In this document: positions 1 through 64,000 of the stretch, in pieces | Layout: each line of letters begins with the position of its first letter | Position numbering within the stretch: position 1 is the first letter of the stretch | DNA from: Halorubrum salinarum | GTDB lineage: Archaea; Halobacteriota; Halobacteria; Halobacteriales; Haloferacaceae | Assembly (NCBI RefSeq): GCF_013267195.1 | Contig: NZ_CP053941.1 | Location: 2,356,001 to 2,420,000, forward strand | Length of the DNA: 64,000 bases | Direction: 5' to 3' | Position numbers and translations under genes: made by a program | The notes under the pieces: generated by a model | What the model saw: only the letters and a program-made list of their open reading frames with translations | What the model was told of the DNA's origin: nothing | Databases searched by the model: none

Positions 1-413
1 TCCGGACGTTCGATAACGAACTGGTGACGGTGCCGAACGGCGACCTCGCGAACAGCGCGGTCACCAACCCCGTCGCCTACGACACGCTCAGACAGAAGTT
101 CGTCTTCGGGATCGGCTACGACGACGACATCGACGAGGCGACCGACATCATCGTCGAGGAGGCCGAGGCCCACGAGGAGATCCTCGACGACCCCGGCGTC
201 TCGGTCCGGCTCGTCGAGCTCGGCGACTCCGCCGTCGGGCTCCAGTCGCGCTGGTGGATCGCCGACCCCGACCGCGGCGACTTCGTCCGCGTGCGCTCCG
301 AGTACGTCACCGCGGTGAAGGAGGCGTTCGACGACGCCGGCATCGACATGCCGTACGTCCACCGCCAGCTAACCGGCAGCGTCGAAGTGATCGAAGAGGT
401 CGCCGACGAGTAA
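1..413 (+). CDS. MscS-family mechanosensitive channel, C-terminal part
   Basis: This is the end of a small-conductance mechanosensitive channel, a membrane pore that opens under osmotic down-shock. The window starts inside the gene: frame 3 is open from the first base and reads RTFDNELVTVPNG, the usual end of the MscS beta-domain. About 115 residues of the cytoplasmic alpha/beta domain follow, with the VRLVELGDSAVGLQSRWWI stretch typical of the family. The C-terminal tail is acidic (EVIEEVADE). About 136 residues are visible. The pore helices lie upstream of the window. Its stop is one base from the stop of the convergent MATE gene. The family call is firm; the exact paralogue cannot be told. 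Confidence 0.88.
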   Translation, partial: RTFDNELVTVPNGDLANSAVTNPVAYDTLRQKFVFGIGYDDDIDEATDIIVEEAEAHEEILDDPGVSVRLVELGDSAVGLQSRWWIADPDRGDFVRVRSEYVTAVKEAFDDAGIDMPYVHRQLTGSVEVIEEVADE

Positions 414-414
414 C

Positions 415-1866
415 TCACCCGACCTCCTCTTCCGCTTCGCCCGCGTCGGGCCGGTACTGCCGGCTGACCGCCTGCCAGCGGTTCGAGCGGAACCGGTAGC
501 CGTTCAGTCCGGCCGGCACCAGCTTCTCCGCCACCAGCGCCGCGTAGAGCCCGCCGACGCCGAGCGGCGTGACGAGGCCGACCAGCGCGACCGGGAGCGC
601 GAACGCGTACAGGCCGACCATCGACGCGAGGAAGGGCCAGCGCGTGTCGCCCGCGCCGCGCAGCGACCCCGTTATCGAGCCGTCCACGCCGAGCGGCACC
701 GCGCTCACCGCGGCGGCGACGACGAACGCGGCGGTGGCGCTCACCGCGGCCGGGTCGTCGACGAACACGCCGGCGATCGGCGTCGCGGCGGCGATCACCG
801 CGGCCGACGCGAGGACGTAGACGACCGCCGACAGGGAGATCACGTCGCGGCCGTACGCCGTGGCGAGCGCCTCCTCGCCGGCGCCGAGCCGCTGGCCGAC
901 GAGCGTGCTTGCGGCGATGGAGAATCCCCAACTGAAGCTGCCGAGCAGCGCCCTGACGCGGCGGCCGACCTCCAGGGCGGCGACGGTCGCCTGGCCGAAC
1001 GACGACGCGACCCACAGGAGCGGGAAGACGACGACCCCCTCGGCGACGCGGCGCGCGATCAGTGGCGCGGAGACCCGGAGCAGCTGGCGCGTCAGCCCGG
1101 CGTCGAACCACGGGCCCGAGCGCCCGACCGGGACGGGGGAGGCGCCGCGGCCGAGGTACGACCGCCCGGTCATCCCCCACGCGAGGACGAGCCCGACGGC
1201 GGCGATGGAGACCGCGGTGCCGAGCCCCGCGCCGAACACGCCCAGCCCGGCCCCGAGGACGAGCCAGACCGTGAGGACGACGTTCAGTATCGCACCGCCG
1301 GCGCGCGCGACCATGGGAGTGCGGGTGTCGCCGACGCCGGCGTACGTCCGGCTGGCGATCATGTTGAAGAACTCGAAGGCGAGCGCGGGCGCCGTGACCG
1401 CGAGGTAGGTCGTCCCGGCCGACAGCGCGGCGCCGTCGCCGCCGACGAGCGCGATCAGCCGCTCCGCGCCGAGGACGTACCCCGCGACGATGGGCGCGAC
1501 CAGCAGCGCGGCCACGATCAGCGACTGCTTGACCACGAGGCCGGCGCGCCCGCGCTCCTCGCCGCCGTAGTTCTGCGAGACGAGCGAGACGGTGCCGCCC
1601 GCGAGCCCGATGGAGACGAACTTCGCCAGCTGCCAGTACGCGAACGCGAACCCCATGCCCGCGACCGCGGACACCCCGACCGCGTACCCGATCACCGCGA
1701 GGTCCACGGTGTTTTTCGACATGATCGCGAACCCCGTCACGATCCGGGGCCACGCCAACCCCATCGTCTCGTCCAGCCGCGAGCGGTCGATGACGCCGGC
1801 CCGGTCGAGCGCGCCCGCGACCGCCTCGGCGACGCGCGCGGCGCCGTTCCGGAGCCGGGATAGCAT
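415..1866 (-). CDS. MATE family efflux transporter
   Basis: This 483-residue polytopic membrane protein is of the length and pattern of MATE (NorM/DinF) exporters, which extrude cationic drugs or metabolites in exchange for Na+ or H+. It has about 12 hydrophobic segments in two similar halves. Gly/Ala-rich loops such as GLAGGTVSLVSQNYGG near residue 95 match the first-half repeat. A short basic and acidic N-terminal segment (about 40 residues) precedes the first helix. The start is the ATG at 1866. It is convergent with the MscS gene and divergent from thiE. The substrate cannot be inferred. Confidence 0.85.
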   Translation of the reverse strand: MLSRLRNGAARVAEAVAGALDRAGVIDRSRLDETMGLAWPRIVTGFAIMSKNTVDLAVIGYAVGVSAVAGMGFAFAYWQLAKFVSIGLAGGTVSLVSQNYGGEERGRAGLVVKQSLIVAALLVAPIVAGYVLGAERLIALVGGDGAALSAGTTYLAVTAPALAFEFFNMIASRTYAGVGDTRTPMVARAGGAILNVVLTVWLVLGAGLGVFGAGLGTAVSIAAVGLVLAWGMTGRSYLGRGASPVPVGRSGPWFDAGLTRQLLRVSAPLIARRVAEGVVVFPLLWVASSFGQATVAALEVGRRVRALLGSFSWGFSIAASTLVGQRLGAGEEALATAYGRDVISLSAVVYVLASAAVIAAATPIAGVFVDDPAAVSATAAFVVAAAVSAVPLGVDGSITGSLRGAGDTRWPFLASMVGLYAFALPVALVGLVTPLGVGGLYAALVAEKLVPAGLNGYRFRSNRWQAVSRQYRPDAGEAEEEVG

Positions 1867-1981
1867 TGGACTCCCGTACGGGTCGCGCCGGCTTGTGTCT
1901 GTCCGTCACGGCCCGCGACCGGGCCGGGCGGCCGCGGTCGGAGCGCAACCGTTTTGACGCGACCACCGGACTGTACCACAC

Positions 1982-2614
1982 GTGAATATCAACGAGTGGC
2001 GGACGTACCTCGTCACGGCGGCGAGCCGCTCCGCGGGGCGCGCGACGCCCGAGGTGGTCGCGGCCGCGCTCGACGGCGGCGTCGACGTCGTCCAGCTCCG
2101 TGACAAGGCGACGAGCGCGCGGGAGCGCTACGAGACGGGGCTTCGGCTCCGCGAACTGACCGCGGAGGCCGGGGTGCCGCTGATCGTCAACGACCGGATC
2201 GACCTCGCCGCCGCCGTCGACGCCGACGGCGTCCACCTCGGGCAGGCGGACCTCCCGGTCGCGGTCGCCCGCGAGCGGCTGGGCGAGGACGCCGTCGTCG
2301 GCGTCTCGGCCTCGACGGTCGAGCAGGCCGAGGCGGCCGAGGCCGCGGGCGCTGACTACCTCGGCGCGGGGGCCGTCTACGGCACCGACTCGAAGGACGT
2401 CTCCGGCGACCGGGACGGGATCGGGGCCGAGCGGATCGCCGCGGTCGCCGACGCGGTCGACGTCCCCGTCTTCGGGATCGGCGGGATCGACGCCGGCAAC
2501 GCGGCGCCCGTGGTCGAGGCTGGCGCGACCGGCGTCGCGGCGCTGTCGGCGATCACCGCCGCCGAGGACCCGGCGGCGGCGACCGCGGCGCTGCGCGAGG
2601 CGGTGACGCGGTGA
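1982..2614 (+). CDS. thiE: Thiamine-phosphate synthase ThiE
   Basis: ThiE couples hydroxymethylpyrimidine diphosphate with the thiazole phosphate to give thiamine phosphate in the cytoplasm. The 210-residue TIM barrel shows the family markers in order: VQLRDK (37-42), VNDR (69-72), HLGQ (85-88) and the phosphate-binding GIGGI (165-169). Length is normal for a stand-alone ThiE; many archaea instead carry a ThiD-ThiE/ThiN fusion. The start is a GTG. The last step of the same pathway, thiL, lies 17 kb away in this window. It is transcribed alone, divergently from the MATE gene. Confidence 0.93.
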   Translation: MNINEWRTYLVTAASRSAGRATPEVVAAALDGGVDVVQLRDKATSARERYETGLRLRELTAEAGVPLIVNDRIDLAAAVDADGVHLGQADLPVAVARERLGEDAVVGVSASTVEQAEAAEAAGADYLGAGAVYGTDSKDVSGDRDGIGAERIAAVADAVDVPVFGIGGIDAGNAAPVVEAGATGVAALSAITAAEDPAAATAALREAVTR

Positions 2615-2653
2615 CTCGGCCCAACCGGCGGGAGACCGACCGCACCGGCGCGG

Positions 2654-3505
2654 TCACCAGTCGCGCTCGAACTCGGGGTCGAACAGCCGCGCCGACATCG
2701 GCGCCGGGTCGCCCTCGGTGAGGTTGTACTCGGAGAAGTCGGTGACGCCCGCCTCGCGGAGCAGTTCCTCGTCGTAGAAGCTCTGCCCCGTACACTCGGC
2801 CGGGTCGCGGGCGAGGATCTCGAGGACCGCGTCGGAGACGACCTCGGGGGCGCGCCAGTCGTCCTCGGTCCCGAGCCCGAAGTAGCGCGTCGCGCGGGTG
2901 TCGATGGTCGTCACCGGCCAGAAGGTGTTACAGCCCACGTCGTCGCTCCCGAGCTCCTCGGCGAGCGAGAGCGTGACGAACGACATCCCGAGCTTCGACC
3001 ACGCGTACGGCGCCTTGCCCGGCGAGCGGTCGGTCGTGACCGGCGGCGCGTTCGTCAGGAGCCACGCCTCGTCGAGCCCCGCGAGATGGTCGGCGAACGC
3101 GTGCGCGACGAGGTGGGTCCCGCGGACGTTCACGTCGGTCAGGAGGTCGAAGCGGTCGGCCGGCAGGTCGGCGACGTTCGCCAGCTGGATCGCGCTGGCG
3201 TTGTTGATCACGATGTCGACCTCGCCGAAGCGGTCGATCGCCGCCTCAACGACCTCGTCGACGCGCTCCTCGTCGCGGAGGTTCAGTTCGAGCGCGAGCG
3301 CCTCCGGCCCGCGCTCGCGCACCTCGCGGGCCGTCTGCTCGATCGACCCCTCCAGCTCGGAGTCGTCGTCGTCGGTCGTCTTGCCCGTCGAGACGACGTT
3401 ACAGCCTTGGTCGGCGAGCGCGAGCGCGATCTGCTTGCCGATGCCGCGAGTCGTCCCGGTGATGAACGCTGTCGATCCCGAGAGGTCAGGGTCCGCGAGT
3501 GGCAT
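2654..3505 (-). CDS. SDR family oxidoreductase, HSDL2-like
   Basis: This 283-residue short-chain dehydrogenase has the nucleotide-binding TGTTRGIG motif (residues 16-23), an NNAS motif and YAWSK (the Y-x-x-x-K pair). The segment GKTTDDDDSELEGSIEQT and the WPVTTIDT region resemble hydroxysteroid-dehydrogenase-like 2 (HSDL2) proteins, which carry a longer loop after the second strand. At the usual catalytic Ser position it reads LTNAPPVTT, so that Ser seems to be missing, much as it is shifted in HSDL2. The start is the ATG at 3505 because a TATA-like AATTATCC sits at 3529-3536, at leaderless distance. A longer open frame upstream runs through the folded repeat and is rejected. Substrate unknown. 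Confidence 0.82.
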   Translation of the reverse strand: MPLADPDLSGSTAFITGTTRGIGKQIALALADQGCNVVSTGKTTDDDDSELEGSIEQTAREVRERGPEALALELNLRDEERVDEVVEAAIDRFGEVDIVINNASAIQLANVADLPADRFDLLTDVNVRGTHLVAHAFADHLAGLDEAWLLTNAPPVTTDRSPGKAPYAWSKLGMSFVTLSLAEELGSDDVGCNTFWPVTTIDTRATRYFGLGTEDDWRAPEVVSDAVLEILARDPAECTGQSFYDEELLREAGVTDFSEYNLTEGDPAPMSARLFDPEFERDW

Positions 3506-3548
3506 ACCGGCCGTTCGACCGGCGGGAGGATAATTCTCGGTGGTCGGC

Positions 3549-3778
3549 GCGTGCCTCCGAGCGCCTTGTAGGCGCGAGGAGCACGCGCGAGGGAGTCGCG
3601 AACGAAGTGAGCGACGAGGCTGGGGAGGTGCGAGGTGCGGTGCCGTGCGGGGCGGGACTCGAAGGGGCAGTCGCGAGCCGCACTGAGGCGACGTAAGCAC
3701 CACAGCGAGTGAGCGGAGTGAACGAGCGAGGGGCGCAGCGAGCGTCAGCGCGGCTCGCGGCTGGGGCTTTGGAGGTGG
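3549..3778 (+). repeat. Folded dispersed non-coding element, copy A
   Basis: This is one of three full copies of a non-coding element, here filling the gap of about 350 bp between two minus-strand SDR genes. Reading 5' to 3': hairpin H1 at 3549-3586 (GCGTG, bulged C, CTCC, GA, GCGCC, loop, GGCGC, GA, GGAG, CACGC); hairpin H2 at 3595-3615 (GTCGC-GA-AC-GAA-GT-GA-GCGAC); the cores CGACGAGGCTGGGGAGG and GGGCGGGACTCGAAGGGGC; then stem H3 pairing 3670-3681 with 3750-3761. H3 encloses mini-hairpin H4 at 3709-3723 (GT-GA-GC-GGA-GT-GA-AC). The tail is GGGGCTTTGGAGGT. I see no credible protein in it. Whether it acts as RNA or as DNA is unknown. Confidence 0.85.
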
Positions 3779-3857
3779 TTGTCACTGCCCCGTTATCGAT
3801 TATTCACCAGCGAGCGGCTGGGCCCTTCGCGACCGCCAATCCGGACACAATCCACGC

Positions 3858-4607
3858 TTATCGCGTCGCGGACTTCCACTCCCGCAGCCCCAGCCGTCCG
3901 CCGTTCAGGTCCTCGGCGGGCGCCTCGGTGGCGGCCCAGACGAACAGCGGCGCGACGCTCTCGGGGTCGCGGGCGCGCTCCTTGCCCGTGAGGTCGGTGG
4001 CGACGAGGCCGGGGTCGACGACGCCGACGGTCGCGTCGAGGTCGGCGGCGAAGCCGCGCGCGACCGCCTCGGCGGCCGCCTTCGACACCGCGTACGCGCC
4101 CATCCCGGGCTTCGACTCGGCCGCGACCGCGCCCGACGGGACGACGACGCGCGCGCCGTCGGCCAGGTGGGGGACCGCCTCCGATATCGTCGCGAACACG
4201 CCGCGCGCGTTCGTCCGCATCGTGTCGTCGTAGTCGGCGTAGGTGACCTCGGTCGTCGGCCGCTCGCCCGGCGCGCCGTGGAACACACCGGCGTTCGCGA
4301 ACACCACGTCGATCGGGCCGGCCTCGCGGGCGGTCCGCTCGAAGAAGCGTTCGAGGTCGAACTCGTCGCGCACGTCGACGCGGTCGCCCCACGCGACGCC
4401 GCGCTCGGCGTCGGCGTCGCTCTCGTCGTCGGCGTCGGTCTCCTCGTCCGCGTCGTCGCCCTCGCCGTTCAGCGCCGCGACGGTCTGATCGACGGCCTCG
4501 CCGTCGCGCCCGGAGACGGCGACGAACGCCCCCTCGTCGACGAACGCCTCGGCGACGGCTCGTCCGATCCCGCTCGTTGCCCCGGTGATCGCGACCGTCA
4601 GATCCAT
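3858..4607 (-). CDS. SDR family NAD(P)-dependent oxidoreductase
   Basis: This 249-residue classical short-chain dehydrogenase has TGATSGIG at residues 8-15, NAG in the middle, a catalytic Ser in VVVPSGAVAAES and YAVSK as the catalytic Tyr/Lys pair, followed by VDPGLVATDLTG. An Asp/Glu-rich insertion of about 20 residues near position 60 is a haloarchaeal surface loop and is not seen in bacterial relatives. It is an oxidoreductase of an unknown alcohol or ketone. It lies downstream of repeat copy A on the opposite strand and is divergent from crtD, 113 bases away. The start is the ATG at 4607. Confidence 0.85.
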   Translation of the reverse strand: MDLTVAITGATSGIGRAVAEAFVDEGAFVAVSGRDGEAVDQTVAALNGEGDDADEETDADDESDADAERGVAWGDRVDVRDEFDLERFFERTAREAGPIDVVFANAGVFHGAPGERPTTEVTYADYDDTMRTNARGVFATISEAVPHLADGARVVVPSGAVAAESKPGMGAYAVSKAAAEAVARGFAADLDATVGVVDPGLVATDLTGKERARDPESVAPLFVWAATEAPAEDLNGGRLGLREWKSATR

Positions 4608-4689
4608 GTGAACACGGCTACGCGCGTCGGCGACTTAGTGGTATCCACTCGGGGCGCGACCGGCCGCCGACCCCGACGCGTCTGACCGG

Positions 4690-4697
4690 ATTTATAC
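4690..4697 (+). promoter_or_regulatory. TATA box of the carotenoid operon
   Basis: ATTTATAC is centred about 27 bases before the crtD ATG at 4721. That is the spacing of haloarchaeal leaderless transcripts, so the crtD-lyeJ-cruF mRNA probably begins at or within a few bases of the start codon. No other clear TATA box is seen before lyeJ or cruF, whose starts overlap or abut the preceding stops. Confidence 0.65.
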
Positions 4698-4720
4698 CCC
4701 CGCCGCTCCTACGATCGCGT

Positions 4721-6223
4721 ATGGACGTGGTCCCGGACATCGACGGCGTCGCCGGCGAGTCCGTCGTCGTGATCGGCGGCGGATTCGGCGGCCTCTCGAC
4801 GGCCTGCTACCTCGCGGACGCCGGCGCGGACGTCACGCTGCTGGAGAAGAACGAGCAGCTCGGCGGCCGGGCCAGCCGGCTCGAAGTCGACGGCTTCCGG
4901 TTCGACATGGGGCCGTCGTGGTACCTGATGCCGGACGTCTTCGAGCGGTTCTTCGGCCACTTCGGCCGGTCGCCCGACGAGTTCTACGAGCTGGAGCGGC
5001 TCGACCCGCACTACCGCGTGTTCTGGAAGGACGGAGACAAGGTCGACGTGCTGCCGGACCGCGAGAAGAACAAGGAGATATTCGAGTCGTACGAGCCGGG
5101 CGCCGGCGAGGCGTTCGACGAGTACCTGGCCGAGTCCGAGCGGACCTACGAGATCGGGATGGAGCACTTCGTGTACGAGGACCGCCCGCGGCTGCGCGAC
5201 TACGTGGACACCGACGTGTTGCGCTACTCGTGGGGGCTCTCGCTTTTGGGCAAGATGCAGGGCCACGTCGAGGACTACTTCGACCACCCGAAGCTCCAGC
5301 AGCTTATGCAGTACACGCTCGTGTTCCTCGGCGGCTCGCCCACGAACACGCCGGCGCTGTACAACCTGATGAGCCACGTCGACTACAACATGGGCGTCTA
5401 CTACCCCGACGGCGGGATCGGCGCCGTCGTCGACGGCATCGTCGAGCTCGCCGACGACCTCGGCGTCGAGTTCGTCACCGACGCCGAGGTGACGGGGATC
5501 GAGGGGCGGTACGGCGCGTTCGCGGTCGACACCGAGGGCGGCGAGCGCTACCTCGCCGACCGCGTCGTCTCCGACGCCGACTACGCGCACACCGAACAGG
5601 AGCTGCTGCCGGAGCACAAGCGCCAGTACACCGAGGAGTACTGGGAGTCGCGGACGTACGCCCCCTCCGCGTTCCTGCTGTACCTCGGCGTCGAGGGCGA
5701 CGTGCCGGACCTCGAACACCACACGCTCGTCCTCCCGACCGACTGGGACGAGCACTTCGCGCAGATCTTCGACGACCCCGAGTGGCCCGACGACCCCGCC
5801 TACTACCTCTGTGTCCCCTCCAAGACGGACGACACCGTCGCGCCCGAGGGGCACAGCAACCTCTTCGCGCTCGTGCCGATCGCGCCCGGGCTGGCCGACA
5901 CCCCGGAGATCCGCAACCGCTACCGCGACCTCGTCATCGACGACATCGCGGAGAACACCGGCACCGACCTGCGCGGACGGGTCGTCGTCGAGGAGACGTT
6001 CTCCGTCGACGACTTCGCGGACCGGTACAACAGCTACGCGGGCAGCGCGCTCGGCCTGGCGCACACCCTCACGCAGACCTCGCTGCTGCGCCCGCCGCAC
6101 GTCTCGGACGCGGTCGACGGGCTCTACTTCACGGGGTCGACGACGACGCCCGGCATCGGCGTCCCGATGTGCCTCATCAGCGGGGGGCTGACCGCGGAAG
6201 CGATGGCCGACGACGACGTGTGA
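4721..6223 (+). CDS. crtD: Carotenoid 3,4-desaturase (CrtD/CrtI family)
   Basis: This 500-residue FAD-dependent amine-oxidase-fold enzyme is of the phytoene desaturase family. The dinucleotide-binding motif VVVIGGGFGGLSTACYLADAG lies near residue 10, followed by ELGGRAS-like NEQLGGRAS. The C-terminal CRTI signature contains DGLYFTGSTTTPGIGVP. In Haloarcula japonica the first gene of an identical three-gene cluster was shown to be CrtD, which introduces the 3,4 double bonds on the way to bacterioruberin; many annotations call it phytoene desaturase. The context (lyeJ and cruF directly downstream, same strand) favours CrtD. It probably works at the membrane on lipophilic carotenoids. A TATA box sits at leaderless distance. 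Confidence 0.88.
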   Translation: MDVVPDIDGVAGESVVVIGGGFGGLSTACYLADAGADVTLLEKNEQLGGRASRLEVDGFRFDMGPSWYLMPDVFERFFGHFGRSPDEFYELERLDPHYRVFWKDGDKVDVLPDREKNKEIFESYEPGAGEAFDEYLAESERTYEIGMEHFVYEDRPRLRDYVDTDVLRYSWGLSLLGKMQGHVEDYFDHPKLQQLMQYTLVFLGGSPTNTPALYNLMSHVDYNMGVYYPDGGIGAVVDGIVELADDLGVEFVTDAEVTGIEGRYGAFAVDTEGGERYLADRVVSDADYAHTEQELLPEHKRQYTEEYWESRTYAPSAFLLYLGVEGDVPDLEHHTLVLPTDWDEHFAQIFDDPEWPDDPAYYLCVPSKTDDTVAPEGHSNLFALVPIAPGLADTPEIRNRYRDLVIDDIAENTGTDLRGRVVVEETFSVDDFADRYNSYAGSALGLAHTLTQTSLLRPPHVSDAVDGLYFTGSTTTPGIGVPMCLISGGLTAEAMADDDV

Positions 6224-6231
6224 TCCCCGCC

Positions 6232-7161
6232 GTGAGCGACCAGAACCGATCCGCCGGAGAGGGCCAGCCCCGGTCCGTCGAGGACGAGCAGTCCCGGGCC
6301 GCCGGGGGCGGCGGCGAGGGGCTCCGCTACCTGCTGGTGCTGTCTCGGCCGCGCTTCTGGCTGTACCTCGCCGGCCCCGTCGCGGTCGGCGTCACCTACG
6401 GTATCGACGCCGTGAGCGGGCTGTTCACCCCCGTCACCGTCGCGCTCGCCCTCTACTTCCTCGTCCCCGCGAACGTGTTCCTCTACGGCGTCAACGACGT
6501 GTTCGACGCCGACATCGACGAGTTGAACCCGAAGAAGGAGGGCCGCGAGGCGCGCTGGCAGGGGAGCCGGCCCGTGGTCGCTGCGGTCGTCGCGTCGGGC
6601 GCGCTGGGGCTCGCGACGCTCGCGATTACGCCGCGGGTCGCGTGGCCGTACCTGCTCGGCTTCCTCGTCCTGGCCGTCGGGTACAGCGCGCCGCCCGTCC
6701 GCTTCAAGACGACGCCGTTCCTCGACTCGCTGTCGAACGGCCTGTACGCGCTCCCGGGCGCGGCGGCGTACGCGACGGTCGCGGGGGCGCACCCGCCGCT
6801 CGCGGCGCTCGCCGGCGCGTGGCTCTGGACGATGGGGATGCACACGTTCTCCGCCATCCCCGACATCGAACCGGACCGCGCGGCGGGGATCGACACGACC
6901 GCGACGCTGCTCGGCGAGGGGCGCACGTACGCCTACTGCTTCGCGGCGTGGGCCGCCGCGGCGGCCGGATTCTGGGCGGTCGACGCCCGGCTCGGCGCCT
7001 TGCTCGGCGTGTACCCCGTCTTCGTCGCGTGGGTCGCGCGCTCGTCGGTCTCCGTCGACCGCGCCTACTGGTGGTTCCCGGCGCTGAACACCGTCGTCGG
7101 CACGCTGCTGTCGATGGGCGGCCTCTGGCGGGTGTACCCGCTCTGGGAGGCGCTGCCGTGA
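6232..7161 (+). CDS. lyeJ: Lycopene elongase / UbiA-type prenyltransferase
   Basis: This 309-residue UbiA-superfamily membrane prenyltransferase adds C5 units to lycopene ends to build the C50 skeleton of bacterioruberin. The first Asp-rich motif is NDVFDADIDE and the second is PDIEPDRAAGID; both bind the Mg2+-diphosphate of the prenyl donor. Eight to nine hydrophobic segments follow a hydrophilic N-terminus. The start is uncertain: GTG at 6232 is chosen, but the in-frame GTG at 6220 overlaps the crtD stop as GTGA, a common haloarchaeal coupling. It sits in the crtD-lyeJ-cruF operon, and in Haloarcula this product also hydrates the new ends. Confidence 0.88.
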   Translation: MSDQNRSAGEGQPRSVEDEQSRAAGGGGEGLRYLLVLSRPRFWLYLAGPVAVGVTYGIDAVSGLFTPVTVALALYFLVPANVFLYGVNDVFDADIDELNPKKEGREARWQGSRPVVAAVVASGALGLATLAITPRVAWPYLLGFLVLAVGYSAPPVRFKTTPFLDSLSNGLYALPGAAAYATVAGAHPPLAALAGAWLWTMGMHTFSAIPDIEPDRAAGIDTTATLLGEGRTYAYCFAAWAAAAAGFWAVDARLGALLGVYPVFVAWVARSSVSVDRAYWWFPALNTVVGTLLSMGGLWRVYPLWEALP

Positions 7162-8048
7162 CCGACGGCTCGCCCGGCGGAACCTCGACCGCCGCCGGAC
7201 TCGACGCGCTCCGCGAGCGCGCGCCGGACACGCGCCGCGAGGCCGAGGCGCTGCTCGACCGCCTGGTCCGCGAGAACCGGTTCACCATCGCGGTCGTCTT
7301 CCCGCTCGTGGGAGCGATAGCGCTCGTCGGGAGCGCCGAGGGGTGGGTGCCGGAGCCGTACGCCTTCCACCCGTGGTTCGTGCTGTTCGGCGTGATCGTG
7401 ATGCGCTCGCCCCTGGTTGTCGGCGTGCTGCCGACGATCGACCGCCGCGCGCTCGGCTGGATCGGCGTCCTGACAGCGTACACGTACCTCATCGAGTCGG
7501 TCGGCGTCGCGACCGGGTGGCCGTACGGCGAGTTCGCGTACACGGTCGACCTCGGTCCGATGCTCGCCGGCGTCCCGGTCGCGCTCCCCGTCTTCTTCAT
7601 CCCGCTCGTGACCAACGCCTACCTGCTCTGCCTGCTCCTGCTCGGCCCGCGCGCCGACAGCGTGTGGGTCCGGCTGGCGACCGTGATCCCCGTCGTCGTC
7701 GCGATGGACGTGGTCTTGGACCCCGGCGCGGTGTCGCTCGGCTTCTGGGACTTCGGCGGCGGCGCGTTCTACGGCGTCCCGCTCTCGAACTACGCCGGCT
7801 GGGTGCTGTCGGCGATCGTCGCCGTCGTCACGCTCGACCGCGCCTTCGCGGCGGTCGGAATCCGCGAGCGGCTCCGCGACTGCGAGTTCATGCTCGACGA
7901 CATGGTGAGCTTCGTGATCCTCTGGGGCGGAATCAACCTCTGGTTCGGGAACCTCCTGCCGGCGGCGGTCGCGGCCGCGTTCGGCGTCGGCCTCCTCCGC
8001 GCCGACCGGTTCGACACGCGGCTGTTCACCCAGTGGCGCGGGTCGTGA
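7158..8048 (+). CDS. cruF: Bisanhydrobacterioruberin hydratase CruF
   Basis: CruF hydrates the terminal C2-prenyl double bonds of bisanhydrobacterioruberin to give bacterioruberin, the red C50 membrane carotenoid. The product has 296 residues and about seven hydrophobic segments, with motifs typical of the DUF422/CruF family such as WPYGEFAYT and MDVVLDPGAVSLGFW. The GTG start overlaps the lyeJ stop (GTGA), indicating translational coupling. The family carries no cofactor motif. It is the third gene of the operon and is followed by an independent promoter for dacZ. Confidence 0.87.
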   Translation: MTDGSPGGTSTAAGLDALRERAPDTRREAEALLDRLVRENRFTIAVVFPLVGAIALVGSAEGWVPEPYAFHPWFVLFGVIVMRSPLVVGVLPTIDRRALGWIGVLTAYTYLIESVGVATGWPYGEFAYTVDLGPMLAGVPVALPVFFIPLVTNAYLLCLLLLGPRADSVWVRLATVIPVVVAMDVVLDPGAVSLGFWDFGGGAFYGVPLSNYAGWVLSAIVAVVTLDRAFAAVGIRERLRDCEFMLDDMVSFVILWGGINLWFGNLLPAAVAAAFGVGLLRADRFDTRLFTQWRGS

Positions 8049-8105
8049 CCGGTCGGCGTCGCGGCAGGTCCGGGTCGCGAGCCGCCACGGACCGACTCTG
8101 TTGCG

Positions 8106-8113
8106 CTTAAATA
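8106..8113 (+). promoter_or_regulatory. TATA box of dacZ
   Basis: CTTAAATA predicts transcription start near 8136. This decides the dacZ start: the upstream in-frame GTG at 8117 would lie before the transcript begins, so the ATG at 8189 is used, leaving a 5' leader of about 50 bases. Confidence 0.55.
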
Positions 8114-8188
8114 CCGGTGTCCCGTCCGTTCGAGCGTGATCGACGGCGGCAACAGCGGCGGACGACGGAACCGAGGGGCTCGAACGCG

Positions 8189-8746
8189 ATGAACGACCTC
8201 GCCATCGACTACGGCGACCACGGGCGGGTGTGCGAGGTCGTCGACCGACTCACCTACTGCGCCGAGCACGTCGGCGTCGCCTTCGACGGGTGGGACGAGC
8301 CCCACGTGAAGGGACCGGGGCTCTACTTCGCCGTCATCGGCGACAGCGACTACGGGGCGTACGCGGACCCGATGGGCGACAACCGCTGGCCGCGGGACAC
8401 CTGTCCGTCCGTCTTCGAAGAGGACGCGCTCGCGTCCGCCGCCGAGTCGGTGAGCGTCGCGCAGGACGGCGGCGTGGTGGTCGCGGTCGACGGCGAGATC
8501 GAGGGGCAGATGGTCCGGTTCCGCGACCTCGGCACCCGCGACGAGGAGGCCGACCTCGTCGACGACGTGAGCTACGAGCCGTGGATGGGGTCGCGCCACA
8601 TGAGCGCCATCGAGACCTCCGTGCGCCCGGAGGTCGTCGCGACCGTGACGCTGAGCGAGGAGACCGGCCGCGTCAGCGTGTTCCGCGACGGCAAGGCGAA
8701 CAGCATGCGACGCGAGGAGATCGGCGGCCGCTGGCGCGGCGAGTAG
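8189..8746 (+). CDS. dacZ: Diadenylate cyclase DacZ (c-di-AMP synthase)
   Basis: This 185-residue protein matches the archaeal DisA_N-type diadenylate cyclase that makes the second messenger c-di-AMP from two ATP, linked in Haloferax to osmotic homeostasis. Visible markers are KGPGLYFAVIGDSDYGAYAD in the first half, DGGVVVAVDGEI at the position of the DGA motif, and GSRHMSAIETS at the position of the RHR motif, then VTLSEETGRVSVFRDG near the end. It is a stand-alone catalytic domain without membrane helices. It is followed 87 bases later by a UspA gene with its own promoter. The DGA motif reads DGG here. Confidence 0.85.
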   Translation: MNDLAIDYGDHGRVCEVVDRLTYCAEHVGVAFDGWDEPHVKGPGLYFAVIGDSDYGAYADPMGDNRWPRDTCPSVFEEDALASAAESVSVAQDGGVVVAVDGEIEGQMVRFRDLGTRDEEADLVDDVSYEPWMGSRHMSAIETSVRPEVVATVTLSEETGRVSVFRDGKANSMRREEIGGRWRGE

Positions 8747-8833
8747 CGCGTCGCGGCCCCTCGACCGCGGGGCGATCCCGGACGCCGACACCGAGGCCCC
8801 ACCGTTAAGCCCCGGCCGGGCGAACGGCGACGC

Positions 8834-9259
8834 ATGTACGACGACATTCTCGTGCCGACCGACGGGAGCGACGCCGTCGACCGCGCGCTCGACCACGCGA
8901 TCCGACTCGCCACCGACCACGGCGCGACGCTCCACGCGCTGTACGTCGTCGACCAGCGGATCGCGGCCGCCAACTCCGGCGACCTCCACGACGACGTGGT
9001 CGAGGACCTCGAGTCGCAGGGCGAGGCCGCGGTCGACGCGGTCGCCGAGGCGGCCGCGGAGGCCGGCCTGGACGCCGAGACCCACGTCGCGTACGGGACG
9101 CCGGACACGGAGATCGTCGACTACGCCGACGAGGCAGGGATCGACGTGATCGTGATGAGTCCGGAGGGGAAGTCTCCCCGCGAGCGGATCCAGTCCCTCG
9201 GCAGCGTCTCCGACCGCGTGGCCGACGACGCGTCGGTGCCCGTGTTCCTGATCAAGTGA
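8834..9259 (+). CDS. Universal stress protein UspA family
   Basis: This 141-residue single Usp domain has an N-terminal ILVPTDGSDAVDRALDHA strand-loop-helix and a C-terminal LGSVSDRVADDASVPVFLI, the usual nucleotide-binding end. The GxxGx9GS loop is only partly kept (MSPEGKSPRERIQSLGS), so ATP binding is possible but not certain. Such proteins form dimers and act in stress responses; several also bind cyclic nucleotides, which is noteworthy next to dacZ but unproven here. TATA-like CGTTAAGC at 8804-8811 supports the ATG at 8834. It is one of three UspA genes in the window. Confidence 0.9.
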   Translation: MYDDILVPTDGSDAVDRALDHAIRLATDHGATLHALYVVDQRIAAANSGDLHDDVVEDLESQGEAAVDAVAEAAAEAGLDAETHVAYGTPDTEIVDYADEAGIDVIVMSPEGKSPRERIQSLGSVSDRVADDASVPVFLIK

Positions 9260-9340
9260 CCCCTCGGCCGACCGCGACCGACCGCGGCCGCTCGGCGCCC
9301 GTCCGAGCCAGTTAGGTGGGTGGCGCCGCGACCGGTCGGC

Positions 9341-10108
9341 ATGGAACTCACCGTGCTCGGGTCCGGCAGCGCGATGCCGGTCCCCGACCGCGCCCAGGCC
9401 GGATACCTCCTCGACGACGGCGACCGCTCGCTGCTCGTCGACTGCGGCAGCGGCGTCCTCGGGCGCCTCGCCGGCACCGACACCGGCTACGAGGGCGCCT
9501 CGACGGTCCTCCTCACGCATCACCACCTCGACCACGTCGCGGACCTCCTCCCGCTCGTGAAGGCGCGCTGGCTCGCCGGCGAGGAGCACCTCGAGGTCGT
9601 CGGTCCCGCGGGCACGAAGTCGCTCGTCGACGACCTGCTCGACGTCCACGACTACCTCGACGGCCGGATCGACCTCGCCGTCCGCGAGGTGTCCGCCGCG
9701 CGGTCGTTCACCGCCGGCGGGTTCGACGTGACCGCCCGCGAGACGCGCCACTCGATGGACGGGTTCGCCTACCGCTTCTCGCCGCCGAGTTCGGACGCCG
9801 CGCCCGGCGACGGCCCCCTCGCGCTCTCGGGCGACACCGAGGCGTTCGCGGGGATGGCGCGGTTCGCGGACGGCGCCGACTGCCTCGTCCACGACTGCTC
9901 GTTCCCGGACGACGTGGACGTGTCGAACCACCCGACGCCGACGAGCCTCGGCGAGTCGCTCGCGGGCGCGGCGGTCGGGACGCTCCTCCTCTCGCACCTC
10001 TATCCGCACACCGGCGGCCGCGAGCGCGAGATGGTAGAGAGCGTCCGCGACGCGGGCTTCGACGGCGAGGTGCGGGTCGCGGCGGACGGCCTGCGCGTGT
10101 CGCTTTGA
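9341..10108 (+). CDS. MBL-fold metallo-hydrolase, RNase Z-like
   Basis: This 255-residue metallo-beta-lactamase-fold protein resembles tRNase Z/arylsulfatase-like hydrolases. The zinc-binding HxHxDH motif is at residues 60-65 (H60, H62, D64, H65). Further ligands are likely in the SMDGFAYRF region, LSGDTEAF, VHDCSF and LSHLYPH. The start MELTVLGSGSAMP is the usual beta-strand opening of the family; a longer frame upstream lacks this logic. True tRNase Z has a longer exosite arm, which I do not see, so the substrate is left open. It sits between uspA and moaA, all on the plus strand with separate promoters. Confidence 0.85.
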   Translation: MELTVLGSGSAMPVPDRAQAGYLLDDGDRSLLVDCGSGVLGRLAGTDTGYEGASTVLLTHHHLDHVADLLPLVKARWLAGEEHLEVVGPAGTKSLVDDLLDVHDYLDGRIDLAVREVSAARSFTAGGFDVTARETRHSMDGFAYRFSPPSSDAAPGDGPLALSGDTEAFAGMARFADGADCLVHDCSFPDDVDVSNHPTPTSLGESLAGAAVGTLLLSHLYPHTGGREREMVESVRDAGFDGEVRVAADGLRVSL

Positions 10109-10150
10109 GGCCTGAATCGTAACCGGCGGTCGGCGGCGTCGCGGGCGCGA

Positions 10151-10170
10151 CGTAACCGCTGAGTGTTACG
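10151..10170. promoter_or_regulatory. Inverted repeat upstream of moaA
   Basis: CGTAAC and GTTACG form a perfect 6-bp inverted repeat with an 8-base spacer. It ends about 21 bases before the TATA box TATTTAAG (10192-10199), which in turn lies at leaderless distance from the moaA ATG. A third CGTAACCG half-site occurs at about 10118. The position suits an activator or a repressor of molybdopterin synthesis; it does not match the bacterial ModE site as I know it. Confidence 0.4.
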
Positions 10171-10223
10171 CACCCGCACGTTCGACCCGGATATTTAAGC
10201 GCGCGTAGTGGCTCCCGTCTCTC

Positions 10224-11228
10224 ATGGCCGGCCCACTCGCGGACGACTTCGGACGGGAGGTGACGGGGGTGCGTATCTCGCTCACCGACCGGTGTAACTT
10301 CGACTGCGTCTACTGTCACAACGAGGGGTTAGGCGACACGCGCGGGCCGATGGAGCCGAGCGAGTCGGAGATGAGCGCCGACGACGTGGTCCGCTTCCTG
10401 GAGGTCGTCGAGGGGTACGGCGTCGACGCCGTGAAGTTCACCGGCGGCGAGCCGATGCTCCGCCAAGACCTCGAGGAGATCATCGAGCGCACGCCCGACT
10501 CGATGGAGGTCTCGATGACGACGAACGGCACCTTCCTCCCCGGGCGCGCGGCGGACCTGAAGGCCGCCGGGCTCGACCGCGTCAACGTCTCGCAGGACGC
10601 GCTCGACCCCGACGACTTCGCGGAAGTGACCAAGTCGGGCGCCTACGAGAAGGTCTTGGAGGGGGTCAAGGCCGCCGTCGACGCCGGGCTCGACCCCGTG
10701 AAGCTCAACATGGTCGTGTTCACGCACACCGCGGGCTACGTCGAGGAGATGGTCGAGCACGTCGCCGACAACGAGGGGCTCCAGCTCCAGCTCATCCAGT
10801 ACATGCCGGAGCTGACCGGCAAGCCCGAGTGGAACGTCGACATCGGGCGTGTCCACGACTGGCTCGCGGAGAAGGCGGACCGCGTCGAGCACCGCGAGAT
10901 GCACGACCGGAAGCGCTACTTCGTCGGCGAGGCGAGCGACGACGAGACGGGCGGGATGGTCGAGATCGTCGACCCCGTCGAGAACGAGGACTTCTGTGCC
11001 AACTGCGGGCGCGTCCGCGTCACCCACGAGGGGTACCTGAAGGGGTGTCTCAACCGCAACGACGACCTCCGCTCGATGGGCGAGATGACCCGCGAGGAGA
11101 TCGCGGAGACCTTCGAGGCGGTCGTGGCGAACCGCGTGCCCTACTACGGCGAGTACCTCGTGGAGGGCGACGACGGCGAGTACGAACTCAACGAGAAGTA
11201 CCTCGGGGCGCCGAGCGCGGCGGACTGA
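10224..11228 (+). CDS. moaA: GTP 3',8-cyclase MoaA
   Basis: MoaA is the radical-SAM enzyme that, with MoaC, converts GTP to cyclic pyranopterin monophosphate, the first step of molybdenum cofactor synthesis. The 334-residue protein has the N-terminal [4Fe-4S] motif C24-x3-C28-x2-C31, the KFTGGEP SAM-binding segment, and the second cluster in [19 protein letters not shown] (C-x2-C-x13-C). The C-terminus is LGAPSAAD rather than the Gly-Gly seen in bacterial MoaA. The transcript is probably leaderless (TATTTAAG at 10192-10199). No other moa genes are adjacent. Confidence 0.95.
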
Positions 11229-11273
11229 GACGAGGGCCCGCGCTCCGGCCGGCGGCCCGTCACGCGTTCCGGC

Positions 11274-11666
11274 CTACCGCATCTCGAACCAGACGGCAAC
11301 GGCCACTAGCCCGCCCGCCAGCGCCAGCGCGATCGGAACGATCGGCACGTCGTAGCCGAGATTGACCCCGAACACCAGCAGTTGTACGACGAACAGCAGG
11401 AGCATCGCCAGGGAGCCGACGATGCGCTCGCCGACGTCGGCGCCGGTCACCTCGAACAGCACGCTCACGAACACGACGATCGCGGGCATCATCAGGACCG
11501 CGACCGGCTTCCCCACGACGTTGTCTGCCTCGCCGGCGGCGTTCCAGTGGATCGCCATCTGGTCCGGGAGCGCGCCGTACAGGACGACTCCGAGCGCCAA
11601 CAGCGCCGCGGTGACGAGCCCCGCGACCGCCCTCTGACGGGCGAGGAGTCTGGCTGGAGGGTTCAT
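11274..11666 (-). CDS. DUF1648/SdpI-like membrane protein
   Basis: This 130-residue membrane protein has four hydrophobic segments. The loop after the first helix reads LPDQMAIHWNAAGEADNVVGKP, the DUF1648 signature found in SdpI-type immunity and signalling proteins of bacteria and in many archaeal membrane proteins. DUF1648 proteins are usually longer or fused to a second SdpI domain; this one is a short version. The function is unknown. The start is the ATG at 11666; ATTTATTC lies at leaderless distance within a palindrome. Confidence 0.78.
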   Translation of the reverse strand: MNPPARLLARQRAVAGLVTAALLALGVVLYGALPDQMAIHWNAAGEADNVVGKPVAVLMMPAIVVFVSVLFEVTGADVGERIVGSLAMLLLFVVQLLVFGVNLGYDVPIVPIALALAGGLVAVAVWFEMR

Positions 11667-11687
11667 GTGAACAGGCGACGGCGGCCC

Positions 11688-11706
11688 CGAATAAATACGT
11701 TATTCG
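11688..11706. promoter_or_regulatory. Palindrome over the TATA box of the DUF1648 gene
   Basis: CGAATAA and TTATTCG form a perfect 7-bp inverted repeat with a 5-base spacer, and the left arm forms part of the TATA box of the minus-strand gene starting at 11666. A dyad over the core promoter is the usual place of an archaeal repressor site, so autoregulation or stress control of this small membrane protein is possible. Confidence 0.4.
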
Positions 11707-11764
11707 CGCGAAACGAACGCCGCGTTCCGTCACTCGGAGCGCTTGATTCCGTTCAGCAATTTCA

Positions 11765-11839
11765 CGAGCACGGTGGGATTCGAACCCACGACCATCGGAT
11801 TAGAAGTCCGACGCTCTATCCTGGCTGAGCTACGTGCCC
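11765..11839 (-). tRNA. tRNA-Arg (anticodon TCT)
   Basis: Read on the minus strand the 75-base sequence folds as a tRNA. The acceptor GGGCACG pairs with CGTGCTC (one G-U), with discriminator G. There is a D-arm around AGCTCAGCCAGGATAGAGC, an anticodon arm CGGACTTCTAATCCG with anticodon TCT, and a T-arm GTGGGTTCGAATCCCAC. No CCA is encoded and no intron is seen. An A/T run (TCTAAAAA, 11863-11870) lies about 27 bases upstream as its TATA box. The anticodon reads AGA and AGG, rare codons in this GC-rich genome. Confidence 0.96.
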
Positions 11840-11939
11840 CTATCGTCTCCTGATCCCCCGTGTCTAAAAAACGCCCGCGGTTCGCGCCGTCGGCGGGCCA
11901 ACAGCAGACATAAGTCCGCGAGCGGAGTAGCCGCCGGTA

Positions 11940-12554
11940 ATGAACGTCATCGGAACCGTCGGCCTCCCCGGCAGCGGGAAGGGGGAGGCGGCGAACGTGG
12001 CCGAGGCCGCGGGCATCCCCGTCGTCGTCATGGGCGACGTGATCCGCGCCGAGTGCCGCCGCCGCGACCTCGACCCGGCGCAGCACCACGGGCGGATCGC
12101 GCAGGCGCTCCGCGAGGAGGAGGGCGACGACGCGATCGCCGCCCGGACGCTCCCGCGGATCCGGGAGGCGGCGGCCGAGAGCGACCGCGACGAGACGGTC
12201 CTGGTCGACGGGCTCCGGTCGACAGTCGAACTCGACCGCTTCCGCGAGGCGTTCGGCGACGACTTCACCCTCGTCGCGATCCGGGCGCCGTTCGAGCTCC
12301 GCGCCGAGCGGCTGGGCGAGCGCGGCCGCGACGACTCCGACGCCGACCTCTCGGCGCTGCGCGAGCGCGACGCCCGCGAGATCGACCTCGGGCTCGGCGA
12401 GACGCTCGACCGCGCCGACGTGGAGATCGACAACACCGACAGCCTCACGGCGTTCCGCGAGCGCGTCCGCGAGGTGCTGGGCATCGACGGCGAGGCGGCC
12501 GACCGCTCCGACGGCGGCGCCGAGGCGGCCGAGGCCGGGGGTGACGGCGCGTGA
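11940..12554 (+). CDS. UPF0200 family P-loop kinase-like protein
   Basis: This 204-residue archaeal P-loop protein of the UPF0200 family resembles adenylate and dephospho-CoA kinases. The Walker A motif is GLPGSGKG (residues 8-15). DGLRS and the Arg-rich lid stretch ELRAERLGERGRDD follow, as in nucleotide kinases. The C-terminus is an acidic, Ala-rich tail of about 20 residues (GEAADRSDGGAEAAEAGG). It is coupled to the following UPF0201 gene by a GTGA overlap, a pairing common across archaea that suggests joint function. Substrate unproven. TATA-like ACATAAGT at 11908-11915 supports the ATG. Confidence 0.85.
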   Translation: MNVIGTVGLPGSGKGEAANVAEAAGIPVVVMGDVIRAECRRRDLDPAQHHGRIAQALREEEGDDAIAARTLPRIREAAAESDRDETVLVDGLRSTVELDRFREAFGDDFTLVAIRAPFELRAERLGERGRDDSDADLSALRERDAREIDLGLGETLDRADVEIDNTDSLTAFRERVREVLGIDGEAADRSDGGAEAAEAGGDGA

Positions 12555-13003
12555 TCTACAGCGTCGACGTCCGGATCGAGGCGCCGGTCCACGACACCGA
12601 GGTGACCGACCGGGTCGCGGACGCGGTCGCGAACGTCTTCCCGGACGCCGAGCCGGCCCACGAGGACGGGCGGCTCGTCGCCGAGACGCACAGCCTCGAC
12701 GCCTTCTCCGACGTGCTCCACGAGCAGGAGATCCTCGACACCGCGCGCCGCGTCTTCCGGCAGAACCGCACCGACGAGGGGTTCGCCTTCTCGCTGAAGA
12801 AGCAGGCGGCGCTCGAAGGCGTCGTCAACTTCGCGGTCGGCGAGCCGGACGAACTGGGCGAGATCGACGTGGAGGTGCGCGTCCGCGAGCCGGACGTGGA
12901 GTCGTTCATCGACTACGTCGCCCCCGAGACCGACGAGGGACAGCCCGTCGACCCCGTTCGCGAGTACGGCGACCGCTTCGACCCCGAGGACGAGGCGTAC
13001 TGA
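12551..13003 (+). CDS. UPF0201 family RNA-binding-domain protein
   Basis: This 150-residue member of archaeal family UPF0201, whose structures show a ribosomal L5-like RNA-binding fold, begins IYSVDVRIEAPVHDTE. The conserved middle contains ARRVFRQNRTDEGFAFSLKKQAALEGVVNFA. The GTG start overlaps the UPF0200 stop (GTGA), so the two are co-translated. The role may be in RNA or ribosome metabolism, but this is inferred from fold only. The C-terminal 20 residues are acidic and not conserved in the family as I recall it. Confidence 0.85.
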   Translation: MIYSVDVRIEAPVHDTEVTDRVADAVANVFPDAEPAHEDGRLVAETHSLDAFSDVLHEQEILDTARRVFRQNRTDEGFAFSLKKQAALEGVVNFAVGEPDELGEIDVEVRVREPDVESFIDYVAPETDEGQPVDPVREYGDRFDPEDEAY

Positions 13004-13047
13004 CTCCGGGGCGGGCGAACTCGAACGGAACGCGCCTGCGGTCCGGC

Positions 13048-13641
13048 TCAGTTAATCAGGAGCGACGACCCCGCGCCGCCGAGCGCGCCGAAGGCGGCGG
13101 GGTAGACGGCGCCGGCGAGGAGGACGGCGGTGACGACGTCCGGCGCCACGCTCCCGTCTCCGACGGCGTACCGGAACAGGAAGGCCCCGATCAATGCGAG
13201 CGGGAGGTAGCCGGCCGCGACGAGCGCCCCCGAGCGGGCGCCGTCGAGGGGGCTATCCGCCTCGGCGACCCGGCCCGCGACGAGCCCGCCGACGAGCAGC
13301 AGGACCGGCGGGACGACGAACAGGAACCCGGCACCCTCGGCCTCCATCAGGAGGTTACGCGACTGCGTGCCGCCGAACAGCGCGGGGAACACGGTCTCGA
13401 CGAAGTGGGCGTTGTAGAACATCCAGCCCGACACCTGCCACGCCGAGATGGGGTCGTTCCCGAACAGCTCGGCGAGGAAGTTGAGCCCCGACAGCCCCTC
13501 CTCGATCCGACCGCTCTGCGTGAGGTAGACGGACAAGTAGCCGAGGAGGTAGGCGGCGGCGCCCGCGACCGCACCGCCGATCGCCTCTCGGGCCGTGCTC
13601 GGACTCGAACCGGTCGTCCCACCGGGCGGTGACGAAGACAT
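13048..13641 (-). CDS. Haloarchaeal membrane protein of unknown function
   Basis: This 197-residue protein has a short Ser/Pro-rich cytoplasmic N-terminus and five hydrophobic segments, near residues 22-42, 90-118, 125-150 and 160-190, with a longer loop (ELFGNDPISAWQVSGWMFYNAHFVETVFP) after the first. No catalytic motif is seen. This pattern is found in haloarchaeal proteins annotated as transporter-like or hypothetical. The ATG at 13641 begins MSSSPPGG; a longer frame upstream overlaps the GNAT gene and is rejected. It is convergent with the UPF0200/0201 pair. Confidence 0.7.
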   Translation of the reverse strand: MSSSPPGGTTGSSPSTAREAIGGAVAGAAAYLLGYLSVYLTQSGRIEEGLSGLNFLAELFGNDPISAWQVSGWMFYNAHFVETVFPALFGGTQSRNLLMEAEGAGFLFVVPPVLLLVGGLVAGRVAEADSPLDGARSGALVAAGYLPLALIGAFLFRYAVGDGSVAPDVVTAVLLAGAVYPAAFGALGGAGSSLLIN

Positions 13642-13748
13642 GCGCCCGGTATCGTTTCGGGCGGCGTAAGTGTTTGTTGGGTCGAGACGGAGTCGAAATT
13701 TGGCGGTTATCCGGCCGAGCGACGCGTTCGGAGGGTTTTCCCGACCGA

Positions 13749-14342
13749 TCAGGCGGTCGCCTCTCGCCACTCGGCCTGCGAGATGGTGTACCGGACCTCG
13801 TCGTGGACGCTGCCGTCGGCGAACGTCAGGCGGTTCCGGAGGCGTCCCTCGCGGCGGCCGCCGAGCCGGTCGACGTACTTCTCGATGGCGCGCCGCGACT
13901 GCTCGTTGTCGGGGTGGTGGCTCACGGCGACGACTTCCAGGTCGAGGTCGTCGAACGCCACCTCGACGAGCGCGGCGGCCCGCTCGCCGGAGTAGCCGCG
14001 GCCCCAGAACCGCTTGCGGAGCCACGTGCCGAGGTTCGCCGTCCGCGTGTCCCAGTCGACGCCGAAGCCGCCGAAGCCGGCTATCTCGCCGGCGCCGTTC
14101 TCGCCTTCCCGGGGGCGGATTACGTAGCTCGCGGCCTCGCCGTCCTCGAACCGCTCGCGGCCGCGTTCGAGGAACTCCAGCGTCTCCCGCTTCGTCTCGT
14201 GGGGGTCCCACGTGACGTACTCGGTCACCTCGTCGATGCCGGGGTCCGACGAACAGATCCGATAGCACTCGTCGAGATCGACGGTCTCGGGGCGTCGCGC
14301 CTCCAAGCGGAGTCGGTCCGTCTCGATTACCTCGGGGAACAT
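13749..14342 (-). CDS. GNAT N-acetyltransferase, RimJ/RimL type
   Basis: This 197-residue acetyltransferase starts MFPEVIETDRLRLEARRP, the first strand of RimJ/RimL-type GNATs that acetylate protein N-termini or small amines with acetyl-CoA. The acetyl-CoA-binding stretch is RKRFWGRGYSGERAAALVEVAF, with the R/Q-x-x-G-x-G/A pattern given as RGYSGE. SRRAIEKYVDRLGGRREGRLRN follows. The ATTTATTC element at 14365-14372 is at leaderless distance from the ATG at 14342. Substrate unknown. Confidence 0.85.
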   Translation of the reverse strand: MFPEVIETDRLRLEARRPETVDLDECYRICSSDPGIDEVTEYVTWDPHETKRETLEFLERGRERFEDGEAASYVIRPREGENGAGEIAGFGGFGVDWDTRTANLGTWLRKRFWGRGYSGERAAALVEVAFDDLDLEVVAVSHHPDNEQSRRAIEKYVDRLGGRREGRLRNRLTFADGSVHDEVRYTISQAEWREATA

Positions 14343-14472
14343 GTCAGACGACTCGTCTCCGTCCGAATAAATCCTGTCGGGGGCGCGAGAGGGCGTGTCA
14401 CACCCGTCGGTCCGGCGACGGCCCCACGACGATTCGGCCGGCGATCGGGCGTCGCGAACGTCGGCGAACCGC

Positions 14473-15393
14473 TCAGCCGGTCACGCCGGCCGCCCGCAGC
14501 TCCTCGCGGATCGCGTCGCGTTTCACCAGCGCGAAGCCGACGCAGATGACGAGGAAGCCGGCGACCGTCGTAGCGGTGATCCCCTCGTCGAGGACGAGCC
14601 ACCCGACGACGGCCGCGAACACCGGCGCGACGTAGGAGACGAGGTTGATCTCGATCGGCCCCAACCGGTCGAGCAGGTCGAAGTAGATGAGGAAGCCGGC
14701 GCCGCTGGCGACGACCGAGAGGTACGCGAGCGCGAGCAGCGACTCCGTCGTCCAGACCGCGTCGGCGACCGACTCGCCGATCGCGACCGAGACGAGGTGG
14801 GTGAGCCCCGCGCCGAGCAGCATCGACCACGCCTCCATCGTCTCGATGGCGATGTCGGCCTCGGAGGCCCGGGAGAGCACGGAGCCGAGCGCGAAGGAGG
14901 CGGCCGCGAGCAGGACGAGCAGCTTCGCGACCGTGCCGCCGCCCGTCAGGTTCGCGGGGTCGGGGTTCGCGAGGACGACCGCGCCGACCAGTCCGATCGC
15001 GAGGCCGAGCGCTCCGACGGCGGTCAGCCGCTCCGCGGGCAGGAAGGCCCGGGCGAAGACGGTGGTCAAAAGCGGCGAGAGGCTGACGATGACGGCCGCG
15101 ACGGCGCTCGTCACCGCCGGGTCCGTCTCGCCGACGAACAGGAAGGAGTGGTAGGCGGCGATGATGAACACGGCGCCGGAGGCGACCTCCAGCCACGCGT
15201 CCCGGCCGCGCGGGACGGGGTCGTCGACCGCGTACGCAGCGTACGCGAGCATCACGACCCCCGCCACGTCGTACCGGAACGCCGCGAACAGCACCGGCGG
15301 GAAGTACGTCAGCCCCGCCTTGATCGCGACGAACGCCGAGCCCCAGACGGCGGCGAGGACGAGGAACAGCGAGAGGTTTCTGAGACGGCTCAC
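14473..15393 (-). CDS. EamA/DMT-family transporter
   Basis: This 306-residue drug/metabolite transporter has ten hydrophobic segments in two EamA halves: WGSAFVAIKAGLTYFPP in the first and YLSVVASGAGFLIYFDLLDRLGPIEINLVSYVAPVFAAVVGWLVLDE in the second, the latter being the most conserved part of the family. It probably exports an amino acid or related metabolite. The start is the GTG at 15393 because CCAAAAGC (15417-15424, TATA on the minus strand) sits 27 bases upstream; a TTG nine codons earlier lies on the TATA box and is rejected. Confidence 0.87.
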   Translation of the reverse strand: MSRLRNLSLFLVLAAVWGSAFVAIKAGLTYFPPVLFAAFRYDVAGVVMLAYAAYAVDDPVPRGRDAWLEVASGAVFIIAAYHSFLFVGETDPAVTSAVAAVIVSLSPLLTTVFARAFLPAERLTAVGALGLAIGLVGAVVLANPDPANLTGGGTVAKLLVLLAAASFALGSVLSRASEADIAIETMEAWSMLLGAGLTHLVSVAIGESVADAVWTTESLLALAYLSVVASGAGFLIYFDLLDRLGPIEINLVSYVAPVFAAVVGWLVLDEGITATTVAGFLVICVGFALVKRDAIREELRAAGVTG

Positions 15394-15508
15394 GTCGGCC
15401 CTCTTCCCGGGTCGGGCCAAAAGCTTCCGAAAGCGGCCCGGTTCGCTGGTTAGGACGACCGGGGGTCGAGCGCGACGCGGCCGCCGAGGCTCGGGGGACG
15501 GCCGACCG

Positions 15509-16168
15509 TCAGCGGACTCGATACCCGTCGGCGTCGCGGGCGATGACGCCCACGTCGGAGAGCCGTCGGAGGGCGCTCTCGACCGTCGACTCCTGTGCGC
15601 CGACCTCGTCGGCCACCGCCGCGGGGGTGCCGTCGGTCTCGACCACCGCGGCGATGACGGCGGCGAAGAAGCGGCTGTCGGCCTGCCCGCCGAGCCGCTC
15701 GTCGATCTCTGCGAGGGCGTCCTCCACGCGGCCCTGGACCCACCGCTGGGCGAGGGAGAGCTCGCGGTCGAGGTCCTGGAGGCGCGCGAACTCCTCGGCG
15801 AGCTCCGCGAGGTCGCCGGTCGCGCCCGACCCGTCCGGCGCCTCGATCGAGAGGTGGGGGCAGCGCCCGGACATGTCGAGGCTGTTCTTCGCCGGGTACG
15901 CGCTCTTCGCGCCGAACCCGTACGGCGAGACGCTCACCTCCAGGCGGAGGCTGCGCGCGATCCGGAAGTACTTCCGCCGCTGGTCGTCCGTGGTTGACTC
16001 GACGACGCCGGCCTCCTCCAGCTTCCGCAGGTGGTCGATCACCGCTTTCGGGCTCACGTCGAGGTACTCCGAGATCTCCGTGACGTAGCAGGGCTTGGTC
16101 GCGAGAAGCCGGAGGATACGCCGGCGGTTCTCGTTACCGAGGAGATCGAGCAGTACCGCGGAGTCCAT
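15509..16168 (-). CDS. ArsR-type winged-helix transcriptional regulator
   Basis: This 219-residue regulator has an N-terminal winged helix (LGNENRRRILRLLATKPCYVTEISEYLDVSPKAVIDHLRKLEEAGVVES, split over residues 9-58), a central ligand or dimer segment with SVSPYGFGAKS, and a second winged-helix-like domain at the C-terminus (TPAAVADEVGAQESTVESALRRLSDVGVIAR). This two-domain arrangement recurs in euryarchaeal ArsR relatives. TATA CTTTTATC (16192-16199) is at leaderless distance, and TAAC-N5-GTTA lies just downstream at 16168-16181, a possible autoregulatory site. It is divergent from gpmI. Effector unknown. Confidence 0.82.
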   Translation of the reverse strand: MDSAVLLDLLGNENRRRILRLLATKPCYVTEISEYLDVSPKAVIDHLRKLEEAGVVESTTDDQRRKYFRIARSLRLEVSVSPYGFGAKSAYPAKNSLDMSGRCPHLSIEAPDGSGATGDLAELAEEFARLQDLDRELSLAQRWVQGRVEDALAEIDERLGGQADSRFFAAVIAAVVETDGTPAAVADEVGAQESTVESALRRLSDVGVIARDADGYRVR

Positions 16169-16317
16169 TAACGTGTGGTTAGCGTCGAGCCGATAAAAGG
16201 TTGGCTTCCGGCGACGGGCTGTCGGGGCGCGGATCGACCGATGGAGCGGCCCCGCCGGGAGCGCGGCGAGACGCCGCCCACCGAAGGGTAGTTACCCCGC
16301 GGGCGGCACGCGGGAGT

Positions 16318-17841
<1,524 letters not shown>

Positions 17842-17904
17842 ACTTCGGAGCGATTCCCGCCCGTTCCACGGCGTTTTAATACGGCGTCTGTCCTGCTATC
17901 TTTC

Positions 17905-19047
17905 ATGACAGACGAGACCACGCCCGTGATCGCGGCCGCGTACCGAACGCCGCAGGGGAAAGACGGCGGCGTCTACGAGGACGTCCGCAGCGAGGACCTC
18001 TCGACGACGCTCATCGACCACGCGCTCGAAGAGACGGGGCTGACCAGTGACCACGTCGACGACCTGATGTGGGGGGTCGCCCAGCAGCGGACCGAGCAGG
18101 ACAACAACGTCGCGCGCGTCATCGCCCTCCTCTCGGAGCTGGGCGAGTCGGTGCCCGCCACCACGATCAACCGCTGGTGCGCCTCCTCGATGCAGGCGGT
18201 CATCTCGGCGTCGGACGCGATCGCCGCGGGCAACCGCGACTGTATCATCGCCGGCGGCGTCGAGAACATGAGCCGCGTCCCGATGGACGGCGACTCCTAC
18301 CAGCACCTCCACCCCGAGCTCTCGGAGCGGTACAACCTCTTCCAGCTCCAGATGGGGATGACCGCCGAGAAGGTCGCCGAGGAGTACGACGTGAGCCGCG
18401 AGGCGCAAGACGAGTACGCCGCCCGCAGCCACCAGCGCGCCGCGGAGGCCACCGAGTCCGGCCGCTTCGACGACGAGATCGTTCCCGTCGAGACTGAGGA
18501 CGGGCTCGTCGAGGAGGATGAGGGCATCCGCCCGGACACCACCGCCGAGAAGCTCGCCGACCTGCCGCCGGCGTTCACCGGCGACGGCAGCGTCACCGCC
18601 GGGAACTCCTCGCAGATCTCGGACGGCGCGTCGCTCACGGTCGTCACGAGCAAGGCCTTCGCCGAGGAGCACGGGCTCGACGTGCTCGCCGAGGTCGGCA
18701 CCAACGCGGTCGCCGGCGTCGACCCCACGGTGATGGGGATCGGCCCGGTGCCCGCCACCCGCGGCCTGCTCGAACGCGCCGGCACGGACATCGACGACTA
18801 CGACCTGGTCGAACTCAACGAGGCGTTCGCCTCGCAGTGCGAGTACTCGCGGCGCGAGCTCGGCGTCGACGAGGACAAGTACAACGTCAACGGCGGCGCC
18901 ATCGCCATCGGCCACCCGCTCGGCGCCTCGGGTGCGCGCCTCCCCGTCACGCTGCTTCACGAGATGCAGAAGCGCGACGCCGAGCGCGGCCTCGCCACGC
19001 TCTGCGTCGGGTTCGGGCAGGGCGCCGCGATCGAGTTCATCCGGTAG
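17905..19047 (+). CDS. Acetyl-CoA C-acyltransferase (thiolase)
   Basis: This 380-residue thiolase cleaves or forms 3-ketoacyl-CoA with CoA. The nucleophile is C92 in [21 protein letters not shown], the substrate-binding NEAFASQ, the catalytic His in [13 protein letters not shown] and the second Cys in LCVGFGQG follow. The last motif is usually CxGGGxG; here Gly is replaced by Phe. It could serve beta-oxidation, PHA precursor formation or the mevalonate pathway; the context does not decide. TATA TTTTAATA at 17874-17881 makes the ATG leaderless. Downstream lies repeat copy B. Confidence 0.9.
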
Positions 19048-19073
19048 GCGACCCACGAGACGAATTTTCCGCC

Positions 19074-19327
19074 GCGGCGCGCCTGCGAGCGGCCGCCCCC
19101 GGCGGCCGCGAGCCAGCCCGCGAGGGAGTCGGGCGGCCGGAGCGAAGCGGAGGCCGGCCGACGAGGCTGGGGAGGCGTGAGGTGCTGTGCGGGCGGGACT
19201 CGAAGGGGCGGCCGTGAGGCGTGCGCAGGTGACGCAAGGACCGCAACGAGGAAGCGAACGAAGTGAGCGACCGAGTGAGGACCGCAGCGAGCGTGCGCAC
19301 GCCTCACGGCCGGGGCTTCGGAGGTGT
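19074..19327 (+). repeat. Folded dispersed non-coding element, copy B
   Basis: This second full copy lies between the convergent stops of the thiolase and thiL genes. H1 has a 9-bp GC helix (GCGGCCGCC with GGCGGCCGC) next to the conserved tandem GA mismatch. H2 (19128-19162) ends in GC-GAA-GC closed by GGA on both sides. The cores CGACGAGGCTGGGGAGG and GGGCGGGACTCGAAGGGGC are intact. Stem H3 is 18 perfect base pairs (19210-19227 with 19294-19311), and mini-hairpin H4 (19254-19268) is GC-GA-AC-GAA-GT-GA-GC. The tail is GGGGCTTCGGAGGT. I see no protein in it and no flanking target duplication. Confidence 0.87.
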
Positions 19328-19364
19328 CCGTGTCGATCGCTGATCCGCTCCTGTCGTCGATCGC

Positions 19365-20279
19365 TTATTCGTCGCCGTGCGTGAAGCCGCGGTCGGGTAG
19401 CGGGTCGCCGTCGGCCGTGACGCGCGGCCCCCCGTCGTCGCTCGGCTCGTCGACCACGCGCCCGATCCGCGTCAGGCCGGCCGGGCACGCCTCCGCGGCC
19501 GCCTCGAACTCCTCGTCCGGCATCGCACAGAGCAGCTCGAAGTCCTCGCCGAAGTGCGCGGCGAGTTCGAACCGCTCCGCCGACCCCTCGGCCACCTCCT
19601 CGACCGCGGGATGGACCGGGACCGCGTCCCGCTCGATTTCGATCCCGACCCCGCTCGCCTCGGCGAGCTGGTGGCACGACCGCGCCAGGCCGTCCGAGGA
19701 GTCCATCATCGCGGTCGCGCTCTCGGCCAGCGCGACCCCGTCAGCGACCCGCGGCGTGAACCGGAACAGTTCGTTGGCGCGCTCGACCGCCGCGTCGTCC
19801 CCCTCTTCGAACAGGCGCAGCGCGGCCGCGGACCGCCCCCACTCGCCGGTGACGCAGAGCGCGTCGCCTGGCCGCGCCCCCGACCTGGTGACGGCTCCGG
19901 CCTCGGTCACGTCGCCGACCGCGGTGGTCGCCGTCGTGAACTCGACGTGCTCGTCGAGGTCGCCGCCGACGTACTCGGCGTCGACCGCCTCGCAGACGTC
20001 GACCGCGCCGGCGACGAACGCCTCGAGGTCGTCCCGGTCGAACGCCTCGTCGGCGTAGACGGCGACCGCTGCGCGCGCCCTCGCGCCGGTCGCGGCCACG
20101 TCCGACAGCGACGCGCCGACGGCGCGCCAGCCGGCGGTGTAGCGCGTCGTCCCGGGCGGGAAGTCGGTCCGCTCGTGGAGCATGTCCGTCGTGATGACCG
20201 TTCCGTCGACGACGGCGGCGTCGTCGCCCGCGTGCGGGAGGTCGGCCGCGAGGGCCCGGAGGGCGTCGCGTTCGTTCAC
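19365..20279 (-). CDS. thiL: Thiamine-monophosphate kinase ThiL
   Basis: ThiL phosphorylates thiamine monophosphate to the active cofactor thiamine diphosphate. The 304-residue protein has HAGDDAAVVDG (metal/ATP site), TTDMLHERTDFP, GASLSDVAATGA, GGDLDEHVEFTTATTAVG and MMDSSDGLARS, all in family order. The start is the GTG at 20279: CTTATTGC on the minus strand (20304-20311) is 27 bases upstream, whereas a TTG nine codons earlier coincides with the TATA region. It is the last step of the pathway begun by ThiE in this window. Its stop faces repeat copy B. Confidence 0.93.
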   Translation of the reverse strand: MNERDALRALAADLPHAGDDAAVVDGTVITTDMLHERTDFPPGTTRYTAGWRAVGASLSDVAATGARARAAVAVYADEAFDRDDLEAFVAGAVDVCEAVDAEYVGGDLDEHVEFTTATTAVGDVTEAGAVTRSGARPGDALCVTGEWGRSAAALRLFEEGDDAAVERANELFRFTPRVADGVALAESATAMMDSSDGLARSCHQLAEASGVGIEIERDAVPVHPAVEEVAEGSAERFELAAHFGEDFELLCAMPDEEFEAAAEACPAGLTRIGRVVDEPSDDGGPRVTADGDPLPDRGFTHGDE

Positions 20280-20498
20280 TACCGACGCTCGGCGCGGCGA
20301 GGGCAATAAGCGATCGGTCCGGGCGGCGGGACCGCCGACCGCCGCTCGGCGTCGGCGCCGAGGGCCGTGCGGTCGGGCCGTTCGCCGCGTCTATGGGTCG
20401 TGTTGCCATGGAACATTTAATCGGGTAAAACAACATAACGAATATTACCATTATCAATCATTATGTTTATTACTCCCTCTCGAGTCGTCCCAGTCGCA

Positions 20499-20597
20499 AT
20501 GGCAGTATCCGTACACGGACACGCAGCGACCCGACGCACCGAGTCGATCACCATACGACCGCCCCAACCGCCCACACGACCCGATGACGACACCTAA
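20499..20597 (+). CDS. Possible 32-residue leader ORF
   Basis: An ATG at 20499 opens a 32-codon frame (MAVSVHGHAATRRTES...DDDT) that overlaps the next small ORF by 14 bases. It follows an AT-rich promoter stretch (20410-20475) holding several TATA-like blocks. It contains many Arg and Thr codons. Nothing in the product is recognisable. It is reported because it starts a chain of three overlapping small frames ending just before aceA; it may be chance. Confidence 0.25.
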   Translation: MAVSVHGHAATRRTESITIRPPQPPTRPDDDT

Positions 20598-20925
20598 CGA
20601 CACGCCCGACGACACGACCCGACGCACCGACGGCACGACCGACGCGGACTCGACGACCCGTACCGACCGCCGGACGGAGTCGAGTACGACGACACCTTCT
20701 CCCCGGACCATCCCCGGCCGCACCCCGATCACCGAGGAGGCCGGCGCGCCGCTGGTCCCGACGATCACGACCAGGCGAGCCACCGGAACGCGGTCGCCCG
20801 GTTCGACGCCGGCGACCGAGACCCGCGGGCCGACTCGCCCGCCGACGGACGACGAGCGCGACGCGCCGCTCGTCCCCGACCTACGTCCCGCCTCGCGGAC
20901 GCGGACGGACGGGGGGTCGCGATGA
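20584..20925 (+). CDS. Hypothetical Thr/Arg/Pro-rich protein
   Basis: This 113-residue protein is not recognised. It is rich in Thr, Arg, Asp and Pro, predicted disordered, with a duplicated motif: EEAGAPLVPTITTR near residue 50 and DERDAPLVPDLRPA near residue 90. Codons end mostly in G or C like true genes here, but the product is far less acidic than its neighbours. Its stop overlaps the ATG of the next small ORF (ATGA). It could be an unstructured accessory of the aceA locus, or non-coding leader sequence. Confidence 0.42.
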   Translation: MTTPNDTPDDTTRRTDGTTDADSTTRTDRRTESSTTTPSPRTIPGRTPITEEAGAPLVPTITTRRATGTRSPGSTPATETRGPTRPPTDDERDAPLVPDLRPASRTRTDGGSR

Positions 20926-21185
20926 CGGCGAACGCCGCGCGCCAGTCCCGGGACCGCTCGACCGGATCGCCCGCCGAGGGCTCGTTCCGCCGCGCCGTCC
21001 CGATGGCCGGGACCGGCGACGGCCCCCGACCCGACCCCACGACGTTCGCGCCGAGCGCTCGCGGCGACGGCGAGCGTCGCGGCGACCGACGCGCCGCCGC
21101 TAACCGACGCTCGACCGACGGCCGCCGCGCCGGCGAGCGCCGGGCGACGACGAACCGCACCGCAGCCGACGACCCCACGCAGTAA
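20922..21185 (+). CDS. Hypothetical basic Arg-rich protein upstream of aceA
   Basis: This 87-residue product is not recognised. It is unusually basic for a haloarchaeon (many Arg, almost no Lys), with [18 protein letters not shown] in the second half, suggesting nucleic-acid contact or no structure at all. It overlaps the previous small ORF by four bases and ends four bases before the aceA ATG, an operon-like layout. Confidence is limited because composition alone cannot prove expression. Confidence 0.4.
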
Positions 21186-21189
21186 CCCG

Positions 21190-22230
21190 ATGAATCCCAA
21201 CGAACTCGACGACGACGTCTTCACCAGAGATATCGACAACCCGGCCGGCCGCCGACTCCGCGAGCTGTTCGACGAGCAGGAGTACACGTTCGCGCCCGGG
21301 ATCTACCACGCCCTCGACGCCCGCCTCGCGGAGATGGCCGGGCTCGACGCGGCCTACATGAGCGGCTACTCGACCGTCCTCGGCCAGTTCGGCTTCCCCG
21401 ACCTGGAGATGGTCACGATGAGCGAGATGGTCGAGAACGCAAAGCGCATGGTCGAGGCGACGAACCTCCCCGTCATCGCCGACTGCGACACCGGGTACGG
21501 GGGCGTCCACAACGTCCGGCGCGCGGTCCGCGAGTACGAGAAGGCCGGCGTCGCCGCCGTCCACATCGAGGACCAGACCTCGCCGAAGCGCTGCGGCCAC
21601 ATCGCGGGCAAGCAGATCGTCTCCCGCGAGCAGGCCCGCTCGCGCTTCGAGGCCGCGGTCGACGCCAAGCAGAGCGAGGACACCGTCATCATCGCCCGCA
21701 CCGACGCGTACGGCTCCGCCAACGGCGACTGGGAGGAGCACCTCGAACGCGGCCGGATCTACGCCGACGCCGGCGTCGACCTCGTCTGGCCCGAGATGCC
21801 CGACCCGTCCCGCGAGGACGCGGTCGAGTACGCCGAGACGATCCACGAGACCCACCCGGACCTCGATCTCGCCTTCAACTACTCCTCGTCGTTCGAGTGG
21901 GGCGCCGAGGAGGACCCGCTCACCTTCGAGGAGCTGGGCGACCTGGGCTACCAGTACATCTTCATCACGCTGTACGGGCTCCACTCCGGCGCGCACGCCG
22001 CCTACGAGGACTTCGCGAACATCGCCGAGAACGACGAGGAGGCGCAGTTCGACCTCGAAGAGCGGTACATCGGCCACGAGACGGAGAGCCACCACGAGCT
22101 CTCCTTCGTCCCGCGGTACCAGGAGGTCGAGGCCGAGTTCGACCCCGAGGCCCGGCAGCGCCAGGAGGAGTCGGCCGGCTTCACCGAAGAGGAGAGCGAC
22201 CCGATCACGGCCTCGGAGGGCGACGACTGA
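21190..22230 (+). CDS. aceA: Isocitrate lyase AceA
   Basis: This 346-residue PEP-mutase/isocitrate-lyase-superfamily enzyme resembles the haloarchaeal AceA described in Haloferax volcanii, which splits isocitrate to succinate and glyoxylate. The catalytic loop is KRCGH (residues 133-137) with the Cys base; metal ligands are in ADCDTGYGG and VHIEDQ. KRCGH rather than KKCGH is also the methylisocitrate-lyase form, so 2-methylisocitrate cleavage is an alternative. The protein is shorter than the bacterial isocitrate lyases of about 430 residues, as usual in haloarchaea. Its stop overlaps the next start (TGATG). Confidence 0.87.
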
Positions 22231-23150
22231 TGGGCGGACCGGACGACGTGACGCTGCGGCGGAGCCAGCTCGCCACCCCCGGCTCCGACCCGAAGATGAT
22301 CGAGCGGGCGCCAGACTCCGGCGCCGACGAGGCGTTCCTCGACTTAGAGGACTCCGTCGCGCCCGCGGCGAAGGTCGACGCCCGCGAGAACGTCATCGAG
22401 GGCCTGATCGAGTACGACTGGTCGGACACCCGGCCCTGTTACCGGATGAACGGCGTCGACACCCGCTGGTTCTACGACGACGTGATCGAGGTCGTCGGGC
22501 GGGCGGGGGAGTACCTCGACACGATCATGGTGCCGATGGCGAACAACCCGGAGACGGTCGCCACCGTCGACAACCTCCTGACGCAGGTCGAGGCGAACAA
22601 CGACCTCCCCGTCGGCGATATCGGCCTCCAGGCGCAGATCGAGTCGCCGGAGGCGATGACGAAGGTCGCCGATATCGCCCGCGCCAGCGACCGCCTGGAG
22701 TCGCTCGTGTTCGGCCCCGGCGACTACACCGCCAACGTCGGCGCCGCCGGCCTCACGATCGGCTCCGGCGGCGGCTACCCCGGCCACTACTGGCACTACC
22801 AGCTCGCGCGCATCGCCCACGCGGCGAAGGCGCAGGGCCTCCAGGTGATCGACGGGCCGTACGCCGAGATCGAGGACGCGGAGGGGTTCCGCGACTCCTG
22901 CCGCTGGGCGAGCCAGCTGGGCTGTGACGGCAAGTGGGCGATCCATCCGAGCCAGATCGAGCCCGCCAACGAGACGTTCGCGCCCTCGCCCGAGGAGGCC
23001 GAGAAGGCGCGCCGGATCGTCGACGCCTACGCCGAGGCGAAGGAACAGGGGAAAGGCGCCGTCTCGGTCGACGGCGAGATGGTCGACGAGGCGACCGACA
23101 AGATGGCCCGCGGCATCGTCGCGCGCGCCGAGCAGGCCGGGATCCTCTGA
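22230..23150 (+). CDS. Malyl-CoA/beta-methylmalyl-CoA lyase-like protein (CitE/HpcH family)
   Basis: This 306-residue HpcH/HpaI aldolase/CitE-type protein has a sequence pattern close to L-malyl-CoA/beta-methylmalyl-CoA lyase: FLDLEDSVAPAAKVDARENV near residue 33, QIESPEAM with the metal-binding Glu, FGPGDYTANVG with the metal-binding Asp, VIDGPYAEIEDAEGF, and GKWAIHPSQIEPANE. Such enzymes join glyoxylate with acetyl- or propionyl-CoA, or do the reverse; haloarchaeal relatives act as beta-methylmalyl-CoA lyase or malyl-CoA thioesterase in the methylaspartate cycle. Translational coupling to aceA suggests it consumes the glyoxylate made there. Citramalyl-CoA lyase is an alternative. Confidence 0.85.
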   Translation: MGGPDDVTLRRSQLATPGSDPKMIERAPDSGADEAFLDLEDSVAPAAKVDARENVIEGLIEYDWSDTRPCYRMNGVDTRWFYDDVIEVVGRAGEYLDTIMVPMANNPETVATVDNLLTQVEANNDLPVGDIGLQAQIESPEAMTKVADIARASDRLESLVFGPGDYTANVGAAGLTIGSGGGYPGHYWHYQLARIAHAAKAQGLQVIDGPYAEIEDAEGFRDSCRWASQLGCDGKWAIHPSQIEPANETFAPSPEEAEKARRIVDAYAEAKEQGKGAVSVDGEMVDEATDKMARGIVARAEQAGIL

Positions 23151-23170
23151 GGCCCCGGCGCGCGCGCCGC

Positions 23171-24430
23171 TCACTCCCTGTCCGCGATGGCGCCGAGGTC
23201 CCGGAGCTCTTCGATGTCGCCCTCGCCGTAGCCGTACTCGCGCAGCACCGACTCCGTGTGTTCGCCGAGCGCGGGCGGGTGGCGGCGGACCGTCGTCGGC
23301 GTCCGCGAGAAGTGCATCGGCGAGCCGGGGAACCGCACCGTGCCCGCGGTCGGGTGCTCCGCCTCGGCGAGCATTCCGCGCGCCTCGATCTGGGGGTCGT
23401 CGAACACCTCGCCCACGTCGCGGACGCGGCTCGCGGGCACGTCGTGCGCTTCCAGCCGCTCGACCGCCTCGTCGGTCGTCATCGCCGCGAACGTCTCCTC
23501 CAACTCGCGTTCGAGCTCGTCGCGGTTCCGGACGCGCCCCTCGTTCTCCTCGTACCGCTCGTCGGCGAGCAGGTCTGGGCGGTCGATCGCCTCGCAAAGC
23601 GGCGGCCAGAACCGGTCCGACGAGCACGCGACGACGACGAAGTCGTCCGCCGTCTCGTACGCCCGGTAGGGGACGATGTTCGGGTGCTTGCTCCCCATGC
23701 GCCCCGGGGGCTCGCCGCTGGCGAAGTAGTTCGTCGCCATGTAGCTGGTCCAGGCGGCCTGCCCGTCGAGCAGGCTCACGTCTATCTTCTGCCCGCGGCC
23801 GTCGCCGAGCTCGCGTTCGAGCAGCGCCGCGAGGATCGCCTGCGTCGCGTACATCCCGGCGCCCACGTCGGCGAGCGCGACCCCGATCCGGACCGGCGGG
23901 CCGCCCTCGACGCCCGTGAACGACATGAACCCGCCCCGCGCCTGCATCATGATGTCGTAGGCGGGCTTGTCGCGGTCGGGCCCCCACTCGCCGTACCCGG
24001 AGATGCCGCAGTAGACGAGCCCCGGGTTCTCCTCGACGAGGTCGCCGTAGTCGAGGCCCCACTCGGCGGTCTTGCCGACGCGGAAGTTCTCGACGAGCAC
24101 GTCGGCCTCGCGCGCGAGGTCGCGGACGACGGCCCGGCCGGCCTCGGTCGTCAGGTCCAGCTGGATCGACCGCTTGTTGCGGTTGACGCTGACGTAGTAG
24201 GCGCTCTCCGCGCCCTCGTCGCTCTCGTCGTCCCCCTCGCTGAACGCCGGAGGGACCCACGTCCGGGTCTGGTCGCCCGGGCCGGGCCGCTCGACCTTGA
24301 TGACCTCCGCGCCGAGGTCGCCGAGCTGCATCGTGCAGAACGGGCCGACGAGGACGCGCGAGAGGTCCAACACGGTGAGCCCGTCGAGCGGGCCCGCGTC
24401 GCCCTCGGGCTCTCGCGCCTCACCGACCAC
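23171..24430 (-). CDS. Family III CoA-transferase (CaiB/BaiF)
   Basis: This 419-residue class III CoA-transferase moves CoA between carboxylates through an enzyme aspartyl-CoA. It opens with the usual LDGLTVLDLSRVLVGPFCTMQLGDLGAEVIKVE block (residues 15-47). RNKRSIQLDL and ADVLVENFRVG follow, then the catalytic Asp159 in PAYDIMMQARGG. It converges on the malyl-CoA-lyase-like gene 20 bases away. With that neighbour it could be a succinyl-CoA:mesaconate or itaconate CoA-transferase. The start is a GTG. An acidic insertion (EGDDESDEGAES) is haloarchaeal. Confidence 0.87.
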   Translation of the reverse strand: MVGEAREPEGDAGPLDGLTVLDLSRVLVGPFCTMQLGDLGAEVIKVERPGPGDQTRTWVPPAFSEGDDESDEGAESAYYVSVNRNKRSIQLDLTTEAGRAVVRDLAREADVLVENFRVGKTAEWGLDYGDLVEENPGLVYCGISGYGEWGPDRDKPAYDIMMQARGGFMSFTGVEGGPPVRIGVALADVGAGMYATQAILAALLERELGDGRGQKIDVSLLDGQAAWTSYMATNYFASGEPPGRMGSKHPNIVPYRAYETADDFVVVACSSDRFWPPLCEAIDRPDLLADERYEENEGRVRNRDELERELEETFAAMTTDEAVERLEAHDVPASRVRDVGEVFDDPQIEARGMLAEAEHPTAGTVRFPGSPMHFSRTPTTVRRHPPALGEHTESVLREYGYGEGDIEELRDLGAIADRE

Positions 24431-24541
24431 GCGGTCTCGCCTCCGCTGACCGTCGCCGTATCCGGTTCATGCGATCCGGCACAGCCGCCGGGGTACTGAG
24501 TGTTGCGGCGTCGCCGCGGCCGACGGAAAACGAGCGTCGCC

Positions 24542-24706
24542 TCAGGCCGCGAGCGTGTCGATACCGTCGATCTCGACGTAGCCGTAGCCGCAGTCGGAAC
24601 ACCGCCACTTCGTCTTCTCGCCGAGGTGGAGCGTCATCGCCGCGGTCCGGTAGAACGAGCGAGTCTCGCCGCACGCGGGACAGTCCACGTCCTTTTCGAG
24701 CGCCAT
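24542..24706 (-). CDS. Small zinc-ribbon protein, 54 residues
   Basis: This 54-residue protein carries two CxxC knuckles: CPAC at residues 9-12 and CSDCG at 36-40, separated by a strand-rich segment (FYRTAAMTLHLGEKTKWR), forming one zinc beta-ribbon. Such micro-proteins are common and often functional in haloarchaea (DUF-type zinc ribbons). The ATG at 24706 precedes MALEKDVDC; the longer frame upstream overlaps other genes and is rejected. Targets are unknown. It is downstream of the nucleoside-recognition gene on the same strand, 98 bases away. Confidence 0.8.
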   Translation of the reverse strand: MALEKDVDCPACGETRSFYRTAAMTLHLGEKTKWRCSDCGYGYVEIDGIDTLAA

Positions 24707-24804
24707 GTGCGCCGATCGGTCCGGGCCGGTGTTGAACCTACTGATCCGACCGCCGCCGTCGAGCGCGGTCGGTCGCCGCGGCCCGCGCCCCGACGAGCCG
24801 CCCC

Positions 24805-25788
24805 TCACCACACCGGCGCCAGCAGCAGCGCGACCGTCGCCGAGATGAAGACGAGCTTCAGGGCGGTGTTGACGACGATCACCTTCGTGCCGAACGAGGG
24901 GCCCCAGATCCCGTACTGGAACGGGATCGAGCGCCGGAACGTCGAGACGGCAAAGGAGAGGATGCTCCCGATGAGCAGCGACGCGACCGCGGTGCGGGTG
25001 GTGAAGACGCCGGCCTCGGTCCCGGCGAGCGTCGCCGCGCCCGCGGTCGTGTCGAGCGTGAACACCGCGATGACCGGCACCGCGGCGCCCGGGAGTCCCA
25101 GCACGCCCGTGATCGGCTCGGCGACGCTCGTCAGCGCGTTCACGTCGTAGGTGGTGACGATCCAGATGACCAGCGTGTACACGACGGCGAGCCGCGGCAC
25201 GATCCGGCGGAGCGTCCCCCACGACTTCTCGGCGGCGTCACGGACGCGCTCGCGGTCGGTCCGGTCGTCGGCCTCGGGACCGGTCGCGTCCACGTCGGCG
25301 AGCGCGGCCCGGTCGACGTTCGACTCCGAGAGGAGGAGTCCCCCCGCGACGACGCCCGTGACCGAGATCAGCAGCGCGATGCCCGCGCGCGCGCCGACGT
25401 AGACGGCCCCGGTGGTGACGCCCAGGATCGGGATCAATACCGGCACGTAGTAGGTGAACACGTGCTGGACGAACCCGAAGAACGTGTTCATCACCACGGC
25501 GACGAGCGTCGCCCGGTCGTCGAGCAGGCCCGCCTCGCGGTACTCCGCGAGGGTCGCGTAGCCCGCGGTCGTCGACGCCGCGGTCGTGAGGATCGCCGTG
25601 CCGACCTCGTCCGGGAGATTCGCGGGCCGGGTGAGCCATCCCGCGATCCCGGCGACGTACCGGACCAGCCCGAACGCGACGGCGACGTTGGCGGCGAAGA
25701 CGCCGCCCGCGATGAACGCCGTGATCCGCGCCAGCCGGGGGACCACCTCCGCGAGCAGGACCGAGAGGTCGGCGGCGACTGACTGCAC
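24805..25788 (-). CDS. Nucleoside-recognition-domain membrane protein
   Basis: This 327-residue membrane protein of the nucleoside-recognition (Gate domain, SpmA/SpmB-like) type has two gate repeats, ANLPDEVGTAILTTAASTTAGYATLAEYREAGL in the first half and LPGAAVPVIAVFTLDTTAGAATLAGTEAG in the second, each in a hydrophobic helix pair. It probably acts as a transporter or channel component; the substrate is unknown. The start is the GTG at 25788, as CTCAAATG (25811-25818) is TATA-like at leaderless distance and the longer frame runs into the divergent gene. Confidence 0.82.
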   Translation of the reverse strand: MQSVAADLSVLLAEVVPRLARITAFIAGGVFAANVAVAFGLVRYVAGIAGWLTRPANLPDEVGTAILTTAASTTAGYATLAEYREAGLLDDRATLVAVVMNTFFGFVQHVFTYYVPVLIPILGVTTGAVYVGARAGIALLISVTGVVAGGLLLSESNVDRAALADVDATGPEADDRTDRERVRDAAEKSWGTLRRIVPRLAVVYTLVIWIVTTYDVNALTSVAEPITGVLGLPGAAVPVIAVFTLDTTAGAATLAGTEAGVFTTRTAVASLLIGSILSFAVSTFRRSIPFQYGIWGPSFGTKVIVVNTALKLVFISATVALLLAPVW

Positions 25789-25933
25789 GAACCGACGTAC
25801 GCGAGGGGCGCTCAAATGGGCGTCGGAACGCGCGCTCGTTCTCACCGCGTCGGAACGGCGACCCGGCGTCGGCGCGCGGAGCGAGAGCGGCGGCGCGCGG
25901 GGCTTATGTCCCGCCGCGGAGAACGGGGGGCCG

Positions 25934-26845
25934 ATGGCTCCCGCCGAGGACGACATCTCGATCGACGAAAAGCGCGTGTACGCGGACAGCGCCGGCCGCA
26001 CCGACGCCTACGTCGCGACGGGGACCGGGATCGTCCGCGTCTCGCTGTCGGCCGACAAGGTCGGCGCGTTCGACATGGTCGCGCGCGACCCCGCCCGCGA
26101 CGTGGCCGTCCTCGCGCGCGGCGACGGCGCCGCCGACCTCGTCGCCGCGGCGACGCCGGACGGGCTCTCGGTCGCCGCGGTCGGCGACGACCCCGACTTC
26201 GAATCGGTCGACGACGACGCGGCGGTCGCGGTCGGCGCGGCGAGCGGGCGCGGCGACGCGACGGGAGCGCGTGACGGCGCGCTCCTCGTCGCCCGCGAGA
26301 GCGGCGCGGTCGAGCGCGTCGCGTTCGAACCGAACGGGACGGCGGTCGCCTCGACGACGCGGCTCGGAACCGTCTCGGAGCCGCGCGCGGTCGACGGGGC
26401 GCTCGTCGCGGGCGCAGAGGGGGTGTTCCGCGTCGCTGACGGCGGGCTCACGGACGTGGGACTGGACGACGCGCGCGACGTGGCCGGCGCCGGGATGCCG
26501 CTCGCCGCGACGGGCGCGGGGCTCTACTGGCTCGGTAACGGCTGGATGACGGCGCTGGAGGGACCGGCGAACGCGGTCGCGGCCGACGGCGACGGCCACG
26601 CGACGGCGGTCGTCGACGGGGACCTGCTGGTTCACGCCGACGCGGGCGGCGAGTGGGGCGCCGAGGCGTGGGAGACCGCCGACCTCCCCGTGGACGAAGC
26701 GGTCGTCGCGCTCGGCTACGGCCCCGGCCTCTCGGTCGCGGTCACGGCGGCGGGCACGCTCTGCGTCGGCGCCGGCGACGGGTGGCGACACCAGGTGGTC
26801 GGCGTCCGGGACGTGGAAGGGGTCGCGCTCGCGGTCGTGGAATAA
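25934..26845 (+). CDS. HVO_0234-family beta-propeller protein
   Basis: This 303-residue protein is predicted all-beta, with repeated short strands such as TGIVRVSLSADKVGAFD, DGALLVARESGAVERVAF, EGVFRVADGGLTDVGLDD, AGLYWLGNGWMTALEG and DGDLLVHADAGGEW, each a propeller blade. It matches the haloarchaea-specific HVO_0234 family as I recall it. There is no signal peptide or membrane segment, so it is cytoplasmic and probably a protein-interaction scaffold. Function is unknown. Its stop is followed by the 3' end of repeat copy C, which lies on the opposite strand. Confidence 0.8.
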   Translation: MAPAEDDISIDEKRVYADSAGRTDAYVATGTGIVRVSLSADKVGAFDMVARDPARDVAVLARGDGAADLVAAATPDGLSVAAVGDDPDFESVDDDAAVAVGAASGRGDATGARDGALLVARESGAVERVAFEPNGTAVASTTRLGTVSEPRAVDGALVAGAEGVFRVADGGLTDVGLDDARDVAGAGMPLAATGAGLYWLGNGWMTALEGPANAVAADGDGHATAVVDGDLLVHADAGGEWGAEAWETADLPVDEAVVALGYGPGLSVAVTAAGTLCVGAGDGWRHQVVGVRDVEGVALAVVE

Positions 26846-26902
26846 GACGAGCGATATGCGGAACCGTTCGGTTGCTCCTCCGCTGCCGCTGGCGCGATGA
26901 AG

Positions 26903-27146
26903 ACCGCCGAAGCCCCGGTCGCGAGGCGGGCGCACGCTCGGTGCGCTCCTCGCTTGCTCACTCCGTTCGCTCGCTGCGGTGCTTCCGTCGCCTGCGCCCG
27001 CCTCGCGACCGCCCCTTCGAGTCCCGCCCCACACAGCCCCGCACCTCACGCCTCCCCAGCCTCGTCGGCGGTTCTCCGCTTCGCTCCGAACCACCGACTC
27101 CCTCGCGCGTGCGACTCGCGCCCTGCGGGCGCTCGTCGGCACGCGC
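26903..27146 (-). repeat. Folded dispersed non-coding element, copy C
   Basis: This third full copy is on the minus strand between the convergent stops of the propeller and aminopeptidase genes. Read 5' to 3' on the minus strand: H1 is GCGTG, bulged C, CGAC, GA, GCGCCC, loop, GGGCGC, GA, GTCG, CACGC. H2 is GTCGG, GGTTC, GGA-GC-GAA-GC-GGA, GAACC, CCGAC. The two cores are identical to copy B. Stem H3 is 18 perfect base pairs (26917-26934 with 26993-27010), and H4 (26956-26970) is GC-GA-AC-GGA-GT-GA-GC. TTATAAAT lies just 5' of H1 (about 27159-27166) and could be a promoter. Confidence 0.87.
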
Positions 27147-27198
27147 CACCGCCTCGGTCATTTATAACCAACTAGTTAGATTCCCGCCTGAGGCCGTC

Positions 27199-28188
27199 TT
27201 ACGTGCTCGGCAGGTCGATCGGCTCGCTATCGGCGTAGACGGTCGGCTCCCGGATGATCCCGTCGAGGTGGAGCGGCGCGTCCGTTTCGCCGCCGATACC
27301 GGCGTTGTCGCCGATCGCGATGTGGACCGTGCCGCCCGCCTTCTCGTCTAACAGGACCGATCCGACGAGCTCCTCGACGCCGCCGTTGGTCCCGATGCCG
27401 AGCTCCGCGAGGTTGTAGGCGGCGTCGCCGACGTCCTCGGCGGCCGCCTCCACGTCGGCGCGGATCGCGTCGTCGTCGATGTCGGTGACGAACCCGTCCT
27501 CGACCTCGAAGGAGAGGGTCTGTCCCTCGTCGAGCAGGCCGTGGGGCATCATCGTTCCGTCGACGACGAACGTGCCGGTCGCGGTCTCGGGCGCGACGAA
27601 CACCTCGCCGGCGGGAAGGTTCGAGAAGTCGCCCGGCTCGCGGACCATGCCCGTGTCGGCGAGCCACTCGCGGCCGCCGATCCCGAACGTGATGTCCGTG
27701 CCGGCGGGCGCGGTGACGCGGACCTCGTCGGCGTCGGCCACCTGGTCGAGCACGTCGTCGCAGGCGGCGTCGATTGCGGCGTAGTCGGCGTCGAGCCCGG
27801 TCGTGAACACGTCCTCGGTGATCCCCGGCAGCGTCGCGCCGCGCGCGCCGGCGTCGCAGGCGGCGCCGCGGGCGCGGGTGTGACTCAGGCTCTTCGTCGT
27901 CGGCGCGAGGAAGACGTCGGCCTCTCGCATCGCGGCCGCGACCGGCGCCGGCGGCTCCGTCCCGTGCTGGTCCGCGGGCGGGTATCGCAGGACGGTCGCG
28001 TCATCGGTGACGGCGCTCGCGGCCGCGTAGAGCGCCTCGCCGATCGGCTCGCGCTCGTCGTCGGTGACGACGACGACGGACTCGTCGGAGGCGACGTTCA
28101 GGCACTGTTCGACCGCGGTCGCCGCGGCGTCGGAGAGGTCGGCAGCCATGCTCGCGTCTCCGTCCGCCCGGGCGTTAGGCCTTGTCAT
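27199..28188 (-). CDS. Aminopeptidase (M29/AmpT-like)
   Basis: This 329-residue protein resembles aminopeptidase T/M29-type leucyl aminopeptidases of archaea. It has an N-terminal alpha/beta half (VVVVTDDEREPIGEALYAAA, FLAPTTKSLSHTRAR) and a C-terminal metal half with FSNLPAGEVFVAPE, DGTMMPHGLL, AELGIGTN and HIAIGDNAGIGG, where Glu, His and Asp would bind two metals. It should trim N-terminal residues from peptides in the cytosol. The start is either the ATG at 28188 or the ATG at 28149; the first fits the AT-rich block near 28213-28223 as TATA. It is divergent from the GAPDH gene. Confidence 0.8.
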   Translation of the reverse strand: MTRPNARADGDASMAADLSDAAATAVEQCLNVASDESVVVVTDDEREPIGEALYAAASAVTDDATVLRYPPADQHGTEPPAPVAAAMREADVFLAPTTKSLSHTRARGAACDAGARGATLPGITEDVFTTGLDADYAAIDAACDDVLDQVADADEVRVTAPAGTDITFGIGGREWLADTGMVREPGDFSNLPAGEVFVAPETATGTFVVDGTMMPHGLLDEGQTLSFEVEDGFVTDIDDDAIRADVEAAAEDVGDAAYNLAELGIGTNGGVEELVGSVLLDEKAGGTVHIAIGDNAGIGGETDAPLHLDGIIREPTVYADSEPIDLPST

Positions 28189-28261
28189 CGGCGATTTTAC
28201 TCTATTTCGTAATTGAATTATTTACGTCCGGTGCCGATCGGCGTCGAATTAACCGATCGAT

Positions 28262-28277
28262 TACTCGTGGGGTAGTT
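28262..28277. promoter_or_regulatory. TrmB-like operator upstream of GAPDH
   Basis: TACTC-N7-AGTT matches the reverse complement of the published Halobacterium TrmB site (TACT-N7/8-GAGTA) with one mismatch at the last base. It ends 25 bases before the GAPDH TATA box (GATTATAC, 28303-28310), upstream of the core promoter. In Halobacterium that is the position from which TrmB activates gluconeogenic genes, including gapB. No trmB gene is in this window. Confidence 0.5.
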
Positions 28278-28333
28278 AATTTCAATTTGCGTACCTCGAA
28301 AAGATTATACCGGTCCCCGAGCGAGGGACGCAC

Positions 28334-29401
28334 ATGATACGCGTGGGCGTCAACGGCTACGGCACGATCGGCAAGCGGGTCGCGGACGCCGTCGCGGCCC
28401 AGGCCGACATGGAGCTCGTCGGCGTGACCAAGGCGTCGCCGGACTACGGCGTCGAAGCCGCGGCCCGCCGCGGATACGACCTCTACGCGGCGGTCGAGGA
28501 CCGCACGGACCGGTTCGCGGCCGCCGGCGTCGACCTGGCGGGGACCCTCGGCGACCTGCTCGACGCCGTCGACGTGATCGTCGACTGCGCGCCCTCCGGC
28601 GTCGGCGAGCGCAACGCGCCGGTCTACGAGGCCCACGACACGCCGGCGATCTTTCAGGGCGGCGAGGACGCGGCCGTCGCCGACGCCTCGTTCAACGCCC
28701 GCGGCCGCTTCGAGGCCGCCCGCGGCGCCGACTCCGTCCGGGTCGTCTCCTGTAACACGACCGCGCTCTCGCGGCTGCTCGCGCCGCTCGACGAGACCTT
28801 CGGCGTCGAGAAGGCGCGCGTCACGCTCGTGCGCCGCGGCGGCGACCCGAACGAGACCGACCGCGGCCCGATAAACGACATCGTCCCCGACCCGGCGACG
28901 GTCCCCTCCCACCACGGCCCCGACGTGAACGAGATCCTCCCGGACGTGGCCGTCGACACCGCGGCGCTGAAGGCGCCGGTCACCGGCATGCACACCCACA
29001 GCGTCAACGTCACGCTGGCGACCGAGCCGGACCCGGCGGCCGTCCGCGACCTGCTCGCCGACGAGAGCCGGATCTTCCTCATCCCCGAGACCGCCGGCAT
29101 CGACGGCGCGGGCGCGCTGAAGGACTACGCCGCCGACGCGGGGCGGCCCCGCGGCGACCTCTGGGAGAACTGCGTCTGGGAGGAGTCGATAAGCGTCACC
29201 GGCCGGGACCTCTACCTGTTCCAGAACGTCCACCAGGAGGCCGACGTGGTCCCCGAGAACGTGGACGCGGTCCGCGCGCTCGCGACCGACATCGACGCGG
29301 CCGAGTCGGTCGCGCGGACGAACGAGACGCTCGGCGTCGGTCTCGACGGCCGGCTCGGGGACGGCGAACTGACACGCACGGAACTCCCCGCGGACGACTG
29401 A
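28334..29401 (+). CDS. gapB: Type II (archaeal) glyceraldehyde-3-phosphate dehydrogenase
   Basis: This archaeal class II GAPDH of 355 residues interconverts 1,3-bisphosphoglycerate and glyceraldehyde 3-phosphate; in haloarchaea the class II enzyme serves gluconeogenesis. The Rossmann motif is [17 protein letters not shown] at the N-terminus, the catalytic Cys is C140 in [11 protein letters not shown], the residues [19 protein letters not shown] are family-typical, and [11 protein letters not shown] marks the substrate site. TATA GATTATAC is 27 bases before the ATG (leaderless), with a TrmB-like operator upstream. The acidic C-terminus is haloarchaeal. Confidence 0.93.
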
Positions 29402-29448
29402 CGGGGCCGGGCGCTGAGTTCTTCTTTACTGCCGCCCGAAAGCGACGG

Positions 29449-29625
29449 TCACTCGGTCGGTCGCGTGACGAGGAACGTCCGTCCGCCCCGGCGTTCGAGG
29501 TGGACCTCGCTGCCGTCGACGCGGTTCGCCCGGACGCGGTCCGGGAGGCGGTCGGTTCGACAGTCGGTGACGTCCACGCGCGTCGGCGTCGCGTACCGCG
29601 GTCGGTCGGCGGTTACTGCGCTCAT
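29449..29625 (-). CDS. Small haloarchaeal protein, 58 residues
   Basis: This frame of 58 codons lies between the GAPDH gene and the next small gene. The product begins MSAVTADRPRYATPTRVDV and ends HLERRGGRTFLVTRPTE; it is strand-rich, with no membrane or metal motif, and I do not recognise it. Support comes from a good ATG, a TATA box CTATAATC (29651-29658) at about 29 bases, and codons ending in G or C. A three-fold TTCACT repeat lies further upstream. Similar endings (PFLTRTRAP) occur in the 36-residue ORF at 35465. Confidence 0.6.
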   Translation of the reverse strand: MSAVTADRPRYATPTRVDVTDCRTDRLPDRVRANRVDGSEVHLERRGGRTFLVTRPTE

Positions 29626-29746
29626 ACCTCTCCCTCGGGCCGGAACGCCCCTATAATCGAGCCATCCCCGGAGTGAAAGTGAAAGTGAACCGCTCCGAAC
29701 CGCTGGACGGCGATTCGGGCACGGCGGCTCCGGGGTCCGCCTCCCC

Positions 29747-30046
29747 CTATCGACGGAGGCCGGTCGCCTCGTCGTCCTCGACGAACCGCACCGTGAAGTA
29801 GTCGTAGCCGCCGTAGGCGGCGTCGAATGCGCCCATCCACCAGTTCCAGCGCTCGACGAGCGAGGAGCCGTCCGGGGCGTCCTCCATGTGCCCGACCACC
29901 CCCGGCACGGTCAGCCCGTGACCGCGGTCCTCGGAAGGCCGCCCGGAGTCGACGAGGTCGCGGGCCGCCCGCGAGATGGCGCGCCGCTCCGCCTCGGTCC
30001 CGCCGAACTCGTCTTCGAGCGCGCGTTCCAGACGCTGTCTGTCCAT
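29747..30046 (-). CDS. Conserved haloarchaeal hypothetical protein, 99 residues
   Basis: This 99-residue acidic soluble protein has an N-terminal helix pair (MDRQRLERALEDEFGGTEAERRAISRAARDL split over residues 1-31) and an aromatic C-terminal part (VERWNWWMGAFDAAYGGYDYFTVRFV). The helix pair followed by a Trp/Tyr-rich segment is seen in many haloarchaeal hypothetical proteins. No function is assigned. The ATG at 30046 is the only sensible start. It sits on the same strand as the 58-residue gene but has its own AT-rich upstream stretch. Confidence 0.68.
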   Translation of the reverse strand: MDRQRLERALEDEFGGTEAERRAISRAARDLVDSGRPSEDRGHGLTVPGVVGHMEDAPDGSSLVERWNWWMGAFDAAYGGYDYFTVRFVEDDEATGLRR

Positions 30047-30115
30047 GTCCGTGCTACGGTCCGCGAGTATATGAGTCGCGTGGTAGGGGGTGTCACGTCC
30101 GGTGTCGGGGGCGTC

Positions 30116-31102
30116 TCACAGGCGCGCGGCCAGCGCGAGAAACAGGAGGGAGAACGGCGCCGTGAGCAGCGCCAGCGCCACGCCGCCCGCGCCCTCGCCG
30201 GCCGCGACGGCCATCAGGAGGCCGACGACGAGCGAGAACGATCCCAGGACCGCGAGGGTGAGCCGCTCCGGGACGCTCGCGCGGTCCGGGCCGTCGCTCT
30301 CCGCCAGCACCGCGTCGAGCGTCGCCTCGACCTCGTCGGCGCGGTCGGTCGGGACGAACAGCCACGGCGTCGACCGGAACCACGCGTTCCCACGGTACGC
30401 GAGCAGGAACAGCGTCGTCCACCGGAGGTCGATCCGCCGCGTCCGCACGACAGACCCGAGGTCGTCGCTCCGGGTCCGGTCGTAGCTGGGGTACGTCCGC
30501 TCGACCGTCGCCGCCGCCGGGTCAAGCCGGACGGTCTTGCCCGACGACTGGACGACGGCCGGCACGAACCAGACGAGCCAGAACAGCGGCCAGAAGGCCG
30601 GCAGGAGGTCGGACGGGAGCGACAGCGCCGCCGCGGCGACCGCGCCGAGCCCGGCGAGCGTCCAGCCGGGTCGCAGCGCGCCCGCGGCCTCGCGCAGCCG
30701 AGAGACGGTCAGTTCGCTGACCGCTGTCTCCCGGTACCAGACGTACAGCGAGGGGACGGTGGCGACCGCGAGCGCGAACAGGAACCCGACGCCGACGGCG
30801 GCCTCGGCGAGGCCGACGCTCGGCAGCGCGAACTCGCCGGTCCCGGTGAGAACCGCGGCGACGACGACCCCGATCCCGACGAGGACGGCGCCGGCGATCC
30901 CGGCCGTCGCGCCGGCCGCGAGCGACCTGAGCCGGTCGTACCGGACCGGTCCCCACTCGATCGCCTCGCGCCCGGGACCGCGAGTCGAGTCGGCCTCGTC
31001 GGTCGCGGTCGCGTCGTCGGGCTCTGCGTCTTCGACCGCGTCGGCGGGTTCGACGGCGTCGACCGCGTCGGCCGCGGCCGCGGGTCCGCTCTCGGAGGGC
31101 AT
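30116..31102 (-). CDS. Haloarchaeal membrane protein of unknown function
   Basis: This 328-residue membrane protein opens with a 50-residue acidic, disordered N-terminus (Ala/Asp/Glu). Four hydrophobic segments follow near residues 60-85, 92-112, 140-160 and 165-182, then a soluble domain of about 90 residues (GKTVRLDPAAATVERTYPSYDRTRSDDLGS, TPWLFVPTDRADEVEATLDAVL; two stretches) and two C-terminal helices. The soluble part resembles a PH-like domain of membrane proteins with a DLxxV and FVPT pattern, but I would not name it. Function is unknown. Start at the ATG at 31102. Confidence 0.7.
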   Translation of the reverse strand: MPSESGPAAAADAVDAVEPADAVEDAEPDDATATDEADSTRGPGREAIEWGPVRYDRLRSLAAGATAGIAGAVLVGIGVVVAAVLTGTGEFALPSVGLAEAAVGVGFLFALAVATVPSLYVWYRETAVSELTVSRLREAAGALRPGWTLAGLGAVAAAALSLPSDLLPAFWPLFWLVWFVPAVVQSSGKTVRLDPAAATVERTYPSYDRTRSDDLGSVVRTRRIDLRWTTLFLLAYRGNAWFRSTPWLFVPTDRADEVEATLDAVLAESDGPDRASVPERLTLAVLGSFSLVVGLLMAVAAGEGAGGVALALLTAPFSLLFLALAARL

Positions 31103-31181
31103 GCGCCCGAATTGCCGTCGAGCCGATAAAAATCGTGAGGCCGATCTCGCCGGCTCCCGCCGACCGGCGGCGCGCGCTCCG

Positions 31182-33605
31182 CTACGCGCCGGACTCGTCG
31201 GCGGCCGCGTCAGCCGCCGGCGGCTCCGCGGGCTCGACGCCGCCGAGCCGGAGCGCGTTGCCGGTGACGCCGAGGCTCATCCCCATGTCGCCGACGACCA
31301 CGGCCATCGCGACGCTCACGTAGCCCAGCGGGGCGCCGGCCGCCAGGAGCGCCTTCACGGCGAGGGAGGCGCCGATGTTCGTCCGGATCGTCGAGCTCGC
31401 GCGCGAGGAGAGGTCGACGACGTACGGCAGCCGCGTCAGGTCGTCGGCCATCAGCGCCACGTCGGCGGTCTCGATGGCGGTGTCGGTGCCGGCGGCGCCC
31501 ATCGCGATCCCCACGTCGGCGGCCGCCAGCGCCGGCGCGTCGTTGATCCCGTCGCCGACCATCGCGACGCCGCCCTCCGCCTCGGGCGCGAGCTCGCGGA
31601 CCGCGTCGACCTTCTCGTCCGGGAGCAGCTCCGCGCGCACCTCGTCGACGCCGACGCGCTCGCCGATCGCCCGCGCGGTCCGGTCGTTGTCGCCGGTGAG
31701 CATCGCGACGCGGTCGACCCCGAGGTCGTGGAGCCGGTCGACGACCCACGCCGCCTCCGGGCGGACGGTGTCGGCGACCGCGATGACGCCCTCCAGCTCC
31801 GTCTCCGTGCCGACGAGGACGACCGTCTTGCCCTCCGCCTGAAGCCGGGGGATCGTCTCGCTCGCCAGGTCGAGGTACTGGCCGTGGTCGCAGGACTCGG
31901 GCTCGGTGACGCTCGCGCCCGCGTCGTCGGGGGCGTCGGCGTCCGCGTCGCGCTCGCGGACGACCCCGCCGTCGGGCCGGACGTGCGCGTGGCTCAGGTC
32001 GAAGCCGAGCTCCTCGAACAGCGAGGGCTTGCCGGCGTAGTGGGTCTCGCCGTCGAGGTCCGCTCGGACGCCCTCGCCGGTCAGCGCCTCGAAGCCGGTG
32101 ACCGCGGTCGCGTCCTCGCCGTCGGGCTCGGCGCCCGCCTCCTCGCCGCGCGCGACGATCGCCGCCGCGACCGGGTGTTCGCTCCGGCGCTCGATGGCGG
32201 TCGCGCACGCGAGCACGTCGTCGGCCCCGCGGTCGCCGAGGGGGACCACGTCGGTCACCGACAGCTCGCCGCGCGTGAGCGTCCCGGTCTTGTCGAGCGC
32301 GACGGCGTCGACGTCGCCGGCGGCCTCCAGGTGTTCGCCGCCCTTGATCAGGACGCCGTTGCGCGCGGCCGCGGTCACGCCGGAGACGACGCTGACGGGC
32401 GTCGAGATGGCGAACGCGCACGGACACGCGACCACGAGCAGGGTGAGCCCGCGGACGAACCACGTCTCCGCGCCGCCGCCGACGAGGACCGGGCCGAGCG
32501 CCGAGGTCGCGACCGCGCCGACCACGACGATCGGGGTGTAGACGCTCGCGAAGCGGTCGACGAACCGCTCGGCGCGCGTCTCCTCGCCGTTGGCGGCCTC
32601 GACGAGCTCGACGACCCGCGCGATGGTCGACTCGTTCGCGGGCGCGGTCGCCTCGATCTCGAGGTAGCCGGCCTCGTTGATCGAGCCGGCGTACACCTCG
32701 TCGCCGGGCGCCTTCTCCGCCGGGACGGACTCGCCGGTGATCGGCGACTCGTCGACCGCGCCGGAGCCCTCGCGGACGACGCCGTCGAGCGGGACGCGCT
32801 CGCCCGGCCGCACCGCGAGCCGCTCGCCCGTCGCGACGCTCTCGGCGGGGACCGTCTCCTCGTCGCCGTCGCGGATCACGACCGCCTCGTCCGGCGACAG
32901 CTCCATCAGCTCGCGCAGCGAGGTGCGCGCCCGGTCGATCGAGTAGCGTTCGAGCAGTTCGGCAACCGAGAACAGCACCGCGAGGGTCGCCGCCTCGAAC
33001 GGGAGGTCGACGAGCAGCGCTGCGACGACCCCCACGCTCATCAGCAGGTCGATGTCGAGGCTCAGGCCGCGCAGCGAGTAGAGCCCGTTCCGCAGGATCG
33101 GCGGGCCGGCGACCGCGACCGCGACCAGGTACGCGACCGACGCGCCGGTGACCGTCCACGGCCCGAGGAAGCCCACGCCGCCGACCGTCGCGAACGTCGG
33201 GTCGAGGCCGGGAAGCAGCCACTCTAAGACGAGGCCGGCGCCGAGGAACAGCCCGCCGACCGCGGTCGCGATCGCCCGGGGGCTCGTGAACAGGTCGTCG
33301 GCGACGCCGTCCGACTCCGCGTCGGCGACCGCGTAGCCGGCCCCCTCGACCGCGGCCGTCAGCGCCTCGACGTCCGTCTGGTCGGGGTCGTACGTGAGGA
33401 CGACGACGCCCGTGGTCGGGCGGGTGTCGACCGAGAGCACGCCCTCGCGGTCGAGCGCGCCCTCGACCTTCCCCGCGCACGACGAGCAGTCCATGTCCGG
33501 CACCGAGAGCCGGAGCCGCGCCCCGTCGGGCTCGTCCGTCGCCGCGCCGGCGGGGCGGTCGGTCGGCTCGTCGTCGTGACCGTCCGCGTCGCGCGAGTCG
33601 CTCAT
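31182..33605 (-). CDS. Heavy-metal P1B-type ATPase, Zn/Cd-like
   Basis: This 807-residue metal-exporting P-type ATPase has, in order, an N-terminal HMA domain with the metal site DMDCSSC (C40, C43), paired helices, the actuator TGES-type loop ITGESVP, the transmembrane CPC (near residue 393, VACPCAFAIS), the phosphorylation site DKTGTLT (near 437) and the hinge GDGINDAPAL. The ISTP sequence after CPC and DMGMSLGVTGNALRL in the last helix are features of the Zn/Cd/Pb subgroup (P1B-2) rather than copper CopA. An acidic insertion lies in the nucleotide domain. It probably exports Zn2+ or Cd2+. TATA near 33629-33636 makes the ATG leaderless. Confidence 0.88.
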   Translation of the reverse strand: MSDSRDADGHDDEPTDRPAGAATDEPDGARLRLSVPDMDCSSCAGKVEGALDREGVLSVDTRPTTGVVVLTYDPDQTDVEALTAAVEGAGYAVADAESDGVADDLFTSPRAIATAVGGLFLGAGLVLEWLLPGLDPTFATVGGVGFLGPWTVTGASVAYLVAVAVAGPPILRNGLYSLRGLSLDIDLLMSVGVVAALLVDLPFEAATLAVLFSVAELLERYSIDRARTSLRELMELSPDEAVVIRDGDEETVPAESVATGERLAVRPGERVPLDGVVREGSGAVDESPITGESVPAEKAPGDEVYAGSINEAGYLEIEATAPANESTIARVVELVEAANGEETRAERFVDRFASVYTPIVVVGAVATSALGPVLVGGGAETWFVRGLTLLVVACPCAFAISTPVSVVSGVTAAARNGVLIKGGEHLEAAGDVDAVALDKTGTLTRGELSVTDVVPLGDRGADDVLACATAIERRSEHPVAAAIVARGEEAGAEPDGEDATAVTGFEALTGEGVRADLDGETHYAGKPSLFEELGFDLSHAHVRPDGGVVRERDADADAPDDAGASVTEPESCDHGQYLDLASETIPRLQAEGKTVVLVGTETELEGVIAVADTVRPEAAWVVDRLHDLGVDRVAMLTGDNDRTARAIGERVGVDEVRAELLPDEKVDAVRELAPEAEGGVAMVGDGINDAPALAAADVGIAMGAAGTDTAIETADVALMADDLTRLPYVVDLSSRASSTIRTNIGASLAVKALLAAGAPLGYVSVAMAVVVGDMGMSLGVTGNALRLGGVEPAEPPAADAAADESGA

Positions 33606-33743
33606 TACTAACCGCTACCGCTCACAGCGTTATTAATCCAGCTACCATTCCAACGGCCTCTCTTATCAAGAGTTATTAAATAAACGTATAGAAATAGTAA
33701 TTTGACGACGAAGTATTTACCCGCGGATAGGCTACCTCGTCGC

Positions 33744-34106
33744 ATGACCGACTGGCGCGCCGTGGGCTACGGGTTCGTCGTGATGCTGATCGCCGGGCTG
33801 CTCGCGACGCTCGTCCCCGTGGTGGGGCACGCGGCCGCCGGCCTCGTCGGCGGCTTCGTCGCGGGGTACCTGGCCGGCGGCGGCCTGCTCTCCGGCTTCT
33901 GGCACGGACTGCTGGCGGGGTCGGTGAGCGGAGTCGTGGTCACGCTGCTGCTCGCCCTGTTCGGCGGCCTCGTCGGCCTCGTGGGCGGCCCGGTCGGGAG
34001 CCTGCTCGGCGGCGCCGGCGTGCTGGTCGTCGGCCTGTTCCTCACGTTCCTGCTCGCGGTCGACTCGGCGCTCGCGGGCGCCATCGGCGGCGTGGTCGGC
34101 GAATAA
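33744..34106 (+). CDS. DUF5518-like small membrane protein
   Basis: This 120-residue Gly-rich membrane protein has four hydrophobic segments joined by GGFVAGYLAGGGLLSG and GGLVGLVGGPVGSLLGG loops, the pattern of haloarchaeal DUF5518 proteins. Function is unknown. It is divergent from the metal ATPase across a 138-base AT-rich region with TATA boxes at both ends; its own is GTATTTAC (33713-33720) at exact leaderless distance. Shared control with the ATPase is possible but not shown. Confidence 0.72.
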   Translation: MTDWRAVGYGFVVMLIAGLLATLVPVVGHAAAGLVGGFVAGYLAGGGLLSGFWHGLLAGSVSGVVVTLLLALFGGLVGLVGGPVGSLLGGAGVLVVGLFLTFLLAVDSALAGAIGGVVGE

Positions 34107-34163
34107 TCGCACATCTTCAAGACTGCCGGTTCCGAGGGAGTCGAAAGTGGTCGTTTCGGCGTC

Positions 34164-34215
34164 GGCGCGCGCCTCCGAGCGGGCCTCGCCCGCGAGGAGC
34201 GGGTGCGAGGTCACC
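34164..34215 (+). repeat. Decayed fragment of the folded element
   Basis: This fragment keeps hairpin H1 of the dispersed element: GCGCG, C, CTCC, GA, GCGGGC, loop CTC, GCCCGC, GA, GGAG, then GGGTGCGAGGT, which resembles the sequence around the first core of copy A. H2, the two cores, H3 and H4 are absent. The outer H1 pairs are partly lost. It lies between the DUF5518 gene and the peroxiredoxin gene and looks like a deletion remnant. Confidence 0.55.
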
Positions 34216-34295
34216 GGCGCTACGCGCACCTCAGTACCGTATAAAAAAGCGATCCGAACAGCAGCAGAAACGACTCCTTGGCGATAATCCGATAT

Positions 34296-34769
34296 TTAAG
34301 CGCTCTCGACGGCGTCGAGGACCGCCTCGTAGTCGGGCTCGTTCGTCGGGTCGTCGGCGACCCAGTCGTAGACGATCCGCCCGTCGTCGTCGATCACGAA
34401 CACCGCGCGGTTAGCGATGCCGTGGAGCCCGAGGTCGGCGATGTCGATCTCGAGGCCGTACGCCCGGATCGCGTCGCCGGCCATGTCGCTCACGAGGTCG
34501 AACTCGATGCCGTGCTCCTCGCGGAACGCGCCCTGCGAGAACGGCGAGTCGGCGCTGATCCCGAACAGGGTCGCGCCCGCGTCGGCGAAGGCGTCGGCGC
34601 GCTCCTGGAACGCGATCATCTCGTTCGTACACGGCGGCGTGAACGCGCCGGGGAAGAACGCGAGCACGACCGGCCCGTCGCCGATCCGCTCGTCGAGGTC
34701 GAACGGCTCGTGGTCGCTCGTGCCGACCGTCGCGGTGAACGTGGGTGCGTCGTCGCCTGTGGAAACCAT
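34296..34769 (-). CDS. Peroxiredoxin, one-cysteine type
   Basis: This 157-residue AhpC/TSA-family peroxiredoxin reduces hydrogen peroxide and organic peroxides. The peroxidatic Cys is C47 in FFPGAFTPPCTNEM, with Arg in IANRAVFVID completing the site. No second Cys is present, so it works as a one-Cys enzyme that needs an external thiol. DEPDYEAVLDAVE-type acidic helices end the protein. The start is the ATG at 34769. It is followed on the same strand side by a short gap, then the tsr3 gene upstream at 34861. Confidence 0.9.
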   Translation of the reverse strand: MVSTGDDAPTFTATVGTSDHEPFDLDERIGDGPVVLAFFPGAFTPPCTNEMIAFQERADAFADAGATLFGISADSPFSQGAFREEHGIEFDLVSDMAGDAIRAYGLEIDIADLGLHGIANRAVFVIDDDGRIVYDWVADDPTNEPDYEAVLDAVESA

Positions 34770-34860
34770 CGGTGTTCAATACGGCCGAACCACGCAAAAG
34801 GCTTGTCGCGACCCCGTTCGGTGCCGCTATCGGAACCGCCGGATCCGAGGCGAGCGGCCG

Positions 34861-35364
34861 CTACTCCCGGTCGAGGTACTCCTGCTGGACCGCGACCACT
34901 TCGGCCGAGTCCGCGCAGGCCGCGTACCGCCGGAGCGGCTCCGCGTTGAGTTCGAGGAACGTCTCGCCCCAGGTGAACTTCGCGAGGACGCGCTCCGCGT
35001 GGTCGCGCTCGCCGAGGATCGCGAGCGCGGCCGCGAACGCCTCGACCGTCGTGAGCCGCATCGGTCGCCCGAAGTTCACGGGGTTCGCGGCGACGAGGTA
35101 CGGGAGCGCGCGGTGCTCGCCGGGGAGGCTGAACATCTTCTCGCCGGCCGACTCCCACGAGCAGTCGAGGGCGACGAGCGCGCTCTCGGCGGCCCGCTCG
35201 GCGTCCGCGGGCGAGAGCGCGCGCTCCGCGTGGGGGTTGAGCACGACCCCGTACGGCGTAGCCCGGTCCGAGCGGTGGAGCTCGGCGAGGTCGAACCGCG
35301 AGAGCTTCCGGGCCGTACACTTGTCGGGGTCGTCGTCGCCCTCGTACCGGACGTGGAGGTCCAC
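34861..35364 (-). CDS. tsr3: Tsr3 rRNA aminocarboxypropyltransferase (DUF367)
   Basis: Tsr3 transfers the aminocarboxypropyl group from S-adenosylmethionine to a conserved small-subunit rRNA uridine; archaeal DUF367 proteins are its homologues. The 167-residue protein has the RLI-like N-terminus ([11 protein letters not shown]), [25 protein letters not shown], the SAM-binding [18 protein letters not shown] and [15 protein letters not shown]. The start is a GTG at 35364: TATA CTTATAGG on the minus strand (35387-35394) is at leaderless distance. It acts in ribosome biogenesis. Confidence 0.92.
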
Positions 35365-35464
35365 ACACCGGGTTCGACGGAGTCGCCTATAAGCCGTGCG
35401 GACGGGTGCGGACGAGGGCAGACGGGGGCGGCGAAAAATCAGCGAAATCGTGGCCCGCCGCCCC

Positions 35465-35575
35465 TCACGGGGCGCGGGTCCGCGTCAGGAACGGTTCGTC
35501 GTCGTCGCTGTCGGCCGGGACGCGCGTTCGCGTCCCGATCGGCGCCGGATCGGGTTCAGTCGCTGATTCGCACAT
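35465..35575 (-). CDS. Possible small protein, 36 residues
   Basis: This frame of 36 codons ([19 protein letters not shown]...PFLTRTRAP) has a TATA-like TTTGTACC (35599-35606) centred 27 bases before the ATG, the exact spacing of leaderless genes in this window. It is acidic in the middle and has no recognisable domain. The composition and ending resemble the 58-residue protein at 29449. No larger gene overlaps it. Confidence 0.35.
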
Positions 35576-35816
35576 CGCGGCCGAGGGTCGCCGGTCACGG
35601 TACAAAACCGTTCGGCTGAATGACTCGTTATCGCTGCCATCTCCTAATATACGTTTAACAGAAACCGCGTTGCGCGCGGTATCGTGCCATTAACGCCTGC
35701 TTCTCTGTCCGAACGTTGACACCGATGACCGGCCCTCGTCACATACCACGCCCTGGATAGCGTCAAACCGGCCCGGTACCGGCGGGGTTTTTCCACGTCG
35801 CCGCGCAGGTGATCGC

Positions 35817-36572
35817 ATGGAGCTGTTCGCGGTTCCGGACCTCCCGGAGATCCGGGAGGGGGACGACCTGGCGGCCATGATCGGCGAGCGCGTCGACCTC
35901 CGCGAGGACGACGTGGTCGTCGTCGCCAGCACGGTCGTCTCGAAGGCGGAGGGCCGCGTCTTCGACCTCGATGACTTCCCGGCGAGCCCGCGCGCGAGGG
36001 AGGTGGCCGACCGGCTCGCCGAGATCACCGGCGAGGAGAAGGACCCGCGGTTCGCGCAGGCCGTCATCGAGGAGTCGACGGAGCTCGTGATGGAGGCGCC
36101 GTTCCTCCTCACCGCGACGCGCTTCGGCCACGTCGGCGTCAACGCCGGCATCGACCGGTCGAACGTCCCCGGCGGCGACCTGCTGCTCCTCCCGGAGCGC
36201 CCCTCCGAGAGCGCGGAGCGGATCCGCCGGGGGCTCGCGGCCGACCGCGTCGTCGTCAGCGACACCTGCGGGCGCCCGTTCCGCCACGGGCAGCGCGGGG
36301 TCGCGATCGGCTGGGCGGGGATGCCCGCCAGCCGCGACTGGCGCGGCGAGCGCGACCGCGACGGCCGCGAGATGGGCGTCACCGTCCAGAACGTGGTCGA
36401 CGAGCTCGCCGCGGCCGCCAACCTCGTCGCCGGCGAGGGCGCGGGCGGGACCCCCGTGGTCGTCGTCCGCGACTGGGAGTTCGGCGACCACGACGGCTCG
36501 GACAGTCACTTCCGCGAGGTCGAGGGCGACTTCGTCCGCCAGGCCCTGCGGGAGTGGACGTTTCAGGAGTAA
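35817..36572 (+). CDS. cofE: Coenzyme F420:L-glutamate ligase CofE
   Basis: CofE adds gamma-linked glutamate to F420-0 using GTP, the final step of coenzyme F420 synthesis. The 251-residue protein shows EIREGDDLAAMIGE, VVVASTVVSKAEG, the metal-binding HVGVNAGIDRSNV, LLPERPSESAERIRRGL, VVSDTCGRPFRHGQRGVAIGWAG, and a C-terminal ELAAAANLVAGEGAGGTPVVVVRD. The mer gene, whose product uses F420, starts two bases after its stop, so both share one transcript. The first codon is ATG. Confidence 0.95.
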   Translation: MELFAVPDLPEIREGDDLAAMIGERVDLREDDVVVVASTVVSKAEGRVFDLDDFPASPRAREVADRLAEITGEEKDPRFAQAVIEESTELVMEAPFLLTATRFGHVGVNAGIDRSNVPGGDLLLLPERPSESAERIRRGLAADRVVVSDTCGRPFRHGQRGVAIGWAGMPASRDWRGERDRDGREMGVTVQNVVDELAAAANLVAGEGAGGTPVVVVRDWEFGDHDGSDSHFREVEGDFVRQALREWTFQE

Positions 36573-36574
36573 CC

Positions 36575-37558
36575 ATGCTCGGCATCGAACTCACCCCCGA
36601 ACACGAGATGTCTCGCCTCGTCGACCTCGGCGTCCGCGCCGAGGAGGCCGGCTACGACGCCGTCTACTCGACGTGTCACTACAACAACCGCGACCCGTGG
36701 GCGTTCCTCTCGCGGCTCGCGGCCGCCACCGAGTCGGTCCGGCTCGGCCCGGGCGTCGCGAACCCCTACGAGACCCACCCCGTGACGCTCGCCTCGAAGG
36801 TCGCCACCCTCGACGAGGTCGCCGGGGGGCGCGCCGTCTTCGGCCTCGGGCCGGGCGACCCCTCGACGCTCTCGAACCTCGGCCTCGAGGACGAGCGGGG
36901 GCTCCGGCCCGTCTTGGAGGCGTTCAAGACCGCCCAGAAGCTGTGGGCGGGCGAACGCGTCGACCACGAGGGCGCCTTCGACGCCGCGGACGCCGGCCTC
37001 AACTACGAGCCGCCGCAGGGCGCGTCGATTCCGGTCCACGTCGGCGGCGAGGGGCCGCACATGTGCCGGATGGCCGCGAAACACGCCGACGGACTGCTGT
37101 ACAACGGGTCGCACCCGAAGGACCTCGCGTGGGCCCGCGACCAGGTCGACGACGGCCTCGACGACAGGCCGGACCACCGCGGCGAGTTCGACCTGATCGC
37201 GTACGCCGCGGTGTCGGTCGCCGACGAGGAGGCCGCCGCCCGCGAGGCCGCCCGCCCCCCGGTCGCGTTCATCACCGCGGGCGCGGCGCCGCCCGTCCTG
37301 AAGCGCCACGGGATCGACCCGGACGCGGCGAGCGAGATCGGCGATCGCGTCTCCGCCGGCGAGTTCTCGGCCGCCTTCGAGCGCGTGACGCCCGAGATGG
37401 TCGACGCGTTCTGTATGGCGGGCACGCCCGAGACCGTCCGCGAGCGCGCCGCCGCGGTCGCCGAGCACGCCGACGGCCTCGTCGTCGGGTCGCCGCTCGG
37501 CCCCGACCTGGAGGCCGCCGTCGACCTCGCGGCGGAGGCGGTCGACGGCCTCTTTTGA
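36575..37558 (+). CDS. mer: F420-dependent methylene-tetrahydromethanopterin reductase-like (Mer)
   Basis: This 327-residue luciferase-like TIM-barrel enzyme of the Mer family uses reduced F420 to reduce a methylene-tetrahydropterin or tetrahydrofolate to the methyl form. Visible markers are GIELTPEHEMSRL, YSTCHYNNRDPW, LGPGVANPYETHPV, FGLGPGD, LNYEPPQGASIPVHVGGEGP and DGLLYNGS. In non-methanogenic haloarchaea the C1 carrier is folate-like, so the exact substrate is inferred. It is coupled to cofE. Its last six codons and stop are repeated in tandem downstream, a recent local duplication. Confidence 0.88.
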   Translation: MLGIELTPEHEMSRLVDLGVRAEEAGYDAVYSTCHYNNRDPWAFLSRLAAATESVRLGPGVANPYETHPVTLASKVATLDEVAGGRAVFGLGPGDPSTLSNLGLEDERGLRPVLEAFKTAQKLWAGERVDHEGAFDAADAGLNYEPPQGASIPVHVGGEGPHMCRMAAKHADGLLYNGSHPKDLAWARDQVDDGLDDRPDHRGEFDLIAYAAVSVADEEAAAREAARPPVAFITAGAAPPVLKRHGIDPDAASEIGDRVSAGEFSAAFERVTPEMVDAFCMAGTPETVRERAAAVAEHADGLVVGSPLGPDLEAAVDLAAEAVDGLF

Positions 37559-37678
37559 GACCCCGCGACGGAGGCGGTCGACGGCCTCTTTTGAGACCCC
37601 GCGACGGAGGCGGTCGACGGCCTCTTTTGAGACCCCGCGACGGAGGCGGTCGACGGCCTCTTTTGAGACCCCGCGACG
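37535..37678 (+). repeat. Four perfect 36-bp tandem repeats at the end of mer
   Basis: Four identical head-to-tail 36-bp units begin inside mer. Each unit holds the last codons (E-A-V-D-G-L-F) and the stop TGA, and each forms GAGGC-N8-GCCTC followed by TTTT, i.e. a hairpin plus T-run like a transcription terminator. The copies 2-4 are outside the gene. They are followed by 160 bases without a gene before the transducer. Confidence 0.95.
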
Positions 37679-37840
37679 GACTGTTCTGCGGCCCCGCGAC
37701 CGCGCGGCCGCTCGCCGTTCGACTGCCTGCCGTTCGATCGGCGTCGCCCCGGTCCTCGGATTCCCGCGGCGTGACAATCGAGAATCGGTCCTGATAACGC
37801 CGGCGGGAGGTTGATAACCCGGTCTCGTCGAGGTCCGGAC

Positions 37841-39559
37841 ATGTCCACGACACGGCAGCGCCGCCCCGGGATACGCGGGCGGTACGACGCCCTCCTCTGG
37901 CGGACGATGGACGGGCTCGGCGTCTCGGAATCGATAGAGCGCAAGATGGTCGCGGCCGTCGGCATCCAGTTCCTCGTCACCGTCGGTATCTTTCTCGCGC
38001 AGTTCGTCCTCTCCGGCACCGTCGCGTACGTCGTCTCCGGGGCGCTGTTCCTCGGGTCCGTCGTCGCCATCTACAACACCCTGCTCATCGTCCGCCGGGA
38101 TCTCGTCGGCCCGATCCGGGCGTTAGAGCGCCAGGCCGAGGCGATCGCCGCGGGCGATGTCGAGGAGGTCGACCGGGACGCCGCGGACGCCCTCGACCCG
38201 AGCCAGCCCGACGAGGTCGGGAGCCTCGTGGCCGCGTTCGGCGAGGTCCACGGCTACCTCACGACCGTCTCGGCGCAGGCCGAGGCGCTCGCCGCGCAGG
38301 AGTTCGACGACCCGGCGCTCGACGAGGACGTGCCCGGGTCGTTCGGCGACTCGCTCGACGAGATGGCAGAGAACCTCGCCGCCTACACGACCGAACTGGA
38401 GGCGCTCGTCGACGCCTTCGGCGACGCCGCCGAGCGCGCGCAGAACGGCGACCTGACGGCGACCATCGACGAGGACGCGCTGGCGACCGACGAGGACCGG
38501 TACGCGGAGCTCGTCGACAACTACAACCGGCTCGTCGCGACGCTCGGCGAGACGCTCGGCGACGTGGGCGCGTTCACCGCGGACGTGGCCGGCACCGCGG
38601 ACGACGTGCGCGCGAGCATGGACGAGGTCGACGACGCGAGCGGCGAGGTCGCGGGCTCGGTCGGGGAGATATCCGACGGCGCGGCCGAACAGACCGACGA
38701 GCTGGAGGCGATCGCGGGCGAGATGAACACGCTGTCGGCGACCGTCGAGGAGATCGCCGCCTCCGCGGACGACGCCGCCGAGACGGCCCGCGACGCGGCC
38801 GACCGCGGTCGCTCCGGGCGCGAGGAGGCGGCCGAGGCGATCGCCGAGCTCGAGACCCTGGAGAGCCGGATCGGCGAGACCGCGGCCGCCGTCACCGACC
38901 TCGCGGAGCGGGTCGGCGAAATCGACGAGATCGCGGCCGTGATAGACGAGATCGCGGAGGAGACCAACCTGCTCGCGCTGAACGCCTCGATCGAGGCGGC
39001 CCGCGCGGACGGCTCCGGCGACGGGTTCGCGGTCGTCGCCGACGAGGTGAAGTCGCTCGCCGAGGAGACCCGCGAGTCGGCCGCGGAGATCTCCGGGCGC
39101 ATCGAGGCGGTCCAGGAGGCGTCCGCCGAGACCGCGGCCGACGCCGAGGCGATGGAGGCGCAGGTCGCCGAGGGCGTCGAGACCATCGAGTCGACGCTGC
39201 GGGAGTTCGAGGGGGTCGTCGAGGACGTGACGACCGTCGACGAGACCGTCCAGGAGATCAGCGACGCGACCGACGACCAGGCGCGCACGACCCAGGAGGT
39301 CGTCGACATGGTCGACGGGGTCGCGTCCGTGAGCAGGCAGACCGCGACCGAGGCGGAGACCGTCGCGGCCGCGGCCGAGGAGCAGACCGCGACCGTCTCG
39401 GAGGTGACGGAGCGGGTCCACACGCTCTCGGAGCAGTCCGACGAGCTGCTCGCGCGGCTGAACGAGTTCGAGGTGCCGGACGGCGCGGAGGAGGGGATCG
39501 CGACCGACGCCCCGGCGGAGGCCGCCGTGACCCGGTCGGCGGCGGGCGACGACGACTGA
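37841..39559 (+). CDS. Methyl-accepting transducer (Htr type) without extracellular domain
   Basis: This 572-residue chemo- or phototaxis transducer has a 36-residue cytoplasmic N-terminus, TM1 near 37-57, a loop of a few residues, TM2 near 61-84, a HAMP domain (about 86-140), adaptation helices with many Glu/Gln sites, and the signalling hairpin [20 protein letters not shown] near residue 375, which binds CheA/CheW. It lacks any extracellular sensing domain, so the stimulus must come through the membrane or from a partner protein, as for HtrI with sensory rhodopsin I; no rhodopsin gene is near. The ATG at 37841 fits the TATA-like TTGATAAC. Confidence 0.9.
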
Positions 39560-39593
39560 CGGATTTCCGGCCGGGTCGTCCGCTGGTCCGTTT

Positions 39594-39833
39594 TTACTCC
39601 GAGCGGCCGCGACCGCCGAGGGAAGGCAGGTCGACGCCGATCTCGCCGAGCAGCGCGCCGGCCGCCGCGTACCCGAGCGCGCTGACGGAGGCGACGATCA
39701 GCACCTGTCCGACGACGACGAGGAGCGCCGACAGCGGGTCGCCCGCGCCGAGGATCAGGTCGTTCAGGAAGATGTCGACGAACCGGCCGACGTCGCCGAC
39801 CAGCCGCGAGACGAAGTCGATGAGCGCCATCAT
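39594..39833 (-). CDS. Small membrane protein, 79 residues
   Basis: This 79-residue protein has a helical N-terminus (MMALIDFVSRLVGDVGRFVDIFLNDLILGAG split at residue 20) and a hydrophobic segment near 38-60 with VVVGQVLIVASVSALGYAAAGALLGEIGVDL. The C-terminus is short and basic-polar. I do not recognise the family; many haloarchaea have similar small proteins next to signalling genes. It converges with the transducer gene 34 bases away. The first or second Met may be the start. Confidence 0.6.
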   Translation of the reverse strand: MMALIDFVSRLVGDVGRFVDIFLNDLILGAGDPLSALLVVVGQVLIVASVSALGYAAAGALLGEIGVDLPSLGGRGRSE

Positions 39834-39884
39834 GGGCCACGCTTGGACCGGGGGGTACTTGGGTGTTGAGTTCGCGGCGGCGCC

Positions 39885-40346
39885 TCACGCCTCCGCCGCC
39901 GCCGACTCGGGCTCGTCGGCGCGCGCGTAGCGCAGCGCCCACCCGATCAGCACGCCCTGAAACGGTAGCCGGACCCAAGCCGCGAGCCGGGCCGGGGAGA
40001 CGAGCGGCTCCGGGACGAGGTCGTTCAGCGTCTCGCTCCGGGCGAGGTGGACGTTGGCGGGGAACACCGCGACGAGGAGGGCGACGATCCCCCACGCCGA
40101 GGCGCGTCGCGTCCGCGGGATCGCGACGCCGATCCCGAGGAGTACCTCTGCGATCCCGGAGAGGTAGACCAGCCCGACCGGCCGCGGGAAGGACGGCGGG
40201 ATCGCCTCGGCGAATCGCTCCGGGATCAGGAAGTGCGCGATCCCGGCGACGACGTACGTCGCGCCCATCAGCGGCGCGAGCGACCGCTCGGCTTCGAGGG
40301 GGGCGTCCGCTTCGGTCTCGGCGCGCGTTCGGTCTGCGTCGGTCAT
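39885..40346 (-). CDS. DoxX-like membrane protein
   Basis: This 153-residue four-helix membrane protein has a 25-residue acidic N-terminus, then AGIAHFLIPERFAEAIPPSFPRP and LVYLSGIAEVLLGIGVAIPRTRR, the pattern of the DoxX family (DoxX-like, MauE/DoxX superfamily). Bacterial and archaeal relatives are linked to quinone or thiol redox chemistry, but many are uncharacterised. The ATG at 40346 is preferred; four codons earlier there is another in-frame start. Divergent from the site-2 protease gene. Confidence 0.78.
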   Translation of the reverse strand: MTDADRTRAETEADAPLEAERSLAPLMGATYVVAGIAHFLIPERFAEAIPPSFPRPVGLVYLSGIAEVLLGIGVAIPRTRRASAWGIVALLVAVFPANVHLARSETLNDLVPEPLVSPARLAAWVRLPFQGVLIGWALRYARADEPESAAAEA

Positions 40347-40440
40347 ACCGCGACACACGGGCGGGAGGCGTATCAGTCCTCGCCGCCGGGGGTTCCGGGA
40401 ACCGAACCCCTTAGGAACGGCCGAGCCTTAGCGGGTCGTA

Positions 40441-42339
40441 ATGAACACGCTGTTCTGGGTGCTCACCGGGGTCCTCGCCTACTCCGCGGTCGCGATGTGG
40501 CTGCGGAACCGGGGGGTCCTGCCGGACGCGTTCAGGGTCTCCGGTCCGGTGTTGACCCTCCGGACGCTCCGCGGGCGCGCCTTCCTCGGCCGACTGGCTG
40601 CGCCGAAGCGGTTCTGGCGCGCGGTCGCCAACCTCGGGCTCGGGGGCGCCCTGGTGGCGATGGTGGCGTCGTTCGCGCTCATCCTCTCGTCGGCGCGGTC
40701 GGCGTTCTCGACCGCGCAGCCGTCCGCGATCCAGCAGCCGCAGAACTTCCTCATCATCCCCGGCGTCAACGACTTCCTCCCGCTGTCGGTCGCGCCCGAG
40801 ATCGTCGCCGGGCTCGCCGGCGCGATGGTCGTCCACGAGGGCGCGCACGGGCTCCTCTGCCGGGTCGAGGACATCGACATCGAGTCGATGGGACTGGTCT
40901 TCTTCGCGCTGCTCCCGGTCGGCGCGTTCGTCGAGCCGGACGAGGAGGCGACGCAGGAGGCCTCCCGCGGCGCCCGCGCCCGGATGTTCGCGGCCGGCGT
41001 CACCGCGAACACGGTCCTGACGATCGTCGTCTTCGCGCTCCTGTTCGGGCCCGTCGTCGGCGCCATCTCGCCCGCGCCCGGCTACGCGGTCGGCGAGGTG
41101 AACCCCGGCTCGCCGGCGGCCGCCGCCGACCTCTCGCAGGGCGACCGGATCGTCGAGGTGGCGGGCGCGCCGGTCGAGACGGGCGCCGAGTTCGAGGCCG
41201 CGATCGCCGACGCCGGCGAGTCCGTCGCGCTCACCGTCGACGACGGCGACGCCCGCGAGACGGTGACGGTCGACCGCGAGCTACAGGTGGTCGGCTCCGC
41301 CGGCGGCAACCCCCTCGGCGTGACGATCGAGGGCGCTCCCGTCACGATCGCGGCCGTCAACGGCGAGGCGGTCGCGACCGAGTCGGCGTTCTACGACGCG
41401 GTCGGCGGCGACGAGCGCGCGGCGCTGACGGTGACCGGCAACGCGAGCGTCCTCGACCAGGTCCGCGACGCGCCGGGTGCCGAGAACGCCTCCGGGGTCG
41501 AAACCGCCGACGGCGAGGGGGCCGTCACCGTCCCCGACGTGCTGATCGGCGCGTACGTCGTCGGCGTCCAGGAAGGCGGCCCGATCCACGACGCGGGCGC
41601 GGCGCTCGGCGAGCCGCTGACGATCGTCTCGGTGGACGGCGAGCGCGTCGTCGACAACGAGGCGCTCTCGGCCGTCCTCGGCGAGCGCGACCCGGGCGAG
41701 ACCGTCCCCGTCACCGTCTACGACGCTGACGGCGAGCAGGCGACGCACGAGGTGGAGCTCGACCCCCATCCGAGCCGCGACGGCGGCTTCATCGGCGTCA
41801 GCGTCTTCCCCGGAACGAGCGGGCTCGCGCTCGACGACGTGGGCGTCACGGAGTACCCCGCCGGCGCGTACCTCGAACTGCTCGGCGGCGACGGCGGGGA
41901 GGCCGCTGACGGCGTCCCGCTCGGCGGAGTCACCCAGTCCCCGCTCGGCTTGGTGTTCGTCGCGCTCATCCTCCCGCTCGGCAGCCTCTTCGGGCTCCCG
42001 TTCAACTTCGCGGGGTTCACCGGCGACCTGACCAACTTCTTCGTCGTCGAGGGCCCGCTCGCGGCGCTCGGCGGCGGCGCCTTCCTGCTCGCGAACCTCC
42101 TCTTCTGGTCGGGGTGGATCAACATCCAGCTTGCGCTGTTCAACTGCCTCCCCGCGTTCCCGCTCGACGGCGGCCGCATCCTCCGGATGGTCGCCGAGGC
42201 CGTGATCAGCCGGGTCCCGATCAGCGACCGGCACGCCGCGGTGCGGACGATCACGGTCTCGTCCGGGCTCGTCATGCTCGCCGGCCTGATCGCGATGATC
42301 TTCGGCAACCAGATCCTCACCGCGCTCGGCCTGATCTGA
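40441..42339 (+). CDS. Site-2 protease-like M50 metallopeptidase with PDZ domains
   Basis: This 632-residue intramembrane metalloprotease has the zinc motif HEGAH at residues 132-136 in VVHEGAHGLL and the third ligand in FNCLPAFPLDGGRI near the C-terminus (LDG motif). Between these lie two PDZ-like domains (PGYAVGEVNPGSPAAAADLSQGDRIVEVAG and VVGVQEGGPIHDAGAALGEPLTIVSVDGERV, each interrupted by loops). Such S2P enzymes cut membrane-anchored regulators within the bilayer. The large extracellular PDZ insertion is typical of haloarchaeal versions. Substrate unknown. Confidence 0.9.
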   Translation: MNTLFWVLTGVLAYSAVAMWLRNRGVLPDAFRVSGPVLTLRTLRGRAFLGRLAAPKRFWRAVANLGLGGALVAMVASFALILSSARSAFSTAQPSAIQQPQNFLIIPGVNDFLPLSVAPEIVAGLAGAMVVHEGAHGLLCRVEDIDIESMGLVFFALLPVGAFVEPDEEATQEASRGARARMFAAGVTANTVLTIVVFALLFGPVVGAISPAPGYAVGEVNPGSPAAAADLSQGDRIVEVAGAPVETGAEFEAAIADAGESVALTVDDGDARETVTVDRELQVVGSAGGNPLGVTIEGAPVTIAAVNGEAVATESAFYDAVGGDERAALTVTGNASVLDQVRDAPGAENASGVETADGEGAVTVPDVLIGAYVVGVQEGGPIHDAGAALGEPLTIVSVDGERVVDNEALSAVLGERDPGETVPVTVYDADGEQATHEVELDPHPSRDGGFIGVSVFPGTSGLALDDVGVTEYPAGAYLELLGGDGGEAADGVPLGGVTQSPLGLVFVALILPLGSLFGLPFNFAGFTGDLTNFFVVEGPLAALGGGAFLLANLLFWSGWINIQLALFNCLPAFPLDGGRILRMVAEAVISRVPISDRHAAVRTITVSSGLVMLAGLIAMIFGNQILTALGLI

Positions 42340-42376
42340 GGGAAACCGGTTTCCCCGCCGGGCGCGACGCCCCCGT

Positions 42377-43630
42377 ATGACCCACTCGCGGACCGTCGAA
42401 CTCGAAGGTCACATCATCGACAGCGGGACGATGCAGCGCTGCTTCGGCGCGGTGATGGACCTCGGCGGCTCCTTCGACGTCGAGCGGTTCGACGTCGGGA
42501 AACACGAGACCGAGGAGTCGTACTGCCGCCTGACCGTCTCCGCGGACGACCCCGAGACGCTGCGGGACATCCTCCACGAGCTCCACCAGAACGGCGCGGT
42601 GCTCGAGGACCCCTCCGAGGTGGAGCTCGTCGCGGCGCCCGCGGACAAGGTCGTCCCGCCGAACTTCTACTCGACGACGAACCACCCGACCGAGGTGTTG
42701 TACGACGGCGAGTGGATCGACGTCGAGCGGATCGAGATGGACTGCGCGCTGGTGGTCGACCCGGAGCCGGGGGCGGACGCCGGCGAGGGCCCGCGCGCCT
42801 ACACCAAGACCCTCAACGCCGTCGAGGAGGGCGACCTCGTCGCGACGGACCAGTCCGGGATCCGTGTGAACCCGCCCGAGCGCCCGCGGAGCGGCGGCGG
42901 CGCGTTCGGATTCATGCAGGGCGGCGTCTCCGCGGAGCGCCCCTCGGAGTCGACGATCCGCGAGGTCGCCGAGGAGCTGCGCGCGGTGAAAGACGAGGGC
43001 GGCGAGGTGATGGTCGTCGCGGGGCCGGCCGTGATCCACTCCGGCGCGGGCGACGCGCTCGCCGACCTCGTCGCCGCGGGCTACGTGGACGCGCTCTCGG
43101 CCGGCAACGGGTTCGCCACCCACGACCTGGAGCGGTCCATCTACGGCACCTCGCTCGGGATGAACGTCGAGACGCTCGAACACCCCCGGAAGGGCCACAA
43201 ACACCACATCTGGACCATCTCCGAGATAATCCGGGTGGGCGGCATCGGGGCCGCCGTGGCGGAGGGAATCGTCACGGAGGGGGTGATGTACGAGTGCGTC
43301 GAGAACGACGTCGACACCGTCCTCGCGGGGTCGGTCCGCGACGACGGCCCGCTCCCGGACACGATCACCGACGCGGTCGAGGCGCAGGACGCGATCCGCG
43401 AGCAGGCCCACGAGGCCGACCTCGTGATCATGCTCGCCACGCTGCTCCACTCCGTCGCGGTCGGCAACTGCCTCCCCTCGACGACCAAGACCGTCTGCGT
43501 CGACATCAACCCCGCCACCGTCACCCAGTTGCTCGACCGCGGCTCGGCGCAGGCGATCGGGATGGTCACCGACATCGGCACCTTCGTCCCGACGCTGGCG
43601 GAGTTCGTGCTGGAGGGGGAGGGCGCATGA
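42377..43630 (+). CDS. TIGR00300 family protein, archaeal ornithine cyclodeaminase-like
   Basis: This 417-residue archaeal protein of TIGR00300 (LOR/SDH bifunctional-enzyme domain) opens VELEGHIIDSGTMQRCFGAVMDLGG and contains CRLTVSADDPETLRDIL, VVPPNFYSTTNHPTEV, a Rossmann-like VVAGPAVIHSGAGDALADLVAAGYVDALSAGNG and a C-terminal MLATLLHSVAVGNCLPS. A methanococcal relative was shown to be an ornithine cyclodeaminase that makes proline with NAD+, so that role is likely but not proven here. Its stop overlaps the GNAT start (ATGA), so the two are coupled. Confidence 0.85.
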   Translation: MTHSRTVELEGHIIDSGTMQRCFGAVMDLGGSFDVERFDVGKHETEESYCRLTVSADDPETLRDILHELHQNGAVLEDPSEVELVAAPADKVVPPNFYSTTNHPTEVLYDGEWIDVERIEMDCALVVDPEPGADAGEGPRAYTKTLNAVEEGDLVATDQSGIRVNPPERPRSGGGAFGFMQGGVSAERPSESTIREVAEELRAVKDEGGEVMVVAGPAVIHSGAGDALADLVAAGYVDALSAGNGFATHDLERSIYGTSLGMNVETLEHPRKGHKHHIWTISEIIRVGGIGAAVAEGIVTEGVMYECVENDVDTVLAGSVRDDGPLPDTITDAVEAQDAIREQAHEADLVIMLATLLHSVAVGNCLPSTTKTVCVDINPATVTQLLDRGSAQAIGMVTDIGTFVPTLAEFVLEGEGA

Positions 43631-44157
43631 GTCCCGAGATCCGCCCCTACGACCGCGAGCGAGACGCCGACGGCCTGTACGAACTGAAGATCGCCTTCGA
43701 GCGCGGCCTCGGCGAGAACACGGGCGGCGACGGGAAGGCGGCCGCCTACGAGGGGAAACTCACGGACGCCTACCGCGAGCGCTGGCTCGACTGGGTCGAC
43801 CGCTGCGTCGCGGACGACGACCGGTGCGTGACCGTCGCGGTCGAGGGTGAGGGCGAGAGCGGGACGCCGGGCGACGGTGCCCTCGTCGGCTACGCGTTCG
43901 TGCTCCCCGAGCGACTGTCGATGGTCTGGGACGCCGCGGTGCTGAACGAGCTGTTCGTCGCCCCCGAGCACCGCGGGACCGGCGTCGCCGACGACCTGCT
44001 GGACGCCGCGCTTGCGCTCGGCGCCGATCAGGACCTCCCGCTCGACCGGCTGGTCCTCGACGTCGACCCCGCGAACGAGCGCGCGAAGGGGTTCTACAAC
44101 CGCCGCGGCTTCGAGCCGTGGGGCGAGATGGTCGCGAGACCGCTGGACGACGCCTGA
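43627..44157 (+). CDS. GNAT family N-acetyltransferase
   Basis: This 176-residue acetyltransferase has an N-terminal IRPYDRERDADGLYELKIAFE, a catalytic core VGYAFVLPER, the acetyl-CoA-binding VLNELFVAPEHRGTGVADDLLDAAL (R-G-T-G-V-A loop), and VLDVDPANERAKGFYNRRGFEP near the C-terminus. It is coupled to the TIGR00300 gene by an ATGA overlap, which suggests an amino-acid-linked substrate, but this is inference from context only. Confidence 0.88.
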   Translation: MSPEIRPYDRERDADGLYELKIAFERGLGENTGGDGKAAAYEGKLTDAYRERWLDWVDRCVADDDRCVTVAVEGEGESGTPGDGALVGYAFVLPERLSMVWDAAVLNELFVAPEHRGTGVADDLLDAALALGADQDLPLDRLVLDVDPANERAKGFYNRRGFEPWGEMVARPLDDA

Positions 44158-44237
44158 AGATCGTCCCGGTTCGGGGTCGGTTCCGCGGCGGTTCCGCCTC
44201 CCGAAGCTACAAGCGCGCTCGCCCGTTTTCGACGCCC

Positions 44238-45227
44238 GTGATACAGATCGGGATCGTCGGCTGCGGCGTGATCGGGAACCGCCTCGCGGCCGCGATAGAC
44301 GACCACGACCGGTACGAACTGGCGGCCGCCTGCGACCTCGACGCCGACCGCGCGGCGTCGCTCGCGGCCGACCACGGCACCGACCGCACCGCGACGACGA
44401 CCGACCACGCCGCGCTCGTCGAGACCGACGGCCTCGACGCGGTGTACGTCGGCGTGCCGCCGCTCGCGCACCGCGAGGTGGTCGCCGACGCGCTCGCGGC
44501 CGGCAAGCACGTGATCTGCGAGAAGCCCATCGCGGCCGATGCGGAGACCGGCCGCGAACTCGTCGGGCTGGCCGAGGAGACCGACCGCGTCACGGCCGTG
44601 AACCTCCCGTTCCGCTACACGCCGGGGTTCGTCCGGCTGCGGGAGGCGGTCGCCGCGGGCGAGGTCGGCGACCCGCGCCGCGTCGAACTCCGGTTCCGGT
44701 TCCCGCAGTGGCCCCGCGAGTGGCAGGACGTGGCCTGGTTGGAGTCGCGCGAGCAGGGCGGCCCGCTGCGCGAGGTCGGGACCCACTTCCTGTTCGGCGT
44801 CCAGGAGCTGTTCGGCCCGATCGAGACCGTCTCTGCCGACGTGGGGTACTCGGGACCGGACGCCTACGAGGACGAGGTGGTCGGGACCTTCCGGGCCGAC
44901 GGCGTTCGGGGGACGATCGACCTGCTCTGCGACCACGAGGGCGAGGAGGAGAACAGCGTCACGGTCGTCGGCGACGAGGCGTCGCTGTCGCTGACGGAGT
45001 GGTACCGCCTCGTCCGGGACCGCGGGCGCGAGGGCGAGGAGACGCTCGTCGACGAACGGGGCGACACCGTGCGCGCGCTCCTGACGGAGTTCGCGAGCGC
45101 GGTCGAGGGAGAGGGCGGCGACCTCGTCTCGTTCGCCGAGGCGACGCGCGTCCAGGAGGTGCTCGACGCGATTCACGCGTCGGACGGCGACCGCGTCCGC
45201 CCGGGGACGGGCGGCGACGCGCCGTAG
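44238..45227 (+). CDS. Gfo/Idh/MocA family oxidoreductase
   Basis: This 329-residue NAD(P)-dependent oxidoreductase acts on a sugar or polyol. The Rossmann motif is IGIVGCGVIGNRLAAAI at the N-terminus, the family EKP motif is in KHVICEKPIA, and the substrate-site part contains NLPFRYTPGFVRLREAV and the catalytic-type DxxxH-like GPLREVGTHFLFGVQELFG. The start is the GTG at 44238: CTACAAGC (44207-44214) is at leaderless distance. Exact substrate unknown. It is separated from the GNAT gene by 80 bases and from the next UspA by 69. Confidence 0.88.
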   Translation: MIQIGIVGCGVIGNRLAAAIDDHDRYELAAACDLDADRAASLAADHGTDRTATTTDHAALVETDGLDAVYVGVPPLAHREVVADALAAGKHVICEKPIAADAETGRELVGLAEETDRVTAVNLPFRYTPGFVRLREAVAAGEVGDPRRVELRFRFPQWPREWQDVAWLESREQGGPLREVGTHFLFGVQELFGPIETVSADVGYSGPDAYEDEVVGTFRADGVRGTIDLLCDHEGEEENSVTVVGDEASLSLTEWYRLVRDRGREGEETLVDERGDTVRALLTEFASAVEGEGGDLVSFAEATRVQEVLDAIHASDGDRVRPGTGGDAP

Positions 45228-45296
45228 GTCGCTCGCGGAGTCGCGGCCCGGGAACGCCCGACAGGAATTATGTGTCCCTCGGGCCGATCCGTACGT

Positions 45297-45719
45297 ATGA
45301 GCTACCTCGTTGCGACCGACGGGTCGACGGAGAGCGACGAAGCCGTCCGGTACGCGGCGCGGCAGGCGGTCGCGTTCTACGAGACGCTCGAGATCGCCCA
45401 CGTCCTGACGCCGGACTCGGAGCTGGTCGACGGCACGATCGTCCTCCCCGGCGAGGAGGCCGCCGTCGAGGCCGGGCAGGGCGTCTTAGAGAGCGCCCGG
45501 AGCATCGCCGAGGAGGCGGCCGACGAGCCGATCACGGTGGAGACGCAGCTCCTCACGGGCCGGCCGGCGGACGCGATCACCGAGTACGCGGCCGAGGAGC
45601 CGGTCGACGCGATCTACGTCGGCCACCGCGGGCTCTCGGAGGAGCGCGAACAGGTCGTCGGCAGCGTCGCGAAGAGCATCGTCGACAAAGCCGACGTGCC
45701 CGTGACGGTGATCCGGTAG
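45297..45719 (+). CDS. Universal stress protein UspA family
   Basis: This 140-residue Usp domain opens YLVATDGSTESDEAVRYA and closes with GHRGLSEEREQVVGSVAKSIVDKADVPVTVIR, where GHRG...GSVAKS is the nucleotide-binding loop (G-x2-G-x9-G-S) well kept. ATP binding is therefore likely. GGAATTAT at 45264-45271 lies at leaderless distance from the ATG at 45297. It probably acts in general stress, but the trigger is unknown. It is the first of two UspA genes flanking a rhodanese gene. Confidence 0.92.
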   Translation: MSYLVATDGSTESDEAVRYAARQAVAFYETLEIAHVLTPDSELVDGTIVLPGEEAAVEAGQGVLESARSIAEEAADEPITVETQLLTGRPADAITEYAAEEPVDAIYVGHRGLSEEREQVVGSVAKSIVDKADVPVTVIR

Positions 45720-45797
45720 CCGCGACCGCGTCAGAGACGCTGGCAAGGACCACCGTTATCGGGCCTTCAAAACCGGTTGGGAGCGTAACGTGAATCG

Positions 45798-46670
45798 ATG
45801 TCTGAAGACGTACTCGTCACGGCGGACTGGGTCGAAGAGCGACTCGACACCTTCCAGGACGACGACTCCGATCACCGGCTCGTCGAGATCAACAACCCGA
45901 CCGTCACCGACGAGTCGGAGTACACGCCCTACGAGGAGGGCCACATCCCCGGCGCGCTCAACTTCGAGTGGGACGAGGTCTTCACCGATGAGACGGAGCG
46001 CGACATCGTCTCGAAGGAGGACTTCGCGGCCCGGAACGGCGAGGGCGGCATCGACGCCGACACGACGGTCGTCGTGTACGGCGGCGGCCGCGTTCCGAAC
46101 TGGTTCGCGCTGTTCGGCTACTGGATCTACAAGTACTACGGTCACGACGACATCCGCGTGATCGACGGCGGGAAGGGGTACTGGGTCGACAACGACTACC
46201 CGCTCTCGACCGAGGAGCCCGACTTCACGCCCCGCGAGTACGAGGCCCGCGGTCCCTTCGAGAGCGTCCGCGCCTACAAGGACGACATCGACAAGGCGAT
46301 CGAGGAGGGAATCCCGATGGTCGACGTGCGCTCCCCCGAGGAGTTCTCCGGCGAGGTCATCGCGCCGGAGGGGCTCAACGAGACCGCCCAGCGCGGCGGC
46401 CACATCCCCGGGGCGAGCAACGTGCCGATCGGCACCACGCTGAACGAGGACGGGACGTTCAAAAGTGCGGACGAGCTCCGCGAGCTGTACGGCGACGCCG
46501 GCGTCGACGGCGACGAGTCGACGATTACCTACTGCCGCGTCGGCGAGCGCTCGTCGATCGAGTGGTTCCTCCTCCACGAGCTGCTCGGCTACGACGACGT
46601 CCGCAACTACGACGGCTCGTGGACCGAGTGGGGCAACCTCGTCGGCGCGCCGATCGAGACCGGCGAGTAA
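45798..46670 (+). CDS. Thiosulfate/3-mercaptopyruvate sulfurtransferase (two-domain rhodanese)
   Basis: This 290-residue two-domain rhodanese moves sulfane sulfur from thiosulfate or mercaptopyruvate to cyanide or thiols. The N-terminal domain (VEINNPTVTD, EGHIPGALNFEW, VVVYGGGRVPNWFALFGYWIYKYYGHDDIRVIDGG in pieces) lacks a Cys at the active position. The C-terminal domain has VDVRSPEEFSGE, GHIPGASNVPIG and the active Cys in TYCRVGERSSIEW. TATA TTCAAAAC (45766-45773) precedes the ATG at leaderless distance. Confidence 0.92.
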   Translation: MSEDVLVTADWVEERLDTFQDDDSDHRLVEINNPTVTDESEYTPYEEGHIPGALNFEWDEVFTDETERDIVSKEDFAARNGEGGIDADTTVVVYGGGRVPNWFALFGYWIYKYYGHDDIRVIDGGKGYWVDNDYPLSTEEPDFTPREYEARGPFESVRAYKDDIDKAIEEGIPMVDVRSPEEFSGEVIAPEGLNETAQRGGHIPGASNVPIGTTLNEDGTFKSADELRELYGDAGVDGDESTITYCRVGERSSIEWFLLHELLGYDDVRNYDGSWTEWGNLVGAPIETGE

Positions 46671-46746
46671 CCGGCGCCGTCGGTCCCCCGAACCGTCCCG
46701 AGCGAACGATCACCGCCGATATGTGTCCGGGGACGTAAGGCGTCGC

Positions 46747-47178
46747 ATGGCACCGTCTCACGTCCTCGTCCCCCTCGACGGGTCGCCGCTCGCCGTCGAC
46801 GCCCTCGACGACGCGCTCGAACTCTTCGACTGTCGAGTGACCGTCCTGAACGTGGTGACCCCGCTCGACGCGCCGATGAGCGAGGGCGGGATCCTCGGCG
46901 CCGACGAGGACCGCCGCGAGAGCGCGCGCGACCGGGCCGACCGAATCGTCGACCGAGCGACGGACCGCGCCGCCGAGAGCGACCGCCGCGTCGAGACGGC
47001 GGTGCGGACGGGCGACCCGGCGGCGGCGATCTTGGAGTACGTCGACGCCCACGACGTCGACCGCGTCGTTATGGGCGGCCACGGCGGCGAGCGCGGCCGC
47101 GTCGCGAGGCGGCTCCTCGGCACCGTCGCGACGAGCGTGGTCGGCGACGCGCCCGTGACCGTGACGGTCGTGCGCTGA
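46747..47178 (+). CDS. Universal stress protein UspA family
   Basis: This 143-residue Usp domain opens VLVPLDGSPLAVDALDDALELF and closes with MGGHGGERGRVARRLLGTVATSVVGDAPVTVTVVR. The loop GGHGGERGRVARRLLGTVA is Arg-rich and resembles the nucleotide-binding loop (G-x2-G-x9-G-T), so binding of ATP is possible. The Asp/Arg-rich helix around residues 50-75 is a coiled segment. It is the third UspA gene in the window, and converges with the phosphate transporter gene 8 bases away. Confidence 0.9.
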   Translation: MAPSHVLVPLDGSPLAVDALDDALELFDCRVTVLNVVTPLDAPMSEGGILGADEDRRESARDRADRIVDRATDRAAESDRRVETAVRTGDPAAAILEYVDAHDVDRVVMGGHGGERGRVARRLLGTVATSVVGDAPVTVTVVR

Positions 47179-47186
47179 GCGCCGCT

Positions 47187-48398
47187 TCACCCGCCCAGCA
47201 CCGCGGTGAAGGCCGCGTAGAGCCCGTAGCCGATCGCGATCGACGCCACGAGCGTGATCCCCCAAAAGAGGAGCGTGACGCCGATCTTCCGCCGTGAGAC
47301 GCCGGCGGAGCCGCCGGCGAGCCCGCCGCCGATGACTCCCGAGATGATGATGTTGTTGAACGAGATGGGGATCCCGAGCCCGATGGCTACCTGCGCGATG
47401 ATGAACCCGGGGACCAGCGCGGCGATCGACCGCCGGGCGCCGAGCTGCGCGTACTCGCGCGAGGTCGCCTGGAGCAGCTTCGGCGCCCCCATCCACGCGC
47501 CGGCGAGGATGCCCGCGGCGCCGAGCGAGAGCAGCACGATGCCCGGCAGGCCGAGCTCGACGCCGTAGAGGTTCTCCAGCGGCCCGGTCGCCAGCCCGAC
47601 CTGGCTCCCGCCGCTGGAGAAGGCGACGACGCTCCCGAGGACGAGGAGGAACGTCCGGATGCCGTCCTCGACCGACGCCAGCGTCCGCCGCCGGACGGCG
47701 GCGAACCACGCCGCGGCCGCGAGCAGCGTCACGAGCGCCGCCACGGGGTCGACGCCGACGAGCGTCGGCGCCCCGACTTGGCGCGCGACGAACCCCGCAA
47801 TGGAACTCTGTGCCGCGTCCGGGGGCGAGGGGATGACGCCCAGCCGGACGTTGGCCACGATCCCGCCGACGACGGCCGCGAGCAGCGGGACCCCGACCGT
47901 CTCCGGGATGTCGTCGCGCCGGAGGAGGGTTGCGGTGAGGTACGCGAGCCCGCCGGAGACCGGCGGCACGAGCGCCCAGAAGAGCCCGATGCGTCGGTAG
48001 GTTGCGAGGGCGGGGTCGCCCCCGAGCGAGAGCCCGACGCCGACCATCGCGCCCGTCGTCGCGAACGCCGCCGGGACCGGGTAGCCGGTGTAGACGCCGA
48101 AGGCCATGAACCCGGTCGCGGTGAGCAGCCCCGCCGTCGCCGCCAGCGAGGTGATCTGGACGCCGTCGATCAGCCCCGCGCCGACGGTCTCGGAGATGGC
48201 CCCGCCCTGCGTGAGCGCCCCGAGGGCGGCGAGGATCCCGATGAGGAAGGCCGCCCGCATCGTCGAGATGGCGTTGGCGCCGATCGCCGGGGCGAACGGC
48301 GGCGAGTTGCTGTTCGCGCCGAGGGCCCACGCGGTAGCGAGGCTGGTCAGCGTCGCGAGGGCGACGAGGGCCCAGAAGCCGACGCCGACCACGCTCAC
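47187..48398 (-). CDS. Inorganic phosphate transporter (PiT family)
   Basis: This 403-residue PiT/SLC20 permease imports phosphate with Na+ or H+. The duplicated signature appears as GANSNSPPFAPAIGANAISTMRAA (residues 27-50) in the first half and GSVVAFSSGGSQVGLATGPLENL in the second; the second GANDxxN-type copy is diverged. About ten hydrophobic segments are present. The start is the GTG at 48398, preceded by a GGAGG Shine-Dalgarno and overlapping the stop of a tiny upstream frame (MARFRAEGGA). Phosphate or sulfate permease are the usual names. Confidence 0.85.
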   Translation of the reverse strand: MSVVGVGFWALVALATLTSLATAWALGANSNSPPFAPAIGANAISTMRAAFLIGILAALGALTQGGAISETVGAGLIDGVQITSLAATAGLLTATGFMAFGVYTGYPVPAAFATTGAMVGVGLSLGGDPALATYRRIGLFWALVPPVSGGLAYLTATLLRRDDIPETVGVPLLAAVVGGIVANVRLGVIPSPPDAAQSSIAGFVARQVGAPTLVGVDPVAALVTLLAAAAWFAAVRRRTLASVEDGIRTFLLVLGSVVAFSSGGSQVGLATGPLENLYGVELGLPGIVLLSLGAAGILAGAWMGAPKLLQATSREYAQLGARRSIAALVPGFIIAQVAIGLGIPISFNNIIISGVIGGGLAGGSAGVSRRKIGVTLLFWGITLVASIAIGYGLYAAFTAVLGG

Positions 48399-48427
48399 GC
48401 GCCTCCCTCCGCGCGGAATCGAGCCAT
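48395..48427 (-). CDS. Possible 10-codon leader peptide of the PiT gene
   Basis: An ATG at 48427 lies at leaderless distance from a TATA box on the minus strand (TAAATAAT region, 48455-48462) and reads MARFRAEGGA then TGA. The TGA overlaps the PiT GTG start (GTGA). The leader carries the GGAGG that serves as ribosome-binding site for PiT. So the transcript seems to begin with this frame, and PiT would be translated by termination-reinitiation. Confidence 0.35.
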   Translation of the reverse strand: MARFRAEGGA

Positions 48428-48487
48428 GTCACTCGCTCCGACGGCGGCGTCGGCTAAATAATCCCCGTCGGACGAGCGTCGGCCGCG

Positions 48488-50386
48488 TCAGTCGTCGAGC
48501 GACGCGACCGCGGTCCGCTCCGCGCCGATCCGGCGGTCGAGGAAGTCGTCGAGCAGCTCCAGCGAGCGGATCTTCTGGTCGATGTCGCCCGAGCCGTGGC
48601 CCTCCTCGCCGAGCTCCTCGTACTCGTAGTCGTCGCCCTCCACGAATCCGGCGTCGTCGAGCACCTCCCGGAGGATGCGCGCCTGCGAGACCGGCACCCG
48701 CGGGTCGTTGACGCCGTGGACGATCAGCAGCGGGGCGTCGACGTTCTCGACGTAGTTCACCGGGCTGCGCTCGCGGTAGATCGCCTCGTTGTCGTCCGGC
48801 TCGCCGAGGTTCTTCACCATGAGCTCCGTCCGGAAGTGGGGCATGGTGTTCTCGTACATGTCGAACAGGTCGCTGACGCCGACCCAGGTGATCCCCGCGG
48901 CGTACAGGTCCGGGTACTGGACCATCTGCCAGTTCGCGGAGTAGCCGCCGTAGGAGCCCCCGTAGACGGCGACGCGGTCCTCGTCGAGCCAGTCGTACTC
49001 GTCGAGGACGTACTCGGCGCCGGTCGCCACGTCGCCCTGCTCGGCGCCGCCCCAGTCGTCGTACAGCTCCTGGACGAACTCCCGGCCGCGTCCCGTGGAG
49101 CCGCGGTAGTTCACCTGGAGGACCGAGTAGCCGCGCGACAGCAGGAACTGGACGCGGTAGCTGAACCGCCGCATGTCGTGGTGTCGCGGCCCGCCGTGGG
49201 GGTTGACGATCAGCGGCGAGGGGCGTCGGCCGGAGTCGAACAGCAGTCCCTCGATCTCGAACTCCTCGTATGGGTCGTGGTCGACCGCGCGCGCCGGCGT
49301 CTCGGGGACGCCGTCGGAGGCGAACGTCACCGTCTCGGGCTCGACGAAGTCGTCCGGGTCGAACGGGCCGTACTCCGCGTCGAACAGCGTCTCCGTGGCG
49401 TCAGCGTCGAGGTCGTACGCGACCAGTTCCGGCCGCTTGCTCGACGTGGTCCGGTACGCGAGCAGGCGGTCGTCCGCGAGGCGGCCGTCGGCCACGCTGG
49501 CGACGCCGGCGGGGAAGTCGAGTTCGCGCCCCTCGCCGGTCTCGGCGTCGTAGATCACGGGGACGGTCACGGCGCCGCGCATCCGGCTCGCGACGAACCG
49601 CTCGCCGTCGTCGAGGAAGTGGCTCGGCGACTCCTCGAACTCGCCGTCGCCGAACCACGTCACCGTCGCGTCGTCGACGCCGTCGGCGAGGTCGACGATC
49701 CCGGCCCGACCGAGGTCAGTCGTGTTGTCGACGACGAGCAGCCGGTCGCCGTCGGGGCCCCAGTCCGAGGGCGCGGCCTCGGCGCCCACGTCACCGATCT
49801 CCAAGTTCCGGGGGTTCGACCCGTCGCCGTCGGCGACGTACACGTCGCTGTTCTCGTAGGCGTCGGTCTCGTTGGTCGTGTACGCGATCCGGTCGCCGTC
49901 CGGGGAGAGTTCACCGGCCGCGACGGCGCGCTCGTAGTCGGTTACCTTCGTCGTCTCGCCGCTCGGCACGTCGTGGCGGTAGAGGTTCATCTGCCCGTCG
50001 CGGCTGGAGCCGAGCAGGAGGGTCTCGCCGTCCTCGCCCACGTCGTGGAGGCGGATCTGGCCGTCCATCTCGACGACGGGCTCGCTGTCGCCGTCGAGCG
50101 ACATCGCCCAGATGTCGTGCTGCTCGTCGCCAGCCTCGTCGCGGTGGTAGTAGAGGCGGTCGCCGCTGGGGTCCCACTTGAAGCCGGCGCGGACGGACCG
50201 GGGAACGTCGCCGTCGCTGAGCTGCTCTAAGGACCCGTCGCTCGGGTCACAGAGGTGGAGCTCGTTGCGGCCGGTCTCGTCGTAGTAGAGGGCGACGGTC
50301 TCTCCGTCCGGGGACACGCGCGGACTCGCGATCGTCGGCAGCGAGGCGAGTTCGCGCAGTACGTCGGTCTCGTCTGAGTCTGACAT
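48488..50386 (-). CDS. S9 family peptidase (acylaminoacyl-peptidase type)
   Basis: This 632-residue serine peptidase has a prolyl-oligopeptidase architecture: an N-terminal beta-propeller of about 370 residues with WDxSxDxxxY-like repeats (FKWDPSGDRLYYHRDEAG, ELSPDGDRIAYTTNE, SDWGPDGDRLLVVDN) and a C-terminal alpha/beta hydrolase. The catalytic Ser is in VYGGSYGGYSANW, Asp near GVNDPRVPVSQA and His in EEGHGSG. It has no signal peptide and is cytoplasmic, likely cleaving short peptides or acylated N-termini. TATA GCTATTCA (50410-50417) fits the ATG. Confidence 0.92.
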   Translation of the reverse strand: MSDSDETDVLRELASLPTIASPRVSPDGETVALYYDETGRNELHLCDPSDGSLEQLSDGDVPRSVRAGFKWDPSGDRLYYHRDEAGDEQHDIWAMSLDGDSEPVVEMDGQIRLHDVGEDGETLLLGSSRDGQMNLYRHDVPSGETTKVTDYERAVAAGELSPDGDRIAYTTNETDAYENSDVYVADGDGSNPRNLEIGDVGAEAAPSDWGPDGDRLLVVDNTTDLGRAGIVDLADGVDDATVTWFGDGEFEESPSHFLDDGERFVASRMRGAVTVPVIYDAETGEGRELDFPAGVASVADGRLADDRLLAYRTTSSKRPELVAYDLDADATETLFDAEYGPFDPDDFVEPETVTFASDGVPETPARAVDHDPYEEFEIEGLLFDSGRRPSPLIVNPHGGPRHHDMRRFSYRVQFLLSRGYSVLQVNYRGSTGRGREFVQELYDDWGGAEQGDVATGAEYVLDEYDWLDEDRVAVYGGSYGGYSANWQMVQYPDLYAAGITWVGVSDLFDMYENTMPHFRTELMVKNLGEPDDNEAIYRERSPVNYVENVDAPLLIVHGVNDPRVPVSQARILREVLDDAGFVEGDDYEYEELGEEGHGSGDIDQKIRSLELLDDFLDRRIGAERTAVASLDD

Positions 50387-50513
50387 CCGTGTACGTACGG
50401 CGACGGAACGCTATTCAACGTTTCCCGTCCTCGGGACCGCCTCTCGTCCGAGGGGATTCCGCCCCCGGACGGGCGATAGGCCCATGGTTCCGAGGCCCGT
50501 CCGTTCACACGAC

Positions 50514-52121
50514 ATGCCAGGCGGCGACGACGCTCCCCTTCCGACGACGCCGGACGCCGAGGCGGTCGGCTCCCTTTCGGGGCCGGGAGACGCCGACCCC
50601 GGAACCGTCGTCTGGCACCGCAGCGACCTGCGGATCGCGGACAACCCGGCGGTCGCGGCGGCCGCCGACGAGTCCGATCGAATCCTCCCGCTGTTCGTCT
50701 TCGACCCCGGCTTCCACGACGAGCGCGGCGCGGCCTGCGACGCGCGGATCGCGTTCCTCCACGACTGCCTGCGCGACCTCGACCGGCAGTACCGCGACGT
50801 GGGCGCGCCGGGGCTGACGTTCGCGCACGGCGACCCCCTCGACGTGCTGGGGCGGTTCGTCGACGCGGGCTGGGACGCGGTCGCGACCGCGACGGCGACC
50901 GGCCGCTACGGGCGACGACGAGACGATCGCGCCCGCGACCGTCTCGGCGTCGAGTTCGTCGACGGCGACGGGCTCGTGCGCGACGCGGACCGTCCGCGAG
51001 AGGACTGGAGCGACCGCGTCGAGGCGTGGCTCGCGGCCGATCCGTTCGACTGGGACCCCCGGTCGGTCGCAGTCGAGCGCGTCGAGACCGGCGTCACCCC
51101 CAAGCGGGTGGCCGACGCTTACGGGATAGAGCCGACGAAGACGCGCGTGCCGACCGGGGGACGCGAGGCCGGCCGCGAGCGCCTCCGCGCGTTCACCGAT
51201 CGGATCGGCGACTACCCCGGATCCATCTCCTCGCCGGTCGACGCCCGCGACGGGACCAGCGGCCTTTCCCCCTACCTGCGGTTCGGCTGTCTCTCAGTCC
51301 GCGAGGTCCACCGCCACGTCGACGAGCGCGCGCCGGACGGCCGCGGCAAGTCGATGTTCGTCTCCCGGCTGTACTGGAACCGCCACTACACCCAGAAGCT
51401 GCTCGACTGGCCGGGGTGGCTCGACCGCGCCGTCAACCCCGTGTACGAAGGGTTCAACCGCGACCGGCACGACCCCGACCTCGTCGCCGCGTGGAAGGCC
51501 GGCGAGACGGGGTTCCCGATGGTCGACGCCAGCATGCGCTGCCTGCGCGAGACCGGGTGGCTCAACTTCCGGATGCGGGCGCTCTGCGCCTCCGTCTACT
51601 TCCACGTGCTCCAGCAGCCGTGGCGGATCGGCGCCGACCACTTCTACGAGCACCTGATCGACGGCGACCCCGCGATCAACTACACCCAGTGGCAGTCGCA
51701 GTGCGGACTGGTCGGTCGCCCCGGACTGCGATTGTACGATCCGCGCAAGCAAGTGCGGGACCAAGACCCCGACGGGGAGTTCGTCTCGCGGTGGGTCCCG
51801 GAGCTCGCGCCGCTCCCGGCCGCCCACCTCGACGCCCCCGAGAAGACGCCGCTCGCGGTCCAGCGCGAGGTCGGCGTCAGGATCGGCGAGGCGTACCCGT
51901 ACCCGGTGGTCGACTACGAGGCGGCGAAAAGCGAGTTCCGCGACCGCTACGGCGCCGCGTACCCCGCCGCGGCGGAGCGACTCGGCGAGGAGGCGATAGC
52001 CCGGCGAGCGTCGCTCTCCGGCGGGATCGACGCCGCCGAGTCCATCGCGGCCGACCACGGGGAACCGGACGCGGACCCCGGGAGCGGCTCCGCCCAGGCC
52101 GGCCTCGACGAGTTCGAGTGA
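50514..52121 (+). CDS. phr: Deoxyribodipyrimidine photolyase / cryptochrome family
   Basis: This 535-residue photolyase/cryptochrome repairs UV-induced cyclobutane dimers with blue light and FAD, important in sunlit brines. The N-terminal photolyase domain begins VVWHRSDLRIADNPAV; the FAD-binding half contains SGLSPYLRFGCLSVREV, SRLYWNRHYTQKLLDWPGW, TGFPMVDASMRCLRETGWLNFRMRALCASV, and YTQWQSQCGLVGRPGLRLYDPRKQVRDQDPDGEFVSRWVPEL (read in pieces). Start at 50514 (MPGGDD); the first 30 residues are low complexity. A light-sensing cryptochrome role cannot be excluded. Confidence 0.92.
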   Translation: MPGGDDAPLPTTPDAEAVGSLSGPGDADPGTVVWHRSDLRIADNPAVAAAADESDRILPLFVFDPGFHDERGAACDARIAFLHDCLRDLDRQYRDVGAPGLTFAHGDPLDVLGRFVDAGWDAVATATATGRYGRRRDDRARDRLGVEFVDGDGLVRDADRPREDWSDRVEAWLAADPFDWDPRSVAVERVETGVTPKRVADAYGIEPTKTRVPTGGREAGRERLRAFTDRIGDYPGSISSPVDARDGTSGLSPYLRFGCLSVREVHRHVDERAPDGRGKSMFVSRLYWNRHYTQKLLDWPGWLDRAVNPVYEGFNRDRHDPDLVAAWKAGETGFPMVDASMRCLRETGWLNFRMRALCASVYFHVLQQPWRIGADHFYEHLIDGDPAINYTQWQSQCGLVGRPGLRLYDPRKQVRDQDPDGEFVSRWVPELAPLPAAHLDAPEKTPLAVQREVGVRIGEAYPYPVVDYEAAKSEFRDRYGAAYPAAAERLGEEAIARRASLSGGIDAAESIAADHGEPDADPGSGSAQAGLDEFE

Positions 52122-52197
52122 GCGCTCGGCGGCCCCGTCCGGCCGCGCCCGCGGCGCAGTGGAAAGCTTGATAGGGTCGTGTGCCGTATTGTGTCGT

Positions 52198-52431
52198 ATG
52201 GAACAAAACGTCGGTGCGACGGACAAGCTCGTCAGGACGGCCGTCGGCGCGGTCGCCGGTGCCGTCTCGATAGCGACGCTCGCGGGCGCCGCGCCGCTTC
52301 CGGCCCTCGCGGCGCCGGTGCTCGGCGTCGTCGCGCTCGCGATGCTCGCGACCGCGGCGACGGGCACCTGCGGCCTCTACGCCCTGCTCGGCTTCAGCAC
52401 CTGCCCCGCGGACGGGCGGGCCTCCCGCTGA
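52198..52431 (+). CDS. DUF2892-type small membrane protein (YgaP-like)
   Basis: This 77-residue protein begins MEQNVGATDKLVRTAVGAVAG, the inner-membrane DUF2892 signature, and has two hydrophobic segments ending in CGLYALLGFSTCP with two Cys. Relatives include the membrane tail of the rhodanese YgaP. The C-terminus is short and polar. Function is unknown; a role in sulfur or redox handling is possible given the Cys pair, but there is no other support here. Confidence 0.8.
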   Translation: MEQNVGATDKLVRTAVGAVAGAVSIATLAGAAPLPALAAPVLGVVALAMLATAATGTCGLYALLGFSTCPADGRASR

Positions 52432-52609
52432 CGCCGGGAAGGAGATTCCCTATTTCTCGCCAGCGTGGCCTCGTAGCTGTCGATCTGCGCCGTTCTGGCG
52501 GAGGGCTCAAGTGGCCGCGAGCCGTTATCAATCGCGTGTTCGACAGCCATCCGAGCCGACGGCGTCTCGCGGCGGACCGTGCCGCGGATTCGACCGAGGT
52601 GAGCGCCGC

Positions 52610-53842
52610 GTGAGCGACGCTCCGACGGTCCTCGTGATCGGCGGCGGCGCGACGGGGACGGGGATCGCCCGCGACCTCGCGATCCGCGGCGTGGACACCG
52701 CGCTCGTCGACCGCGGCGGGCTCGGCGGCGGCACCTCCGGGCGCTCGCACGGCCTCCTCCACAGCGGGGCCCGGTACGCCGAGGCCGACGCCGAGGGCGC
52801 CCGCGAGTGTATCGAGGAGAACCGGACGCTCCGGTCGATCGCCGGGGCCTGCGTCCGCGACACCGGCGGCCTGTTCGTCCGCCTCGCCGGCGACGACCCG
52901 GACTATCTGGAAGAGAAGATCGCCGCCTGCGAGGAGATCGGCATCAAGACCGAGCGGTTGGACGGCGACGCCGCCCGCGAGGCGGCCCCGGGGCTCGCGG
53001 ACGAGGTCGAGGAGGCGTTCCGCGTCCCCGACGGCGTCATCTACCCGTCGCGGCTGGTGGCCGCCAACGCCGCCGACGCCGAGCGCCACGGGGCGGCCGT
53101 TCACCCGCACGCGCCGGTGGAGGACGTGACGGTCAGCGACGGCGCGGTCGACTCGGTCCGCGTCGGCGGCGCGGTCGACGCAACGCTCTCGCCCGAGGTC
53201 GTCGTCAACGCCACCGGCGCCTGGGCGGACTCGATCGCCGAGATGGCCGGCGTCGAGGTCGGGATGGCGCCGAGCCGCGGCGTGATGGTTTCCGTGGAGT
53301 ACGACGGGCTCGGCCCGGTGTTGAACCGGTGTCGCGACCCCGACGACGGCGACATCGTCGTGCCCCACGACGGCGAGGTCGTGCTGGGGACGACGAGCGT
53401 CCCCGTCTCCGACCCGGACGACTACGAGACCGCCGACTGGGAGATCGAGCGCTCCGTCGAGGAGTGCGCCGCGATGCTCCCCGCGGTCGCCGACGCGCCG
53501 ACCGTTCGGACCTGGTGGGGCGTCCGCCCCCTCTACGCGCCCGACGAGGCGGGCTCGGACCGACGCGGGATCTCCCGCGGGTTCACGCTGCTCGACCACG
53601 AGCGCGACGGCGCCGCCGGCCTCTACAGCGTCGTGGGCGGGAAGCTGACCACCTACCGGCAGATGGCCGAGACCACCGCCGACCGCGTCTGCGAGCGGCT
53701 CGGGGTCGACGCCGCCTGCGAGACCGCCGGCGAGCCGCTCGCGCACGCCGACGACCCCGAGCGGCTGGACGAGCTGGTCGCCGAGTACGGCGGCGCGAAC
53801 CCGACCGACGCCGACGTGGTCGGCGCGCCGACGGACGACTGA
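52610..53842 (+). CDS. GlpA-like FAD-dependent glycerol-3-phosphate dehydrogenase, short form
   Basis: This 410-residue FAD enzyme of the GlpA/GlpD/DAO family starts VLVIGGGATGTGIARDLAIRG, followed by LGGGTSGRSHGLLHSGARYAE and the C-terminal GLYSVVGGKLTTYRQMAE. It oxidises glycerol 3-phosphate to dihydroxyacetone phosphate with a quinone as acceptor. GlpA is usually about 530-590 residues; here the C-terminal domain with the Fe-S-binding part is absent, and no glpB, glpC or glpK is next to it. The GTG start at 52610 begins the family N-terminus. A different substrate is possible. Confidence 0.8.
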   Translation: MSDAPTVLVIGGGATGTGIARDLAIRGVDTALVDRGGLGGGTSGRSHGLLHSGARYAEADAEGARECIEENRTLRSIAGACVRDTGGLFVRLAGDDPDYLEEKIAACEEIGIKTERLDGDAAREAAPGLADEVEEAFRVPDGVIYPSRLVAANAADAERHGAAVHPHAPVEDVTVSDGAVDSVRVGGAVDATLSPEVVVNATGAWADSIAEMAGVEVGMAPSRGVMVSVEYDGLGPVLNRCRDPDDGDIVVPHDGEVVLGTTSVPVSDPDDYETADWEIERSVEECAAMLPAVADAPTVRTWWGVRPLYAPDEAGSDRRGISRGFTLLDHERDGAAGLYSVVGGKLTTYRQMAETTADRVCERLGVDAACETAGEPLAHADDPERLDELVAEYGGANPTDADVVGAPTDD

Positions 53843-53880
53843 ACCGGGGCTGGGGATCCACCGCGGACACGCCTCCGCGC

Positions 53881-53898
53881 CCCCGGGTCGACCCGGGG
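53881..53898. repeat. Perfect 18-bp palindrome in the GlpA-like/MaoC gap
   Basis: CCCCGGGTCGACCCGGGG is a perfect 18-bp palindrome. It is followed by two near-identical blocks (GGGGTTCGAGGC and GGGGTTGAGGC) before the MaoC gene at 53948. It could be a terminator-like hairpin for the upstream gene or an operator for the downstream gene. There is no T-run after it. Confidence 0.7.
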
Positions 53899-53947
53899 TT
53901 CGAGGCTGAACCACGGGGTTGAGGCCCCGCCGGCGAGACCGATCGGT

Positions 53948-54355
53948 ATGCCAGTCGCGACGGTCGGCGAGACGGCGACCAACGAGGTATCGGTGAGCGA
54001 GGAGACGATCGAGGCGTTCGCGGAGCTCTCGGGCGACGAGAACCCGATCCACCTCGACGACGAGTACGCCGCCGAGACGATGTTCGGCGGCCGCGTCGCG
54101 CACGGGATGCTCTCGGCAGCGGTCGTCTCCGGCGCGCTCGCGGGGCTTTCCGGCGATATCGTCTACCTCTCGCAGGAGCTGTCCTTCGAGAAGCCGGTGT
54201 TCCCCGGCGAGACGGTCGAAGCGAGCGTCAGCGTCATCGACGACCTCGGCGGCGACCGGCTCGCGGTCGAGACGACCGCGACCGTCCCCGAGCGCGACGA
54301 GCGCGTCCACTCGGGGGAGGCGGTGGTGCTGTCGGTACCGCACGGCGACGAGTAA
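53948..54355 (+). CDS. MaoC family (R)-enoyl-CoA hydratase
   Basis: This 135-residue single hot-dog domain adds water to enoyl-CoA giving (R)-3-hydroxyacyl-CoA. The hydratase motif is complete: FAELSGDENPIHLDDEYAA with catalytic Asp and His, then FGGRVAHGMLSAA. Such enzymes feed PHA synthesis or fatty acid breakdown. It is transcribed away from the GlpA-like gene and converges with the ketoacyl synthase-like gene 28 bases away. Start is the ATG at 53948. Confidence 0.92.
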   Translation: MPVATVGETATNEVSVSEETIEAFAELSGDENPIHLDDEYAAETMFGGRVAHGMLSAAVVSGALAGLSGDIVYLSQELSFEKPVFPGETVEASVSVIDDLGGDRLAVETTATVPERDERVHSGEAVVLSVPHGDE

Positions 54356-54383
54356 CGAGCCGCCGCAGCGGCCGACAGGTCGG

Positions 54384-55463
54384 TTACCCCCGCCACCGGA
54401 GCACGGTCGCCGACCAAGTGTAGCCGGTGCCGGCCGCGAGCAGGCAGACGAGGTCGCCCGGCTCGAGCCGGCCCGTCTCGACGCCGGCCTCCAGCGCGAG
54501 CGCCTGGTCGACGCTCTGGACGTGGCCGTACTCGTCGAGGTAGTAGCCGTCGCTCGCGGGGTCGAGTCCGAGCTCGTCGAGGACGCGCTCGTGGAACGAC
54601 CGCTTCATGTGCGTCAGCGCGACGTAATCGAGGTCGTCGCGCTCGAACCCCGACCGCTCTAGGGCTTCGTCGGCGACCGAGAGGTACGCGGGCAGCGACA
54701 CCGGGCCCAGCCGCTCTTTCATCCCCTCGGGGTCGGGCACGTCGAGGGTGTGGAGCCCCTCGCGGACGGTCTCCTCGCTCGGCGGGCGCTTCGACCCGCC
54801 CGCCGGCATCACCACGTCGTCGGCGAACGAGCCGTCGGTCTCGGCCGCGCTGGCGTGAACCGTCGCCCGGGCGCGACCGCCGAAGGGGGCGGCGTCGCTC
54901 GATTCGTCGCCGTCGGCCGTTGCGTCGGAGTCCTCGCCCTCATCTGCCGCCTCGACGACGAGCGCGCTCGCGCCGCTGCCGAAGTTGAACATGAAGGAGC
55001 TGTCCTCGTTGCCGTAGTCGACGAGGTCCTCCTCGCGGCTGGCGGCGACGAGCAGCGCCGCGTCTATCGGTTCCGTCTCCAGTTGCGCGGTCACTTGCCG
55101 TAACGCGATCGGCGCGCCCGCACAGAGCGTGTAGCTCTCGGTGGCGTAGGCGTTCGTCGCTCCGATCCGGTCGGTGATCGCCGCCGCCGCCGACCAGACG
55201 ACGTGGTCCTTGTACTCCGAGCCGTGGTAGACGACGACGTCGAGGTCGGTCGGGTCCACGCCCGCGTCCGCCAGCGCGGCCTCGGCCGCCTTCACCGACA
55301 TGTCGGTGGCGTGGTCGCCGCCCGGCGGACAGACGCGCTTCTCGCGGACGCCCATCTTTTCGACCACGACCTCCTCCGGGATGCCGCTCTCGGCGGCGAT
55401 CGCTTCGCCGGTAACGGTGTCGTCGGGGACGTACGTCCCGAGTCCGGTGATCCCGACCGTCAT
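54384..55463 (-). CDS. KASIII (FabH)-like 3-oxoacyl synthase family protein
   Basis: This 359-residue thiolase-fold condensing enzyme resembles 3-oxoacyl-ACP synthase III. The catalytic Cys is C114 in TESYTLCAGAPIALRQ, the His in YVALTHMKRSFHE near residue 280. At the place of the usual Asn the sequence reads EYGHVQSVDQAL, so the third residue is His or absent. An acidic insertion (residues about 180-200) is unusual. Archaea lack ACP, so it probably uses CoA esters, for example in ketone or quinone-like lipid synthesis. It lies just downstream of the liv operon, same strand, 154 bases away. Confidence 0.8.
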   Translation of the reverse strand: MTVGITGLGTYVPDDTVTGEAIAAESGIPEEVVVEKMGVREKRVCPPGGDHATDMSVKAAEAALADAGVDPTDLDVVVYHGSEYKDHVVWSAAAAITDRIGATNAYATESYTLCAGAPIALRQVTAQLETEPIDAALLVAASREEDLVDYGNEDSSFMFNFGSGASALVVEAADEGEDSDATADGDESSDAAPFGGRARATVHASAAETDGSFADDVVMPAGGSKRPPSEETVREGLHTLDVPDPEGMKERLGPVSLPAYLSVADEALERSGFERDDLDYVALTHMKRSFHERVLDELGLDPASDGYYLDEYGHVQSVDQALALEAGVETGRLEPGDLVCLLAAGTGYTWSATVLRWRG

Positions 55464-55616
55464 GCGTCTCCTCCGTGCCGCGTTCGGTCCGTCTCGTCGC
55501 GCTCCGTCCGGTCCGTTCCGTTGTGTCGCGTTGGTTCGATCATGTGTCGTGTGAGAGTCGCGGGCGGTCGCGTCGAGCGTGCGCCACGGCGCCCGCGGAG
55601 CCGCGGGCCCGCGACG

Positions 55617-56960
55617 CTACCGGAGGTAGCGCCGCAGGTGGTCCGGGAGCCGCTTCCCGACGGTGCCGCCGAGCCGGTCGCGCAGGGTGCCGAGGATGCC
55701 GTTCGGGACGAACAGCACGAACAACACGAAGACGATCCCGAGGTACAGCGGGGCGCGTCCGTCGACCGCGGTGTTGACGAACAGCTCTAAGCTGACCCCG
55801 AAGAGGTCGGCCTGGAGGACGCTCTCCGGGAGCCCCTCGCGGAGCAGCGTCGCGATCCCGCCGCTCTCGGTCGAGAGGACGTCCTCTAACCCCTGGTTGA
55901 ACAGGGTCCCGTACACCGGGCCGGCGAGGGTGCCGAACCCGCCGACGATCGTCGTGATCAGCGCGTCGGCGGTGACGAGGAAGTAGAACGTCCCGTCCGG
56001 CGCGACCGACCGCGAGTAGGCGGCGAAGATCCCGCCCGCGATGGCCCCGAAGAAGCCGCTAACGGCGAACGCGGCCAGCTTGAACCGGTAGGTCGCGTAG
56101 CCGACGGCGCGGGCCCGCTCCTCGTTCTCGCGGATCGCGATCATCACGCGCCCGAACGGCGAGTGGAGGATCCGCTGCATCGCGAAGTAGCAGACGACGA
56201 CGACGATCCCGAGCGCGTAGTACGAGACCACCGTCGCCGAGAGGTCGATCCCGAGCCCGAGCAGGTTCTCGACGCTCTCGCCCGTGAGCCGCCCCACGTC
56301 GAGGCTCAGCGCGTCGACGTACGGGACGCCGATCGCGAGCGCGTCGCCGCTCACCGTCGCGCCCTCTGTCGGGTTCGTCGAGACGTACCCCCACGAGCGG
56401 ATCAGCTCGTAGATCACCTGCGCGAACCCGAGCGTGATCATCGCGAAGTAGACGCCCGTGAGCCGGAACGACACCGACCCGATGACGAGCGCGAGCAGGC
56501 CGGCCAGCGCGGCGCCCAACAGCAGCGTTATCATGAACGGGGTCCCTTCGGGAACGCCCGGGACCTGCCCGTTCGCGGCGAGGACGACGAAGTACGCGCC
56601 CGTGCCGTAGAAGGCCGCGTGGCCGAACGAGAGGTAGCCGGTGTAGCCGCTGACGAAGTCGAAGCTCATCGCGAACAGCCCCATGTACAGCACCACGACC
56701 ATGAACGTGATCGCGGGGAGGAACGCCTCGGCGAACGGGGCCGCCGGCGTCGCGAGCAGCGCCTCGTAGGCGAGCGGGTACAGCAGGAAGCCGACGATCA
56801 CGGCCGCGTGAACGGCGTGGTCCCGCAGGTACTCGCGGAGACCGCCGGTCGCGGTCGACGGCGGGATCGGGTCCGCCTCGTCGACGGGGGCGTCTGACTC
56901 GGTCTGCACGTCCGCGTCGGCCGGAGCGTCCGCGTCGGCGGGGGAGTCGGGGTCGCTAAT
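55617..56960 (-). CDS. livM: Branched-chain amino acid-type ABC permease LivM
   Basis: This second permease subunit of a Liv-type ABC importer has about 10 hydrophobic segments, with GYTGYLSFGHAAFYGTGAYFVVL and the EAA-like coupling loop RILHSPFGRVMIAIRENEERARAVGY. The end is written at 56960 because the frame overlaps the livH stop through an ATT codon (ATTAG) seven bases after a perfect GGAGGTG Shine-Dalgarno; the first standard start is the GTG at 56909 (430 residues). The added N-terminus (SDPDSPADADAPADADV) is acidic, as in other cytoplasmic starts here. It works with LivH, LivF, LivG and LivJ. Confidence 0.85.
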   Translation of the reverse strand: MSDPDSPADADAPADADVQTESDAPVDEADPIPPSTATGGLREYLRDHAVHAAVIVGFLLYPLAYEALLATPAAPFAEAFLPAITFMVVVLYMGLFAMSFDFVSGYTGYLSFGHAAFYGTGAYFVVLAANGQVPGVPEGTPFMITLLLGAALAGLLALVIGSVSFRLTGVYFAMITLGFAQVIYELIRSWGYVSTNPTEGATVSGDALAIGVPYVDALSLDVGRLTGESVENLLGLGIDLSATVVSYYALGIVVVVCYFAMQRILHSPFGRVMIAIRENEERARAVGYATYRFKLAAFAVSGFFGAIAGGIFAAYSRSVAPDGTFYFLVTADALITTIVGGFGTLAGPVYGTLFNQGLEDVLSTESGGIATLLREGLPESVLQADLFGVSLELFVNTAVDGRAPLYLGIVFVLFVLFVPNGILGTLRDRLGGTVGKRLPDHLRRYLR

Positions 56961-58008
56961 GGCCCCCCACCTCCTCGACGCCGTAGAGCCCCTGCGGGCG
57001 GATGATAAGCATCACCACGAGCAGGAGGAAGATGGTCACCTCGGAGAGGCCGGGGAAGGTGACGATCCCGGTGGTGAACAGCCACGTCGTCACCGAGTCG
57101 GCGACGCCGACGATGCCCGCCGCGACGAGCGTCCCGGTGAAGCTCCCCAGCCCGCCGATGATGACGACGACGAACGCGTACAGCAGTACGTCGATGCTCA
57201 ACAGGACGCTGGGGCCCCAGATCGGGTCCCACATCAGCAGCACGCCGCCGACCGCGGCGAGCCCGGTGCCGACGCCGAACACGACGGTGAACGCCTGCCG
57301 CACGTCGATGCCGAGCGCCTGGACCATCTCGGTGTCCTCGCTGCCGGCGCGGATGTAGAGCCCGTACAGCGTCTTCGTCAGGAACGCCCACACCGCGACC
57401 GCGACGACCGCGCCGATCGCGATCTCGAAGAGGTACAGCCGCCTGACGCCCACGCCGAACAGCTGGGTCCGGCCCAAGAGCACGTCCGGGGCGGTGGCCA
57501 TCGGGGCCTGCCACTGCGGGTCCGGCTGGATCCCGCGGAGCGTCAGGATGATCCGGGCCAGCTCCTCGATAATGAGCGAGACGCCGAAGGTCAACAGGAT
57601 CTGGTAGGTGGGCGTGCGGTCGTAGATCGGTCGGATCAGCGCCACTTCCATCGCGCTGCCGGCGGCTGTCGTGACCGCGAACACCAGCGCCAGCGCGACG
57701 AAGAAGACGAGTATCGTCGCGAGCGTCCCGGTGTTCGCGCCGACGACCAAGACGAGCACGAGGCCGCCGAGGTACGCGCCGACCATCGCGACCGCGCCGT
57801 GCGCGAAGTTGAGGACGCCCATCAGCCCGAAGACGAGGGTCAGCCCGACCGCGATGGTGAAGTACACCGCGCCCTTGCCGATCCCCTCAGCGAGCACGCG
57901 GGCGGCCGTCTGAAGCCCGTCGACCGCGCCGCCCGTCGCGAGCAGCGCGCTCGGGTCGAGCAGCGGCGCGAACTGCGGGAGGGCCGCCGCGAGCGTTCCG
58001 GGGGTCAT
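56956..58008 (-). CDS. livH: Branched-chain amino acid-type ABC permease LivH
   Basis: This 350-residue first permease of the Liv-type importer contains GLTLVFGLMGVLNFAHGAVAMVGAY, the most conserved block of LivH, and RAGSEDTEMVQALGIDVRQAF as the coupling region. About eight hydrophobic segments form the pore with LivM. Its ATG overlaps the livF stop (ATGA) and its own stop overlaps the presumed ATT start of livM, giving an unbroken chain of translation. Substrate is not set by sequence: such systems take branched amino acids, urea, amides or aromatic acids. Confidence 0.92.
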   Translation of the reverse strand: MTPGTLAAALPQFAPLLDPSALLATGGAVDGLQTAARVLAEGIGKGAVYFTIAVGLTLVFGLMGVLNFAHGAVAMVGAYLGGLVLVLVVGANTGTLATILVFFVALALVFAVTTAAGSAMEVALIRPIYDRTPTYQILLTFGVSLIIEELARIILTLRGIQPDPQWQAPMATAPDVLLGRTQLFGVGVRRLYLFEIAIGAVVAVAVWAFLTKTLYGLYIRAGSEDTEMVQALGIDVRQAFTVVFGVGTGLAAVGGVLLMWDPIWGPSVLLSIDVLLYAFVVVIIGGLGSFTGTLVAAGIVGVADSVTTWLFTTGIVTFPGLSEVTIFLLLVVMLIIRPQGLYGVEEVGGH

Positions 58009-58703
58009 GCGGTGAGGTACCTCCGGATTCGCTCGTCGTCGCTCGTGACGCCGGCGGTCTCGCCCTCCTCGACGACGACGCCGTGGTCGACGAGGTAGAA
58101 CCGGTCCGCCAGGTCCATCGCCAGCCGGAAGTTCTGCTCGACTAAGACCATCGTCGTGTCCGCGGAGGCCGCCCGGAGCGCCTCGACCACGTCCTCGACG
58201 ATCTGGGGCGCGAGCCCCTCGCTCGGCTCGTCGACGAGCAGCAGGTCGTTGTCGCCGACCATTCCGCGGGCGATGGCGAGCATCTGCTGTTGCCCGCCGC
58301 TGAGGTCGCCCGCCTCCTTGTCGGCGAAGCGGTCGAGCGCCGGGAACAGCTCGTAGGCCTCCTCGATCCGGGCGCCCGGGTCGGCCGCCGAGTGCGCGGC
58401 GACGCGGAGGTTCTCCTCGACCGTGAGGTGCGAGAACACGCGGCGCTCCTCCGGGACCCAGCCCATCCCGCGGGCGGCGATCTCGTGGGGCTCCATCCCC
58501 GTCACGTCCGTCCCGCCGAACCGGACCGTCCCCTCGCGGGGCGGCGTCAGTCCGAGCGCGGTGCGGAGCGTCGTGGTCTTCCCGACGCCGTTGCGTCCGA
58601 CCAGCGCGACGATCTCGCCCTCCTCGACCGACAGCGAGAGTCCCTGAAGGATGTGGCTCTCGCCGTAGTACGTGTGGACGCCGTCGAGTTCGAGGGCCGT
58701 CAC
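58005..58703 (-). CDS. livF: ABC transporter ATP-binding protein LivF
   Basis: This 232-residue ATPase subunit has Walker A GRNGVGKTT, signature LSGGQQQMLAIARG, and Walker B LLLVDEPSEGLAP, with the LivF-type opening VHTYYGESHILQGLSL. It pairs with LivG to power import through LivH/LivM at the cytoplasmic face. The start overlaps the livG stop by four bases (ATGA), as throughout this operon. Confidence 0.95.
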   Translation of the reverse strand: MTALELDGVHTYYGESHILQGLSLSVEEGEIVALVGRNGVGKTTTLRTALGLTPPREGTVRFGGTDVTGMEPHEIAARGMGWVPEERRVFSHLTVEENLRVAAHSAADPGARIEEAYELFPALDRFADKEAGDLSGGQQQMLAIARGMVGDNDLLLVDEPSEGLAPQIVEDVVEALRAASADTTMVLVEQNFRLAMDLADRFYLVDHGVVVEEGETAGVTSDDERIRRYLTA

Positions 58704-59620
58704 CGCGGCTCACCCCCGGCGCTCGCGCGGCGACCGCCGTCGGCCGCCGCGTCGCCGTCGCGGTCGGCGGCGCCGTCGCCCTCCTCGGTGCCGTCGCCGT
58801 TCCCCGCCGCTGTCGCCGAGTCGTCTTCGGAGCCCTCGCGGCCGTACCCGCCGAGGTACGCCTCCTGGACGGCCGGGTCGCCGCGCACGTCCTCGGGCGG
58901 GCCGTCGGCGATGAGCTCGCCGCGGTGGAGGACGGCGATCCGGTCGGAGATGTCCATCACCACCTCCATGTTGTGTTCGATGAGCATCACCGAGTGGTCC
59001 TCCGCCACGTCCTCGATCAGTTCGACGACCTCGTCGACGCCCTCGCTCGACACGCCGGCGGTCGGCTCGTCGAGCAGCAGGAGGTCGGGGTCGCCGGCGA
59101 GCGCGACGCCGATTTCCAGGCTGCGCTTCTCGCCGTGGCTCAGGTTCTCCGTGACGGTCTCTGCCTCCGCCGCGAGCCCGATCCGTTCGAGGATCGCGGT
59201 CGCCTCCGCGTAGTGCTCCTCGAAGTCGGCCACGTTGCGCCACAGCTTCCAGGAGTCGTTCCCGCGGCTCGCCTGCGCGGCGACGCGGACGTTCTCCAAC
59301 ACCGTCAGCGTCGGGAACAGGTTCGTGATCTGGTACGACCGGTGGATCCCCGCGAGCGCCGTCTCGTCCGGCGAGGCCGCGGTGATGTCGAGCGCCGAAC
59401 CGCTCCCGTCCGTCCCCGCAGCGCCGCCCGCCGGGTCGAAGCGGATGCGTCCGTCGGAGGGCTCTAACACGCCCGTGAGCAGGTTGAAGAACGTCGTCTT
59501 CCCCGCGCCGTTCGGGCCGATGATCGAGCAGAGCTCGCCGGCCTCTAACGCGAAGTCGACGCCGTCGACGGCGGTGATGCCGCCGAAGCGCTTCGTGAGC
59601 CCCTCGGTCTCCAGCAGCAT
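58700..59620 (-). CDS. livG: ABC transporter ATP-binding protein LivG
   Basis: This 306-residue ATPase has Walker A GPNGAGKTT, the LivG-type DETALAGIHRSYQITNLFPTLTVLENV, signature LSHGEKRSLEIGVAL and Walker B LLLLDEPTAGVSS. About 50 residues longer than bacterial LivG because of an Asp/Gly-rich tail (SEDDSATAAGNGDGTEEG and on), a haloarchaeal addition of no known role. It dimerises with LivF. The ATG at 59620 overlaps the livJ stop (TGATG). Confidence 0.94.
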   Translation of the reverse strand: MLLETEGLTKRFGGITAVDGVDFALEAGELCSIIGPNGAGKTTFFNLLTGVLEPSDGRIRFDPAGGAAGTDGSGSALDITAASPDETALAGIHRSYQITNLFPTLTVLENVRVAAQASRGNDSWKLWRNVADFEEHYAEATAILERIGLAAEAETVTENLSHGEKRSLEIGVALAGDPDLLLLDEPTAGVSSEGVDEVVELIEDVAEDHSVMLIEHNMEVVMDISDRIAVLHRGELIADGPPEDVRGDPAVQEAYLGGYGREGSEDDSATAAGNGDGTEEGDGAADRDGDAAADGGRRASAGGEPR

Positions 59621-61062
59621 CACAGCGAGCAGCTGGCGTCCGATTCGGGGACCATCACGTCCTCGGCGTCGAGGCGTTCGAGCGGCTCGCCCGGCATGAT
59701 GGGCGCGCCCCAGGTGTCGGCGTACTCGTCGCTGGTCGGGACCGGCCACGCGACCGTCATCTGCGAGGCAGCCTGGTTGTTGTGCTCCTGGAACGTGTAC
59801 CCGTTCTCGCCCTTCGGCGTGTCCGTGACGGTCATCCCGCGCAGCGCATCGGCGATGTCGGCGCCGTCCGCGGAGCCGGCCTCCGAGACGGCCTGCGACA
59901 GCGCCGAGGCCGCGGTGAAGGTGCCGGAGCTGAACAGGTCGGGGACGATGCCGTACGCGTCGACGTGCATCTGCCGGAACTCCTCGTTGATCGGGTTCTC
60001 GTACTGGTTCCAGTGGTACCGGCTGGTGAACGGGCCGAGCCCGGCGTCTTTGATGTCCTGCGCGGTGAAGTCCTCGCCGAGCGCCGACTCGATGGTGCCG
60101 CCGATGAGCTGCGTCGTCAGCAGGGCCGCGAACCCGCCGAACACCTGGACGTCGTAGGAGATGGCCGAGGTGAGGAACTGCGGCAGCGTCGACGCCGTGA
60201 AGCCGCCGACGACGCCCGACGCGCCGTCCGAGACCGCCTGCTCGAAGAGGCCGTCGAACTCGGAGTAGCCGACCTCGACGAACCGCGGCTCCAGCACGTT
60301 GACCCCTTGGTTCTCTAAGACCTGCGTGTAGTTGCTCGCGACGCTCTGTCCGAACGCGTTGTCGGACGCGAACACGGCGACCGTGTCGATGTCGAAGTTC
60401 TCCGCGACGTAGGTCCCGCCAGCCCGCGCGTCCATCGCGGTGTGCTCGCTCGCGCGGAACGCGAGCGGGTGGCAGAACTCGTCGCTCACCGTGATGCCGG
60501 CGTCGGCCGCGGGGCCGATCAGGTAGGGCACGTCCGTCTCGTCGACGACGGTGTTGATGATCCGGCGCGCGCTGTCGGAGGAGGTCCCCCCGAACAGGAT
60601 GTCGACCTCCTCGTCCAAGACGAGGTCCGTCGCGACGCTCTGGGCCGTGTCCGGGCTGAACTGCGTGTCCTCGACGATGATCTCGTAGGTCGGGCCGCCG
60701 TCGGGCTCGACCGTGTACGTCCCCGGCGTCGCCTCCTGGATCGGGTCGAGGTCGTGTTTGTACGCCAGCCCGGAGTAGAACCCGCGGAGGCTGATCTGCC
60801 CGTAGTACTGGAGGTCGCTCGAGGTCGGCTGGAGCGCCCCGATCCGGACCGTCTCGTCGGAGAGGTCGGCGCCGCCGGAGCCGTCCCCGCCGTCGGAGCC
60901 GTCGGAACCGTCCCCGCCGCTGCCGCCGGAGCCGTCGCCGCCGTCCGACCCGTCCCCGCCGTCTCCGCCCCCGGAACAGCCGGCCAGGCCGGTCAGTCCC
61001 GCCGCGCCGACCGCGGCGCCGGTTCCTCGCAGGTACGACCGCCGTGTGTGTTCGTCTCGCAT
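59620..61062 (-). CDS. livJ: ABC substrate-binding lipoprotein, LivJ-like
   Basis: This 480-residue solute receptor of the branched-chain amino acid type is the first gene of the operon. The N-terminus has a twin-arginine signal (TRRSYLRGTG) with hydrophobic stretch and lipobox LAGCSGG, so it is exported folded and anchored by lipid. A Gly/Asp/Ser linker of about 35 residues follows. The mature part begins VRIGALQPTSSDLQYYG and contains ILFGGTSSDSARRIINTV and FASDNAFGQSVASNY, typical of LivJ-type periplasmic-binding proteins. The ATG at 61062 is preferred over an earlier one because the signal then starts correctly. Confidence 0.9.
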   Translation of the reverse strand: MRDEHTRRSYLRGTGAAVGAAGLTGLAGCSGGGDGGDGSDGGDGSGGSGGDGSDGSDGGDGSGGADLSDETVRIGALQPTSSDLQYYGQISLRGFYSGLAYKHDLDPIQEATPGTYTVEPDGGPTYEIIVEDTQFSPDTAQSVATDLVLDEEVDILFGGTSSDSARRIINTVVDETDVPYLIGPAADAGITVSDEFCHPLAFRASEHTAMDARAGGTYVAENFDIDTVAVFASDNAFGQSVASNYTQVLENQGVNVLEPRFVEVGYSEFDGLFEQAVSDGASGVVGGFTASTLPQFLTSAISYDVQVFGGFAALLTTQLIGGTIESALGEDFTAQDIKDAGLGPFTSRYHWNQYENPINEEFRQMHVDAYGIVPDLFSSGTFTAASALSQAVSEAGSADGADIADALRGMTVTDTPKGENGYTFQEHNNQAASQMTVAWPVPTSDEYADTWGAPIMPGEPLERLDAEDVMVPESDASCSL

Positions 61063-61230
61063 ACACCATCCGAGGACGACCACCATCATCAAGGGCCGAG
61101 TTAAGATGTTAACAGTCCGCTCGGATTCGGCAGAATACGCCGGAAAACCGGGCTGAAACCAAGGTTTCCGAACGGCGCGCCGTGCGATCGGTCCCCGCCG
61201 ATCCCCCGCGTCGGCGGGTCGCTTCGGCGG

Positions 61231-61932
61231 CTACTCCAGTCGGTCGAGCGCGGCGACGACGCTGCGGAGCAGCTTCTTCTCGCCGCGGCGCATGTTCTTT
61301 GAGACGGCCGCAGTCGAGACGTCGAACTCGTCGGCGAGCGTCGACAGCGTCGCCTCGCGGGGCGACTCGAAGTACCCGGCGTCGGCCGCCGACTCGATGG
61401 TCTCGCGCTCGACGTCGGTCAGGTCCCGACACGCCTCCAGCATCGTCGAGGCCGCGTTCGCGTTCCGCATCGTGTCGAACAGCGCCTCCATCGAGAGCTC
61501 CGAGCGGTCCTCCACGACGAACTCGTTGCCCTTCTCTAAGTCGTGGAGCGCCGCCTCCGTCGTCGCCTCGTCGTCGAAGCCGACCTGCCACTGCTCGGAG
61601 CCGTCCTCGATGAGGAAGGGGCCGGTAATGTAGCCGCCGTGGTCCGTTATCGTCGACATCGCGTTCGTCTCCTCGATGACGGTCCGGATGATCGCGGTCC
61701 CGTCCTCCTTCGAGAACAGGCGGTACTCGGCCATGTTCTCGTGGTCGCGGAGCGCCGAGAGCCCCTCCCCGAGTTCGTACCGGTCCGACGACTCGACGAG
61801 CAACCGCGTCTCCAACTGCTCCGCCGCCGTGTCCAACTGCCAGTGCATGGCCGAGAAGGAGACGTCGTGGTCGGCGGAGGTGTCGATGAACGGGCAGTCG
61901 AACTGCTCCATATCCATCGTGACGTCGAGCAT
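61231..61932 (-). CDS. Bat-type HTH_10 transcriptional regulator
   Basis: This 233-residue haloarchaeal regulator ends with the bacterio-opsin-activator helix-turn-helix: LTDVERETIESAADAGYFESPREATLSTLADEFDVSTAAVSKNMRRGEKKLL. The N-terminal part is the Bat-associated sensory domain (FIDTSADHDVSFSAMHWQL, EYRLFSKEDGTAIIRTVIEE) that binds an unknown ligand. TATA TATATAAT (61954-61961) lies about 26 bases before the ATG. Placed between the acyl-CoA synthetase and the liv operon, it probably controls one or both. Confidence 0.88.
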   Translation of the reverse strand: MLDVTMDMEQFDCPFIDTSADHDVSFSAMHWQLDTAAEQLETRLLVESSDRYELGEGLSALRDHENMAEYRLFSKEDGTAIIRTVIEETNAMSTITDHGGYITGPFLIEDGSEQWQVGFDDEATTEAALHDLEKGNEFVVEDRSELSMEALFDTMRNANAASTMLEACRDLTDVERETIESAADAGYFESPREATLSTLADEFDVSTAAVSKNMRRGEKKLLRSVVAALDRLE

Positions 61933-61987
61933 GCCCCGTCCTTATCCCCTGCGTATATAATGGTTGTTCCTGTGGGTTACGGCGCCG

Positions 61988-63586
61988 TCAGCCACCGAAC
62001 CGCTCTTTCAGCGCCGCGCGGTCGATCTTCGAGGGCCCCGAGGTCGGCATCTCGTCGACGAAGGCCAGCTCCTTCGGCACCGCGTACCGGGCGACCCGCG
62101 AGGCGAGGTGCGACTCCACGTCGCCGAGCGTGAGCGACTCGTCGCCGACGAGGATCGCCTTCCCGACCGTCCCCCACCGGTCGCTCGGGACGCCGATCAC
62201 GACCGCCTCCTCGATCCCCGGGTGATCGGTGAGCGCGTCCTCGACCCGGGGCGGGTAGACGTTCTCGCCGCCGGAGACGAACATGTTCTTCTTCCGCCCC
62301 TCGATGTGGTAGTAGCCGTCCTCGTCGACGCGCGCGAGGTCGCCGGTCGACACCCAGTCGCCGAACGTCTCGGCGGTCTCAGCCGGCTCGTTCCAGTAGC
62401 GGTCGGCCGCGGCCGGGCCCGCCAGTTCGAGTTCCCCGACCGTCCCGTCGGGGACGGGGCCGTCCTCGTCGACGACGCGCGCGTCGACCGCGAGCGCCGG
62501 CACGCCGACGCTGGCGGTCTTCTCCTGCGGGAACCCGTCGGGCATCGCGAAGTTGTTCGGCCCGCACTCGGTGAGCCCGTACCCCTGCGATATCTCGACG
62601 CCGCGGTCGCGCCACGCCGCGATGACGCTCTCCCGACAGGGGCCGCCGCCGCTCTTCACGAACCGGAGCGAGGAGAGGTCGGTGTCCTCGAACTCGTCGT
62701 GGCGGGCCATCATCCGCAACACGGCCGGCACCGCGACCAGCGTCGTCGCCGACTCGCGCTCCACGTCGCGCAGCACGCGGCCGGGGTCGACCTCCGGACT
62801 CAGCAGGATGCGCCCGCCCATCTGGAAGAAGGGGACCGTGAGCACGTTCCACCCGCCGGTGTGGAACATCGGGAACACCATCGGGGTCACGTCGTCCTCG
62901 CGGAGCCCCCAGGCCGTGATCGTGTTGAACGCGTTCCAGCGCATCGCGCCGTGGCTGATCACCGTCTCCTTCGGCGTCCCCGTCGAGCCGCCGGTGTGTA
63001 AGAAGAGGTGCGGGTCCGCGAGCGACACCTCCGCGGTCTCGACCGGCGACCCGTCCGCGGGCAGGTCCCGCGTGTACGACCGCCACGCGTCGTCGCCGTC
63101 GGTCGGGATCGACCTGACGGCCGGCTCGACGTCGGCGCGCTCCAAGGCGTCGATGACGTCGCCCTCGAACGGGGTCTCCACGAGGAGGAGTTCCGGGTCG
63201 ACCGTCCCCAACACTGCCGACAGGTCGCGCTCCGCGAGCCGGTGCGAGAGCGGCGCGAGGACGGCGCCGGTCTTGCCGGTCGCGAAGAACAGGTCGACCA
63301 GCTCGACGCGGTTCCGCGAGACGACGGCGACGCGGTCGCCCGCCTCGACGCCGATCTCGCGGAGGAACCGAGCGGTGCGGTTGGCGCGCTCGTCCAGTTC
63401 GGCGTACGTGTACTCGGCGTTCGCGGCCGTGTCGGTGACCGCGACGCGGTCCGGCGAGAGCCGCGCGCGCCGCGCCGACAGCGAGCCGACCCACTCGTAC
63501 GCCCGGTCGCCGTGCGGGTGCGGTCGCGGGTCGGCACCGCTCTCCGCCGCGCGGTCGTCGCCCCGCGGGTCGTCTCCGGTCGCCAT
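61988..63586 (-). CDS. AMP-forming acyl-CoA synthetase
   Basis: This 532-residue ANL-superfamily ligase activates a carboxylic acid with ATP and CoA. Motif order is normal: the P-loop LFLHTGGSTGTPKET, FPMFHTGGWN, QGYGLTECGPN, WVSTGDLARVDEDGYYHIEGRKKNMFVSGGENVYP and the catalytic Lys in TSGPSKIDRAALKERFGG. It begins with an acidic 30-residue stretch. The hydrolase gene ends one base before this start, so both are one transcript. Substrate could be a fatty, aromatic or branched acid taken up by the liv system. Confidence 0.92.
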   Translation of the reverse strand: MATGDDPRGDDRAAESGADPRPHPHGDRAYEWVGSLSARRARLSPDRVAVTDTAANAEYTYAELDERANRTARFLREIGVEAGDRVAVVSRNRVELVDLFFATGKTGAVLAPLSHRLAERDLSAVLGTVDPELLLVETPFEGDVIDALERADVEPAVRSIPTDGDDAWRSYTRDLPADGSPVETAEVSLADPHLFLHTGGSTGTPKETVISHGAMRWNAFNTITAWGLREDDVTPMVFPMFHTGGWNVLTVPFFQMGGRILLSPEVDPGRVLRDVERESATTLVAVPAVLRMMARHDEFEDTDLSSLRFVKSGGGPCRESVIAAWRDRGVEISQGYGLTECGPNNFAMPDGFPQEKTASVGVPALAVDARVVDEDGPVPDGTVGELELAGPAAADRYWNEPAETAETFGDWVSTGDLARVDEDGYYHIEGRKKNMFVSGGENVYPPRVEDALTDHPGIEEAVVIGVPSDRWGTVGKAILVGDESLTLGDVESHLASRVARYAVPKELAFVDEMPTSGPSKIDRAALKERFGG

Positions 63587-63587
63587 C

Positions 63588-64000
63588 TCAGGCGACCCCG
63601 CCGAGGAACGACCGGACTCGCTCGTTGACGCGCTCGCGCTCCTCGACGAAGAAGAGGTGCGGCCCGCCCTCGAACCGCTCGACCTCGGCGTGCGGGAGCA
63701 GCTCCGCCAGGAGGTCGGCGTTCTCGACCGGGAGGACGCGGTCCGCGGTCCCGTGGAGGACGAGCGTCGGCACGGACAGGTCGTCGAGCCGGTCGCTCGC
63801 GTCGAACGCCGCCACCGCGGCCGCCTGCGCCTCCCGGCCCGTCGGCGTCGCGTCGCCCGCGAGCCGCCAGTCGACGATCCGGTCGACGAGGTCGGGCTCG
63901 CGCTCGTAGAATCCGTCCGAGACGGCCGGTTCCATCAGGTAGCGGATCCGTTCCCGGGGGTCGGCGTCCTCGGGCGCCGAGAAGATGTGTTCTTGGACCG
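63588..64000 (-). CDS. Alpha/beta hydrolase, C-terminal part
   Basis: This is the C-terminal 137 residues of an alpha/beta hydrolase; the frame stays open to the window end. It shows FEPDL-type cap region (REPDLVDRIVDWRLAGD), the acid-residue strand VPTLVLHGTADRVLPVENADLLAELLP and the catalytic His in FEGGPHLFFVEE. The Ser nucleophile lies beyond the window. It is the first visible gene of the synthetase operon; ester or lactone cleavage upstream of CoA activation would fit the context. Confidence 0.85.
   Translation of the reverse strand, partial: VQEHIFSAPEDADPRERIRYLMEPAVSDGFYEREPDLVDRIVDWRLAGDATPTGREAQAAAVAAFDASDRLDDLSVPTLVLHGTADRVLPVENADLLAELLPHAEVERFEGGPHLFFVEERERVNERVRSFLGGVA

Follow-up and report, generated by a model that had tools for sequence, protein, structure and literature searches.

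The ERIC, BOX and REP sequences of bacteria occur as tens of palindromic intergenic copies and have no transposase of their own. The family described here is like them in each of these respects, but it differs in a fold that is made of several helices, is specific to a single strand and has tens of compensated pairs, and in extending over a whole archaeal class. The MITEs of haloarchaea and of the IS6 family are also short, non-coding and dispersed; in three other genera (g14, g18 and g20) the H3 unit is bounded by TIRs, with an 8 bp duplication at one copy, whereas the Halorubrum form shows neither a TIR nor recent copies nor a matched transposase, and a DDE MITE has no need of the covariation and strand specificity of its inner fold. 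With the IS605-associated PATEs the Halorubrum form shares the absence of a TIR, hairpins near the termini and short tail units of ∼52–57 bp (PMC3119063); it differs from them in having no Y1 transposase with matching ends, in being abundant in genomes that lack Y1 and in a far longer structured body. Small hairpin modules are inserted into the hairpins of the family, a likeness to the SMR elements of Haloquadratum, of which SMR-A elements target PATE palindromes (PMC3119063). On F-type plasmids a stem-loop formed in the single strand ahead of ssb serves as a promoter (PMC9849209). By kind, the present family is a mobile-derived dispersed repeat; unusual in it are the strand-specific covarying fold, the class-wide spread and an association with an RPA gene on plasmids.

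Copies and distribution of the family

The window, i.e. the whole 64 000-nucleotide stretch of DNA that was analysed (G000:C1:2356001-2420000), lies on the main chromosome (C1) of Halorubrum salinarum, the 3.34 Mb genome of which consists of three contigs (C1, C2 and C3). The first-pass annotation had described three elements in the window, built in the common order H1, H2, conserved cores and H3, and all three were recovered at their places and in this order (Table 1). The GGGCGGGACTCGAAGGGG core gave three exact matches in the window, and four with up to three mismatches against 0.43 expected; core2 (GACGAGGCTGGGGAGG) likewise gave three exact matches, and, also with mismatches allowed, shuffled sequence had fewer occurrences of the cores than the window. 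As a count of the family, three was too low. The core search of the whole genome returned ∼64 core-bearing copies (about 60–70) on both strands, and a covariance model (R1) made from 45 full copies gave 77 matches, 51 of them full length at >130 bits. Although C2 and C3 account for ∼12% of the genome, only one of the 77 is located outside the main chromosome. One full copy (L401, G000:C1:1606566-1606822) lies a short way downstream of the RNase P RNA gene (1606880-1607242) and shares its strand. At 37564–37648 of the window a separate motif, CGCGACGGAGGCG, occurs three times at an exact spacing of 36 bp, probably as a short tandem repeat within coding sequence.

Table 1. Positions in the window of the three folded elements and of their parts.
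Feature	Position	Strand	Basis
Copy A, whole folded element	3546..3772	+	R1 match G000:C1:2359546-2359772
Core2 of copy A	3613..3628	+	Core search
H3 of copy A	3660..3771	+	Core search, alignment
Degenerate second tail unit downstream of copy A	3812..3829	+	57 bp spacing
Copy B (the element under study), whole folded element	19076..19321	+	R1 match G000:C1:2375076-2375321
H1 of copy B, with an outer helix, a tandem G.A internal loop (CGAG/CGAG) and a GC-rich inner helix	19076..19121	+	Helix 1: compensatory change in 10/17 pairs
Core1 GCGAGGGA of copy B	19120..19127	+	Exact in 176/191 copies
H2 hairpin of copy B	19128..19162	+	Outer pairs covary with start of core2
Core2 GACGAGGCTGGGGAGG of copy B	19160..19175	+	GAGGYTGGGGAGG exact in 187/191 copies
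Core3 GGGCGGGACTCGAAGGGGC of copy B	19191..19209	+	Window core search
H3 long hairpin of copy B	19201..19320	+	Base CGAAG (19201-19205)/CTTCG (19316-19320); helices 4-8; haloarchaea-wide unit
Copy C, whole folded element	26907..27147	-	Best R1 match in own genome, 232 bits
H3 of copy C	26908..27019	-	Core search, alignment
Core2 of copy C	27051..27066	-	Core search
Left-flank TTATAAA motif of copy C, with the usual spacing to H1	27161..27167	-	TTTATAA-like left motif in 71/191 copies

The wider homologues that were to be collected with a covariance model proved plentiful: R1 found the element in all 52 genomes of the genus, with at least 40 matches in most of them, and in 22 of the 28 genera of the family. 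The H3 half alone (∼122 nt; model R2) was found in 333 of 391 genomes and in 76 of the 86 genera of the class that were sampled, often as a stand-alone unit or in head-to-head pairs; the best-conserved pieces in this survey were GGGYGGGACTSAAAGGGGC, ACGNAAGCACCGCAG, GAGGAGCGCAGCGAG and GGGGCTTTS. Rfam searches identified only a tRNA in the window and gave no relevant match to the family even at E ≤ 1, in agreement with the earlier statement that it has no known name. Two exact patterns gave no match in 2.9 million viral contigs, no match to the element was present in the phage records searched, and a search of the open literature for its motifs gave only unrelated primer-like sequences among the matches listed. 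The element belongs to an old, dispersed, multi-copy, non-coding repeat family of haloarchaea that is mobile-derived, having spread by transposition at least in part, has no transposase of its own and is apparently without a name, both in Rfam and in the open literature searched.

In all three window copies the 3′ end faces the 3′ end of a gene, as had been noted earlier; the rule did not extend to the whole genome, where ∼40 of 64 copies (automatic calls give 39) have an opposed downstream gene. Copies are antisense to both neighbouring genes in 21 cases, sense to both in 16 and between convergent genes in 17, and are depleted between divergent genes (six of ∼60). Neither a consistent orientation to the neighbouring genes nor a consistent neighbour of the chromosomal copies was found genome-wide. 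A cis-acting element of the neighbouring genes, for example a transcription terminator or a 3′-UTR element, would suit the intergenic position, the depletion between divergent genes and the strong hairpins; the lack of any orientation consistent with transcription argues against a cis-acting mRNA element, and, as the structure is also much more elaborate than a terminator, this explanation is very improbable.

Covariation and strand of the fold

The 45 full copies were aligned (alignment A1) and compared with shuffled and slid alignments as controls. Standard pairs occupy 93% of the pair cells, double-sided (compensatory) changes occur at 46 of 65 pairs and the covariation score is 0.373, compared with 0.135 for the shuffled and 0.03–0.072 for the slid alignments. 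Mismatches in well-paired columns are distributed unequally, with 64 G.T against 14 A.C, and the strand named in the first-pass annotation is therefore the folding strand. The element has a conserved single-strand structure, with compensatory changes above both controls and a strand asymmetry. These figures bear out the proposal that a fold rather than a code has been selected, or else reflect concerted evolution. The individual exchanges on which that proposal had been based were present as quoted, namely three paired differences in H3 between copies B and C, each of them compensated, inner H1 pairs CTCC/GGAG in copy A and CGAC/GTCG in copy C, and inner H2 pairs AC/GT in copy A and GC/GC in copies B and C.

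H1 contains a symmetric CGAG/CGAG internal loop, and in H2 the outer pairs and the beginning of core2 vary together (GTCG/CGAC, GCGG/CCGC or GCC/GGC in different copies). A newly recognized helix at the base of H3 pairs CRAAG, within core3, with CTTYG at the 3′ end; most copies show an A-T/G-C exchange within it as a matched change, and other genera close it with G-C rather than C-G, as in GAAAG/CTTTC. Inside H3, short (2 bp) helices alternate with conserved purine internal loops. In four copies (L014, L049, L277 and L295) this interior is present as its reverse complement within a retained outer stem. Small twin-hairpin modules are found within H1, H2 or H3 of L010, L016, L048, L259, L278, L283, L293, L295, L297 and L300 (for example TTCACGAGAGC..GCTCTCGTGAGCCAATCAGAACGC..GCGTTCTGATG and GGGACC..GGTCCCTCTGGCAGCCGGCG..CGCCGGCGAC), and these are possibly SMR-like mobile elements that target palindromes.

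A conserved single strand may be RNA or DNA. A structured non-coding RNA family, in which the element strand would be transcribed at many dispersed loci and would act in trans, e.g. by binding an RNA- or ssDNA-binding protein, is the main rival to the DNA reading favoured below, but on balance unlikely. It would explain the strand-specific covariation with its preference for G-U over A-C as well as the conservation of purine internal loops, CGAG/CGAG among them, and the G-U level of the element (2.7%) is close to that of Halorubrum RNase P (2.9%), a calibration that made the G-U fraction uninformative as a discriminator between RNA and DNA. The folding strand was the more stable one in 46 of 46 copies, but shuffled sequence has an equal strand bias, and folding energy by strand was set aside as mostly a matter of base composition. 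No promoter was found that would fit a complete 5′ arm: the motif TTTATAA stands at −21/−20 from H1 and is kept in 71 of 191 copies, and a start at the usual archaeal spacing from it would fall inside the H1 arm, so that transcription from this motif was judged unlikely. The H1 tips are three-base loops in 150 of 178 copies and GNRA loops in none, which is more typical of DNA hairpins; an RNA reading also has to account for the lack of an Rfam match and for dozens of divergent copies, which are unusual for an sRNA gene.

Termini, mobility and exchange between copies

In g14, g18 and g20 H3 was found inside miniature elements bounded by IS6-like TIRs of the GGTACTGTTTAG type. One genome (G122) contains four near-identical copies at unrelated sites, each within a 378 bp element with ∼49 bp inverted ends (GGTACTGTTTAGATTAGC...) and two H3 units head to head; two of the four have hybrid ends. 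When their flanks were read by eye, L355 showed a perfect 8 bp target duplication (TCGAACCG), L353 and L354 agreed at six of eight positions and L357 had none. A related GGTACTGTCTAGTTAAG TIR surrounds a 745 bp sequence with an IS6 transposase ORF at L362 (NF033587, 198 bits), and this similarity of the TIRs to those of an IS6 transposase gene makes H3 a cargo of IS6-type MITEs in the three genera. In G122, a 64 bp piece (L384, G122:C7:1459888-1459951) consists of little beyond two IS6-type TIR ends and represents a core-deleted MITE.

No TIR was seen in the Halorubrum form, and a TIR search of plasmids gave no match. Its outer parts are often a TTTATAA motif ∼20 nt before H1, found again ∼42 nt after the end of H3, and a 51–57 bp tail unit starting with GGGGCTTTS that can be tandem; L285 has five such units after H3, and L093 and L112 also have tandem units. 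The lack of a TIR, the near-terminal palindromes and a length too short for a transposase fit the traits of PATEs. The first pass had suggested an HUH-type partner, which was not borne out: the ends of the element were absent from the 14 Y1 loci examined, and Y1 transposase is missing from ten of 51 genomes of the genus, of which eight carry at least 40 copies. Derivation of the family from a PATE or IS200–IS605 element by shared ends was not supported by these results.

Pairs of copies within the genome are at best 87% identical, with a median of 76%, so no recent transposition has occurred in this genome. Site B is filled in at least 12 species and site C in more than 20. Element-free alleles (L258, L290, L299 and L301) look like deletions with remnants, and for this reason the target duplication of the Halorubrum insertion is not definable. 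Among 191 copies core2 is kept in 187, whereas TTTATAA is kept on the left in 71 and on the right in 70 and the tail has decayed too; where the ends are fully decayed the base of H3 is still 96.6% paired. In an orthology test the nearest relative was at the same site in seven of 11 cases for site B and five of 21 for site C, and orthologous copies are often closer to paralogues, which points to extensive exchange between copies. The copies in Halorubrum thus appear, from these comparisons, to be homogenized between sites; conservation may operate at the level of the family in addition to that of the single copy, and our initial reading, separate selection on every copy, was dropped.

Since orthologues are often closer to paralogues, gene conversion could keep the fold without selection on each copy. 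A purely selfish or passive MITE-like repeat has to be weighed, in which compensation would arise from gene conversion and quasi-palindrome template switching rather than from a selected function. The IS6-type TIR vehicles, the nested hairpin inserts, the inverted H3 interiors, the wholesale replacement of helices between orthologues and the deletions that leave remnants all speak for it. Template switching, however, perfects palindromes and would remove the purine loops of H3, yet these mismatched loops and the unpaired cores are kept. The G.T/A.C asymmetry shows selection on a single strand, the ends have decayed around a retained body, and H3 has remained conserved in widely differing vehicles as well as at the plasmid rfa locus. 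A passive repeat is accordingly a quite unlikely account of the family.

Plasmid loci and the folded strand

A search of plasmids with H3 gave 27 haloarchaeal records. At six of the seven plasmid loci inspected, H3 lies ∼460–560 bp upstream of, and divergent from, a gene for a ∼290-residue product with an Ssb/RPA-like OB fold (PF21473 above the cutoff for P0001). Genes rfa5 and rfa6 have been described for Halobacterium minichromosomes, and the plasmid gene appears to be of this type (PMC5924565). When loci were instead chosen by the protein, H3 was found at equal distance and orientation in 11 of 24 Halorubrum plasmid loci, including that on C3 of the present genome, and at an equal place and orientation in three of seven PLSDB loci. 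On plasmid pHME132 of Haloferax mediterranei (L404) an H3 match stands upstream of the gene. The other 13 Halorubrum ssb loci gave no H3 match; L403 and L407 are ssb loci without H3, and at L402 and L405 H3 is apparently degraded. The ∼480 bp between the rfa-like gene and H3 are strongly conserved non-coding sequence. This stretch contains several hairpins, occurs in several haloarchaeal families including on Halobacterium pNRC100 (loci L316–L319, L321, L322 and L402–L408) and is kept even where H3 is absent.

A stem-loop upstream of an ssb-like gene on plasmids is a trait of Frpo. As in Frpo of F and ColIb-P9 (PMC9849209), the stem-loop is non-coding, lies upstream of a plasmid gene for an ssDNA-binding protein and has the template strand as its folding strand. 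It is unlike Frpo in its distance of 440–560 bp from the gene, in that no promoter boxes were identified and in being archaeal, and a promoter function would be assigned by analogy; the chromosomal copies of the family, moreover, are not linked to genes for ssDNA-binding proteins.

We modestly favour, at somewhat less than even chances, the reading that the element acts as a folded single strand of DNA. The fold would act when the locus is single-stranded, i.e. during replication, repair or plasmid transfer, and the folded strand would offer a protein a platform of hairpins. The arrangement on plasmids, with the folding strand as template at that distance from the gene, recalls the single-stranded Frpo promoters of bacterial conjugative plasmids; the chromosomal copies would be dispersed descendants of a plasmid module, kept similar by selection and/or by gene conversion between copies. 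The three-base H1 loops without GNRA, the lack of a promoter fitting the full 5′ arm and the link to RPA argue, the loops indirectly, for DNA, together with the covariation, the G.T/A.C asymmetry, the class-wide H3, the dispersal, the retention of the body while the ends decay and the absence of a consistent gene orientation. Against it stand the ssb loci without H3, the lack of a consistent chromosomal neighbour, the closeness of orthologous copies to paralogues, by which gene conversion could suffice to maintain the fold, a G-U fraction equal to that of a real Halorubrum RNA and the genomes that are rich in copies but have no plasmid RPA gene: about half of the genomes of the genus lack this gene (only weak generic matches were obtained), yet have many copies. 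A fuller scenario, drawn partly from the Frpo analogy, is possible but rather doubtful: H3 would be a hitherto undescribed, class-wide ssDNA control module that gained H1 and H2 in Halorubrum and in several relatives, that works in the manner of Frpo next to RPA genes on plasmids and that has spread to chromosomes, where tens of copies would retain the fold to serve the host or plasmid transfer.

Beyond the first-pass annotation, the occurrence of the H3 half in IS6-TIR MITEs of other genera and of H3 adjoining a plasmid RPA-like gene are new. The family is among the most abundant structured non-coding sequences of these genomes, and it forms a natural test case for separating the covariation of RNA from that of ssDNA. 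The RPA-like gene on plasmids provides a concrete and testable entry point. A fold that is 93% paired and heavily compensated across an archaeal class implies that some process repeatedly needs this single strand to be folded.
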